A stretch of DNA of 64,000 nt from Lojkania enalia (taxonomy: Eukaryota > Ascomycota > Dothideomycetes > Pleosporales): NCBI GenBank assembly GCA_010094045.1, contig ML986590.1, positions 239,810 through 303,809 of the forward strand, written 5' to 3'. This document shows positions 1 to 64,000 of the stretch, in pieces (the stretch's first letter is position 1; the number at the start of each line of letters is the position of its first letter). The position numbers and the translations under genes were made by a program. The notes beneath the pieces were generated by a model, which was not told where the DNA came from, did no database searches, and was given only the letters and a program-made list of their open reading frames with translations.

Positions 1-248
1 CCCCCCCAAAAAAAAAAAACCAGAATTCCGTACCTGACACGAGCGCTTCAGCCAAGCAGCTAATCTAATCAATGCAATCAGAACCCTCTCCCAAGCCCAA
101 GAGGGAAAAAAAAAAAAAAAAAAACCGAAACCCAAAACTCAGAGGTACAACAAATGCTTCACAACTCCATTCCAAATAGATACGCTAAATAGACACCGTA
201 CTATGCTACCATGTCTAGCGGATAGTGTTAGAGAGTAAGGACGAGATG

Positions 249-2760
249 CTAAGCTGACGAGGAGGGCGAGTGCGAAGCGCTATAGCTCTGCCCCCTCGTC
301 CACGTGGCGAAGCACTCTTCATTTACGACACAGGAAATGAGTCCAAAAGCCCAGAACTCGGATTGGAATTCAAAATGGGAGGTCCCAGACGTGATAGGCC
401 CTATCAGTAGTACAATTAGCAAAGCTCTCAACGCGCATAGAACTAATTCAATCTCCCAACTGGGCTAACTGGGATGTTGGGGGTGTACTTACAGACTAGA
501 TTGAGCTGGGTATTGTTCAGCATGTCCCACCAATTCCACTCGGGCGCGCCTTGGGATGGTCCTTCCCCTTCTCCCACTAACATGGCTTGATGTCGTTGCT
601 CAATGGCTTGCGAATATGCGTCGAGTCTGTCCCATGGGATATCGAACTGCAACTCCTCTCCTCCCTGCGGGCAGGGTGGCGTTCTAGCTTTTTGTCTGGC
701 ATGCGTCGCCGCCATATTCTCTTTGTATTTTGCAAAAAAAGAAAAGCAGAGCGCTCGCTCAGGGCTGTTAGGACGACTGACAAGCCCTAGCATTAGTAGA
801 GGAAGGACAATAAAGCGGACACAGACAGGATCAAGCATGTCATGAAGTGCAAATAGACTCGAAGAAAGTGCCGAGAATGCGTCATCGTGGATCTTGTATC
901 GCTGGCTCCATAGGCTAGAGGCGGGCGGCTCACTAGGCGGCATTGGAGAAGGGCTCCGGGATAAGGGATCGTGGAGATCCAAGCCACTCGACAAGTAATC
1001 CGAAAGTCCCTCTGAGCTTTCAGAATCTTCTATGAAACTGCTAATCCCCTGGTTTTCGACAGTTTGATAATATCCGCCGAGCTCGTCGCGAGAAGCGAAC
1101 CAAGCGCTTGCTCCGGTTTGCGACGAGTTAATTAAGCCTGAGTTATTATCGGTTTGAAGAGCTAGACTAGACCGCCCGAAGTAGAGATACCGTAGGATAA
1201 GTATCGTGACGGCTCCTTTCCATGCAGTGCTGACCAGATCCCAGCTCCTTAATCGATCTTCGGTACTGTTACCTTCATTAGCAATTAACTGCAGAATACA
1301 AGATAATCACCTACAGTGGGACGTCCTTGTAGTAAAACTCCTTTACACTGTTGCAACCTTCCTCTGGCCGATACGAGAGAACATCTAGGAGTATTTGGTC
1401 GCGTTGATAAAGATCTGCATGCGTAATTGGGTGGTTGAATCCTAGGAGCTTAGATGCTAGGTCCCCTATATCCCATATTGCGAGAGTTAAGGGCATAGGG
1501 CATGGAGTGAAAAATTTGTGCTTGACTTCCGGAGCGTTGCATAGCAAATCTAGTGCTTTGCGTGAAGCCTGCTTAGCCCTTGTGACCGGAACAGGCGATA
1601 AGAGAATCCAGAACGTCTCCAAGTGTACTACGTGGGCAAGGGAAAGACGTAGGTGTGGGTAATGCATTGCGAGAGTTTCCATGCCACCAAAAGAAGCCAT
1701 AATATTTGTTGAGCCAAGGAAATGGACTATCCACCGGGCCATGCCTTGTTCGAATAGCTATGAAAGCATTAGTAAAACCGGGCCTAAAGGAATGACTGCT
1801 GCTTACATCCATTGCAAAAATTAACATGCCGCAAGAAACAACTACATCGGGTTGCTGGTTATGTGGGCTTTGCAATCGGCTGTTAAAGCTTTGATACACT
1901 TTGGCTTTAGTTTCCAAGGCTAACCGCTCTAGACTCCGGTTACCTGGTTGTCGAGAGGCCTTATGAACTGCAGCGTTGCCCAGAATGCAATTCACAATAT
2001 CCCGTGGCAGGATTTTAATAATGTCAAAAGATAGTGGAGCAATATGACGATCAACGAATCTACTCTGTCTGTGAGTTATTCGCTCCGCGCATATTGTAGA
2101 ATTGTCTGGGTCATGAGTGAGTCTCGTTCTAATTCCCCAAATTTTTTTTTTTTTTTTTTTTTTTGGGAGAAATGCTACTTACGATAAGCCATCAATTCCA
2201 AGAGAGTAGCTTCATTTACGGCAACGTCGGCGGTATAAACCTCGTTTAGAGGCCATTGCAACTGCGATGCCTCCATGAGTGGTGAAAGGGTTTCTTGGAC
2301 GATGTTCACCACCTGAGCTGATTATATTTTAGTATATTCGAAAAGTATTTGGATGGGATTGCCAAGACTCACTGTCTACAACCGGCTGGGACTTCCCCTT
2401 CAATTTCCCCCGGACAGCCACCCCTTCCGCCCATCTCAACGGTTTTCGATAACCGAGGCACGGCACCCCTTTCTTTGCACACTTCGCACATGTTGGCAGC
2501 TGGCGATCGCATTTTACGTGGCGCCTTCTACAAGTGTAGCATGGCACATCCGACATCTCTGTGAGCTCGTTGGATGGCGGACTTTCCCGATTCGACGGTG
2601 AGTTTTGTTTGGACTGCTTTTCGTTCTTTCTAGGCGTTGAAGAGCGGGATGAGAGCATTGTTCGGGTGTTTTTCTTTGCGAGTAGTCTAGTGATCCGGCA
2701 GCACGATACACTAGGAGAAGGAGACGGTGTGTTTATAATGTCGAATGCGATGCACTCCAT
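249..2760 (-). CDS. Zn2Cys6 fungal transcription factor
   Basis: A probable nuclear DNA-binding regulator with an N-terminal Zn2Cys6 binuclear cluster. The cluster has the spacing CX2CX6CX6CX2CX6C, beginning [11 protein letters not shown], followed by a basic Lys/Arg-rich linker. The remainder, about 500 residues, looks like the helical fungal-specific regulator domain (Fungal_trans_2/DUF3468 type). The gene has at least five introns. Visible junctions include GTGAGT near 2373, GTAAGC after the segment ending near 1810, GTAGGT near 1311, and GTAAGT at 492 with acceptor at 443. That last intron (443-492) keeps frame into the final exon, 249-442. I chose the ATG at 2758-2760; an upstream in-frame ATG at 2880 and a downstream one near 2658 are alternatives. 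The exon 2/3 junction near 2140-2190 is uncertain because of a long T tract in the intron. The target genes are unknown; the nearest partner is the dehydrogenase at 6.6-7.6 kb. Confidence 0.8.
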
Positions 2761-2880
2761 AGTTGAAGAATGTTTGACGCTTGGGGCGAAAATTTGGAGG
2801 AAAGCATAGAATATGACTGTGCGCAACTGTGTTACTTCAAGGCTGAAGGTCCACAGAAGCTGGAAGAGACATCGGCTCAT

Positions 2881-5780
2881 CCCGACACAGTCAAGTTCTT
2901 GATGCGGAGAAAATTAGGGCGGAAAGATGTAGCGACTAGGCATGTTAGCCGAGATAACATGATTGGTAGACGGCCGAAGAAGCATCCGCGATCGCCGTCT
3001 ATTTTAATGCAGGTCGAGCTTTCATAATCACCTTATCTCGCCTTGTGCAGCATTTTCGTCGCTACATGCCCTCTTTCGGCGTAGCGCTGAGCACCTCAGC
3101 CCTACCCTAAGGGCTACCCAACAACGTAGTCCGGACCGGCCACCTGGTATACGTCGGCGACATCCCGCAATGAGGGGTGCGCTTGAGTCGGGTTCGAAAC
3201 GACGTTTACTTGAGCCGCATTGTCAATGGTACGTCGATGTCACCGGCCTTCGATGGGGAATTACTGAAATAAGCAGTACACGGGCGGCGCAGCACTGCCT
3301 TTCCCAGGTTCAGCCTGCACGAACGTCATAGCGGGCTCAGTGCTGATCTGACCGACTTCTTGACCCTGCAGGTGCTGCCATTGCAACGTCGAATCTGCGC
3401 GGCGGTTGTGAGGTTACGGGCAAGAGGCGGTGCGTGATTAAGGTTAATGTGCACCCAATTTAGACCTCAGCTGCTGTCCAATCAGCGTCGCGCACCGGAC
3501 GAGGTCCCCGCTCGTCACACGTCCTCTACGTGGGCTGCTTAGCCGTCTCCGGTTAGCCGCACCCAGCCTTGCCCTCCGCGGCTGAGGTTTAATGCGTTGT
3601 GACGGTGAACCACTGCAGCACCGTCAGTCTGGGCGGCCAGCAACTACGCGCAAATCGAGCCGTAGCCTTCGCATACCCCGGCAAGCAGTCGGTATGAAAC
3701 ACGCCATCCTTCCCGCCGTTTGCGTCCAGAACAATCGAGACATTGCACGAAGTGGCGAGCTGAGAGACTTGGCTTCATCGCAAAGCTCATGTCACTGCAT
3801 TCCACTCCGCAGAGACAGGGCTTGCTCAGACCTACCTCTCCCTACTTTTTCGCATCGTATTGATCTAACGAGATCCCCCTCTCATCCAATGAGACATTCT
3901 GTGGCAGTGCGAAAATATCTGCGGCTCAATAGATCAAGAGCTACGACACATTAGGCTTGCGAATGAAGAAAATTGGAATATATTTGGAAGAAATAGCCCC
4001 AAATTGTAAGCTCGAGCAATGGAGAGCTGATCATTTTACGCCATTAGCGACCGCCATAATCATGCGTTCAGGAAGTCAATCTTTAACTCCTGTATATGGT
4101 CCTCCGTAAATTTTCGGCAAAAGTTTACAATCGGTAAATCTTAGCGGTACTAACACTACTTATCCTCGAACACAGACTTTAACAATAAGCGAATTGCAAG
4201 ATCCGGTATTTAGCGGAATCGCCTTTACGCACGCAACGGCGAGAAATAAACTGAAATAATTTGAACCGCCTAGACTAAGCACTGTGGCAATTGTGGCAAC
4301 TGTGCTTTGTAGAAGATGTGTACATATTCATGCAACTACACATTTGATGACAACGGCTGGAAATCTCGGAGAGACACCGGACTTGTTGCGATCCACAACC
4401 CGGCAGAGAGCACATTCTTGGTCGCAACTATACCCGTGCGAGGGTCTTACCTTCATTTCGACATGTCCTTGACCATGGCAGCGAATAGAAAATAATATCT
4501 CTAACCAAGTTTCAACGCGGCCGCCCTGTGAACTCGAAGGGCCATTTTAGCAGTATTGGGCCATTAGATCGCCATCCTATAGGCAAAGAACGAGGAGGTA
4601 AATTCGCTAATCATTGTGCTGTCCTCCCAAATGTTTCATAGAGGAGCCTAACCTCCAATACTTCGCCGAATTTCTACCTATACATGGAAATAGACATGGA
4701 TAGCAAAAGCTCGGATGGAGGCGCCAAGAGCTGGATGTCAGGTACCCGCAAGAGCTGCGCCACCCAAGGATTATCGGATGGCGAGAGCATTATTCTATTC
4801 GTCAACGGTCAACTTCCGTCACTCAACCTTGTCTAAGAGCTCGAGCCATTGGTGCGGGGATGTCTCTAGATATCGATCCTGTTCTCGAAGGCGAAATTGC
4901 GTTCGGTCGCTGGTGAACTCGCTTATCTAGAATAGCCCCCAGATTGTCGCTTATACTTGCATTGGCATCTCGCCCTACGATCAACTTCTCAAATAGTCCA
5001 AGGTGGCAAGTTTACGTTGGTGATGATATCCAAAGATGCAGCACACCACCGCGCTATTTACGGAGCAAAGAGCATCGACGCGTCAGGTTGATCGTCCAGG
5101 GAGATCATTGCCGTGTTAGGTTGGTTTTCAGCGCTCACCTGTTCATCGTGCGACGTTGCCTTTGACAGGGAGCGCATTGATACAGAAAAATGGACTTGAA
5201 AACCACGCAATATGTAAGCTGTCTCTCAAATCTCTCTTGATAAATACATATCATGCGCGAGATCATGGCTAATTCTTATGTCTGGACGCTGTTTTGGGCA
5301 GTGTCTTCACGTTGCCAAGCAAATTCTTCGTTTTGATTCAGATTCCCAGAAACTCCATAATTCCCCATCAATGTGTGAATGGTTTTCATGTCGGGAGTGC
5401 CAATACATGCATGGATGAGTCACTCTCGTCGCTCACCCTCTACCTACATCACGCAAACTCCTGTGATAGAAGTCACGCTTTCCACTTGACAGCATCCGAG
5501 CATCGATCGAGCGGTATTTCTTCCTTCTTTGCACTCCACAACCAAAGACCCTTGTCACTGATGGATACTTGGCGAGGGCTTCTTTAGTTCCACATTCCGC
5601 CTCTCGGCTACAATATGTGACGCAAAGTTATCAGCATCTGCACTGATTGTTGTACAGGGCGTAAACAATCGCTGTGGAGGCAAAATCAGTGAATGTGCTC
5701 CTTCTTTAATCTAAGGAGCCATGGAGAATCATTAGACCATTGGGTTAGCATGGTATTGCGCAATAACGTGTCCGACTCTG
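2881..5780. other. Gene-poor intergenic region
   Basis: No open frame here has codon usage, motifs or splice structure that I can support. The longest (3592-3954, 120 codons) is low-complexity arginine/serine-rich and is not convincing. GC content is moderate, without the extreme TA richness of the transposon island at 10.8-21.4 kb. Confidence 0.5.
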
Positions 5781-5786
5781 GTTTAG

Positions 5787-6064
5787 CGAGACCCTCGTCG
5801 GCATCATCGGCATCGCCGGCCTCGCCTTAGCCCACGAGGGTATGCTTAAGGTCGAGGACTTCCACGACGTCGGCGCGGCCTTCAACAGGCCAGAATTCGA
5901 GGGCGAAAAACGCTACCTGCTAGAGGCCATGAAGGAGAACCAGTGCTACTCTGTTGTATTCCGACCCCGTGAGGCTGGGTATGTATCGCTCCTTCTTTCA
6001 CGATGAAAACGTCGGCAAGGCGCAGAAGCAGTCCGCTGTTTGGGCCGACGTCGAAGAATTTTAG
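5787..6064 (+). pseudogene. GC-rich coding relic, unidentified
   Basis: A short GC-rich island in a gene-poor stretch. The frame beginning at the codons for E-T-L-V-G-I-I-G stays open for about 70 codons, with strong third-position G/C bias (for example HEGMLKVEDFHDVGAAF), and ends in TGA near 6004. A one- or two-base shift near 5978 restores an open frame (MYRSFFHDENVGKAQKQ and onward) that ends at the TAG at 6062-6064. No start codon context is present. I do not recognise the family. It is most simply a frameshifted gene fragment; a very short unrecognised intron at the shift is the alternative. Confidence 0.4.
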
Positions 6065-6582
6065 GTGAGTTATCTACACGTCATGTACCTCAAGCGATTC
6101 TAATCAATGCATAGACTGCTCACTAGCTCTTCTGAGGTCGAATCTTACAACTTTTATTAGTAGCTACTCCGATTCTCTAATTTCATTCGGGGAATCAACT
6201 TATAGTAATAATAATCAAGAGAAGATGGGTAGAATACACGGTTGATGGTAGTTCAAAATTCAGCGGGGTAGAGGTGAACATAGAGATCTTTCGGAGACTT
6301 TCTTTAATATAGGGCAATCGGATTTCCTTGTCATTCAATCCTCTTACTTCATAACATCAACGTGGTACCATCCAAAATCTCATGTTTTTCACTAATTTGA
6401 TGTAATATACCCCTGTAATTACACAGCGTTTAATATATTGACTGGACGAAGTCTCCATGTTTCTGACCAACCTATGCATTATGGCTCTTCTAGGACCCCT
6501 GACGTGCTTCAAGTGTACACATTTGCTATCGACGCTCTAAAAACACATTACCATTACCACGAAATTCACCAAACCATTCCCC

Positions 6583-7584
6583 TCAAGCGCCCTCAATCCT
6601 GCCGAAAACCTCTATAGTATGTTCCCAGACCTTCTCTCCCATCCCCTGTTCCCTAAGCTGCGTCAACATCTTATTACCTGGAATGACATTCGAATCCGAA
6701 TGAAGCAAATACACGCCACTCCCAATCGCGCCATCGCTCCCCTTCGCTGCACCATCATCTCTCTTCTCCTTCGCCACAAGTTTCTCACACGTAGCCCCAT
6801 ACAAGGTCCTTTCCCCGACCTCATCAATCGAGTATCCAAACAACCTCATAACTGGCGCCATAACCCAATCCACAAGGACCTTCGCCCACCACGGCAGCCC
6901 CTCAAATCTCAAACCCGTCCCACCAACGAGACCAGGGAACGTGTACACGATGCCAATACCCTCGTTTTCCGGCCTCTTAGCAAACTCCTCAAGGAACAGC
7001 GCCATCATGCTACTCGCCGCACCCGCCGCATTCGGCAGGCTATAATGGTTCTTCAACTGCCAGTCCTCTGGGAACAATTTCCCCTCAGTGCCAGCCCCTA
7101 GCACAGAGACGACTTTTGGGTTCTCCGATTTGCGGAGCAGAGGAGCTAAGGTGAGTAGAAAGCGTATGCGTGCGTAGTACCGGATTGTGAGGAGGCGGTC
7201 GAGTCCTTCAGGCGACTCGTCATAGTGCAGGGCTAGGTATCCGGGGGACATGAATAGGAAGTCGATTTTCTCTGCCTGCTCAGCGATCTGGTTGGCGGCG
7301 GATTGAGCATCTTTGACGAGCGTTAGGTCGGGTGCTTCGACGGGGATTAGCTTTGCGGAGGGGTTGAGCTTGGCAATGGTTTGGGTGAGGGAGTCCAAGC
7401 TCTTGCGCGAGCGGCCGACTATATAAATTGTTGGGGAGGCTCCAGATGTATGTTTCGCGAAGGCGCGAAGGGTGCCGAGACCGATGCCATTTGTGGCGCC
7501 GACGAAGACGGCGGTGAGGTTGCTGCTTGCGTGCGTGGAGAAGAAGGATGAGTTTGTGGCTAGGATGTCCCTATATTTGACCAT
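6583..7584 (-). CDS. Atypical short-chain dehydrogenase/reductase
   Basis: A single-exon 333-residue protein with a Rossmann nucleotide-binding motif close to the N terminus (VGATNGIGLGTLRAF, the TGxxxGIG pattern with V for T). It has the helix/strand order of classical SDRs, including a NAG-like segment (FLFMSPGYL) and the strand ending KVVSVLGAG. The catalytic YxxxK signature is not seen where expected; the segment there reads HYSLPNAAGAAS. This matches a fungal SDR group in which the usual Tyr-Lys pair is not conserved, some members of which sit in metabolite clusters. Substrate is unknown. Here the only neighbour that could be related is the Zn2Cys6 regulator at 0.2-2.8 kb; no polyketide or peptide synthase is present. 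The start at 7584 gives the full Rossmann fold. Confidence 0.85.
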   Translation of the reverse strand: MVKYRDILATNSSFFSTHASSNLTAVFVGATNGIGLGTLRAFAKHTSGASPTIYIVGRSRKSLDSLTQTIAKLNPSAKLIPVEAPDLTLVKDAQSAANQIAEQAEKIDFLFMSPGYLALHYDESPEGLDRLLTIRYYARIRFLLTLAPLLRKSENPKVVSVLGAGTEGKLFPEDWQLKNHYSLPNAAGAASSMMALFLEEFAKRPENEGIGIVYTFPGLVGGTGLRFEGLPWWAKVLVDWVMAPVMRLFGYSIDEVGERTLYGATCEKLVAKEKRDDGAAKGSDGAIGSGVYLLHSDSNVIPGNKMLTQLREQGMGEKVWEHTIEVFGRIEGA

Positions 7585-8561
7585 TTTGGCAACAGAAACA
7601 GCGGAGATGTGAATTATACCGATAGGTGCTGGATTGATGGGAGAGTAGTTTTTGAGGATTAGTTGTGTGAGGAATGTTTTAGTGGAATGAGGTTGGCATC
7701 ATGGTGGCCTCGATGCATTTATATCATTACATCACCCCATCGCGTACTGCCCCCCCTCGTGTACTACCAGATATACGCGTACAGAATCGTACGCCCGTAT
7801 CTATTGTTAAGTAATATCGGCGGTAGATGCGCATCGAACGCCGACGAAAGAAGGAGATACCAGCTACAGAAGCTTCCGCCAATCATCAATCGCGGGGCTA
7901 AAACTATTACTGCTGTAGTCGGACTCTCGATCGACCGAGCTTAGTAATTCGGACTAAAGACCAACGCATTCATACCACCGTGGAACGCAAGGTGTGATTC
8001 TTACGCAAATTACTTCCTCGAGTGAGTATGTAGTTCGTTCGCGAGAAGAATCGTCTACGTAAAGCTGGCGAAGATAGTTATTCAGCAATCGCAGGATTAG
8101 AAAGCGCCTCGAGCAGAGGGATGCAGAGGGCTAGAGGGATGCGCAGCAAGATCATAGAGCCTAGCATGCTCGACGTCCTAGGATAGACTTAGAACTAGCT
8201 CCTACTTGGGTAGGGGTTTACTATCGCACTGTCCTAAGGACCACGAGATCGCAGCCATGGTGCGTGAGCGACCTCTGAACAGTCCAACCGAGCACCGGCT
8301 AACAGCAGGAAGGACTGTATCGACGTTGAATAGCCCCCTAAGCTTTTATATAAATGCCTAGAATCTTAACGACCTTAATAATGATCAGGAGAGGAGGGTA
8401 ACTAGAGGTGTCACATGACCACTTAGTCATCACATCCTTCACCGATGTCCATGCGTCATTTTTTTGTTTCGACACAGTGAGCACTCAGGGCGAGTCCCGC
8501 CCCGTCAACGAGCGGCTCGGTCAAAATCGACAGCGGATGAGACACTAGAAATGCACTCGAG
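7585..8561. other. Intergenic region
   Basis: This spans between the divergent promoters of the dehydrogenase (-) and the orphan gene (+). Only one open frame of about 90 codons is present (7663-7944), without coding character. I see no RNA gene or repeat. Confidence 0.5.
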
Positions 8562-9625
8562 ATGGCCTCTTCAACTTGTCGTGTAGCACTCAACGACCTC
8601 ATCGCCTGCTTTCACGATCAAATATCAGAACACTTCCAAGATGTAGACTGGGCTAGTGAAGCACAGTACATAACAGCGGCCTGTCTCACCGCGGCCATAA
8701 TGTTTGTCTTCTCAACCATCCACCCACACCTTTCGGTCTTCTAACCCCCTTCCACAGAATCTTCACCATCTTCTCCCTCGAGCGACGCTATCCCGACGCA
8801 TTCTCCTCCATCGAATACTTCACCACAACCTGGACGACTACTCTCGCTGAAAAACTAACATGGCTTATTCCAACCCGGCTCTCCAACACATTAAACAGGA
8901 CCTCCGGCCTACCACGCTCTCCAAACAACCTTCGCGTAGTATGCCAAGACCGGCCACAACCCATCACCCCCCGCCAACCTTCTACGCCCCGAATCTCATT
9001 TTCTACCACAGGTACCACTGTCTTCGGCTACCCGTCCCAAGGCGGCTTGATATCTCTCTCACCGGCCCACATCCCGGACTTCACATTCCTGGCCCTCGAC
9101 AGATTGAACCCGGCATTAACCCGGCACTCATCGCCCGCCACCGAGGACGCGTTCTGCGACAAACTGCTGCGGTTAGGCGCAAAATGGTGGGACTCTCGCG
9201 CGCGGTACCATCTCCTGACTGGCGCTTTAGAAGGCGAGGAAGACTGCCTTGCCGCGCTAGAAGACGGTAGTGCACCGGAAGCCAGCGTTCGGGAGAGCAC
9301 ATGGATGTGTGTGGCATGGGTTAGTGGTGGCGGATTTGTGGTTGCGGAGTGCGATGATGAGAGAGTGGGTGGAGGGGAGGAGGTGCCGGAGGATGTTGGG
9401 AGGTTGGGGCTGTGTGGGAATATGGAGGAGAGAGGGAGGGTGCTTAGGGACAGGTTTCAGGGGAGATTTTATGCAGATGTGAAGGAGTATGATGGTGTTG
9501 CGTGGATTGGGGGGTTAGAAAGGAGGAAGGAGGGTGAGCACGGGGAGTTGGAGAGGACTTGGGAGGATGATGAGTTTGAAATTGTGGATGGTGGCGATGG
9601 ACATGGAGATATAGCAGAGGGGTAG
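8562..9625 (+). CDS. Orphan two-exon protein with N-terminal hydrophobic segment
   Basis: Exon 1 runs 8562-8701 and exon 2 8758-9625. The intron 8702-8757 (56 bp, GTTTGT...CACAG, with a CTAAC branch motif) joins the frames exactly and restores an uninterrupted protein of about 335 residues. Residues about 35-55 are hydrophobic (ITAACLTAAIIIFTIF), probably a membrane anchor. A Ser/Pro/Arg-rich linker follows, then a soluble domain containing FGYPSQGGLISLSP, FTFLALDRLNPA and WWDSRARYHLL, then an acidic Gly/Glu/Asp-rich tail. I do not recognise the family. The soluble domain's Trp/Tyr-rich blocks suggest a folded unit rather than spurious translation. The ATG is the first in the transcript-proximal region and the only one in frame with the hydrophobic segment. 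Confidence 0.65.
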
Positions 9626-9804
9626 TTTTAGTGATAATCCCAGGCACTTGAGGCTCTGAGAACTTTGCACAGTGTAAATTCCATTCTGCGCATAGCGAAT
9701 GTCTCAATCATAACAACCAATTAGTCTCGCATTTCAAGCATGTCTGGAGCACGAATAAGGACACCGAGGCCCGATGGTCAAAAGGAGCAAGAGCCTAATT
9801 TACC

Positions 9805-10137
9805 TTATCTATTTCTCGATTGACTCCTTGGTTGGATTTCGTCACGCGATAACAGCTGTAAGCTAAATGGAGAAAGGCAAGAGAAATTACCCACCGATGT
9901 TGACACCAAGAAGAAGAATCCTATCAGCTTTGCCATTACGAAGAGCGACAAGGCATACATATAGAGAATGTAGGTACAACAAAAAAACTGGACGCTCAAA
10001 ACTATCCAAGCGAAATGGAATAACTTAGATGGTTTTGGATTTCGGAAGGGAGAGTATGGAAGATGGCTTACAATCAATGCCGAATGAGAGCTTTCCATTT
10101 CGATATGACGTTGGAAGACATCATACAGAGCGATCAT
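9805..10137 (-). CDS. Possible small membrane protein, low confidence
   Basis: From the ATG at 10137 a short N-terminal exon (MIALYDVFQRHIEMESS and four more residues) ends at GTAAGC. An acceptor about 48 bases on restores frame into a hydrophobic segment (FFCCTYILYMYALSLFVM). A second candidate intron (GTAATT...ACAG) would end the protein after V-A-V-I-A. Read without introns the frame is also open for 110 codons. The sequence has real splice-like signals but no recognisable family, and the codon usage is weak. It could be non-coding. Confidence 0.25.
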   Translation of the reverse strand: MIALYDVFQRHIEMESSHSALIVSHLPYSPFRNPKPSKLFHFAWIVLSVQFFCCTYILYMYALSLFVMAKLIGFFFLVSTSVGNFSCLSPFSLQLLSRDEIQPRSQSRNR

Positions 10138-10511
10138 CTTCAGTCTAACTCCGCTAAGCAGGTATGATATCTCTGCGTTTCATCGGTTCCTACGTTGGTT
10201 TGCAAAGTTATAGGAGGAAGCATTGGCCGTGTCTCCGCATACATAGAGTACAAATCCGGCATAGACAGGACAATTAGGAGTATAGAACAATTATTTTTAG
10301 AGCGAGGATTGGTAGCACGGATACTGAACAGCAGTGATGCCAGTACTGGGATATAAGGAGAAGGTATTTTATGTTTATGAGATCACTAAAGGAATAGATG
10401 AGGCGAGAGTAGCTAGGCGTAATACTATTTATAGCGCAGACCGGCCATTCATGCATATTTTGAAATAGCTAATGTCATGGGGATTTTCGGCTAGTCTGCC
10501 GAGCTGTATCA

Positions 10512-10572
10512 GATATCGACGTACGATATCACGGTCGATATCACGCCGGATATCACGCTGGATATCAGCTGA
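10512..10572. repeat. 12-bp minisatellite of GATATC units
   Basis: GATATC recurs at 10512, 10525, 10537, 10549 and 10561, with spacing 13, 12, 12 and 12. The unit is roughly GATATCACGSYS, so about five tandem units. It lies about 60 bases before the block that is duplicated across the assembly gap. Confidence 0.75.
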
Positions 10573-10623
10573 TATACCCCTTTTTCATGTACATAAATAT
10601 GGCCCGCTGGCCATCTTCAATCA

Positions 10624-12387
10624 ACCAGTTCAGCTCCTCATCTCCCTCCCTGAGACAAGATTCGCCTCTCACCACAGCTAATAATACTAAGTCACTATCG
10701 CATAATGCACCATATTGTGTGGTAGGCTAATTTCCACGGTTATCGTCATCTAAATTTCTGGCTCTGCGAGAATGCTCATTTTAGGAATTGAAAACGATAG
10801 TACGTATAACGTAAGTGGTAAGCGAGCGCGCCGCCTCACCAACTTTATGTAACACCCTACCTTCTAATAATAATAGCTCAACCTACGAATGCCCAATCCA
10901 GCTGTAACGAAGCAGATATCTCCCTAGCTATCTTAGCTATTAATAACAAGCAACTTCAAAGCGAAAGACGCGCTGCTTCTATATATAACGTCTCCCGAAG
11001 AACAATATGTCGACGACGCGACGGAATTACTACACGACGCGATTGTAAGCCAAATTCGAAGAAGCTTACTAAGCTAGAAGAGGAGGCTATTATTACACAT
11101 ATACTTAACCTAGATTCGCGAGGATTTATACCCTCTCTAGGTGCTGTATAAGATATAGCGGATAAGCTACTTGCTGAGCGCGGCGCTGGACAGGTTAGCT
11201 AGAAATAGCCTAGGAACTTTATTAAGCGAATAAATAGCCTTAAAATACGATTTAATCGACTATATAATTATTAGAGAGCTTTATACGAAGATCCTAAGAT
11301 TATTAGAGCCTGGTTTGAGCTTATAGCGCGTACGAAAGCTACATATAGTATCTATAATAAGGATGTCTACAATTTCAATAAAGCTAGCTTTATAATAGGC
11401 AAGATATCACCTAAGTGTTATGAATATAGGACGCTAAGAGGCACCGCCTCTGTAGCTAAGGCTTGATCCAACATCAGCTACTATAGAGGTCGACTCGGAT
11501 GAGGACCGATAGGGTAATAATAGGTAGAAGTATATTAGAGACCAGTTATCAGACAGTAAGCAGTAGGACTACAGGAACTGGGGAGATAATTAGTTAGACG
11601 ATAAAGTATAGCACAACCTATATACGTAACTGTAGTAGAAGTATTAGGTATAGTAGAATAGACCTAACAGACCTGACGGATCTAATAAGCTAGGCTTAAC
11701 AGTCTTAGACTTAACTATATAAGAAGGGGAGATCTCCTTATAAGATTAAATCCTTTATAGTTATTCTTGCAGATTTATCTTATTACTCTATTAGACTTCT
11801 AAATATACTTATTACATTCGAAGAACCGGTAAACCTAATACTCTCTTATTACTAAAGCTACTACCTCTAACTAATCTAATATAAATAAGGCCCCAGCGCG
11901 CGTACGACTGCGATAGCGGTTATTATATATACTAGTAGTATATAGGTTAGTAATATAATAACTACCTAATATTAAGAGAATAGGAACTATTTAAAGATAT
12001 CTACTACATCGTAAAATTAAGTTATAATAACCTAAAGGCTGCAAGCCCTAGAAGAAGCTATAATATAGAAAGTATAGGAACAGGAAACTCGTATTATATA
12101 GATGTAATATAAGCTAGCTGCAGCTAGAGCCGACCTAGCTAAAGCTAAATAATAAGTATAAGTTAAGATAGCTTTACTAAGGAAGTTTAACGGTAAGAAA
12201 GAATATGTTAACCCTTTTCTTATATTAATAGAGCTGTACTTTAGGTTTAATAGTATAACCTTCTTCTTAGATAAGGATAAAATCTTAGCTACAATAATAA
12301 ATATAGAAGAGATACTACTAGTATAGGCTGAACTATTTATAGTAGATTGGCTGGAGAATAGAGGTAATATAAAGAAGACTAGAAAAT
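10624..12387. repeat. Copy 1 of a 1,764-bp duplicated block (probable assembly artefact)
   Basis: This segment reads the same as 12398-14161 at a constant offset of 1,774 at every point I compared, from ACCAGTTCAG at the left edge to GACTAGAAAAT at the right edge. It stops precisely at a run of ten Ns. It contains the left end of the pogo-type transposon (TIR from 10809), a first copy of the 5' LTR (from 11416) and the start of the internal region. Identical ends abutting a fixed-size gap are the signature of two overlapping contigs that were not merged. Confidence 0.85.
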
Positions 12388-12397
12388 NNNNNNNNNN
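12388..12397. other. Assembly gap (10 N)
   Basis: Ten consecutive Ns, with identical 1,764-bp sequence ending on the left and beginning on the right. The true gap may be zero or negative in size. Confidence 0.98.
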
Positions 12398-13184
12398 ACC
12401 AGTTCAGCTCCTCATCTCCCTCCCTGAGACAAGATTCGCCTCTCACCACAGCTAATAATACTAAGTCACTATCGCATAATGCACCATATTGTGTGGTAGG
12501 CTAATTTCCACGGTTATCGTCATCTAAATTTCTGGCTCTGCGAGAATGCTCATTTTAGGAATTGAAAACGATAGTACGTATAACGTAAGTGGTAAGCGAG
12601 CGCGCCGCCTCACCAACTTTATGTAACACCCTACCTTCTAATAATAATAGCTCAACCTACGAATGCCCAATCCAGCTGTAACGAAGCAGATATCTCCCTA
12701 GCTATCTTAGCTATTAATAACAAGCAACTTCAAAGCGAAAGACGCGCTGCTTCTATATATAACGTCTCCCGAAGAACAATATGTCGACGACGCGACGGAA
12801 TTACTACACGACGCGATTGTAAGCCAAATTCGAAGAAGCTTACTAAGCTAGAAGAGGAGGCTATTATTACACATATACTTAACCTAGATTCGCGAGGATT
12901 TATACCCTCTCTAGGTGCTGTATAAGATATAGCGGATAAGCTACTTGCTGAGCGCGGCGCTGGACAGGTTAGCTAGAAATAGCCTAGGAACTTTATTAAG
13001 CGAATAAATAGCCTTAAAATACGATTTAATCGACTATATAATTATTAGAGAGCTTTATACGAAGATCCTAAGATTATTAGAGCCTGGTTTGAGCTTATAG
13101 CGCGTACGAAAGCTACATATAGTATCTATAATAAGGATGTCTACAATTTCAATAAAGCTAGCTTTATAATAGGCAAGATATCAC

Positions 13185-13189
13185 CTAAG
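13185..13189. repeat. Target-site duplication, left copy (CTAAG)
   Basis: CTAAG immediately precedes the 5' LTR and recurs at 20663-20667 immediately after the 3' LTR. Both copies lie within transposase sequence. Confidence 0.9.
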
Positions 13190-13729
13190 TGTTATGAATA
13201 TAGGACGCTAAGAGGCACCGCCTCTGTAGCTAAGGCTTGATCCAACATCAGCTACTATAGAGGTCGACTCGGATGAGGACCGATAGGGTAATAATAGGTA
13301 GAAGTATATTAGAGACCAGTTATCAGACAGTAAGCAGTAGGACTACAGGAACTGGGGAGATAATTAGTTAGACGATAAAGTATAGCACAACCTATATACG
13401 TAACTGTAGTAGAAGTATTAGGTATAGTAGAATAGACCTAACAGACCTGACGGATCTAATAAGCTAGGCTTAACAGTCTTAGACTTAACTATATAAGAAG
13501 GGGAGATCTCCTTATAAGATTAAATCCTTTATAGTTATTCTTGCAGATTTATCTTATTACTCTATTAGACTTCTAAATATACTTATTACATTCGAAGAAC
13601 CGGTAAACCTAATACTCTCTTATTACTAAAGCTACTACCTCTAACTAATCTAATATAAATAAGGCCCCAGCGCGCGTACGACTGCGATAGCGGTTATTAT
13701 ATATACTAGTAGTATATAGGTTAGTAATA
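13190..13729 (+). repeat. 5' LTR
   Basis: 540 bp beginning TGTTATGAATATAGG and ending GGTTAGTAATA. The terminal CA expected of LTRs reads TA here, consistent with a C-to-T change. It aligns along its length with 20123-20662, with mostly transition differences. Confidence 0.9.
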
Positions 13730-16700
13730 TAATAACTACCTAATATTAAGAGAATAGGAACTATTTAAAGATATCTACTACATCGTAAAATTAAGTTATA
13801 ATAACCTAAAGGCTGCAAGCCCTAGAAGAAGCTATAATATAGAAAGTATAGGAACAGGAAACTCGTATTATATAGATGTAATATAAGCTAGCTGCAGCTA
13901 GAGCCGACCTAGCTAAAGCTAAATAATAAGTATAAGTTAAGATAGCTTTACTAAGGAAGTTTAACGGTAAGAAAGAATATGTTAACCCTTTTCTTATATT
14001 AATAGAGCTGTACTTTAGGTTTAATAGTATAACCTTCTTCTTAGATAAGGATAAAATCTTAGCTACAATAATAAATATAGAAGAGATACTACTAGTATAG
14101 GCTGAACTATTTATAGTAGATTGGCTGGAGAATAGAGGTAATATAAAGAAGACTAGAAAATCTATAGACAAACTCTTTAAGAGTTAGAAAGAATTTAAGG
14201 ATAAGGTTTAAAATATCTTTAGAGAAGTAGACACAGAATAGAAAGTATAAAGGAAGCTACTAAGGCTAACCTAAATTAAGAGGGTAACAGATTATACTGC
14301 AGAATTCTAGAGACTTAGTGCTAGACTAGGATGGGATAATAGTATATTAGCAGGAATCTTCTATAAAGGTCTTAAGAACAAGATTAAGGATAATCTAGCT
14401 AGAGAAGAAAGGTTAACCAAACTATTAGAAATAATTGAATTAGTAGTTAAGATTAATAACTATCAGTACGAATAGGAGATAGAGAAAAGATCTTAGCTGT
14501 AAATATTTATACTAGTAAAGAAAGAAAGTAAGACGGTACTATAGGATAGTAATCTAATAGTCCTTAGAAAAGTCGAAAAGAATAAGGGAAAGAACTACCA
14601 ACGATTAAGGATGAGTAATCTTAAGAAAGAAAGGCTTAAAAAGGGAGCGTATCTTCTATATAGGTAAAAAGGGTACTATATAAAAGAATACCTAAATAAG
14701 AAGAAGAAAGTCTAAATAATAACTGCGCAACCTACTAATAGATACTAACTAATATAATACTAGACGTATTATATAAATAATAGATATAAGACGTACTATT
14801 TAGTAAAAGAAGGAAGTAATTATTAGCTACAGCTAAGACGGGTAGCAGTAGTTATTAAACACACAGAATATCTACTAGGAATACTAGGACTTAATAGTAC
14901 AACTATCCTAGAAAGAATAAAGTAAAAGAAGTACTAGATCTATAATAAAATATACTAGGTAAGATTATACCTCTAAGAATACTAGAACGTCCCGTTTAAA
15001 GAAGTAATATTTTAAGATAGCTAGAACGCACTAGAAGCTATAGTAAAATTAGCAGGAAAGGTTATAAATAAAGAAATATTCGAGTATATATAAGAGATAT
15101 ACTAAAGCTACCTTATAAAGCTAGCGAAAGGTAAGAAAGGGAAATATATGCTACCCTACAAGAACAGCTATAAAAAAGATTAGGCTAGCTGTTATTAGAA
15201 TAACTACTAGATATATAAAGGTATTAAGATAAAGCTAGAAGTATAGCCGAAAATAGATATAGAGTTATTACCCAGAATCTTACTATCTTAAGATAAAATA
15301 GAAGATTATATAGAAAACAGGTACTATTAGATTTATAGAAGTCTAATTTACTTTAGAATAAAGTATCTATACTAGCTTAGTAAAATCGTCGTAGAAGCTG
15401 AAGAGCTGAGGAAGGTAGTCTTAGAGGTAAAAGAGATATAAGGGGATATTAGAGGACAACTCAATATTACGGCTTATAAGATAATAGAAGTAAGTATACC
15501 TAAGGAGGAGGAATATCCTAAGAATAATATATATTTAGAAGAATATAAAGCGTTAAACTAGAAATAATATATAGTTAAATACTAGTACTACTAAGATATA
15601 TTTAGGGTACTTAGATAGTAAGGATTAGATAAAAACTACCGACTAATTAAATAGCAATAGTATTTCTTAGGATAGAAGTATAAGATATATAGTAAGTAGG
15701 TAAAGGCTGCTTACGCCTAAGAACTATAGACAAGGTATAGTATAGATAGATGTCTATTATATAGAGGAGAAAAGGAGAAGGTAGAGTTCTTCCCACCTTA
15801 GTTAAAAAACTAAGCAGCCCTTAAGGTAATAGCTATATTAAGGAACTGGGTAAGAAAGCTATTAGAAGGGTTACTAGTATAGTATTTTTATATATAGTAC
15901 TCTAAGCAGAGTTTAACAAGAGGAAGCTTAGAGTACTACTTAATAGTAGAGCTTCAGATACGTTTATATCGGTGTAATAGGTTTATAAGAATAATATAGA
16001 GTAGAGGGAAAAAGTAGTACCTTATACGATATACCTAGTAGATAATAAGCTAATAGACTATAGTAGAGGAGTCGTACTAATAGAAACTAAGAAGCAAGCG
16101 TTTAATATTGTAGGATATACCGATATAAGGAATATTAATATTATAAACCTAGGAAAATTTAACATATTACTAGGTATAAACTAGCTAGCCAAATATAATT
16201 CTAGAGTAGATTAATAGTAAAGGATAGTTTATAGGCTATAGAGCCGATTTAAGACGGAACGGGTAGTAGGATAGTATAAGGTAAGGCGTCCTTTAGGTCT
16301 ACAGTTAATACAGAGAGTATTAGCAGCTACAATAGTAAAATATTTTAAGAAGACGAAATAGACGCTAGATATTATTATAGTTTAAAAAGTATATAAGAAA
16401 CTATAGAATAATAATATACTCTAAGAAATTTAAAGGAATTATAGTAAATTTACAGGGCTATATAAAGAAGTAGAAAATAGAGGGTTATTTAAGTATAAAA
16501 AATACAACTATAAAATTATTATCGAGGATAAAAAGAAGCTAAAACCTAGTCTAATATACAACTTAAACTGAGAATAAAGAGAAGAACTTAAAAAGTATAT
16601 CTAAAAGAATTTGGCAAGAGGGTATATATAATTAAGCTAGAGTAAAATAGTATTACTAATACTATTCGTATCTAAGAAAAACGGTAAACTAAGGTTGTAC

Positions 16701-19700
16701 GTAGACTATAGACAGCTAAATAATATAACTAAGAAAAATAGATATCTATTACTTAAGATAATAGAACTTATAAGTTAGTTATAAGGAGCTAAGTAGTTTA
16801 CTAAGTTTAATATAAGAGAAGGATACTACCGAATTCGGATAAAGAAGGGCTATAAATAGAAAACGGTATTTAAAATAAAAAAAGGTCTCTTTAAATATCT
16901 AGTAATACTATTTAAACTTATAAATATACTAGTAACCTTCTAAGCAGTTATAAATAATATATTAAAAGAATACTTGGATATATTTATAATAGTATACCTA
17001 AACGACGTTCTAGTCTATATAAAGGGATTGCTAAGAGAGTATAAAGAATATATTAGAAAAGTACTAGCGAAACTATAAAAATATAAATTACTTATAGCCC
17101 TAGAGAAATGCGAGTTTTATAAGATAGGAATAGAGTTTCTAGGATTCCAGATATCTAGAGACAGTATTAAGATAGAATAAGAGAAGATTAAAGTAATACT
17201 AGAATAGCTAGTATCTACCTTAGTTAAATAAGTCTAATCTTTCCTAAACTTTGCGAATTTCTATAGGAAATTTATAAGCGGGTATTCTAGAGTAGTAGCA
17301 CCCTTAATAGAGATTACTAAGAAAGAGAAGGGGTTTAAATAGTAAGAAGTGTAGTAAAAAGCTTTCGAAAAACTAAAAGCTTGCTTTACCTTAGTATTAA
17401 TACTAAGAATACTAGATCTAGAGAAGTAATTCTAAGTGGAAACTGATACTTTAGATAAAGTAATAGGCGCTTGCTTAAGTTAGTAAGATAAAGATAGAAA
17501 GTAGAGGCTACGAGCCTACTTTTCAAGAAAAATAAAACTAGAAGAATTTAACTACGATATATATAATAAGGAACTATTAGTAATAGTTAAAGTGTTAAAG
17601 GAGTAGTAAGTATATCTAGTAGGAACTAAATACTTATTTAAAGTCTAAACAGACTATAAAAACCTTATATACTTTATAATAATAAAAGAACTTATAAGAA
17701 GATAAATATAATAGGTAGAATAGTTAGTAGACTACAACTTCAGAATAATGTACTAGAAAGGGTTAGAAAATATAGCTGCAGACGCACTAAGTTATAGAGC
17801 TAACTATATAACTAAAGAAAAGTATAAAAGAGATATAATCTTAAGATAGAAATTAGATAGATTTCTTATATATAACTATCTATAAGTCGCCTAAGTTATA
17901 AGACTAACTACGCTGGAGTAAACCTGGTAATAGAAGTTAAAAGATATATAGATAGTAGAACAATATTTAATAAGTAGTAATAAAGTAAAAGTAATTAAAA
18001 ACGTAACTTAGAAATAACTATATATATACCCGCACGTATAAAAGTAGATAATAAAAGAATTATACGAATTATTAGAATAAAGATACCTAAGAGTAGTAGA
18101 AATAGAATAAAAGCTAAGGAAGAGCTTCACCCTTACCAACGTAAGAAAGGAAGTATAAGATGTACTAAACAAGTGTTTAGAATGCGGAAAGAACAAGGCT
18201 ATAAGGTATAGGTTTTATAGATTCTTATAGCCGCTAAAAGCACCTAAAGGACTATAGGAATAGATTATAATTAACTTTATAACCAAGTTACTAGAGTTAA
18301 TAGAACTAGAGTTAAGAAAAAAATACAATATAATTATAAACATAGTAGATTAATTAATAAAATATACGTACTTTAGACTAGTATTAGAGATAATAATAGT
18401 ACCTAAACTAGCGTATAAGTTATTATATATAGTATTTGTAGAGTATAGAGTTCTAAAGTATATTATTTTAGATAGAAATAAGTTGTTTACATTTAAATAC
18501 TAGCAGGAATAGATAGGAAAAATAGGAATCTAATAACGGATGTTAACCAGCTTCTACCTATAGATAGATAGTTAGATAGAATAAGTTAACTAGAGTCTAA
18601 AAACGTATTTAAGGATATATATTAATAAATAATAAAACAATTAGGTTGAATTATTATCTATAGTATAGATAGCCTATAATAAAACAACCTAGAGTACTAT
18701 AGGGACTACACCCTTTAAAGCTAACTATAGATAGAAAGCTATCACGTATTAGAAATAGAACGAGAAAAGACCTCTAGTTCTAATAGTAGACCGAAAAGCT
18801 AAAGAAATAGAGGAAATCTACGATTAATTTAAGGAAAAAATCTAGTTAAGAAACCTTAAGATAGTAGAATAGGCTAATAAGTTAAGGATTAAGGGACTAA
18901 CCTTTAAGAAGGGGGGTAAAGTTTTCCTATTAATAAAAAACTTGAAGACTAAGAGACCCGCGAAAAAGTTGGATTATAAAAGAATAGAACTATTTCTAAT
19001 TAAAGAATAGGTCGGACCTATAAATTTTAAACTAAAGCTACTAAGTAAGATAAAAATACACCCAGTATTTTATAAGTTAAAACTAGAACTAGCGCTAGAT
19101 AACATACTACTATAAGAAAGCATTAATATAGAACTAGAATAGGAATATAAAGTAGAATATATACTAGCAAAAAAGCGATTAGAACATTAGTAGAAGTATC
19201 TAGTAAAGTGGAAAAGATACTTATAGGAGGAAAGTTTATAGGAACTAGTATAGAACCTAACCAACTATACTACGAAGCTAAAGGAGTTTTACTAGAGGGC
19301 TAGAATAATAGGTTATTAAGTAAAGTCTAGTTAGAAAGTAATAGTAGTAGTAATATAGAAGAAGCCTCTTATATAGAACTCAGAGTAATACTAGAGGGCG
19401 CCTCGGACCTGGCGGACCTCCTCTCCTCCCTCTCTAACTTCTCTTACTCTTCTATTAACTTTACCTCTCGTTTCCTAAAATCTAAACTATACTCTTTTAG
19501 AGAATAGACGCGTTTTTTAGTATATTCTAGACGAGAAAGAACCGCCTGATAGTAACACGCAGATTCCTTAAGATAATAAATCTCCTCTTTCTCAGCAGCT
19601 ATAAAATCTTAATAGGTAGAGGTAGACTTCTTATAAGCCTTCGACATATTTGCTAGAAAATAGCGAAGGGTACCCTTGGTTAGGGAAAGATTGTAGGATA

Positions 19701-20108
19701 GACCCTGAGAAAGATATTCTCTATATATAGAAGAAAGGGTAGTATTACTATAATAGTTATAGTTTGTAGACTAATAGTTTAAATAATAGTAGGACGAATC
19801 TATTATAATACTTAAGAAAAGAATTAAGTAACTAATACGATAATTCTAGGTAGAAGTATTTTCGCGCTAAACCTTTAGTATAGTAGAAGAAGAAAAAGAG
19901 GAAGAATAGAGCTATATTTATAAGCTGAGCGGGACCCATTAGAATATATAAAGTACTAACCCTAGAACGGAAAAATATAGACGCAGCCTTATAATATATT
20001 TATACTAAGTATATTAAAAGCTGGAATAAGCTACCTGCGATAGTAGGGTACTACATCTAGATAGAATAGGTAGGGTAATAGATTAAAGAGCTTCGGAATA
20101 AACCTATA

Positions 20109-20122
20109 GAGGGGGGAGCAGG
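20109..20122 (+). other. Polypurine tract of the LTR element
   Basis: GAGGGGGGAGCAGG directly abuts the 3' LTR. It is the expected plus-strand primer position in Ty3/gypsy elements. It is one of the few G-rich runs left in the AT-rich island. Confidence 0.75.
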
Positions 20123-20662
20123 TATTATAAATACAGGATACTAAGAGGCACCGCCTCTATAGCTAGAGCTTAATCCAACATCAGCTACTATAGAGGTCGA
20201 CTTAGATAAGAACCGATAGAGTAATAACAGGCAGAAGTATATTAGGGACCAGTTATTAGATAGTAAGTAGTAGGACTGTAGGAACTAGGGAGATAATTAG
20301 TTAGATAATAAAGTATAGTACAACCTATATATATAATTATAGTAGAAGTATTAGATATAGTAGGATAGACCTAATAGACCTGACGGACCTAATAAGCTAG
20401 GCTTGGCGGTCTTAGACTTAACTATATAAGAAGGGGGGATCTTCTTATAAGATTAAGTCCTTTATAGTTATTCTTATAGATTTATCTTATTACTCTATTA
20501 GACTTCTAAATATACTTATTACATTCGAAGAACTAGCGAACCTAATACTCTCTTATTACTGAAGCTACTACCTCTAACTAATCTAACGTAAATAAGGCCC
20601 CGGCGCGCGTACGACTGCGACAGCAGTCGTTATATATACTAGCAGTATATAGGTTAGTAATA
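20123..20662 (+). repeat. 3' LTR
   Basis: 540 bp beginning TATTATAAATACAGG, where the 5' LTR has TGTTATGAATATAGG. The differences at the start are transitions that would restore TG. It is followed by CTAAG, the right target-site duplication (20663-20667). Confidence 0.9.
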
Positions 20663-21474
20663 CTAAGCTAATTATTACTAGCTTAGAAAGACGTAGTTAG
20701 CTAAAAGCTATACAGCTAGGGAATTATAAGTAGGTTACAGTAATCCAGGGAATTAATACTGCTAGGTAGGCAATCCCGCCTTTTATTATCTTTGCTAGCT
20801 AATATTACCTTTCTGCCTAGTACGAGGGTAATAATATACCTAAGAATTGGGCTATTAGACTAAGCGATAACGGATAGACAACTAATAATCTTAGAGTTAA
20901 GTAGCTAAAGCACTTTATCGTATATATAAAGGACCGTTGAGTAGGCGTATAGCAACTACTTATTCTTAATAGCTATAAGAGCTATAACTCGCTCGAATTC
21001 TAGGTAATCTATAAGGAGAATAAAATCTATACTCTCTATATACCGTTGTACTTATTATACCTCTTACAGCCTCTTAATATAGGTTGCTTCTCGCTGTTAA
21101 AGTAAGCGTACAGCGGTTAGATCGAGAATCTAATCCGCGACTATATTAATCATATTATAAAGCTTAAGTTCCTTCTAGCTTTCTGTACTACCTACTAGTA
21201 ATTAATTATAAAGGATAATATCCGCGTAAGCTTTTAAGGGGCTGGTTTAGTCCTATATAATCTAGAAGTAGTAATATTAAAGCTCGATATGAAGCTTCGT
21301 ACGCTAATACTACCTGTACTAGAGGTTCTTATATAAGAAGCTAAAACACCAAGCAACCAGCGCGAATTAGAGGCTTAATTAACATTAATTCGCGATCGGA
21401 TTCGAAGGCATAAAAGCTTATCACCTACTTCTATTATTACAGCGATTAATCAGCTCAAAAAAGGTGCTGAGGTA

Positions 21475-21663
21475 ATGCTTCATTCAGCTACATTACTGAA
21501 GGGTCGAGTCGCTAGCCTTGAGAAAGCAAATAAGACTGCTACAACGCGTAAACAGCGTAAAAAGAAGCAGATTCAGAAGCGAGGCACCTTATTAAAAGCA
21601 GAGGGAGAGGAGATTATTGCTCAAATGGCGGTTGAGCAGCAGTTAGAGGGCGAAATACGTTAA
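21475..21663 (+). pseudogene. C-terminal tail of the pogo transposase, unmutated stretch
   Basis: An open frame of 62 codons rich in Lys, Glu and Ala, with a coiled-coil-like tract (ATLLKGRVASLEKANKT) and a basic run (RKQRKKKQIQKRG). It belongs to the transposase whose upstream part is full of stops, and is followed in a nearby frame by the CCHC zinc knuckle. It is not a separate gene. It stands out because the CA dinucleotides lost across the rest of the island are retained here. Confidence 0.7.
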
Positions 21664-21971
21664 GGTAAGGCGCGATTAGGTGCGAGTCGGCAGGCTTCTA
21701 TACGCTGCAGTCGCTGCAGAGAGACTGGGCATAACTTACGTACGTGCGAGAAGGGTGCTATAGATACTACTTAATCGAGGATATATATTATATTTGTAGT
21801 ATTTTAATACGTTGTGAAAATATATCGCTAGAATGGTCGAAAAAGTTGATAAGGTGGCGCGCTCGCTTACCACTTACGTTACTTGTAATTGGCTCTCGCT
21901 CCTTACGTGAATGGTTGTCATAGTCAAGAATCGTAACTAGCCATCATGGCGAAATATCGTGCTAGAGCTAG

Positions 21972-23372
21972 TTAGTGATGATAGCAAGATTTAAAGCTGA
22001 AGGCCATACAGAAATAATCGAGGACATCAATTAGAGGTATCAAAATCGGCGCAAGTCCATGAAGTAAGAGTGCTACCATAATGTACTCTTCGAGTTTTAG
22101 ATTGGTTCGTAAGGTTGAAGAAAGATTAGTCGTTTCTGCGAATTTAGAGCCTATCGGAATATGCAATCTTCCATCCAATCTCTCAAATTTTGGTCGCATT
22201 TCTAAATACTCTTCGCAAATACGCATGTGGTTGTTCAATTGATTAACCTCTCCGCGGTGATAGTGATCAGTATAGGGTTTGCAGCATTCGTCAAATAATT
22301 GTACTGATTCACTTGGTCTTTCGAACTGGTCGATGTACGATAATCTATGGTGAAGATCACGTGCAGTTGGCCGAATCTGTGGATCCTGTTCGAGCATTCG
22401 GGTGATTTCGTATAATAAGTGCCGGTGAAACGGAACAGTGGGGCGCAACAGATCGGTCCAGGCGGGCAATGGGTGAAGATTCGATTCAAATGAATGGCAA
22501 TTGTTTGGAATCGGACGTAAGGCCTTCAGCGGCTCTAGAGATCCATGCAGACCGAGAGTCATTATTTCAAGGAAAATGCATCCGAGCGAGAATATATCTG
22601 CGGCGCGACCGCTAGCAAGATAATTTGCAACCTCTGGAGCAAATTACTTTGGCGTACCCCTCTCTCTACACTCTGATTGACTTGTAGATTGTGTTGAAAA
22701 GTCAATCGAGCTTCCGAAGTCAGTCAGCCAAACCCGCTGTCTCGAAAGAAGAATATTCGATGGCTTAAGATCTTGGTGACGAATGCGCTCCTGATGCAGA
22801 TACTCGATAGCACCTGTCAGACATCCGATCTTGGAAAGCAGAAACGAGTATTCTGGTCGTCCACCTTGTCTCCAGAGTCCTACTGGTAGGCCAAGATTAG
22901 AGAGACGATCGCTCTGGGGTGGGTCTAGAGCAACGCCCGAGTACACAGATTCGAAGTCCTCAAAGAATGTAGCAAGGTCGCATACTGCCACTGGATGAAG
23001 CAGGATTCCAAGAAATGGGCCCTAAGTGAATGTGCCCACCATTTTAACAATATGAAAATGGGAAAGCTTCTTCAAGATTCCGATCTCTTTCTTCTCGAGC
23101 TCCGTGACCTTCTTCCGACAGAACTTCCGCTTGAGTGCGAGTACCGTGCCTTGACAGCAGGCTTCGATGACCTCTCCGACTGCACCTCGCCCTAAATAGC
23201 GACCTTGTTCCAGAGGTATGATATCGTCTGGCCCAAAGTCAACATGGAAGCCCCTGCCGGACCAGTTCTGCCATAACGAGCTGTCTAAGCAATCTTTAAA
23301 CCCACCACTACCCCTCACGAGCTGCGTTGTGCGTGGTTCCGCCAGACACTCACCCCCGACCAGGGATCCCAT
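21972..23372 (-). pseudogene. Serine/threonine protein kinase with two internal stops
   Basis: From the ATG at 23372 the frame encodes a kinase domain in order: glycine loop LGRGAVGEV, the VAIK-type lysine in LALKRKF, the catalytic loop RHQDLKPSNILL (HQD rather than HRD), the DFG segment LTDFGSS, and the APE segment FAPEVANYL. A C-terminal region rich in charged helices ends at 21972. The single frame is broken by TAG at 23022-23024 (after MVGTFT) and TAA at 22644-22646 (after RGTPK, where kinases usually have Tyr or Trp before xAPE). Otherwise the frame is continuous for 467 codons and no intron would remove either stop. The first could be a CAG-to-TAG change of RIP type; the second is not obviously one. 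The gene sits 90 bp from the transposon island. Confidence 0.85.
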
Positions 23373-23992
23373 ACTAGGCACGTATCCGGACTTGCTTCGG
23401 CCGCTTCAACGGAAAAGGGTAAGGCCGCATCCATTGCTATATGGAATAAAAGACCTTATCGACGATTCAGATAGGAGTCATTGCCGTGCACGAATTCCTT
23501 TCCGCATCCATCTACGTCGATTTATCTACTCTTGCACGGATCGTGTCACTTACAAAGCTGTACTGAGTTCTGAAAGATCGGAACGATGCGAAATACCTAG
23601 ACAAGCATTCAAGGATGAGTGGAGAAACAAGAGAATTCAAAGGACGTCCAACAGGCGATAAGCTGAGGGGCAGGGCTGAACCACGCCTGATCCTTCCTTT
23701 CCGGCAGCTACTTCCCTTCGAAAGCTGCCGTCTTCGCGCTACGTGTGCCGCTTATAAGAAAAGATTGCTATCATTGCGTAAAGAATCCATCGTAGAATTT
23801 CGACGAGGATGCTAGATCCAATGGCTATCTTAATAGGCAACCACTCTAAGCTTCTCTACATGTTCCTGGAGAATTCTGGTCGTGACGCGGTGTTGTAGTG
23901 GTAGAACACCAAATGCACGGGCCACTGCCGCTATCGATAACGTGCCTACGATGATCTCACCCAACGGCGCACAAGCAGACTGCTCCACCACC
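23373..23992. other. Intergenic region between kinase relic and HUS1
   Basis: A head-to-head spacer of 620 bp. No coding frame with support; the open frames present overlap the two genes' antisense strands or are short and arginine-rich. Confidence 0.5.
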
Positions 23993-25331
23993 ATGCGCTT
24001 CAAAGCCTCAATACAGAATATAAACACATTTACGAGTTCGTAGCGTTCACATACCTGCCCCGATATCTACTAATGTCGCTGTAGAGCTAACAGCGTCGCT
24101 CAACTCGCTGGGTCCGTTGGCGTGGGTCAAGCTCAGCGACGAGCAAGTATGCTTCACCATCATTCCCGAACAGGGCACGCAGGTGTGGGCGTGAGTCCGG
24201 CGCGTCCCATATTGTGACGATGCCACTTACCAACTCTGTGCAGTGTTCTTTCCATTGTAAGCGCGTCTTCTCCGCGTAGCTCGCTCGCGCAAGCCTAACG
24301 GACAACCCGTAGGATGCCATATTCGAGACCTATACCGTGCAGTCGGCCGCCAACAATGTGATCAATCTCGAAGTGCCTCTTACGTCCCTGAATCGTGCCC
24401 TCAAGTCCGCCTTGAATGCCACATCTGCTCAAATCCGCCTCACTAAGAAGGACAACCAGCCCCTCCTCGCCCTTACTATCATGACCACGTCGAGCTCGAA
24501 TTCTTACGCAGCGTTCCCCACAACAGGCGGCAACGTCAACGAGGATGACTTGGAGCAGATACCCATGGATGACGGACTTAGGGGCAACCGCGAGACCATC
24601 ATCACGCAGGAAGTGCCCGTGAGAGTCCTGGGGCCGGACACGGTGGCTGGACTCCACGAGCCACAGTGTCGAGAGCCAGACGTGCACATCATACTGCCAC
24701 CATTGATGCAATTGAAGAGCATAAGCGACCGGTTCACGAAGCTGGCGCTAGCTGGGGCGAAAGCGGGCGCGGGCGTGGGCACGTCGTCACGCACGAGGCT
24801 GGAGATGGCTGCGAACATGCATGGCTGCCTCAAGATGAGCATAAGGACGGACGCTATGAGCATTTCCTCCGTCTGGACCGACCTCAACAACCCGGAATTG
24901 GATCCTAGTCAAGTGGCTGGGGGGGAGATAGGCATCGCGGAGCACCCGAGCACGCGCATGAAGCAATTGGGGTCTGCGGACGGGCGCAGCGAGGAGGGAT
25001 GGGCAATAGTTCGAATCGACGGGCGAGATTGGGGAAAAGTCATGAGCGTGGGGAGACTTGGCGGGAGGGTCATCGCATGTGAGTTGCAAGAGCGCCTCGA
25101 TTTGCCGCCGGCCGATTTCGAGGCCTCAGGAACAAGTCGTCCGCACCCAATGGTTCTGACAATCTTGTAGGCTTCTGTCACGAGCATGCTCTCATTCTCT
25201 ACGTGTATCTTCCAAGCGATAATGGCGAGGATGAGTCCGTACTGACGGTATGAGGCGTTGTGAATTTTTCCCTTTTTGCGAGTGTGTGCCTAACGTCCGT
25301 GCAGTACTATGTCAGCTCCTACAGCGCGTAG
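23993..25331 (+). CDS. hus1: Checkpoint clamp protein Hus1
   Basis: A subunit of the nuclear Rad9-Rad1-Hus1 (9-1-1) PCNA-like ring that is loaded at DNA damage and activates the ATR-type checkpoint. Six exons give 343 residues: 23993-24035, 24085-24190, 24244-24256 (13 nt), 24313-25078, 25171-25247 and 25305-25331. All phases agree. Family landmarks are the N terminus MRFKASIQNINTFTKLTASL, then CFTIIPEQGTQVWA, INLEVPLTSLNRALKSAL with AQIRLTKKDNQPLLALTI, ILPPLMQLKSISDRFTKL, and the C-terminal block CFCHEHALILYVYLP ending in YYVSSYSA. The 13-nt exon supplies A-V-L-S-I between VW and DAIFETYTV, as expected for the family. Intron 1 has a CTAAT branch motif. The gene is intact and lies between the kinase relic and a long gene-free stretch. 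Confidence 0.93.
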
Positions 25332-28300
25332 CTCGGCTTCCTTTCAATTGCTTGCGGCCCGCTATTTAGATACCATCTGAAAGAAGCATGTCTCAGAACA
25401 GAATTGCGGCGCATATGGCGTCTGTAGGATGGATGGCGCTCGCGAATCGGTATGTCTTAGGAAAGAAATTCACCGTTATCATGTATCCAGCACAACAAAT
25501 AAACAAACATACAACTCAGCTCCTCGCTACAGATTATAGCTTTCAGCTTCCATCGTCGCGGACCCCAACCTCATCATGTCACCTTCCTAATTCGCGTACT
25601 CGTCACATGCCACAAGTGAATTATCCAACACTGGCTAGGTACCTAGCCCTAAGAAATATTCCCCTTAATAACCCCTTCGCAGCTTATCTTCCAAACTTGT
25701 CAATTGCCCACGTTCTCAGCCCGCGGCGGCGCTCCCCCCTTCTTCCCGATCCGGAAGTCTTCTAGAAGCCCGTATTACGCTTCTTTAATACCCGATAAAC
25801 GCGCCGCCCCCAAGGGTCTGCTTGGTGGGTCATTGAACGAACACCTTCCTATCTGGTGGATGGAGTGCTGAATGAAGATGTTAGGTTTTCCGGCGTGACG
25901 GGGGTATTGGGAGAGCGGCGGTTAGATGAGGATGTGTGGGGTAGGATGTACGAAGCACTGGGTGAAAAGGGGAGAGAAGGGCGGGGGCGATAATATTTAC
26001 GTAGCGAAGGTAGCGATGTCGCACGGCGCAAATACATGCTACTCCATGCTGTTCTGGCTTGATAAAGATACTAAATTAATATCCGAGTCAGGTGGGTAGC
26101 GATGTAGCACGACCGACGCAGTCCTGAACTGGCGGATCTTCTAGAAGGACGCTAGAATGGGGCCGCTGGATAATAGGACCATGTGCATACCCACCCAGCT
26201 GACGCGCATATGCATGTGCATGCATACATTCGACCTGCGCAATGGATAGAAGAGGTGGGCAGCCAATAATGCACAGTCGTCCACGGCCTTTTTGCTGCCT
26301 AGGATGTATGTGTGAATAGGTGGAGCTTTGAAGGCTGTGCGGCCACGTTTTTTGGACCAGAGTAATGGACGGCGGGCCGGAGATGAGGATATGTGACTGG
26401 TTCTTCTAGCTGCTCATTTCGAAGCGGATGGTATGCGGTTTCGAGTACGTGTGTGTGGTACAACGCAAGCTACATACCAATAGGCAGCAAACGACATCCA
26501 TGAGTGGCTGGCTGCCTGAAGTGTACGCGTTCCCCCGTTTGCGGTTCTGTGTTCGGGTTTTGAGTTTTCTGGGAGAGGTGTTGTTGCACAATATGGGGGT
26601 TCGTTCCCGTGATTGTCTGGTCTTCTTGGCGTTATGTATGCCTCGTGCCACAATCTTTTCGTTGCCTGCTCGCATATTTCGTACTCGGATGGCAGCGGAT
26701 ATGTCTTCTCCAATAATTGGCTTTTTTTTTTTTGCTCCGTATATTACGTCCTTTGACCGGTCAAGGTATTCTTATTATATCTTTCTGAAATACTGATTGC
26801 AGATTTTGGTGATTGAAGGTTGAACCGTGGTCTGCACGCGGCACAATACTAAGCCGCTGAGTGTAAATGTATGTTGTGTGGGAGAGAAGCCGCGTACCAG
26901 GGACTCGGTCTCCGGACCCGGATCTGCTGATACGGTGCGCTTATCCAGTGCGTTGGGGTGTGGCTGGCGTTTAGTCGTTCCCACCATCGTCATCACCATC
27001 ATCATCGCCACGACCGATTATGAAGAGCGTGGGGTTTACGAGGGCGCATTCGGACGCGAAGAAACGTTGCGTATGCACGTACGTATTGCCAATTGGAGAG
27101 GAATGGACAGGTGCCTGTTCTTTGTCGGTCACCATCTAGAACGAGCGCTGATGGGAAGGAACATCCTCGAGAATATGCCCGCGGTTCTGCCTAAAGCCTG
27201 CAAAACCCGTCCGGCAATCCACTCATTTGTCATCGGGAAATTTAGAAACGATATTCTCCATCTTGAATTTGAAACCGCATGCCTGTGGCCTTGCAGCTCC
27301 GTAGCTTACAAACGAGAATGGGGGCCAAGACAGGCAAGAAAGAGAAGAATAGGGTCCGAGACACTGTCGTCATATCTCCGCGAAGGGATTTACGGGACAT
27401 GTGGATACCCAAATGTTTTTGGAACGGCCCCCAAGGGGACTAGGGGATAAGAGGTAGATTCGGCGTGCGGTGCTTGACTTTGTTTTTGCTGTGGCTCAAA
27501 CGCGCTTAGGACTATAGGTACGTGCTTCGTTGACATAAGCCTAATGTGGCTAGGATGAAGAAGGTTAAGGTGATAGAGATGGGTGCCTAATGTTTAAGAC
27601 ATGTGGCGTTAGGGGAATGTGGGTCGGGTGGTAGGGCTGATGGTGGTTCGGGACGGGCCGTTTAAATTTGATGGTTTGTAGCGTTAAGGTGGTGATGTAA
27701 GGTCTTGGTGGTTTGGGCTTGAGACCGTGGGTCTATGATTGATGTGCCGTAGAGTGAGAAGTCCTTCGGATGAACATGGTAGATGCGGCGAGGAAATTGA
27801 AGCTGCTGTTATTTGCCAATGGGATAGATTATGCATGGTCTCAGAAACTGGAATTGGGAATTGTCATGAAGGCTGCGAGGAGCTGTCGCATCATGTTAAA
27901 CATCCGTAGGGCTGATCGGATATCTCACATTACTCGTATGCGAAATTCTCATATGAGAATAGTCATCACGCATCCAATGCCACTCATACCCCAGCCTCCA
28001 CAAGACTCTTTCGTGCTCTCACAGAATCTCGACTAGGACGTACGTTTTCAAGCCGACGTTCCACACCGACGTGTCCGATCAACGCCGGTGACTGCCTTGC
28101 CGCAGCCACAACTCTCAGACTCGTGGCGCTCGCAAACACGGTTTCAGTTTCCCATGGGGCTGCTAAATTGTTGCACGACGTTGAGGCTCAACGGCTGCGG
28201 CGCCTGCTCATACCGGGCCAGGTGATGTCACTGTACATCCCGAGATCTGAGTGGCTATCCGCTTAGGGTTGCTTAGATTATATTTATGGGCTTGATGGGC

Positions 28301-31300
28301 TGCCGGGACGATGCACAATGACACGGTGATGGCTTGGCTGGCTAAGCGGAGAGAACGGCTGCACGGTGTTACATGTGTATTGAGCCGCAATAGTCATGCA
28401 ACGATCTTGTGTGAGTGACGTTGGCGGCGCCCCATTCCTCAAGGGACCACGATTTGAGTATGAAGTGACGAAGGGGAATTAACCATGCGAGAAATACTTT
28501 CCGGAACCGGCATTTGAAAAGGGAGTTTGATGTTAGGCATAACCAAAGATTTGGTATCTTAGTACAATATGCAAACACACCACAGATGTGCAATGACCGT
28601 ACCCAAGACTGTAAAGCCTTACAGGCGATACCATACTAAGTACATGTAGTCTGGAGGCGCACCGGATTTCTAGATCCTCACCAAAATCGAAAGGCAAAAC
28701 CCCCATCCAAGAAGGCGAGGCGTGAACTTGCCTCTCTATCCAGAACCAGTCGGACATCCCGTTGCCTTCCAAATCTAAAAGTAACTCCTAGATATTCCCA
28801 TCCATCTGCTATCTGCCTTACCACTCGCCGCGCCTCACCTCCCCACACCTCGACTCTCCATCTCAAATGACATCCAAACTATCGGTCGCCCCGACTCGCC
28901 CTCTTCTCATGTGCTTTAAAACATGCTAGGATGTACATACATAGCAGATAATCCGCCAACCGAACCGGTGTCGAAACGCGCTAAATATTACCTACACATC
29001 GCGCGCAAAGATCGCATGGGTTAGTCATTGCCGCTCAAACGGCGAACATTCTAGCGCCGCCGATCGCCAGCCTTACGGGCGCACGTCCCGCCTCCCATAC
29101 AGTACTTACTGTGATGCAAGGCTGTCAGCCCCACGAGATAAGATCACTCGTTCGCCAGATACCTGTACGTATTATTTTATTACACATGATTATTTTTTCG
29201 GCGCGTGTACAGTATGCGGGTATGGTGCATGGGGGCTCGGAAGTCCCGGTGCGTCAGTACTCGATCGATCGTTGCGTAAAACGGGGGTAACAGAAAACTG
29301 GATATAGGAGAGATTTTAGTGCGGGATATATATGATGTGATGTGCGATCGCGTGGATGAGTCGAATAATGCATGGCATGACTGTGCATTTCCCATACACA
29401 TACGCACATATGCGGTAGATGCGATGAGGCTATGGGGCGAAGTTTCATTACCCCCCCATTCACACGGATATCGCAACGAGGCTGTGAATGACAGAATTAC
29501 TCGAAGAAATTGTATCATGTGAATTACAAATTTAATAACAGTGTGATGATGCCGTGCAACAGCGCATGGACACGACCCCCTTCGTCATATGTGCAGGGCG
29601 CGTAAAAATGGCAGCGTGTGGCGGGACGAGGCCTAGTCATATCTCTGTACAACGCGATGGTGGGAAGCGAGGCACGAATGATGAAAAGAGGACGGAACAG
29701 ATGTTCGCCGTTTCAATTACTCAAAACCACCAGAAACTGCGAGAATCTGAAATAGCCGGTGCTCGCGAGGCAGAAACTTCCCTCTACCCCTCTTATCCCC
29801 CTCGAAAAGGCGGATCCTAACTTCCCCGTAAAAGCCCTTGATTATCATAGACAGACACCCTAACGTGATTGATAACCTTCTATCCGAATGTGGAAGTCCC
29901 CTCAGAATTGGCCCAAAATAACCCTCGTCCATCACCCTACCTCCCTAAAACCCACCGTAAAAGGAATCCCCCATCACATAAAAATACCTAAATTGCCACG
30001 GCGTTCAGCCAATAACAAACACCACCCCAGCTGGCTTCTATCATATTGTCGCTAATTATCCCAAATCAGGGAAATGGCTGAGGTGATGCGCGCGGACCGG
30101 GGCACAGCCATCAGCCCTACGTTATAGAGAGGGAGTGGGGCAAATCGCGTTTATCGCGGCTGTTAGCGTGCCCGCCCACGCCTATTTTTGGAGCGCAGTG
30201 AGGAGAGTAGTGCTGCAGAGGTTGGGAGCAAGCTGATGATGGTCAGGTGCAGACTGTACATACATGTTCCTGCGTCGGCGGCGCTCTGCATTTGTCGGAT
30301 GGTGTGTGTGCTGCCGGGACGATGTTTCGAAATCATGGTCGACGGCCATGTCGGCGAGGCGGAGGCCTGCAAAGAATTCCGACTGAATCTAGTTCATTTG
30401 TTCTGTAGAACCTCATGTCCAGCTTATACGATGTCGCAGATGCCTGCCTGCCTGCCTGCCTGCCAGCGCAGCACGCTTCTCGAGCCAATACAACATCGGG
30501 CGGCACATTCGTCATAAACACAGATGGATGGTGATGGAAGCTCCCGGACACGAGTCTCGTAGTCCGATAGCAGGCCAGTCTGCCTCTCTATTCGCGAACT
30601 CTTGTCAATATTTCCCTTCGCCCCCAAAGATAGATTCAGGGGCTGGCGCAACACAGTGTCCCCAATCGATACCCAGGTCCCACGTCCTCGGGATACCTGC
30701 ATGGCCTTGCAGTGCACCTCGTGGCTCCAGTCGCACAAGCTAGGGCCCACACACCCACCTACCAAAACCCGACGCCGGAATTATCCAGATTAGAAAGTAG
30801 AGGGCGCGGAAGGGGAGCGAGTGGTGGGATGAGGTAAGAGTGCTAGGGTCTCTACATCTTTACTACGACGAGGCAGGGCTAAGAAGAGTTGAGGGCTCGT
30901 TAGGTACTTCGATCAGAGCCCTGGTCTTCGATATCTAAAAGAAAATCTGACAGTGATTGGTGGCATCGGAATGAGGCCATGCTGGATTGCTCGCTGGGTA
31001 GTTCGAGTGGCCATTTGGCAAGAATCCTCTTTTCCGACTGTTTATTGGATTCTGCAACACGGGTGGATGGGATAACACATCGATAGGAAGAGTGGCCGTG
31101 CATGGTTCAGTGCGAGTGTGCATTCCAGAATAATCCCTTCGGAGGACTGAGCTTCGATCCGTGTGTGTGTGTGTTAGTGCGCGGAGATAGAACAGACCAA
31201 TATTCGCCCTTTTTCGCAGGGCTGTGACCGGTGGGTTTGGCGATTTTGCCTGCTCGCCGGTCAATCAGAATGGAGGGATGGCGCTGAAGATGCTACCTCG

Positions 31301-32862
31301 TCTCTGGCTCAGCGCGCACATGGCAGCGTAGTGCATGGTGTGCATGGTGGTGATGCAGGTACGGAGCCATGAGCGCTGTCGTTGCTCGTCGGGGCTCGTG
31401 TCCGCGGCAGCCATTCCCCTCCCGGCGCCCAAGCGACAGACTGAGCACCGTCGAAACGGTCCCCGTTGAGCTGAGGGCGCTCCACAATACGACCACTTCT
31501 CGCTTCGAACCCATGGCCGCTGAAGCTGGACCAGCCCGCAGCCATCGTGCAGATGAGGTCGCCGACGAGCGCCTTAGCGATGCCACTGGTCCGCCCGCCG
31601 TCCCAGCATCTCCAGCATCGCCAGTATCCAGTACGCAGGTTCCAACGGCCGCCCGCACAATACGATGAGTCGAAATGAGGCGCGCTCGTCGTCAGAGCTG
31701 GGGAAAAGGGCAGTCCCATTCATGATTCGCCGAGCCCGTGTGTCGCAGGATTGCGAGGTGGGCTGCTCCGAAACTGGGACGCGGTGCTGTAACGTTGTTT
31801 CAATGAAAATATCCGCACCGCACCGCGCATCGCACAGCGCCCCTTTCCCCTTGGAGCAACGATGCACACGGCGACCCGTCCAATGCCACCATCCGTCATC
31901 GCGCGGCGGCCAGTTGACTAACGCGAGTGCGACCCCGCGATAATTGACTCGAGGGCAGAAGTGCGCCGACGATCAACGGCACGCCCGTCGCCGCCAGCAT
32001 AGCGTAAACATTGTAGAGTAGAGACAATCGGGGTCCCGCAGAAATGCGAAATCGGTGTAACGCCGGGGCAGGCATCTCGAGATGCTCATTCGCGGGTCTT
32101 GACGGCCTGCAGCGAGCGGTGGCCAGAAGAGTATGGCCTGTATCTGCTATGTCTGTGTGTATGACTGTGTTAGGCGGCAGCCAATCATAGCCGCTCCAGC
32201 GCTTGTATGGCAGGCCAAGAGCTGGATCCCCTGCCTGCCCGCCGTGAATGAACGCTCCCCACGCTTTCGCACGCTCTCGGGTTTCTCTGGACGCTGCACT
32301 AGAGAGGCCTCCTCTTCGCAGTATCACGATGAATAATGAGCCGGGCAGAAAAGAAGAGAAGGCAATAGGCAGCCCTCTCCGACCAAGGCAGACACACACA
32401 CTCACCATTCCTGCGCACAAACACCAGACCACCGCCGCAAACCCCCAAACCACCACCACCGCCTTAACAAGTCACTCAGACCAAGATCATCACCCCCGGC
32501 CCGCTCACCTCAACCCTAGCGCGCGATTCCCAGAAAGCTGCCCCGGCACACGCTCGCTGCAGCAGCGCACAGCTTTCCAGCATCCCATCAGCCGCCCGCC
32601 CACAAGCCTTACCTAGCCCTGGCCCTCGGCGTCCGTGCCCTTCACAGCATGGGCCATTGCGGCTCCCATCCACCACCCTCACTGCCACACCCCAGCACAC
32701 CACGCGCTGCATCACACCTATTCCTGTCGGGACCAGGATGCTCAGTGCGCTCACTAGTAGATGCCTGATGGTGGCTTGCCCATGGCGGGAGTTCTAGTCC
32801 GGTAACGCAGGGAACCTGGCGAACCCTCTCCGCTCGCTCGCTCGGCCTTTTCTTCTGGAACA
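25332..32862. other. 7.5-kb gene-free region upstream of the micropeptide locus
   Basis: I find no supportable gene on either strand. Several open frames of 100-207 codons exist (for example 26827-27450 + and 31896-32459 -), but they lack conserved motifs, have repetitive or low-complexity composition, and overlap each other on opposite strands. Local features are a (TGCC)n run at about 30445-30463, a short GT run near 31161-31174, a TGCATG-rich patch at 26210-26226, and generally GC-moderate, un-RIPed sequence. A long unmutated spacer ending in a TATA box suggests an extended promoter or regulatory region for the transcript at 33 kb. Confidence 0.55.
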
Positions 32863-32870
32863 TTTATAAA
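32863..32870 (+). promoter_or_regulatory. TATA box of the micropeptide transcript
   Basis: TTTATAAA preceded by GAACA. It is followed by a pyrimidine-rich leader with no ATG from 32875 to 33209. An ATG lies 2 bases beyond the box (32872) and opens only M-P-G-R-stop; it is probably upstream of the transcription start. Confidence 0.6.
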
Positions 32871-33209
32871 GATGCCTGGAAGGTAGGCCTCAACTCATTC
32901 ATATCAGTCACCTTAAGTCAGTCATTCGGCACCCAGCTTCTTTCTACCAATCATTCCTACATCTGCTTTCTTTTGGATATAAGGTTCAGGTTTTCTCTAC
33001 TTGAGTCAGTCTTTCGGATCTGTCATCCACTTTAAGTCTTCCGTCTTCGACTATCTTCTGTTACTGTCTGTGTCTGTCTGCTATACACTCAGCCAACTTC
33101 TAAATTCCTCTTCTCTCGTCCGAACACTTTCCAAGCGACTATATCTACACTCTCTTCCCGTATTTTCGTCGTCAGCACCTTCATCGCTGTCTCATCCCTC
33201 GACATTTCT

Positions 33210-33233
33210 ATGGGTCGTGGAGGCTACAACTAA
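33210..33233 (+). CDS. Micro-ORF 1, heptapeptide MGRGGYN
   Basis: ATG GGT CGT GGA GGC TAC AAC TAA. This is the first ATG after the long ATG-free leader, so a scanning ribosome would meet it first. It belongs to a set of four copies of the same heptapeptide whose nucleotide differences are all synonymous. The peptide is glycine/arginine-rich and resembles a single RGG/RGGY unit of RNA-binding proteins, but no function can be assigned. Translation is inferred, not shown. Confidence 0.7.
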   Translation: MGRGGYN

Positions 33234-33265
33234 GCACACATTACATCTCACAACCAAACATCCAC

Positions 33266-33334
33266 ATGGGACGCGGAGGCTACAACCGAATCTTCACCAC
33301 TACATTATTCATGGGCCGCGGCGGCTACAACTAA
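33266..33334 (+). CDS. Micro-ORF 2, two MGRGGYN copies joined by an 8-residue linker
   Basis: The second ATG of the leader opens 22 codons: MGRGGYN, then linker RIFTTTLF, then a second MGRGGYN starting at the ATG at 33311, then TAA. Codons are GGA CGC GGA GGC TAC AAC in the first copy and GGC CGC GGC GGC TAC AAC in the second. The internal copy begins with its own ATG in frame, so it can be made alone or as part of the 22-residue product. Loss of one stop codon after the first copy (TAA to CGA) or gain of the linker would explain the fusion. Confidence 0.7.
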   Translation: MGRGGYNRIFTTTLFMGRGGYN

Positions 33335-33411
33335 GCTCCCGCCTACTGCACAAGTCAATCCACACAAGCCAGGAGGCGCCCTACCAGCCCACTACCATCC
33401 TCGCCGTTATC

Positions 33412-33435
33412 ATGGGCCGTGGCGGATACAACTAA
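33412..33435 (+). CDS. Micro-ORF 3, heptapeptide MGRGGYN
   Basis: ATG GGC CGT GGC GGA TAC AAC TAA. It is the fourth ATG in the leader and again starts the same heptapeptide. Like micro-ORF 1 and the second copy of micro-ORF 2, it is followed by AAGC counting from the stop's last bases (TAAGC). Its codon combination differs from all other copies. Confidence 0.7.
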   Translation: MGRGGYN

Positions 33436-33541
33436 GCGGGCCGTCCCGCAACCCGCAACCCGCAACCAACACATATTATCCCATCCATCTGCAGCAAACA
33501 CCAGATACACCCAAACCGCCTATCCACCGAACCCTCCCAAA

Positions 33542-33658
33542 ATGCGAATACAAAACCCCTTCCCCACACACCACCGCCCACGCTCGAAGACCTATCGAAA
33601 GCGGCGCATCGAGCGATGGCGGCAACGCACCCTACCGCCACCGCCTCCCCCCTTCTAA
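33542..33658 (+). CDS. Small basic proline-ending ORF, 38 residues
   Basis: The fifth ATG of the leader, with a good context (CCCAAAATG). The product starts MRIQNPFPTHHRPRSK, continues with a dense basic tract (YRKRRIERWRQR) and ends in six prolines plus Phe. It is predicted to be nucleic-acid-binding or nucleolar by composition only. It lies downstream of the MGRGGYN ORFs, where it could be the main ORF that they regulate, or one more peptide of a polycistronic message. No homologue is recognised. Confidence 0.5.
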   Translation: MRIQNPFPTHHRPRSKTYRKRRIERWRQRTLPPPPPPF

Positions 33659-34670
33659 ACAATTATTAGATTCGTTTTATTTCCTTCGGCTTCTTCGGTT
33701 CGGTGGTATGATGCTTCTCGATTCATAGACTATTGTATATATATCACAGCCATTAGCGTAGCGTAGCGTAGCATTATCCTTCCCTTTTTTCTTTCTGCTC
33801 TCTTATTTTTCCAGCATCTAGCGAGCGCGTTCCGGACGGGTACGGGATTGATTACAGACATGGACATGGGCATGGGCATGGATATGACTATGAACGGGCA
33901 ACGGGTATGGTACGGATTTGGGCGTTTTGTGATTTTCTAGACGGCGGAACAACGCTCTTCATTGAGCATGTGTATTTATGAGGCATCTGGATCGGCGTTG
34001 ATTTATTATGCTTTTGAAAATTTTTGTTTTTTGGTTTTGGTGCTTTTGTGGTTCTTGATGGTCGCCACTGGGCTGGCCCGCTGGGCTTTTCCGTACTTCC
34101 GCTCCAAATTCTATGACTTCTGCAACTTGCTGTTTACCCCCAACCCCCTCTATTGAATACCATCATTTCGAACTGTCTCTCTACTTCCCGACACAGAACC
34201 TAAATCACAAAAGAATAATAAATCAGCACTACTCCTTCCGGCGCGAACAAGTAAAAGTTCGTGAACACGGCTCTTCACGACAAACGTGGAAGTGTAGAAC
34301 GGGGAATATTATGGCGGGAAGTGTGAGCCGCGCGGAGTTGCGACACACAAACCGCAACGGAGTCGACGGTATACAGACTATGCCGCACATCTAACCCATT
34401 GTCTTATTGTCTTATCCGCTGTCATCATGGATCGTGTCGGGATGTGGCTCAAGGCGGCACAGAGCGCCGGTAAGAGGTAGCAACCGGGCGATCCGGGGCT
34501 AAAATCCCCAGCACCTTGACATCCGAACAACAAAGCAGAGAAAAGGTGTCACCGGTAATACTGGTATTTTTTGAAGTTTTTTTTTTTTTTTTTTTTTGTT
34601 GGGAGGGGAAGGGGGCTGAAAGCCTAGCTGACGAAGGAAAAGGGAGAGAAAAAATTGGAATGATAAGGAC
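33659..34670. other. 3' region of the micropeptide locus and MSS1 downstream spacer
   Basis: T-rich sequence with TATATATA near 33740 and a GCGTAGCGTA repeat at 33756-33772, consistent with a 3' untranslated region. It holds a Met-rich 26-codon frame (33860-33940) and a 63-codon frame from 33968 to 34156 with a hydrophobic segment (FCFLVLVLLWFLMVA), neither supported as a gene. A 22-base T run at about 34578-34599 lies just beyond the last MSS1 coding exon. Confidence 0.45.
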
Positions 34671-36518
34671 TCACTTTTCGAAAACGACGCCCAGGACTTC
34701 TTCCACGTCACCGCTATCACCACGCCCCGTTATTCTGGCCAGAGTGTCGGCGGCCAGCCGGAGTGACTCGGCAGCTACGACAATGTCGACCTCGCCTACT
34801 TCAGGCCTGTCTAGCGCTTGTGTACATTGATTGTGCGGCGCGGCGATGGTATCGCGAACTGCGGAGAGGAAACTGCCAAGGTGGGAAAGACACTCTGAAA
34901 GCAGTGCGCGCTGGCGCTCAGTTGCACCGAGAGATTCTCGCCAGACTGATGGGTCGGGCTCTGATTCGGGAACAATAGCGGCGGTTATTTCTTTGAAGGT
35001 TTCTAAGAGGCTGTTAAGGAACAACTGGATATTTCCCGGATCCTTTGTTGCAGCGAGGGTCGATGTGGCTTCCTTGCACGATATGAAGGTTATGCTATCG
35101 GCCGAGATGTCCAACCTAGATTGAATCTTGTCTTTCCAGGCCTGTAGTGCAGTGGAGCTCTGAGAGACCTCGTCAATCTTATTGATAGCAACAACGACTT
35201 GAATGCCCATATCAACACATTGTTTTACTGTTTTCGTGACCTCGGGATCCATTTCTGCTGTAGCATCCTGAACGACGATCAGAACGTCTGATTCAATGGC
35301 TCGTTGCTTAGCGCGCTTAATTCCTTCTTGTTCCACAGCGCCAATAACATCAGGCCCTACCACACCAGCCCTCCTCAACCCAGCCATGTCGCCGATCTTG
35401 ACGAGCCATCCACCTATATCAACGCTCACTTCGACAACATCTCTCGTAGTCCCGGCTTCTTGTGAGACAATGGCGGCTTCCCGGCCGATGATGCGATTCA
35501 AAAGGCTGCTTTTGCCCGCGTTAGGGGCTCCAAGTAGAGCGACATTAATCCCACTGCGCAAAAGCTCCCCTCGTACGGCGTTTGCGACGTGGGCCTCGAT
35601 TTGCGCGACCAGTTTTTGCACCTGATCGGCAACTGAGGCACAAAGCTGGACTGGAGATTCGTCAAAGTGCTGGTCCTCGGAAAAGTCAATGAGCGCCTCC
35701 AGCTCTCCACGAGCCTGCAATAACTGCACGCGCCAATGCTCGTAGCGGGCAGATAGGGACGATGTAGTACCACGAACTGAGAGCTTCCGCTGCTGCTCTG
35801 TAGACGCTGATAGTGTCTCACCTAGCGATTCAATCTGCGGAAGATCCATGCGATTGTTCGCAAAGGCGCGTCTGGTAAACTCGCCTGGCTCGGCGTACCT
35901 GATACGATGATTGGCTTGCGATGGCGTGCCATTAGGAGGGCGAGCGCACTCAGGTATGGCCGCCAGTATTGCGCGAACAATGGCTGGGCCACCGTGGACG
36001 TGGAACTCAAGTACATCTTCGCCGGTCACGGTGTTCGGTCTTGGAAAGTATAGCACCAAAGCCCCTGAGTCAAGTAGAGTGTCTGGGGAGGGAGGGGCGC
36101 TGGGCGAGTATAGCTTGCGCAACGCTGCATACCGCGGTTTAGGAAATGGCGTCGAGGGGCAAATACGCTGGTAAATCTGATCCTCGGGTCAGCGCTAGAT
36201 GAATGATGTGATGGTGCTTGATAAGGAATGATATACCTGTCTACATGCTGGACCGGATATGCGAATCACGGCAATTGCAGCCCTCCCAGGTGCAGTAGAA
36301 AGGGCATATATCGTCGGATCCTCACGGTTAAACACATCATAGTGATAGAGACGAGTATGAGGTGGACCCAAGGTCCTCTGTGAATTGGGGATTACGACAG
36401 GGTAGTGAAGACCATGAAGCCGTCCAAATGGCGGTCGGACAAAAGTTGCGGTCAATAATCGATGCTTATTCGATGAGATTTGATGTATTCTCCTCAGTGG
36501 CCGGATGGATGCTCTCAT
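34671..36518 (-). CDS. MSS1: Mitochondrial tRNA-modification GTPase Mss1 (MnmE/TrmE family)
   Basis: With its Mto1 partner this GTPase makes the 5-carboxymethylaminomethyl-type modification of wobble uridine in mitochondrial tRNAs. Exon 1 is 36237-36518 and exon 2 34671-36176; the 60-bp intron (GTATAT...TCAG) keeps frame and gives 595 residues. The start at 36518 yields a basic, Ser/Arg-rich mitochondrial presequence (MRASIRPLRRIHQISSNKHR); an upstream ATG at 36581 would add 21 residues. The N-terminal folate-binding TrmE domain begins TIYALSTAPGRAAIAVIRISG. The G domain shows GAPNAGKSS (G1), GTTRD (G2), DMAG (G3) and NKID (G4). The family's C-terminal Cys-x-Gly-Lys tail is absent: the frame ends VLGVVFEK-stop. 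An in-frame GTGAGT at the stop suggests a further small exon that I could not place. It shares a 204-bp promoter with MAK16. Confidence 0.92.
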
Positions 36519-36722
36519 TCCTAGAGCAATGGTGCGAGCACATTGTGATGAAGAATGAGTGCGTTGATGAGGTCTCCGCATTTCGGGTGCACGGGCACCC
36601 GCTAGCCTTCCCACCGCCAAGATTTCGTGTCGAAAACGCTCCCGCTCCCCAAAAAATTACAAAAACTGCCTCAACTTTCAAAGCCTGCATAAACAGCATT
36701 CATAACAAGCGATTCCGGCGCT
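36519..36722. promoter_or_regulatory. Bidirectional promoter between MSS1 and MAK16
   Basis: Only 204 bp separate the two start codons of these divergent genes, both of which serve translation (mitochondrial tRNA modification and 60S ribosome assembly). No TATA box is obvious on either strand. Confidence 0.6.
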
Positions 36723-37854
36723 ATGGCCTCGGACGACCTTGTATGGAACATTATCGGAAGCGACTTCTGCTCCTTCAAACTAAAGACGACCAAAGACCAG
36801 ACTTTTTGCAGGAACGAGAACAACGTAACCGGATTCTGCTCGAGGCAAAGCTGCCCACTAGGTGAGGATAGTTTAATATGAATTTAATCTTCATAGTCTT
36901 ACGATATATAGCGAATTCCCGCTATGCGACTATTCGCTCGGATCCCGCGACCGGAAATCTCTACCTCTACATCAAAGCGGTTGAACGTTCGCATCTCCCC
37001 TCCAAGTGGTGGGAGCGCATCAAGCTGTCAAATAATTATACAAAGGCCCTCGAGCAGGTAGACAGCAAGCTTGCGTTCTATCCAAAGTTCTTGGTGCACA
37101 AGAACAGTACGTCTGGGAAATATCCAAGCGGATGACCGCCTGCTAACCAGCTTTCCTAGAACAACGATTAACCCGCCTCACCCAAGTTAACATAAGAATC
37201 CGCAAACTCGCAAAAGAAGAAGAAAGGTTGGGCGAGCGACTAGTGCCACGTCTCGCGCCGAAGGTGCGAAGGCGAGAGGAGGGCAGAGAAAGGAAAGCTT
37301 TGGCCGCAGCAAAGGTAGAGCGGGCGATCGAGAGAGTTCTTATCGACCGACTGAGGAGCGGCGCCTACGGAGACCGGCCGTTGAACGTTGAGGCAAATGT
37401 CTGGAAGCGAGTGATGCGAGGCTTGGAGAAGGAGGGGCAAGCCGCCCGCGATAAGGATCTGGATGAGGGCATCGAGGATGAAGAAATAGAGAACGAGTAT
37501 GAAGGCTACGAGAATGAAGTCAGTGAGGTGGAATACGTCAGCGATATTGAGGGAGAGTCGGAAGATGATATGGAAGATTTCGAGGACTGGATTGGTGGGC
37601 ATAGCCCTGACGAGGACGAAGACGAGGAGGATGAGGAGAGCGAAAGCCCCAGCAAAAGCGAGGAGGAAGAAGAGTCAGAGGATAAGGATGCAGAGCAGTT
37701 GAAGAAGACACTCGTGAACCTCAAACGGAAGCGTCCAACTGGTCCCCCACCCAAACCCAAGAAGAAGACTACGAAGGACACGAAAGGACCTCGTCGCCAG
37801 ATTGAGTACGAAATCGAGAGAGAGCCGGCTGCTCGGGAAGTTCTTCGCACTTGA
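36723..37854 (+). CDS. MAK16: Ribosome biogenesis protein Mak16
   Basis: A nuclear/nucleolar factor for early 60S subunit assembly. Exons 36723-36861, 36912-37106 and 37160-37854 join in phase to 342 residues. The N terminus carries the family's cysteine-rich motif: [20 protein letters not shown], then [20 protein letters not shown], continuing across intron 1 into [11 protein letters not shown]. Then come [55 protein letters not shown] and [17 protein letters not shown]. The [13 protein letters not shown] segment is diagnostic. The C-terminal third is very acidic (Glu/Asp/Ser) and ends in a Lys/Pro-rich basic stretch, as in orthologues. It is intact, with no sign of RIP. Confidence 0.95.
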
Positions 37855-38034
37855 TACCTATTGTGTTCCATTATGGCCAGGCGTTCTGTTCAATAAGTTA
37901 ATCTGCATAGATGCGAACCAGCGGGAATATGAGATCAATTTAGTCACTTCGTATAGGGTATCGTTGTCTCTGCCAAACCACGGGTATTAGCCCGCTCTTG
38001 TTCAGGGCCCACTACTCGTTAAAACCTAGCAAAG

Positions 38035-38918
38035 CTAGCCAACCATAATATCGCCCCGAATCTCCTTCCCTTTCGTCTTTAATCGGTCTCTTATCCTCAC
38101 TTGCTCGGCTTTAAAGAGCACTACTTTCACACCTTGTTTACGTAGGAACGTAAACGGTTCTAGTACCTTGATTCTCAATTCCTTCCTTGCTTCTCCTGTC
38201 TCCTGCACAAAGTCATCGTTCCAAGTGACTGTTAGCATACTCAAACTCGATGACAGCTGTAATGTGATTACCAAAACTTCGGCCAGCGACCGCAGTTGCT
38301 CAATGCTGTGCTCGAGAATGATCTTCAAATACTTAGATTGTGCTATACATACGCAAGCAAGATCAATTTGGACATTATCTTTTACCAGCTTGTGTAGAAC
38401 ATCCGATTACCTCAGCTTCGGATAGGAAGGGTTAATGTGGCAAGATGTGTCGAATAGGTTCAAAGGCCCAGCGTCAAAAACCGTGTCCGAGAGAAAATTG
38501 CCCATGATCTCATCATGCATTTACTTGCAAGCAAGAAGCATGCTGAAAGTTGCTCGTATGCCGGTGAAGTTCATCATTCCTGAGCGCTCGGGGGGCGGGT
38601 AACGATACGAGGTCCGGAGTGGGGGATTCCGCTGCTTACTATAATCCAGAGTATAGAAGTCTGCACATAGATGAGATCTCGAATCTCGCGCGAGAGATTT
38701 AAGAACCGGAACACTTCTGAATCGTAAAAGTATGGCGCGAGTTTTCGAGCGAATTCCCAAAGACAGGGACTCAGATACCAAAGTCGCCCGCAAAGTCGTT
38801 CCGAGCATGACCACTTCTTCGGTGTTGGTCGGACGTAGTGACCTCGATGGTTCTGATAGCGGCCGTAGGAAACCGGTATGTAGAAGCAGTAAACTTGCCG
38901 GCTGTATTCTAATACCAT
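38035..38918 (-). pseudogene. Decayed gene with an LSREIRDLIY motif
   Basis: The upstream frame (38918 to about 38660) carries FRFLNLSREIRDLIY, a motif seen at the N terminus of many expanded fungal F-box-like or uncharacterised proteins (normally LPxEIRxxIY). The sense then moves to the other frame (FYTLDYSKQRNPPLRTSYRY), implying a frameshift near 38660. That frame continues to 38035 but is interrupted by TAA at 38521-38523 and TAA at 38407-38409. Its last part (about 120 residues) reads as a folded domain (IILEHSIEQLRSLAEVLVI, LRKQGVKVVLFKAEQVRIR). Both stops would be Gln codons before a C-to-T change. No function can be given. Confidence 0.65.
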
Positions 38919-38946
38919 TCCCCGATGAACCTCCTACTAGTGCCAC

Positions 38947-39687
38947 TACTAGAAGTAGTAGAATACAATAGTCAAGCCAACTACCAAGAAGAGTTCTCTG
39001 CGCCGAATGAAGGCGTCAAGAGCTTGGACCCTGAAATAAACACATGGCTCTAGCCTCTTTAGGCATAGGTTGTCCGCGTACCTGCACCTCCGGGCTCGCG
39101 AACCCTTGCTGGTCATTCATCGCTGACAGATGTCAGCTACACGGCAAAACAGGATAAACACCCCGCCCTCGCCGCGTGTCTTCTCCTGCATCCGCCGGCC
39201 CTTCATATCCCTCCCTGGACAATTCCGCGCAATATTCACTTTTGTTTGCTCTGATTCGACCTGTTTTACCGTGGCTTGCTGTGGCGCCCTCGGTCGTCAC
39301 CTTGCACCACAGCCAAGCCGTGTGTCCTCCGAAGATTTCAAATCCCCCCCTCGCATCTCTAAGAGCCTGAAATTGTTCCCATATTTGCCCGCGACCTTGC
39401 TGCACTTCGGATTCGAAGCGAGCATGTGAAATAGCCCACAAACCGGCCAGGAAGCCAGACCTATCCCGAGGAGACCCGATTAACTGCTTCAGTCCAAACT
39501 CTTCATTTATCGTGCAGCATGTCGAGGCTGGTGTAAGGTATACAGCCTGGAACAACCTGGTCGACGGGCTTCTCCACTCATTCTTGCTTTCGTGTCCGGG
39601 GTACACGCTTGGGAATATAAAATGCTCGGAGATTCACGTCACTTCTCCCCGCCCTCTTTCCGAACAGTGAGCGCAGCATCTTTCGCT
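38947..39687. other. Intergenic region
   Basis: 740 bp with no supported gene. Open frames at 39130-39429 (+) and 39133-39606 (-) overlap each other and lack coding character. It ends in the promoter of the secreted protein gene, with a TATAAAA sequence near 39616. Confidence 0.5.
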
Positions 39688-40402
39688 ATGTCTCTTCTCA
39701 AAGTTTGTACTTCTCTCTTCTTCCTCTCATCGGCGCTTCATGCGCAAGCCGCGGTCACGCAGGAGGACTTCAGCGGTACCGGTCACATCTTTGTCCTCAA
39801 CTCCAGCGACTGGAAGACAGCAACCCCGAATTCAAAAGTAGGATGCCTCGACAATGACGGCGCCTTCATCTTAGAAAGAAATCTTAGCGAGTGCGGAACC
39901 TTTGTCCGGCTCCGCGACTATCCCTGGACCCTCTCCAGCACGCAAGGGAACTGCACCTTCGACAATGACAAGACAGAAAAGAACACGGACAGCTACTACG
40001 GATCTCAAGATCATGCGTGGTCGTGCATTCCCCACTACTCCGCAATTATCTACGATGAGTTATATACTATTGTAAGCCCTAAACGGATACCGCTCGCTTG
40101 TTTATATTGGGCGTTGGACTAATCGGTGCTAGGATGGCTTCCCATACCCGTTCCTCTGCTCCGGCGACATAAATTGCTATTACGACGCAAAGAAGATCCC
40201 AGCACATGGCGAGAAGGCCTCGCTTTGGCCGTTCCGGTGGGGCTCGCAGCAGTGGGGTATCACACCAGGTCATGTGATGCTCCAATTGATGTGGCAGAAG
40301 CTCGACGATGATAAGCGGGAAGAGGTCGCGAAAATACCTAGCCCGAGGATAGCGTTGAAAGATGGATTGCAGGTCCCGTTGCAGGGGAAACAGATCAAGT
40401 AA
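39688..40402 (+). CDS. Predicted secreted cysteine-containing protein, orphan
   Basis: Exons 39688-40071 and 40133-40402 with a 61-bp intron (GTAAGC...GCTAG) give 217 residues. The start MSLLKVCTSLFFLSSALHAQ is a clear signal peptide with probable cleavage after AQA. The mature protein has several cysteines spread over both exons (VGCLDND, SECGTF, GNCTF, WSCIPH, FLCSGDINCYYD), probably disulfide-paired, plus aromatic blocks (DELYTIDGFPYPF, LWPFRWGSQQWGITPGHVM). I do not recognise an enzyme family. Size, secretion signal and cysteine content fit a small extracellular or effector-like protein. A second in-frame ATG upstream at 39622 exists, but starting there would bury the signal peptide. Confidence 0.8.
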
Positions 40403-41504
40403 TGTGAATCGGGTCGCGGAAGAGGGCTCTAGAGTAGAAGGTGTTTAGTTTTGTTAATTGAATGTTTTCCTTGGATGTTGACAATACCTAACTTGTCTCC
40501 ATGTGTATTGCCTTGTTTGTGCGAACGGACTACCTATCAGAGGTAGGTCGGGTCTTAGAGAAGAACGCTGTCTTGGATGAGCTACCTGCCCGATTGGGAA
40601 GGTCATTCAACGGCCTCGCATAGCCAATCACAACTAGTACTCTTCAAAGAAATCGTACATATACATATCCCAATTGGGAACCCCGATGAGGTGGCCTGAA
40701 AAACCTGTCCCATAAATTGAAAGTGCGGCGTCGGGATGATACCTCACTTCTTGAGGACGTTCAAGGAATGATGACAAACAACGCTGCGAGACAAGGATCT
40801 ACGTACATGCTTGACGTGGATCCTCGGCTCGAACGAAGATCCGGCGATGGGGTTATTGATTGTTCAGCATGGAATAGGGCCGCAGTGGGGCGGCGCATCC
40901 CTGCGACCTCAATGTTGTTCGTGACGCGGGGTAGTAGAAGAGTAAGACGGGAATGATATGGAGATTTGGAGCCGCTCCGCATTGTTGCGGATTTATATAT
41001 GAGGTGATGGGTGGCAGGGTGAGAAGATTTTGATGTTTATTTTGTAAGTCGAGAGTTGGACTTCGCGGTTTGCGGAGATGTAATTTAGGTACTCCGCAAA
41101 AAAATAACTTAAATTACGCTTCTTGTTCTAGCATTGCAGATTACTAGAATATGATGGCCTAAGGTTTCCTAAGCAGAATGGCTTGATCACGAAATTATTT
41201 GATACATCGGTGATGATGTTGCGTCATAAAAATCTCTTTCATTTTGATATTCACGCGACACAATTCCATTGGATGAGACAGCCTATGAAACAACACTAGC
41301 CTGCCTATCGAACTGCCCGCCTTACCTAGAAAGTTTATCTATACTTCGAAGAAACAACAAAGTCCTACCTTTCATACAACTACTGTGAATCTTTGTTTTC
41401 TAGAGAGAACCCTGGGATAGCTCTTAAACATATCCAATAGACATCCTCCTACTACTATCAAGTCAGGCTATTGCGTCATCTCAATTTCTGTCTTGATTTT
41501 CATT
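40403..41504. other. Intergenic region
   Basis: About 1.1 kb without a supported gene. The frames at 40717-40956 (+) and 40761-40982 (-) are antisense to each other and have no recognisable content. Confidence 0.5.
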
Positions 41505-41509
41505 TAATC

Positions 41510-41651
41510 TGTAAGGTATCAGGGCAGATGAGGAGGAGAACTGTGTTGATTAATATCTACGGAGGATCAAGGCTATTTATACTGTCTGTTCTAGGTATCA
41601 CATGATATCAGGCTAAACCATCATAGGGATCGTGCGATACATAACCTTACA
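41510..41651 (+). mobile_element. Solo-LTR-like element, copy A
   Basis: 142 bp starting TGTAAGGTATCAGGGC and ending CATAACCTTACA (TG...CA ends, with TGTAAGG/CCTTACA as short terminal inverted repeats). It is flanked by the perfect 5-bp duplication TAATC (41505-41509 and 41652-41656). It is very similar to 62782-62925 (reverse orientation) and to 44643-44784. Confidence 0.85.
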
Positions 41652-41671
41652 TAATCTAATGGGAGTTATCC

Positions 41672-44626
41672 CTATATTTCGCCGGAATATACTCTATTTT
41701 CACGTAGAAAATCAGCGATGCGCCGATATACATGGTGTTCTACAACATCTAGCAGAGTGTCGCCCCAAGCGTCTTGCCGATTAACATTGCATTTTCCCGA
41801 TTGAACGAGCAGCCTGACCGCTAGCAGACTTTTTCCACAACAGCATGTACTAAGGGCGTATCGCAATAATTGTCTTCCAGGTCGGGCTGGATTCCTTCAG
41901 TAGGGAGCAATAGAGATATTGCTTTTCGGTATGCTCCAGGGCTAATTGCTTTGTAGAACCTTTCAGCATTTGCTAGCGGTGTTCACCCTTGTGTATCGCG
42001 AATATTTGTATCGACTTTGCCTCGAGAAAGGAGCTGTCGCGTGATCTCCACATTCCCGTATGTAACTACATATGTAAATGGGTTTTCTCCATTGTCGTCC
42101 TTGCCGTTCACATCAACCTACTTATTGCAAACAATAAATTGACGATTTCCGCGTACCCCTTGACAGCACCGGCAGACAAAGGAGTACTTCCATAGTTATT
42201 CTTGCTGTCCACATCCACTTCTTTAGATTCAAGTTATAAATGGACGACTTCTGTGTGGCCCCGATAAGCAGCGACAAACAAAGGAGTTCATCCTATAGAC
42301 TTTTCATCTACGTCGGCCTTCCCGGAATTTAGTAGTGCTCTTACTATTTCAAGGTGGACTTGTTCGGTAGCAATATATAAAGGTGACCGAGTTAAAACCA
42401 GTAATGTAGCTTAGTGTCTGGGGCCGAAACTAGTGCTTTAACGGTCTTTAGATCCGCTTGCGCTACCGCTAGTAAAAGCGGTGTCTTGCCGTTTCCATCT
42501 GTAATATTTAGATAGGTGTCTCCTTCAACGAGACAGCTAATGACATTTCGCGTTTCTATGTATCGGCGTCTAGCCGTTCTCACCTGAGTCGCTAGGATCT
42601 CCACCGCTGGAGAGAAGCAACTTCGTTTCTTCCTCATATCCTGATTTTGCAGCACCATGCAACGATTTAGATCCGGTGTTTGTCTGAGAATTTGAGTTTG
42701 CATTTAGTTCAAGGAGCTTTTGGACTATTGTAGGATGCCTCCTACAAGGTCTGAAAAGCTTCTGGACGCTGCTACGATGAGACGTGTAACACTGTCACTG
42801 TCGAAGGATGGGCTAGCTCCTATCCGGAGAAACGTTTATGCAAGAGCGGTGTCTTCATTACGAGCTGCTTGATAAAGTGCAGTGCATCTGAGATCGTCCG
42901 AGATATTGAGATCGGCCCCATTCTGAATGAATGTTGCAACGGTGGACGCATGGCCATTTTCGGCCGCTTGCAGAAGTGTCATATCTCCTTTTATGGTTCG
43001 AAGGTTGATGCTTGCTCCAGATTCGAGAAGAATCGATACGATATCTGTCCACGCTCTCTCCGCCACTTTATACAATGGTGTCGATTGATCATCCCCTTGG
43101 TGGTCAATTGCAGCACTGGCCCCCACAAGAATCCGTACTACATCTATATGATTTCTAGATGCAGCATGTAATATAAGTGCCCAATGGTGGGAATCTTCGT
43201 CGTTTACGTTTGCCCCAAAGGAAAGGAGTAGTTTCATAGTACTCACATACTCATGTTCTGATGCAAGTATGAGGGCATGAGTCTGTTGGATCATACCAGG
43301 AACTTCACCTTGTGAATCCTCAAATAGATATTGAACTGTTATGATATTATTTTGTTCATCTGCGGACGGAATCCTCGCTGGGTCGTTTTAGGCAGTCGTC
43401 TTGTCGACGAGTTTAGACTTTTTAGTACTATTGACGCCGAGATCAGATATTTCGCGATTATTTTCATCAAAAAAAATGATCCTGCCTCGAAGCCATCTTC
43501 CCTAGAGCCGTCTTGGTCGATATCCGCTCAGTCTGATCCTGCTTCGTTATCATCCTCGCCATTGTCACCGACGGAGCGTGACAGGGCGAGGATGGAGAAT
43601 CGTTCTAAGTGCTGTGCTACATGACTTTGCATAGCGGGTAGCGTCTGTAATGGAATCTCACATATCGGACAGCGCCTGTCTGGTAAGGTGAAGGTATGTT
43701 CGCTTTTATTCATGATAAATTGCAAGAGTATACCTTGATTACTATCAAGGTGGCTATACTGAATATGGTTCTTGTATTGATCGATAGTAGCAGAGGACTG
43801 GTCTTGATGAATAGGGAAGCGGAAGACGTACCTATGCTGGGTATTTCCATGCTGAAGCAAATCGTGGCGGCGGTTGTACAGTTCCATAGGGTTTTGCAGT
43901 CTTCGTAGGTACATATGTATGGATGAAAGTTATGTATAAGATGCGCTATAGGATAATATTAGCTACGGAAAATACAGCCTTACAACATGCTAATGCTACC
44001 GTATTTCCATGCTTCCCTGGCTAGCATTCCTTTTTGGCATAGAGTGAAGCAGAGCGAACATTCGAAGAATCTCTCCATAGAAGGTCGTTTAGACGGGTCT
44101 ACAAAATCTACACACTCTTTGCCAGGTCGTTGGTTCGACTGCATATACGGAAATCGAGATAGTTGACTGATCGTCTCATATTATCGGCTTCTGATGGAGT
44201 TTCAAGGAGTGACAATAGTTATTGATTGAGGCGTCTCTTCTACAGCTGCTCGAAGATCTGTATTTTAACCTTGAGGGTGATTCTCAGTTGGCGCTTTCAC
44301 TCGTGGGTAATCACTCGAGGAAGCTCTGTTGGTTGGAATGTAGCTCTAAAGTGTACCCTGAGCTTTTCACCATATCTTTTCCAATATGAGAATTTCTATC
44401 TTCAGAGGAAGTTTGTGGAAGCTATTCAATGTATGAGGAATGATTCTAGCTCACCTGAGGCATTCTCATCATCTGTAAGTGATATTTTTTCCTCTTGATG
44501 CTCCGGATTGTTCCTGGCACTCTCTTGAGTCTTTACTAATCGAGATTTTTTGAATATACAGTAGATATAATCGTAATCTAAATGCTCAAATGCTTTAAGC
44601 TGATCAATATCGGTATTGAGGTCCAT
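41672..44626 (-). pseudogene. Decayed C2H2 zinc-finger/ankyrin-repeat gene
   Basis: The reading order on - is an N-terminal charged segment (MDLNTDIDQLKAFEHLDYDY) and a C2H2-type region near 43530-43915 (CPICEIPLQTLPAMQSHVAQHLERF, here cut into motifs). It continues with at least five ankyrin repeats: FGANVNDEDSHHWALILHAA near 43200, GASINLRTIKGDMTLLQAAE near 43000, then GKTPLLLAVAQADLKTV near 42450, and GSTPLSAGAVKGYAEIVNLL near 42150. The fusion is typical of large fungal STAND/ankyrin proteins. Many in-frame stops (several as TGA or TAA at expected Arg or Gln codons) and frameshifts (for example at TYEDCK near 43900) separate the pieces, so it cannot make a full protein. A TATA-like element (complement of 44841-44848) lies beyond LTR copy B. 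Confidence 0.75.
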
Positions 44627-44642
44627 TTTTTGGCATTGCAAC

Positions 44643-44784
44643 TGTAGAGTATCGGGGTAGATGAGGAGAAGAACTTTGTTGATTCATATCTATGGAAGAT
44701 CCAGGCTATTTATACTGTCTGTCCTAGGCATCACTTGATATTAGTGTTAGTCAATAGGGATCGTGCCATACATATAACATTACA
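44643..44784 (+). mobile_element. Solo-LTR-like element, copy B
   Basis: 142 bp starting TGTAGAGTATCGGGGTAG and ending ATAACATTACA, with a perfect GCAAC duplication on both sides (44638-44642 and 44785-44789). It is the most diverged of the three copies. It sits between a TATA-like motif and the first ATG of the decayed ankyrin gene. Confidence 0.85.
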
Positions 44785-44789
44785 GCAAC

Positions 44790-45549
44790 GTTTTTGATGA
44801 GGCGAATCTGGAAGATGGGTTCCGAATCCAAGTGGATAACTTATATAGCCTTTCGATTGGATCCTTTATGCCCTCTATGAGCAATTTTTATTAATCTTTT
44901 TAGTCTGGAAAGGTGTTTTATAGATAACGCCGACATATTAATTCCTCTTTGGTAGTAAAATTCCTCTAAAACTCCGCATGCTCTTGGCGCTCAAACTGGC
45001 ATCAAACATGTTGCAGTTATTGCAAACCCAATGGCTTACCGTCAACTCGTTAAAAGAAGTGATTAGCTTTCCTTCAATATCTACACAAGGCTCGAACGGC
45101 CTAACGCCGGACTTTACTCAACTATTCGTATCTAGTACGTTCGAATATGGTAATAATGCAACCGCATCTCTTCGAAATATTGAACCAGAAGTAGCCGCGT
45201 TAGATTTGGGCATCCTGCCTCTGGAGATTTAGCATGAGAGGTCCATTGAAGCTCAGTTCTCTCTCACAAGATCCCGACGAAATACCACGAGTGTCTGCTA
45301 GCTTTCAAGTGGAGACACGAAACAGGCAATGAGTTACTAAAGTTCTATGACAAAGCTATCTCATACCGTAATACAGGCTGGGACAATATGAAGCTCTGGG
45401 CTGCTATCTGTTCTGTCGTTATCGAGTCCTTGTCTAAGGGTTTTAGGTTATGGCGACGATATTCTAGCATATATGAAAAAATTATATTAGACGCCAATTA
45501 ATTACGAAGAAGTTCCTATATATTCTCAAGGCAACCATCTAAGCTCTTC
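44790..45549. other. Intergenic region with an unplaced ORF fragment
   Basis: An 84-codon frame (44978-45232, +) contains ASLRNIEPEVAALDLGILPL and has some coding look, but no start context, no partner exon and no recognised family. It may be a relic of a larger gene, since stops follow in all frames. Confidence 0.35.
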
Positions 45550-46590
45550 CTAATTAAAGGGTATTTTACATATCTCCAGTCTCTCAAAATGCTTCAAATA
45601 CCCTTCAACATTGGTCCTTCCGATATTCAATTTAGCGTCGCTCGGGGTCTTCTCCCCACTGGCAACATAGTCCAACTCCAAAACTCTTAGATAAGACCTA
45701 CACAACCACGACAACCAACGCACAATGTCTTCAATTCGAAAGAAGATCGAGTTCAGCGCATATCCTTGATGGCCTAGCTTGTAATGGAATACCTCCAATG
45801 GTTGACGAAGCGCAATATATTCCACAACGTCTAGTGTCACCAAGCAGTTGTCGAAATACACCTCACGGAGATTCCCACATGGCCATCGATGTCTCCGAAC
45901 CCCACCATGGCCAAATCCGTTATTGCACGAGCTGACGCTATTTGATGTTTCGACTTGGATATTGGTGAAGCGTAGGGTTTCGAGAACATTCATATTGACG
46001 ATGATTCCTATATTGCGACGGATGATACCCTCTAGATTCCCTCCCGCGCCAGGTGGTGCAGTGATCTCGAGGTGTCGCAACTTGGATTGAAAGGCGGCTT
46101 GGTATAGTAGGTCACTTGGACTGTAATAGTCATGTTCTGGTAGCTCGTTGATGACAAGATGCACGACATTGGGGAGACGGGTGAAGAGGTAGGCTAATTC
46201 GGCAACCTCGCCTCCTCTCGTCTTCGGTATGACTGGAGGTTGGCAACGTACCGATCTTTTGCAGAAGAAGGTGGAGTTCATCAACTGGACAAAATATTCA
46301 TCTTCTACCTCTAGATCGCTTGGTTTGGACGAATTGTAGGAGCGCTGAATTCCTCGTATTAACACCGATTTGACTTGCGCTGCTGTTTCTGGGTGTGCGC
46401 GTAGTCGATGAAAGAATGGCCGAACCGGGCGGTTGGGGTATGGATTATGATATCGTTCAATCTTTCGTGGACTGAGAAGGGCCTTGAAATGGCGGCATGT
46501 GTCTTCGAGGGCAGTAAGTGAAGGCTCATCTTCAACATATGCCGCAACCCAGAGGATGAGCTCAGGTGGGAGTTCCGCGAGTGAAGGCAT
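45550..46590 (-). CDS. F-box domain protein
   Basis: A single-exon 346-residue protein starting with an F-box-like motif (LAELPPELILWVAAYVEDEP, followed by SLTALEDTCRHFKALLSP). The rest has leucine-rich segments (LPNVVHLVINELPEH, LRHLEITAPPG, NVLETLRFTNIQVE, NLREVYFDNCLVTL, LRVLELDYVASGE) in a degenerate LRR-like arrangement. Such proteins usually act as substrate adaptors of SCF ubiquitin ligases; the substrate is unknown. The frame is intact with no premature stops, unlike the neighbouring ankyrin relic. The start ATG gives the F-box at residues 3-45, as usual for the family. Confidence 0.85.
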   Translation of the reverse strand: MPSLAELPPELILWVAAYVEDEPSLTALEDTCRHFKALLSPRKIERYHNPYPNRPVRPFFHRLRAHPETAAQVKSVLIRGIQRSYNSSKPSDLEVEDEYFVQLMNSTFFCKRSVRCQPPVIPKTRGGEVAELAYLFTRLPNVVHLVINELPEHDYYSPSDLLYQAAFQSKLRHLEITAPPGAGGNLEGIIRRNIGIIVNMNVLETLRFTNIQVETSNSVSSCNNGFGHGGVRRHRWPCGNLREVYFDNCLVTLDVVEYIALRQPLEVFHYKLGHQGYALNSIFFRIEDIVRWLSWLCRSYLRVLELDYVASGEKTPSDAKLNIGRTNVEGYLKHFERLEICKIPFN

Positions 46591-47295
46591 TCTGTACGTT
46601 ACGTGCAGAGGGCGCAGGAGGTGGACTGAGGTTTAAGCATACTTAAGCCATACCGAATATGGCTGTGCTACCTAATAGGACCCACTTCGAGTTGGTGCAG
46701 GCATGAGACATCCATCGAGAACACACTGCTCGGGTGACCTTCGGGGCGAGGTCGGGAGGCACCTCTTGGCAAGGCTCGGCTAGGCCCTGGCCATGGCTGT
46801 TATATAACCCTCCTAGCCGAGCTGTTTAATGGATCTGGGATGGATCTCAGACTTATTCTGGATATGTCCTTGATATTATAATTTTTTTTAATAGAGTATA
46901 TACCTGTTTTTTATATTTGTCCTAGAATTCTTTGGCTGATGCCAAGCATTAACCGACATCTCGCTTCTGTTGCCGGCTTGCTAGGTGCCTGTCGGAGGTT
47001 CCCCGAGCAGTGCAATCGCATCGGCCAACTCGCGCGAGAGTCGAGACAGTTGGGGCCTTTCGTCTCGTTGACTTCCTTTGCAGTCGTGAGAACTTTAATT
47101 GATATTGATATAGGGGCCTAAACGAGCATTTTATTACACACCCACTATGGAAGATAGTCTGGGCAGTGAATGAATGTGATTGGTAGGCTGACTTGCGCAA
47201 CACCGCACTGACCACTTTGGGGCTCCGGCCTTGGCCTCGGCGCCAATTCTCAGTAGGTTCAACCCGTTCGATCTCACTCGCGAAACACAGCAGCT
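46591..47295. other. Intergenic region with an inverted repeat
   Basis: No supported gene. An 11-bp inverted repeat, GCTCGGCTAGG at about 46774 and CCTAGCCGAGC at about 46811, encloses a TTATATAA sequence. It could form a hairpin, but no RNA gene family fits. Confidence 0.4.
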
Positions 47296-47982
47296 ATGGA
47301 TAGCGAGCGCGGTCGTCCGACTCGCCCATCAAGCACTCAGATGTGGGAGGATAGCGAGTCTCCTCGCCCAAGGGATCGGAAGCACGACAGAGACAAGGAT
47401 CGAGAACCACGAGATGTACGCGATCGCGCAAACACGCCCAGCGACCGTAGATCCCCAGAGCACACCCCGAACGACCGCTACAAAAGGCGCGACCGATCAC
47501 GGAGTCCACACGAGCGCGGCAGTCGGCGGTCTGAAAATACGCGGTATCGATCTCGCTCGCCATTCCGAAGGGAGGAGAGGGACAGAGACCGTGGTGCACG
47601 TACTGAAAAAGATCGCAGCGACCGGGATGGCGACGACTTTCGTGGTCGAAACCCACCCAAGGGACCACGCGGTGGAGGTGGGCACCGCAAGCCAGACCCC
47701 CGAGCAGACAGGCCGGTGAAGGCGCCCGAGAAGGGAAAGCCAGGCATCAAAGGCGATGCGGAGACTCACGATGTGGAAATGGACGTTCGCCCGGAAGGCT
47801 TGGATGATGAGACCTGGGAAATGATGAAGATCATGGGTTTTGCGGGGTTCAAGTCAACCAAAAATACTAAGGTCCCAGGGAATGATAAGAATTACGGCGT
47901 CCGGAAAGACAAGAGGATGGAAGCGCGACAGTACATGAACCGCACGGGTGGTTTCAACAGGCCGCTGTCTCCTTCACGATGA
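47296..47982 (+). CDS. U4/U6.U5 tri-snRNP 27-kDa-type protein (SNRNP27 family)
   Basis: A nuclear splicing factor of the tri-snRNP. The single exon encodes 228 residues. Residues 1-165 are an Arg/Asp/Ser/Glu-rich RS-like region (RSRSPHERGSRRSE, RSRSPFRREERDRDR). The conserved C-terminal domain (SNRNP27/DUF1777) follows: ETWEMMKIMGFAGFKSTK, then NYGVRKDKRMEARQYMNR and the diagnostic TGGFNRPLSP end. The length and domain order fit the family. The antisense and alternative-frame ORFs over this gene are artefacts of its repetitive codons. It is intact, in GC-balanced sequence. Confidence 0.93.
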   Translation: MDSERGRPTRPSSTQMWEDSESPRPRDRKHDRDKDREPRDVRDRANTPSDRRSPEHTPNDRYKRRDRSRSPHERGSRRSENTRYRSRSPFRREERDRDRGARTEKDRSDRDGDDFRGRNPPKGPRGGGGHRKPDPRADRPVKAPEKGKPGIKGDAETHDVEMDVRPEGLDDETWEMMKIMGFAGFKSTKNTKVPGNDKNYGVRKDKRMEARQYMNRTGGFNRPLSPSR

Positions 47983-48623
47983 GCAGTATATTTTTACTGC
48001 ACGTCCAAAGTTTCACACGATACCCCACCTAACAGGCTTATTGGAAGTTATGCAGAGGTACGATGCCTTCCGACGAGCTTCCCATTGCGACCCTTATCCC
48101 CTCCCCGGCTAACATGGCACTATGTAGCTCTTGTTTTCAGAGTTAGTGGAATAGGTACATAGGCCTTAGGACATTATTCTGAGCGTTTGTCCTCGATATA
48201 AGGGCATTCGGGTGCAAGGACATAGACAGTGCCAGTCTGGCGTAATTCTTTATATTTATATTTAGAATACCCATTTCTTTTGCTTTTGTAAATGTGATGC
48301 GAATCGCTGTATTCGAAAGTGGGTGTCTAGAACCGATATTTCTATGCAATAAATTTCGTAAAATGGAGAAAAACTTTCGAAGAGCGCTATGCAGCGGACT
48401 CTGAAGAAGCTATCTCTCCGTTCTATTTTAAAGGGGGGTTTCATGTATTTTTGCCAATTGCATGATGCAATCACCGTAAGAATCTAGGCCAAGCATCGGG
48501 CGCACCGCCACAAAGTGTGGCACTCCCGAAACACTGCGCCAGGTGTTCAAAACCCCACGCTCCTCAAATTGAATAGAGCTTCAACGCTGGCCTAAGAGCT
48601 CCACCCCCCATTTCTTTTGAGCT
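47983..48623. other. Intergenic region
   Basis: A spacer between two co-directional genes. I see no coding frame, RNA gene or repeat in it. Confidence 0.5.
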
Positions 48624-51206
48624 ATGGCGCAGTATAGGGGCCTGATGTTAGGCTTCATTCCGCTTATTCTCTCCCAATTCGCCTTAGTAGGTGCGCAGGT
48701 CGCTGAAATTGAGAAGGCAAGCAACGAAAGCTTGCTATGGGGACCGTACCGACCGAACCTCTATTTCGGGGTTCGTCCTAGAATTCCGAAGAGTTTGATG
48801 GGCGGTTTGTTGTGGACTAGGGTAGAAGATTATGCGAGTGTACAAAATAGTATGTATTCGTTCGTCCTTCGCGTTGAATTCTAGCACGGACACGAAGCTT
48901 GCTCTCTCCGCACAACGCCGCTGCCGCTGATCAATGGCTAATAAATATAGATTTCAGACACACATGCGAGCAACATGAGCTTGATGGCTATGGCTGGGAC
49001 GAGTATGACGTACGGACTGGTGGCCGACAAACCATTCACGATCCCGCCAATCGCGTCGATATTACGACCGAATTTATTAAGTTCCCGGGGGGACAGCATG
49101 GCGGGAGTTGGGGCGTACGGATAAAAGGGACTCCAAGAGAAGATGCTTCACCAGATCTGCGCACTACTGTCATATGGTACAACACCTTGGAAGGGCTGGG
49201 AAGCTTAGAGGCCAATGCGGACAGCGATGAGGTGGGAACTGAGGGCGATGTCGTCCTTAAGGGACAGACGCTCGAGCTCGGAGATTTTGAGATAAGGGTG
49301 ACAGAGGGCAAGGGTGATCATCCGAGGACCAATCACCCTAGCTATAATGAGAAGCCTCTAGATCGAACGCTGGTACATAGCGCTCAGTTGCCTGAGGAAG
49401 CGCTCTGGCAGACGAAGCCTATTCTTTACGGCCATCTGAAAAGCCAAATCGACGCTCTAATTTCAAAGTACCCCGAGGATAACCCGCCACCTCCTGCTCA
49501 GGTCTATACAATCCAACACTCGCCCGGCCGGGGAAACTTCCACCTCGTTCAGAAAGTCTTCGAGGGCCCATTCGAATTCGATGTTCTCTACTCCTCTGCA
49601 TCCGCTCCAACGCCGGTTACATCTAATGACATGACAGAGAAGATCAAGTCTGTGACGTCTGAATTCTCCTCCCGCTTCACTAATATCTTTAAGCCCCAAG
49701 CTCCATTCTTTAAGGATAGGTACGAGGAATTCTCCAAGTCGCTGTTCTCCAATCTGATCGGCGGCATTGGCTACTTTTTTGGCGACTCTCGTGTCGATCG
49801 CTCGTATGACTCCGCCTACGAAGAGGACAATGAAGGCTTCTGGGAAGATGCCGAAGAAGCGCGAGGTAGAAACGTGGCTCAATTCGAAGGACCGTCTGAG
49901 TTGTATACCAGCATCCCGTCTCGTCCCTTTTTCCCGCGAGGGTTCCTATGGGATGAGGGTTTCCATTTAATCCCCGTGATCGACTGGGACGTCGACCTCA
50001 CTCTCGATATTATCAAGAGCTGGTTTAAGCTGATGGACGAAGATGGCTGGATTGCTCGAGAACAGATTCTTGGAGCTGAAGCACGCAGCAAAGTACCTCC
50101 AGAATTCCAGGTGCAGTATCCCCACTACGCGAACCCGCCAACGCTGTTCATGGTCATTACCTCATTCTTAGACAAACTCGACGTCCAAACGGCAGCGTCC
50201 GAAAAGAGCAGCCAGAAATTGCTTGCCGAGAAGTCGTACTTCATGCAATTGGCGAATCGCGAGGCAGCCCTGCAATACCTCCGCACTCTGTATCCACTCC
50301 TCAAACGCCACTACTTCTGGTTCCGCAAAACGCAGGCCGGCGATATCAAGAGCTATGATCGCGAGGCTTTCTCCACCAAGGAAGGGTATCGTTGGCGTGG
50401 TCGAACTCCTAGGCACGTCCTAACTTCCGGCCTTGACGACTATCCTCGTCCACAGCCACCGCATCCTGGTGAGCTTCACGTTGACTTGCTCAGTTGGATC
50501 GGCCTTATGACACGTTCAATGAAGCGCATCGCAGTATACCTCGGTGAAGAGGACGATGCGGCTGAATTCGTCAAATACGAAGAAGCCATTATTCGTAACC
50601 TGGACGACCTTCATTGGTCGGACAAGGCAAAAACATACTGCGATGCCACCATCGACGACTATGAGGAAAATAAGCTTGTCTGTCATAAGGGATACATCTC
50701 GATCTTTCCCTTCCTCGTCGGGCTTTTGCCACCGGACAGCCCTAGGCTTGGTGCGGTGTTAGACACGCTGAGTGATCCAGAGGAAATGTGGACTGAGTTT
50801 GGCTTGCGATCGCTGTCGAAGAGCGATGAGTTTTATCATACCGAAGAGGATTACTGGCGTGGGCCTATTTGGATTAATATGAACTATCTCGCTGTTCAGC
50901 AACTCTTGGTAAGGGTTTCGTCTCATGTTCCCGCATTTGCTGTCGCTAATGATGGAACAGTCTCTTGCGCAACAGAAAGGTCCACACCAAGAACGCGCTC
51001 GCAAGCTTTACTCAGAGCTTCGTCGTAACCTAGTTAGTACGGTGTACAATAGCTGGAAAGAGACGGGTTTCGCTTGGGAGCAATATAATCCCGAGACTGG
51101 CAAGGGACAAAGGACACAACATTTTACGGGCTGGACAAGTCTGGTGGTCAAAATCATGGGAATGCCAAGTCTAGAGAAGGGAGAAAAAGTCCATGATGAG
51201 CTGTAA
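48624..51206 (+). CDS. Mannosyl-oligosaccharide glucosidase (ER glucosidase I, GH63)
   Basis: It removes the terminal alpha-1,2-linked glucose from Glc3Man9GlcNAc2 on new glycoproteins in the ER lumen. Exons 48624-48849, 48951-50908 and 50961-51206 join in phase to 809 residues. Introns are GTATGT...TATAG (101 bp) and GTAAGG...ACAG (52 bp). Residues 1-25 form a signal or anchor segment (MAQYRGLMLGFIPLILSQFA). N-terminal GH63 signatures are LLWGPYRPNLYFGVRPR and FRHTCEQHELDGYGWDEYD. The catalytic domain shows YTSIPSRPFFPRGFLWDEGF, HLIPVIDWD, HYFWFRKTQAGD and HTEEDYWRGPIWINMNYLAV. The C terminus contains FAWEQYNPETGKGQ and HFTGWTSLVV. It corresponds to yeast Cwh41. It is intact. Confidence 0.95.
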
Positions 51207-51551
51207 GTTAGAAAAATGTAGATAAGGTTGGATATGATGCATAGGTCAGCACCGTACACTAGCATCAAGTAATTGAATCTAGAACTTATATTGTCATCTG
51301 TGGATATGATTCTGCTACCGACTTTTTCTTGCTTAAGGATGTAATTATTAGGCGATGCTCGAGAAAACCACCAACGCCATATCCTCCTACCGTGCCAATG
51401 GCTTGGACCAGTATCTGGGTATCCTACCTCGCTCTTGAAAAAAAAAAAAAAAAAAAAACCCCCCTACCATCAGGAAGGCCTATCCAGCCGCTATGCTGCC
51501 ATGCCACGCATAATCAAGCCTCCCAGCTTCAAGCTGCCATCCGCGTCTTTT
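51207..51551. other. Convergent 3' spacer
   Basis: 345 bp between the 3' ends of glucosidase I (+) and ELP5 (-), containing a 20-base A run near 51438-51457. No gene. Confidence 0.6.
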
Positions 51552-52601
51552 TTAGATCTCATCCTCCTCCTCGTCAAAATCATCTTCGGTTCCCATCTCG
51601 TATAGAATCCTCCCACCCTCACCCTTGCCATCCTGCGCATCATAGTACGGAAGTACAACGCTATCCCTCGCCTCCTTCTGTTTCTCCGTCAACTCCAACT
51701 TGAAGGTAGCCTCCAAGATCTCGTTTGTGTCACCACCATATACTCCGCGCCTCGGCTGCACCGGCTCGTATTCGGGGACTTCCGACAGCATGACGATGAA
51801 CTCGGATTTCAACGTGCCGACGACGGAGCCAGGCAGCGGGGGGAGATAGTCCGATTTCCGCGCGGCGCGCAGGTAGTACGTCTCATGCTGGGAGGTGCCG
51901 GAGCGGCGGCGGAATTCGACTTCTAGGACGATGCCCTCTGGTGAAGCAGCGGTGAGTGACTGCACGACGCCCTCCGCTTCTTGTAGGATGCCGTGGATAG
52001 ATTCGGCGATGGCACGCTCGCGGGCTCGCTTGGCCGCGATGACTTGAGTGAGCGACTTACAGGTCATAATCGTGGTTGCGGAGAATTTAACTTGGGAGAG
52101 AGGGTCCGGGGCATAAGCATTCTTAGGGTCCTGATTCATAAGGAGGTCTGTGTGGTAGACGCCAACGAGATGCGAGTTATAGTCGATGGCGACGAGTTTG
52201 AAGAGGTTCTTGATGTCGACGGACTTGTTGACGAGTAGGCCGTACAGCGAATCGATGATGACGAGCGATTCGTGGAAGTTATCCATAAGCCGCTTGATCT
52301 CGGAGAGGATCTCAGTTCCGGTGATGGGGCCGTAGGCAGGGATTGAATGCATGGCTGAGTGCCCGAAGGTCCGATGGAAAGAGACGAGTACCACGCTCAA
52401 GTTGCGACTAAAGCCACGGAGGATGTATTCGCGAACAATTGGCGCGGCGGGCTGGTTCAAGTCGTCGAGAATCAGGGTGAACGGTGAGGCGTTAGTACGC
52501 ATGTTGAGGACTGTGGATATCTTCTGAACGGAATTGCGCGCATGCTTTGAGTACGTGAATGGACGAGGGGTCCCGTTCACCTTCGGCTTGCGGGGCTCCA
52601 T
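51552..52601 (-). CDS. ELP5: Elongator complex subunit Elp5 (Iki1 family)
   Basis: Part of the Elp4-Elp5-Elp6 ring of Elongator, which supports wobble-uridine modification of tRNAs. From the ATG at 52601 the single exon gives 349 residues. Family features are SKHARNSVQKISTVLNMRTN, ASPFTLILDDLNQPAAPIVREY, a RecA-like fold with ESLVIIDSLYGLL, HLVGVYHTDLL, and an acidic C terminus (TEDDFDEEEDEI). The frame is open a further 113 codons upstream to 52940, but there is no ATG there; that part is probably leader sequence, unless a small upstream exon supplies the start. Together with Mss1, this makes two tRNA wobble-modification genes within 18 kb, on the same strand but not adjacent. Confidence 0.88.
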   Translation of the reverse strand: MEPRKPKVNGTPRPFTYSKHARNSVQKISTVLNMRTNASPFTLILDDLNQPAAPIVREYILRGFSRNLSVVLVSFHRTFGHSAMHSIPAYGPITGTEILSEIKRLMDNFHESLVIIDSLYGLLVNKSVDIKNLFKLVAIDYNSHLVGVYHTDLLMNQDPKNAYAPDPLSQVKFSATTIMTCKSLTQVIAAKRARERAIAESIHGILQEAEGVVQSLTAASPEGIVLEVEFRRRSGTSQHETYYLRAARKSDYLPPLPGSVVGTLKSEFIVMLSEVPEYEPVQPRRGVYGGDTNEILEATFKLELTEKQKEARDSVVLPYYDAQDGKGEGGRILYEMGTEDDFDEEEDEI

Positions 52602-52940
52602 GAGTCCTAGATCGCGCTTCTTCCGGATGCCGCCAAGGGCTCGCGAATTACCCTTCTTAATACACTTACTATCGTTACGAGTGTGGATAGCGTCTCGAAT
52701 GATTGGCACAGGAATATTTTCGATGATACTGTAGACTCCAAGTTCTTTTGAATAGCCCGAAGCGGAATCGTACTTGGGAATGATATGCTGGAGAAGCGGG
52801 TTAGAAACTAGGACCTTGTTCCAATCTAAGTTAGCGAAGTTATCGTCTCTGATCCACTGGTCGGGTTCGACAAAAAGATTGCTTTCTAAGGGAAATTTGG
52901 ACGTAATAACGGTGATTCGAGGGATAAAGAGTAGATTCAA

Positions 52941-53518
52941 GGAAATTCAGAGTGCTTTTCCAGCAAAAGAAGTCGAAGAATCGGCGGAGAGATCGAAAAT
53001 GAGAATGGAGCTGACGAGACGAAAGGACGAGAGGAACAGGCATTTTGGAAAGACCTTGCAAGGTGTTTGGAGAACCTAGGGGGCTGGGAGGCCTGGATGT
53101 TGGGTGAAAGTTGGAGCATACCGATATCTGAGATGCTGGTGAAAGCTGCAGTGCACGTGGGTGAAAAACTTGCGCCGTATCCAAATTTGAGAATTTGGGA
53201 GACAGGTCACAGAGGCACCTATCTAGCCTATCTTGGCTGATTCTTCGCTCTTGCCTAGGAATAGCTTATATATTTCGATTTGTAAATCTGTATCTTGCGT
53301 ACTCGACGTTCCGTGGGAACATCGCCCCCGAAAGAGTGAAGTCAGTTAGGCGAGGCACTAGCTCTCTTTCAGCCTAGCTCAATCGGCGTTAGGCAGTTGA
53401 GCTGCCGTCCCCCGCAAATCCTCAGGGAAAGGCATTGCGGCAAGTAGTGCCTCAAAAATATATGAAGAATGCTGCGTTCATGTGAGGCGATGAATGCTTT
53501 CTTATTGTATCTTCCGGA
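52941..53518. other. Divergent promoter region of ELP5 and the dehydrogenase
   Basis: About 580 bp between the open region upstream of ELP5 (-) and the SDR start (+). No supported gene or RNA. Confidence 0.5.
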
Positions 53519-54906
53519 ATGACGCATCAGAATATCACACCCTCATCAGCCCGGCCTCCCCGTCCGCGATCTCCTCATTTTCCTCCCCACAATGCGCCCC
53601 GCGTCTGGTTTGTAACGAATGGGGCCTCGCCGATTGCCATCGCGTTGGCGAGGCAGGTACTAGATCATGGCGACTATTTTGTGGCGGGTGTATTACCTGG
53701 GGAGTTTGAGAAAAGAGAGGGCCAAACTGAAGACTTTAGGGCATTCTTAGAAGACGTTAAGAAGACGGAAAGATGGCGCGAGCGACTAAGAGTCGTGGGT
53801 CTGGACGGAAGGTGAGCTTGTTGATTCCGTTAGAATCGTTTGCCGGAGTATGAGGCTGAAGATGTTGCACCGAGCAGAGTCATAGGCCAGTGCCAGGCTG
53901 CCGTTGCCGAGGCCGTGGAAGCGTTTGATCGAATTGATGTGCTTTTAGGTAGTACCAGCGAAGGTATGCCTTTTACAATGTGTGGTATCTTCTCAGTACT
54001 GACTTTAGTTTGTTTCTAGCCGTCATTGGCGCTGTTGAGGAGCTGGCGCAGAGCAGTCGAACAATTACGTTGACACAGGAGACGTTCGAAACTAACTTCT
54101 TCGCTAACGTGAATATTATCAAGGCCGCACTTCCCATCATGCGGCAGAGAAATAATGGCCATGTGATAATGTTGACGGGAATCAGTAAGTAAAATTGCTG
54201 CTTCAATGACAGCTTCTAATAGGAGATAGCCGGACACCTAGGCACTCCTGGATTGGGCATGTACTGTTCTTCTCAATGGGCTCTTGAAGGGTACTGCGAC
54301 GTAGGTTATTGAAAATTGATAACAAAGCCTGTAATTCTGATAATATTGAAGAGTCTTGCCTACGAAATTGCGCCCTTCAACGTCAAGATGTCGATTGTTC
54401 AAGCGAACATGGAAGTCAACGTTCTCACCAATCGTATCACTTCGGTCCCACCACTATCCGAGTATACGCCGGCGGAGAATCCAGCTCCCCTCGCTCGTGA
54501 AATATTCTCAGGCTTACTCGATAAGCTCGATCCACCAATCTCTGCGCTTATGGACGGCAAGTCGCCTACAGGGAGCACATCGACCACTAGTCCGGATGCG
54601 GCCATCCTCGAACCATCCATTGGCGACTTACTTAGTTCAGATACCGTTACTACGTTATACGCACCGTTACCGCCTGTGGTAAAGAGTTCATTGATTGCGG
54701 AGACAGTCTATGCGCTTACTGCAATTGGGGGGCATGATAATCCACCAGCGCGACATATAGTTGGATTCGAAGGCGTGATTGCAGTCAAGGAGAAGTTAAA
54801 GACTACGAGTGAAGAGTTGGAGGATTTTATTGAAGTCAGCAGTGCCGTCGATATCGCAAGAAGCGGGGATCAAGCAACGCCGATGACTGCCGATACAGGC
54901 TCATGA
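53519..54906 (+). CDS. Five-exon short-chain dehydrogenase/reductase
   Basis: Exons 53519-53811, 53878-53963, 54020-54184, 54230-54300 and 54352-54906 join in phase to 389 residues. The Rossmann start is VWFVTNGASPIAIALARQVL (T-N-GASP-I in place of TGxxxGIG). The cofactor region RVVGLDGR leads across intron 1 to CQAAVAEAVEAFDRIDVLL. Next come NFFANVNIIKAALPIMRQR and GHVIMLTGI. Exon 4 carries GTPGLGMYCSSQWALEGYCD, in which the catalytic motif reads Y-x-x-x-Q rather than YxxxK. The C-terminal 130 residues extend beyond the usual SDR length. The 66-bp first intron (GTGAGC...GAGCAG) is inferred from the restored conserved segment GLDGRVIGQCQAAV; a shorter splice would leave stops. Substrate unknown. 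Confidence 0.82.
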
Positions 54907-55367
54907 ATAACATTCCTGTGTATATCGCCGATTTCAGCAGGCTTAAGACTGTAGGATATCGTTTTAGCAAGTCATTCTACAGAGGAACGCCGTTCAATAT
55001 TTATCATGTTCGATCCGCTTAAATACATCTTTCGGGTATCGAACCCACCGATGTGACACCTAGCGTGAGAGAATGTTTTTAGTCCAGTACTCGCTCTTAG
55101 ATAGGCAAGGCTGAGAAGCGGGAAAGAATGGCGTTTATGCACCGAAGACGGTCATGACTCGCCAAGGTCATTTCGACCTTGCCAAATAGCCGAAATACCC
55201 TAATAGACTATGAATGCCATTTAGAGGGTAGAACAACTTAGCAACATGCTGATCAAAAACTACAGTAGCGAGCCTGAAATATGACCGAACACTAGATTAC
55301 GTCCGAGTTCTATACAGAACGTGAGATAACTTATTCGAAAAGCTAACATCATTGGTGATCAATTCCC
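54907..55367. other. Intergenic region
   Basis: AT-leaning sequence with no supported gene between the SDR and the HET relic. Confidence 0.5.
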
Positions 55368-56660
55368 TTAATAGAGTATAAACGACCCAACTAGGGGTTT
55401 AGTGCTCAGAAACTCTCCATAAATTGTTCTATGAACATATCCGTCTCCAATTAGTTCAAAACGGCGGAGCCTCGCATCCGGATAATGAACGGGCTGTCTC
55501 CACCAAGAAGAATGCATAGAGTATCTCTGGGGCGCATTTTTTCTTGCTCGAGTCCATAATACCCTCTCGACGAAAGAAAAATGCGTCGGTGGGCAGATAC
55601 AAGATTCACTACTTGAATATAGGGCTTACTGGCTCTCTCCCTTTCCTGGATATTCCTCTGAATGTCTCCCATCGACGCTTCAATGGACTCTTTCATGTAT
55701 GGGGATGCTGGTGGTTGGTGCTTCTTCTTAAAATCCAAATTTGGGTCGCAGTCTTCGATAAGAATTCTCCAGAAGGCACCACCCCTCTCTTCTTCCGAGT
55801 AGGCGGTCGTCTATATCTCTCCAAAGTTTCGAAGATCCTAAGCGGACGTAAACCTTAGGTCGTCGTAGTTGGGAACTCTCTCCTTGTAGGTCTCATTGAT
55901 GGTCCAGAGCGGTTTTAACAGTGTCAAAACTATTTTCTGATAAAACGAAGAGCTTATTTCTATAGTTATCTAACCCAAACACTGCACGAGAAAGACACGT
56001 CAGCCCAGAAGCAGAAAATATACCGGATTAGCGCAGTCCCAGCGTAGATGGGATTAAAGCTAACCATTCTAGCACCCATTTAGGCATGGCTTTCAAGTTT
56101 TTCGGTTATGAAATCTCACATAGCATATGAGAGTATTAGAATGGCCTGAGATTGCGAAGATCTGATCTCGAGCATTAGAAGCCTTGTAAGTCCACTCATC
56201 AATAGTTGCTATAACATCTAATAGAACATTTCCAAGCTGGTTTTTTTTTTTTTCATGGATCCTGTCACGAGATAGAGCATCTGACGGATACAAAATTTGT
56301 TCCTAATAGTGTTTGCTAAATAGAAGTACCATTGGCGCCATTTCGGCCCAGAGCGGATATCTTCTTTGCCAAAGCGGTAATCATATGGACTTCTAACCAT
56401 AAGATTTGCTTCGAAATGGATTCTATGCCATAGTAAAACATGACATTTTCATTAACTGCTGCCTCCTAAAGGACCCAAACTCAATGAAACCAAGACCGTT
56501 CCAATACCTTCTGAATTGACACAATATTAAGCCCTAGTGTACCTCCAGACACCACTAAGCCCGCATATCATAGAGCATAACTTTTTCCGCAGCTTTCTTC
56601 CAGCAGAGGCCTTCAATATTTTGATTATCGCGCTAGTACTGTCGATACAGTTGTAGGGAT
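55368..56660 (-). pseudogene. HET-domain (heterokaryon incompatibility) protein relic
   Basis: On - the remains read, in family order: a WFHxVWVLxEAAVNENVMFYYG block near 56490-56540 (HET proteins have W-x-x-RVWVxQE), then VLLDVIATIDEWTYKASNAR with DQIFAISGHS (the family's DxRDxIFALxG). Next come AFWRILIEDCDPN, then RPRDTLCILLGGDSPFIIR, the hallmark GDxxCILxGxxxPFxxR segment. The last is a frame-shifted FELIGDGYVHRTIYGEF (YxxIGECYVHGxMDGE type), ending at TAA 55368-55370. Stops replace the Arg and Gln of RVWVLQE, as C-to-T changes would (CGA to TGA, CAG to TAG). A frameshift lies near 55465. The N-terminal HET signature is missing or unrecognisable. It is inactive. Confidence 0.8.
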
Positions 56661-58432
56661 TCATGCCCAACTTACCCCAAGTCAATGATGGCTTCTTTAA
56701 CTCATCCTCACTTGGGTCTAACTATACGAGCATTCGCAAGGCTTTCCCACATATTTCAGCTATTATTTCGACCCTTTTACTTTTCTGTCCCATTGGCACT
56801 GGTTGGTACATATTAAATCAATCTTTTTTCTTAATCTTCCCAGGTGTATGACAGCGCTGCATATGGCAGAAGTGAGCGTCTAGAGGTCTCAGTAAACAGT
56901 CTAAGTGTAATAGCTAACATTGCTGTTATGTTTTCTCTCAGAAGGTTCTCTTATATAGTTCGGCAATACGGATTTTATTACTATCGCTGTCCAATTCTTA
57001 GTGTCCTTGCTTTAGCCATGACTCCGCGAGGGTTGAGGCTGGTCTCTGTTAGAAGGAGAAGTGGGTAAAATAGTTGATTGTTGAGACTGTTGGCAGAAGC
57101 TACCTATATACCACTAAAATAGCGTTACAGGTGATCATATAAACAGTATACTTGCTCCTGCAGATCGTTTAAGGAGGCAATTCCAGTTGCCTTATCTAAC
57201 AGTCTCAAGGCTGAATTGGGAATCGACGGGGTCGTTTTGTATATGCTATGGACGGCTTGACCTCCTATAGATTCGTTTCTCTTCCAAAAAGGAAAGGTCT
57301 TATGTTGAACCTCACAGGATGCTAGCCATTGGGATTGTTTGAGTGATTCACTATTTGAAAGCGATTTCTTCGATGAACGTTGAGTAAGCAGCAGAGCACG
57401 TGGTGTTTGCTTTACTGGCTAGCGAAGGAAGACTCTCATGAGAGATTGGATAACCCATGTTAGCCTCGTAGCGAAATTATTGATCGAAATTGTATAATGT
57501 AATTGAGATCTATTTCAGTATTATCCGAAAAGCATAAATTAGTATCGACTCTAAAAGGACAATAACTAGAAGTTGCCCCACCGTCGTGCCGTTCGCGTAC
57601 CAAGGTGGGGTTGAGGTACCGCCAATGCTACCCTGGAAGCTCTTCCAATATCGGCTCGATTACCCCAACATGGGGGCAAATTGAGAGGGACAGCCTCTTT
57701 AAGAATATCTTCCCCGCACATTCTAAACGGGTTGTGGATCCCTAAAATATTTATTTCCTGCAGTCTAAAACCAAGACATAATACTGCTGCAAGAATAACA
57801 CCAAGCTTTAGTTGCCTCGTTCCCGCTTCGTCATGCCTCAACAACGCGCAGCATCAAGCTGCGAACTTCGTCCACCATTAGATTTCAAATAATAGTTATT
57901 TCCTTAATACTGAAGAGAAAATTTCCCGTCAAGATCCAAAACTTGACGTGTTGCCATATAGTATCCGACTCTTTCGGTACTAGATGACGGCAAATATGCC
58001 GGCATACGTTCAGCGGATTATCAGACCCCCAAATTCAATCTCCAATTTAGCATTACATAAATCACGTTGCCCTGTGTTACGGCTATATAAAGGCACCTAG
58101 ACCAGTTGACTAGAAGGCAGCTTTGCTATTCACTGCAGCTGGGGGTGTGTGTTACGGCTAAGCTATTCACAGTTAGCCCCTTGGCAGGTCCAGGGATATA
58201 TATGTAGCATGTCTCGCATTTCTAGTCAATAGACGCAGTTTTCCAATCCTCATCAGAGCCAGCCAGCTCTGACACCCTGGATAATCTAAAAGCTCATTAA
58301 TTCTCATCTGCAACATTCACTGGGGGAGATTTTGATGACGACAAATGAAACATAACATGGAGCGGACTGAACACTATATAAGTACCATCAGGGTGATGTC
58401 TCGCAAAACCCATTTCGATTCTTGCAAAGGCC
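56661..58432. other. Gene-poor region upstream of the esterase
   Basis: Contains weak ORFs (56663-56851 and 56844-57068 on +, 57566-57844 on -) that I cannot connect to a gene; some may be more of the HET relic's surroundings. TGTTACGGCTA occurs twice (58075 and 58149), which may mark remnants of an LTR, but no matching end is visible. A TATA box (TATATAAG, 58375-58382) lies about 51 bp before the esterase start. Confidence 0.4.
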
Positions 58433-59602
58433 ATGTTTCACTTGTTACTTCCCTCTCTCTTGATCGTGGGTTCGGCTCTTGGGCAGAGCACACCAGCCTG
58501 CCCAAGCCTCCCAGGTGCTATCAATTATGCTGCCAACCCCAAATTGCCCGATCCTTTCCTCCCTATAAGCGGCGCCCGCCTAACGAAGAAAGACGAATGG
58601 CCATGCCGTAAAGAAGAGATTAGGCAACTCTTCCAACGCTATTCTTACGGCATAATGCCACCTAAGCCGTCCTCCGTTACTGCATCGATGTCCGGCAATT
58701 CCCTGAGAATCACTGTTAGCGAGGGCGGCAAGTCAATGTCCTTCTCCGTTAGCGTCAGACTTCCGACTTCTGGTTCAGCACCCTATCCCGCTATTATTGC
58801 ATACGGCGGTTCGAGTCTGCCGATTCCTAACACTGTCGCCACCATCACTTACCAGAACTTCGAAATGGCTGCCGACAATGGGCGCGGGCAGGGCAAGTTC
58901 TATGAGCTCTACGGGAGCAATCATAATGCGGGTGGTATGATTGCAGCAGCCTGGGGTGTAGACCGTATCATTGATGCCCTCGAACTCACACCCGCCGCGA
59001 AAATCGACCCAAAGAGAGTCGGCGTAACGGGCTGCTCCCGAAACGGTAAAGGCTCTATGATTGCCGGAGCATTTGTTGATAGAATCGCCCTTGCGCTTCC
59101 GCAAGAAGGTGGACAGGCCGCAGCGGGATGTTGGCGCATCGCCGACGAGATCCAGAATAACGGCACTAAGGTTGAAACAGCCAGACAGATCGTTACCGGC
59201 GACACATGGTTCTCCACAGACTTCTCAAAGTATGTGAATGCGGTGCCGTCGCTGCCTTGGGACAATCACATGTTGCATGCCCTTTATGCGTATCCTGCAA
59301 GAGGTCTTCTGATTATTGAGAACACTGCTATCGACTACCTGGGTCCGACTAGCAATTACCATTGCGCGACTGCCGGCCGCAAGGTGCATGAGGCATTTGG
59401 CGTGAAGGACTATTTTGGATTCAGCCAGTACTCACATTACGATCATTGCGGATTCCCTAGCGCACAACAACCAGAACTGACGGCGTTTATCGAGCGGTTT
59501 TTGCTGGCAAAAGACACCAAAACTGATGTCTGGAAGACTGATGGGAAATGGCCTATCGACGAGAAGAGGTGGATTGATTGGACTGTACCGGCTCTGTCGT
59601 AG
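58433..59602 (+). CDS. 4-O-methyl-glucuronoyl methylesterase (CE15), secreted
   Basis: It cleaves ester links between lignin and 4-O-methyl-glucuronic acid on xylan, outside the cell. The single exon gives 389 residues with a signal peptide (MFHLLLPSLLIVGSALGQS) and no carbohydrate-binding module. The catalytic domain is of full length: nucleophile Ser202 in GCSRNGKG, acid Glu225 in PQEGGQ, and His335 in HYDHCGF. The spacing Ser+23 and Ser+133 is the same as in the characterised fungal enzyme Cip2, as far as I recall it. Other landmarks are PYPAIIAYGG, AAAWGVDRIIDAL and FSTDFSKYVN. A TATATAAG box 51 bp upstream suggests a regulated promoter. It implies a plant-biomass-degrading lifestyle. Confidence 0.95.
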   Translation: MFHLLLPSLLIVGSALGQSTPACPSLPGAINYAANPKLPDPFLPISGARLTKKDEWPCRKEEIRQLFQRYSYGIMPPKPSSVTASMSGNSLRITVSEGGKSMSFSVSVRLPTSGSAPYPAIIAYGGSSLPIPNTVATITYQNFEMAADNGRGQGKFYELYGSNHNAGGMIAAAWGVDRIIDALELTPAAKIDPKRVGVTGCSRNGKGSMIAGAFVDRIALALPQEGGQAAAGCWRIADEIQNNGTKVETARQIVTGDTWFSTDFSKYVNAVPSLPWDNHMLHALYAYPARGLLIIENTAIDYLGPTSNYHCATAGRKVHEAFGVKDYFGFSQYSHYDHCGFPSAQQPELTAFIERFLLAKDTKTDVWKTDGKWPIDEKRWIDWTVPALS

Positions 59603-60950
59603 GACGTAGATATAGGACTTCGTGTTGCTCAGCGGCGTCGCGCACAGCAACATTATAGTAAATAAAGTAGCGAAATCTTTGGATACTGGTTCTTCCGAAA
59701 ATAGTTGATTTAAATCAAAAAAAAAATTTTCTCCCCAAACTAAGACGCAGTTCTAGGCGGTCTTTGCCTCAGTAGCAGATTATCTTCTTTCTTGTCCTTG
59801 CATCTGTGATAACACCCTATTGACCCTATTCTCTTCTTCACAAAGTGGTAGTACATTAAAAGTGATTTGTTTCACTGATTATCTAAATCCACGGTTTAGA
59901 ACGCTATCTTGTCTCCCTTACGACCCACGGTATTGAGCTAGATGTGTAAGAATGGGGAAGATGCACCGACGAGCACTAGAAAGAGAGGAGAACGGCTTAA
60001 TATACAGTACACTAAATGCTTACTTGTATGTCTAAACCAGTCTTTCGCGTCTGGAGCTTGGTGCTTCAAGAGATGAGGACTTGCAGATGCGAATGATGTA
60101 AGGATAGGAATGCTTAGAGATTGTTTTGCCACTTTAGGCTGACTCCCTCGGCTCAATATTGTGGTCAACTCCTAATGGATTGGGTAATAAACGTAATAAA
60201 AGGCTCTTGTTAAGTAAATCCTGTTAGATGCGGCAATTGCAATTGCCTCCTTGGACGATCGGCAGGAGCAGGTTACTAGTATACTGCTTGCATGATCACG
60301 TGTAACGCTAGTTTAGCAGCAAATAGCTAGCTTTTGCCAGTAGCCTCAACAATCAACTATTTTTGCCCATTTCCTTATCAACAGAGCTATCGGAAGTTAT
60401 GATTTGAACACTCCTTGCTGGGTATCAGATACTACAGGCCTTATTGCTCTTCTCTTCTCGAATCCGCCTTCTGTATTAAAGCGACAGGTGTGCGGGGATG
60501 ACCTACAGATGGCTTGAATGTAATGCAACGCATTAAGCAGTTCAAGAACACAGTCGCATAATGCTTGAAGCACTGGTGAATATGGTATTTCACAAGCAGG
60601 ACGCATAAGCAAGACGTACAAGTGACCGAGACGCGCAAGCGGGTGAGACATTTTATTAGAATCGGATGTCGACCGGTTTGGGGGGGACCAGCCATGGCTG
60701 ACTATTAAAGCAGGTTGCAGCTTAGCGAAGACAACGCCAAAGCGGGCATTGGTCAGAAACCACCTGCGGATTCTTTTTCCTTTGCTTGCTGGTCATCCTA
60801 GCCGGCCGCAATACCCTCCGCGCATCCTAGAGCCTGCCTTTATACATATTTATTTGGTCGACCACAGCCGAGCTCAACGATCTCAAGAGATATAGTCATG
60901 CAAATTTGAGCTCATTCTTTGGTCAAGTTATTTGACGAACTTCAATTTGT
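59603..60950. other. Intergenic region
   Basis: About 1.35 kb without a supported gene. The short - frames at 59938-60168 and 60397-60695 have no recognisable content. A TATAAATA box is present at about 60955-60962, ahead of the next gene. Confidence 0.45.
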
Positions 60951-60997
60951 TCTTATAAATATACACCCCGCCCATAGTTATATGCCCGTTCGATCTC

Positions 60998-61772
60998 ATG
61001 AGTCCTATCATAAAGAGGATCATGACTTGTGGGAAGGTGCTTCTAGTCAACATTGAGGCTTGTATAGTCACGTGCCGTTATCTTGTGCCTCTCTATCGTG
61101 TGGGACGCCAACCTAGCTCTTATGTCCGCCGGCTTTTGCGTCCAACTCTTTCTATCCCTGGATACTTAATCATGGCTATATTCTGGCTTACTCTCCCCCT
61201 GCCTGTGGTCGCTTTTGGTGATGACCATTACGTCCTAGCGCATATACCGACACGCTATGATGGTCGCCTCTTAGCTTTCTTCTTCGTGATTGGGAGCTAT
61301 GTAGTTATTCTATCCAAGAATTCATTAGGCCCTTTGATGGGCATCTCGAGCATTTTATGGGTCATGATGCGCAACGACCCAGCCATCAGCCCCAAGCTTT
61401 CATGGATGTGAGTTTCCTTTTTCTGTCCCTAGATCGACAATTCGTAAGCGACCTAATCAAGAGCCTCGTTTAGGGTGTTCGGGGCGTGGGCTGTGCTCAT
61501 ATTAATGTATTTATCTTTTCAATGCCATCGCGTTTTTAATCATCGCCTGTAAGTGGCTACGCTTCTGTAGCCATTCTTCCACTGACACCTTTAGTTACAT
61601 TTTTTTGACGATGGCTTTGGCAAGCACCTGTTTATTTATCATTGCTCTCGTTCAAAAGTCTTCATTACGGGACGGGTTCGTTACGGTTATTCCGCCATGT
61701 ATCTCTTTCTCGGCATACACCATTGTATATTTCTTTCCGGATCGTCATTGGGAGGGCTCGAGTGTTGTTTAA
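60998..61772 (+). CDS. Orphan multi-pass membrane protein
   Basis: Exons 60998-61407, 61474-61548 and 61595-61772 (introns GTGAGT...TTTAG and GTAAGT...TTTAG) join in phase to 220 residues. Predicted membrane spans are YLIMAIFWLTLPLPVVAF, LLAFFFVIGSYVVILS, VFGAWAVLILMYLSF, FLTMALASTCLFIIALV and GFVTVIPPCISFSAYTIVYF. That gives about five, with short charged loops. A TATA box lies about 40 bp upstream. The intron phases agreeing across three exons, together with the hydrophobic periodicity, make it a likely real gene. I do not recognise the family. It lies 218 bp from a pogo-type transposon but shows no RIP. Confidence 0.7.
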
Positions 61773-61989
61773 TGGCGTGATCTCTCATTTTTAAAACTAT
61801 ATGGAAATTAGGAACTGTAAGCAGGAGGGGGTGAAGACTGTATAGGGTGGTATAGATCGATGTATTGATGAGGTTTCTTGACCTCTTGGTCAAGGTACGG
61901 CGGGGGAATTTATAGTACATAAGACTGCTTAGTCAAGGGCTGCACAACTGACTAGGCACGTGACCTGAGCTTACAGGAACTAGATTATA

Positions 61990-63640
61990 AGTGAGTCGGC
62001 GGTGTAAGCGAGCCGGCCACTCCATCAACTTTATAAGGCTCTACAAGGCAATATCTCCACAACATATTAGAAATATATTAAAATAAAACCTGTTCTAGAT
62101 TGTATGGTATCTGTAGTAATATTCTGATATGTGCGCATACTGTGCCCGGTTTGCCTGCAGCGTGTGTAGCGTGTAGAAGCCTCGCGGCTTAAACTTGATC
62201 GAGCTCGACCTTGAAGCGTTTCCCCTCTAGTAGCGTAGGTAGTGGTGTAGGTGCATGAGACCTAATAGAGAGCTTTGATAGAACGGTCTCTGGATTAAAT
62301 AGTACTAGACCGGAGCCTCGAAATCTTGCGCAGATCTTCTGCTTTGTAGTTACTTACTGGTGGGTTGCGCGGAAGGCTGGTAGGAATTCAAGCTTTGTGA
62401 TGTGGTTGATCAAGCTGCATATAAGGCTTTCAATCTGTTGCCAATTCGCTTTCTTCAATGGCGAAAAGCAGCCTACATCTAGAGACTATAGTAGATGCGA
62501 CGAATGAGCTAACATACAGAGAGCAATAATATTATTCTCCTTACAGAATATCTGGAATTCCGCTGAGCTATAGCTATCATGGCTATCAATTAGTAGGTGC
62601 TATAAGCCCAATATACGATTCGTCGTATAGGTATTAAAATGCTTTAGCTACTCAATACCAAGCTCATTATTCGTCTAACCAGGTTCACTCAATCCGATAG
62701 TTCAATTATATAGTAATCCTTAGAGAACCAGGCATGTAGATAGCAGGTACCCTTAAGAATAAGGAAGGTGAGGATACAATCTGTAAGGTTATATGTACCG
62801 TACGATCCCTATTATGGATTGGCCTGATATAATGTGATACCTGGAACAGATAGTATAAATAGCCTTGATCCTCCATAGATATCAATCAACACAGTTCTCC
62901 TCCTCATCCGCCCTGATACTTTACACTATCTCCTACTACATTAACGTCTTCAATAGTAGTTACCCACTCACAATTACTAGGCTGGATAGCCTTAGGCCTA
63001 TCGTGTATCTGTAAGCTAGTAATAACTAGCTGAGAGGTTATCTTGCCCATCACAAAACCGGTCTCATCAAAGTTCCAGATATCTTCATCTAGGATACCGT
63101 ATGTCACTTTTGTACGCTATACAAAGTTGCACTTGGTAGAAATAACCTTGGGATCTTTATATAAGGCTTGCTACCTATCGTACGGTTGATTCCATCATGT
63201 TTTTAGTGCTATAGTATAGTTGACGAAATTTCTAGGCTAGAGCTCTCCAACATTCCCACCAGCACGCTGCTCAAGCAGCTTACAGCCATATCTCGTACAG
63301 CTCTTAGAGTAGGCGCAAAGTCTCGCGAATCTAGCTCTAGTATACGTCCAACAATCACCTCCTCCTCGAGCTCAGTAAGCCTCCTTGATTTGAGGCTTAT
63401 TATCGCGTCATGAAGTAGTACCGAAGCGTCAATTACAGAGTGTGGTTCCGAGGACATTATATATTCATGCAGCCTGTCGCAAGCTTTGAACTTGGCCTCT
63501 ATTAAGAGCTGATAGGGCAAGGAAGATAGCTTCTTTTTGCAGGGCAATTGAGCAATAGATGGTGGAGCTATGGCGATTGAAATTTCAGGCGCGTCGGAAA
63601 GTTGGTAGGGTGGCCGGCTCGCTTATATGGCCGACTCACC
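61990..63640 (-). mobile_element. Second pogo-type transposon, decayed, carrying a nested small LTR
   Basis: The terminal inverted repeats (AGTGAGTCGGCGG... at 61990; the complement of GGTGAGTCGGCCA... at 63640) share the TAAGCGAGCCGGCCAC core. Both sides have TA as target duplication, with GATTATA/TATAATC beyond. About 1.5 kb remains after removing the nested LTR. The transposase is on -: an HTH part (LTELEEEVIVGRILELDSRD) near 63340-63400, and the catalytic block DEDIWNFDETGFVMGKI near 63045-63095 with its first Asp intact. The rest is scattered in three frames below 62780. Stops at expected Gln and Trp codons show RIP-type damage, milder than in the 12.6-21.9 kb element. It is a different subfamily from that one. 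Confidence 0.85.
62782..62925 (-). mobile_element. Solo-LTR-like element, copy C, inside the transposase
   Basis: 144 bp, read on - as TGTAAAGTATCAGGGC to ATATAACCTTACA; close match to copy A at 41510-41651. The flanks CAATC (62777-62781) and CTATC (62926-62930) match at four of five positions, as expected for an aged 5-bp duplication. It splits the transposase coding sequence. Confidence 0.8.
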
Positions 63641-64000
63641 TATAATCTATGTTACTGGGGGATTGTAAATGGCGTGCATAGCATACATGGATTCGGGACA
63701 GTAGTTCCCCAGCAACCTCGCAATACATATTATCCTACCAACCTTGGCAAGATGCGGCTAGAAGAGAACGGAAATTGATATTACATAAAGAGCCAAGCTT
63801 CTCTAACAAAGGAATGCAAATAGCGGTGGCGAAGCAGGAATGTAAGGGTGGAACGGAATGCAGGCTCTCCCTACATAACTCAAAGCAGCTCATCCTATTG
63901 AATTGCTATACAATGTATTTTCACCCATACTTTCACTTGTTCTTGATCTTCATTTCGCTCTCATATGGGGTAGTAGACCGCTGCTGCGGCTGGGACCAAG
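63641..64000. other. Right flank, no gene seen
   Basis: 360 bp without a supported feature up to the window edge. Confidence 0.5.

Follow-up and report, generated by a model that had tools for sequence, protein, structure and literature searches.

Clustered micro-ORFs repeating the heptapeptide MGRGGYN in Lojkania enalia: a candidate polycistronic peptide gene

Genes composed of several micro-ORFs with a shared motif are best known from arthropods, and a short segment of the genome of Lojkania enalia (Pleosporales, Dothideomycetes) raises the question of whether a fungus could carry a gene of the same form. The window, that is, the whole stretch of 64,000 nucleotides that was analysed, lies on contig C13 of an assembly of 58,143,767 bases in 400 contigs. 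The codon pattern ATG-GGN-CGN-GGN-GGN-TAC-AAC, encoding MGRGGYN, occurs in it at positions 33210, 33266, 33311 and 33412 and nowhere else, and 226 bases hold three stop-bounded ORFs with four copies of the peptide (Table 1). We tentatively read the locus, with a probability of roughly 0.45, as a polycistronic micro-ORF gene whose short peptide would act in trans.

The sequence-only reading had described four copies of the heptapeptide in consecutive micro-ORFs. The four copies stand, but they do not form four separate ORFs, since copies 2 and 3 share an ORF of 22 codons: copy 2 is followed by CGA, with no stop, and the same frame reaches copy 3 15 codons on. Two further statements, that every + strand ATG between 32875 and 33541 starts MGRGGYN and that three of the four copies end directly in TAA, were borne out, only those four ATGs being present there. 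Each of the three TAA stops is followed by GC, and all three stop-bounded ORFs, including the fused one of 22 residues, finish with MGRGGYN-TAAGC. Three reading frames are used by the four copies, and when the window was shuffled 100 times with its dinucleotides preserved, four matches to the pattern were never reached.

Table 1. Positions in the window of the MGRGGYN copies, the surrounding putative elements and the neighbouring genes
Feature	Position	Strand	Description
Hus1 ORF	24313-25170	+	nearest Pfam-supported ORF seen upstream of the copies
TATA-like TTTATAAAG	32863-32871	+	candidate core promoter, read by eye
Putative 5' leader	33000-33209	+	pyrimidine-rich (C 0.32, T 0.38), ATG-free
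Micro-ORF 1	33210-33233	+	ATG GGT CGT GGA GGC TAC AAC TAA, MGRGGYN; -3 base T
Spacer, copies 1-2	33231-33265	+	starts with the TAA of copy 1; G 0.03, no GT
Micro-ORF 2/3	33266-33334	+	22 codons, MGRGGYNRIFTTTLFMGRGGYN; contains copies 2 and 3
Copy 2	33266-33286	+	-3 base C
Stretch, copies 2-3	33287-33310	+	inside the 22-codon ORF; G 0.04, no GT
Copy 3	33311-33331	+	-3 base T
Micro-ORF 4	33412-33435	+	ATG GGC CGT GGC GGA TAC AAC TAA, MGRGGYN; -3 base A
Next ATG-started ORF, 38 aa	33542-33658	+	Arg-rich (9 R, 2 K); -3 base A
MSS1/TrmE mitochondrial tRNA-modification GTPase	34671-36620	-	ORFs 34671-36122 and 36195-36620; convergent neighbour of the copies

The copies vary at only 4 of 21 columns, and these are the third positions of codons 2-5, the four fourfold-degenerate sites, which agrees with the earlier claim that the differences are confined to third positions of the Gly and Arg codons. 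Of the 24 pairwise comparisons at these sites, 16 show a difference, which is near saturation, whereas the remaining 17 columns are invariant, with the two-fold sites in TAC and AAC among them. The chance that four randomly placed variable columns among 21 would hit exactly these sites is 1/5985; the test is small but fair, since every ATG of the stretch is a copy and none was picked by its peptide. The intervening sequences are indeed unlike, as had been noted: ungapped flank identity in the six pairs is 4-10 of 20 (5-10 upstream and 4-9 downstream), and no tandem array spanning the copies was found. Thus, the silent-only differences at near-saturated fourfold sites, the use of three frames, the unlike flanks and the uniqueness of the pattern in the genome (see below) sustain the earlier proposal that there is selection on the peptide. 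Selection likely acts on MGRGGYN itself, the constraint being that seen among copies of one genome, and the copies are either old duplicates kept by peptide selection or convergent on the peptide.

Some features of the copies could reflect a nucleotide-level constraint, namely the constant TAC AAC and the GC that follows all three TAA stops. Furthermore, the 24 codons after Met include no GGG, AGR, CGA, CGG, TAT or AAT, a narrow choice with P ~5e-6 by the codon usage of six window ORFs and P 3e-4 by that of the calpain repeats described below, in both cases for a codon set picked after seeing the data; it may represent preferred codons or some nucleotide-level constraint. If the words were nucleotide elements, such as protein-binding or small-RNA sites, the common peptide would be incidental, and the 17 constant columns with their two-fold sites, together with the TAAGC after three copies, would be accounted for. 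We regard this reading as improbable, given that the variation sits exactly on the fourfold sites, that all copies begin at ATG in the + direction, and that neither a stable RNA structure (z +0.70, with 154 of 200 shuffled sequences doing equally well or better) nor an Rfam family at the gathering score was detected, the single match at a relaxed threshold being on the opposite strand with a score of 21.5 versus a cut-off of 68. Folding no better than that of shuffles suits an open, scanned leader.

Across the whole assembly, where pattern-search counts may be lower bounds, the MGRGGYN pattern matched these four sites and no fifth, whereas a calculation based on 14 fixed and 3 two-fold positions predicts ~0.05 matches. 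A search that demanded TAA and CGN as the Arg codon but tolerated two mismatches again returned only the same four sites. The looser pattern M-G-R-(G/D/E)-G-Y, which lacks the Asn, yielded 7 sites, namely the four copies and three singles, 2 of which encode MGRGGY. Within the window, none of the other heptapeptides that start at an ATG is encoded a second time within 400 nt. Among 20 stretches (200 kb) taken from the same genome as controls, the sole heptapeptide found at least 3 times was the poly-Met of an ATG microsatellite, and one other, MIHKLFM, recurred twice. The latter is encoded at L016:3656-3701 by two words that are 25 bases apart and carry one silent difference.

New in this analysis is a match within the same genome: once its Met is left off, the peptide reads GRGGYN, and this, by translated sequence, is the unit repeated in the predicted tail of a calpain-family protease. 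GRGGYN was found at 12 sites in the genome, with ~3.5 expected by arithmetic; these comprise the 4 copies, 5 sites in the calpain-family ORF, which fall within 171 bases of contig C4, and 3 scattered sites. The tail of this ORF (L045:1426-3912, corresponding to G000:C4:269925-272411) carries 12 repeats, GRGGYN five times and GRDGYN seven times, and 7 of the 8 GRDGYN sites found in the genome belong to it. The codons differ between the repeats, and no ATG stands ahead of the unit. The ORF matches Peptidase_C2 (Pfam) and contains HAYS and NPWG, and the ORF directly upstream, presumably an earlier exon, contains DCWF; we take DCWF, HAYS and NPWG to surround the expected catalytic Cys, His and Asn, respectively. 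Four control hexapeptides, permutations with unchanged composition, had 3, 3, 2 and 0 genome sites, each on its own contig and none clustered. This statement on clustering concerns forward sites; matched backwards, the patterns gave 2 sites for GRGGYN, 2 for GRDGYN and 4, 5, 2 and 8 for the permuted hexapeptides, and the MGN codon of the search patterns also allows Ser (AGY). Since GRGGYN is RGG-like and low in complexity, and the match to the calpain came to light post hoc, we take the link between the predicted micro-ORF peptide and the tail as a strong lead, short of proof.

In the literature, a search for GRDGYN returned nothing, and the portions of the papers retrieved with GRGGYN dealt only with nuclear import, phase transition, nanocarriers and DNA-peptide conjugates. 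DDR48-like repeats, as they appear in the relevant part of one report (PMC10512284), have a different motif from GRGGYN and were set aside. A septal-pore role for the calpain was dropped, as the passages found on that subject made no mention of calpain.

The presence of a GRGGYN-repeat protein in the genome lends some substance to the thought that the cluster is what remains of an old gene for such a protein, broken by stops and frameshifts. Yet we hold this to be very improbable, because the ATG stands at the same place in all copies, there are zero non-silent changes despite the near-saturated fourfold sites, and the copies are not spanned by a tandem array. A spliced repeat protein was also considered and is ruled out by the use of three frames and by the lack of GT in the stretches that separate copy 1 from copy 2 and copy 2 from copy 3; in the first of these spacers, no GT-AG intron can therefore start. 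The stretch between copies 3 and 4 has a G content of 0.16 and two GT.

For the preferred reading, a polycistronic gene with a peptide acting in trans, we propose the following course of events. One + strand mRNA would begin past the TATA-like site near 32.87 kb. Scanning ribosomes would then leak past copies 1-3 or reinitiate there, so that all copies could be read: T, C and T at -3 of copies 1-3 are weak start contexts, and these together with the tiny size of the ORFs would favor leaky scanning or reinitiation. Methionine aminopeptidase is expected to take off a Met preceding Gly, and the mature peptide would thus be GRGGYN. In the last and weakest step, free GRGGYN, being identical to the repeat of the calpain tail, would compete for, or occupy, whatever partner binds the tail. 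The lack of a stop of its own after copy 2 argues against this scheme, as a free heptapeptide would need one. That the leader contains no additional ATGs (2.7 expected; P of none = 0.067 in a first-order simulation) is weak evidence by itself.

Carried to its full extent, the proposal would describe a fungal gene yielding only copies of a peptide of six or seven residues, the calpain tail repeat in free form, as a genome-encoded minimal ligand that switches the protease or the partner of its tail by competition, and an independent counterpart of tal/pri; we consider this full version unlikely. If true, a fungal product of 7 residues would, to our knowledge, be one of the smallest genome-encoded peptides on which selection acts, and it falls below the size that gene finders report. 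The link to the calpain tail, if true, would supply a directly testable partner.

The main rival is that the micro-ORFs are cis-acting uORFs. Nascent MGRGGYN would then delay or stall the ribosome at termination, or govern reinitiation, and thereby control a downstream ORF of the same transcript, for which the 38-aa ORF at 33542 is a candidate. We judge this reading somewhat less probable than a peptide acting in trans. The constant MGRGGYN-TAAGC end of all three stop-bounded ORFs suits arrest at the stop, and the next ATG, at 33542, has an A at -3. Against it, the peptide is kept in copy 2 although this copy lacks its own stop, and four copies of a single arrest peptide in one leader would, as far as we know, be unusual. 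Moreover, the short ORFs found before MSS1 include no convincing main ORF. The 38-aa ORF is a candidate last cistron or main ORF, but open frames of its length are not unusual, arising in 58% of simulations, and its Arg content exceeds expectation only slightly (P 0.042). A 41-aa stretch that includes it, used as a protein query, found no homologue and no candidate with three shared words, and the open frame that contains it has no Pfam match. Stalling by very short peptides has precedent, as the stalling uORFs treated in part of a published account (PMC9648851) include the six-residue MAGDIS of the human AMD1 uORF.

Nascent-peptide uORFs, such as that of human AMD1 and the one encoding the fungal arginine attenuator peptide, resemble the present locus in that a leader-like stretch encodes a tiny peptide whose sequence is fixed and which precedes a stop. 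These systems have one copy, whereas the Lojkania locus has four and, among the ORFs found, no recognisable main ORF. The reinitiation leaders of GCN4 and cpc-1 share with it the arrangement of several short uORFs in a long leader, and the relevant part of a published description gives four for GCN4 and two for cpc-1 (PMC5487733). They differ in that no bZIP main ORF was seen downstream of the copies here, where three + strand ORFs were tested and none has a Pfam domain, and that the peptide encoded in Lojkania itself looks constrained. The calpain tail, with its GR(G/D)GYN units, has the identical hexapeptide five times and its GRDGYN variant seven times in the same genome, but as internal repeats of a long protein.

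The closest parallel in form is tal/pri/mlpt, for which the sequence-only reading had suggested a fungal counterpart. In both cases, several short ORFs with a shared motif occupy one locus and are followed by one longer, Arg-rich ORF. The likeness in form thus holds up, whereas family membership does not, as all four fungal copies are MGRGGYN and LDPTGXY is absent; the locus, found in a fungal host, is accordingly not filed as a member. According to sections of one study, tal/pri/mlpt ORFs share LDPTGXY and the last peptide carries an Arg-rich GREETSSCRRRR domain, and in a moth-midge copy of tal the four repeats measure 11, 10, 11 and 29 aa, the last peptide being 39 aa long (PMC6124123). The Lojkania locus comprises ORFs of 7, 22 (with two copies) and 7 aa, here in three ORFs with four copies, and then the 38-aa ORF, which is candidate coding and Arg-rich but lacks GREETSSCRRRR. 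Excerpts from two further papers describe Pri peptides of 11-32 aa that retune the ubiquitin ligase Ubr3 (PMC11475943) and mlpt peptides conserved across arthropods (PMC6428570).

Searches for relatives returned no peptide relative among predicted proteins of 42-133 aa, collections in which ORFs of 7 aa are not expected, and no protein relative, or candidate with three shared words, of the 76-aa open frame around copies 2 and 3. The codon pattern had no match in GTDB contigs, nor was the two-copy pattern found in viral contigs, results that say little about fungi. One viral-contig match (L005), in which Ser replaces Arg, is solitary in a viral contig of 251 kb and was taken as chance. With MSS1 as an anchor, five stretches of viral contigs matched a word, and none of the five encodes a relative. 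Literature searches for MGRGGYN and for Lojkania enalia found nothing, and the portions of the literature retrieved on fungal polycistronic or repeated micro-ORFs described no fungal gene of such kind.

The copies lie in a gene-poor interval of ~9.5 kb between Hus1 and MSS1; an MSS1 exon of 483 aa has 100% identity along its entire length with a Lojkania enalia record. None of five ORFs tested in this interval, a selection of its short ORFs, had a Pfam match. Between the copies and MSS1, the + strand has short ORFs only, MSS1 itself being on the opposite strand. The segment from Hus1 to the micro-ORF cluster (25171-32860) is long and poor in genes, with no Pfam match in the two ORFs tested, and could be a large promoter. 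At 33860-33940, a 26-codon ORF starting MDMGMGMDMTMN is derived from a GACATG-like tandem repeat; by eye, it resembles the Met-rich start of a copper transporter, but it is too short. Farther upstream, positions 14001-20000 form an AT-rich block (GC 0.27-0.30), which we presume might be a RIP-mutated repeat region, and the longest ATG-free gap on the + strand of the window (2.7 kb, 18540-21289) starts inside this block.
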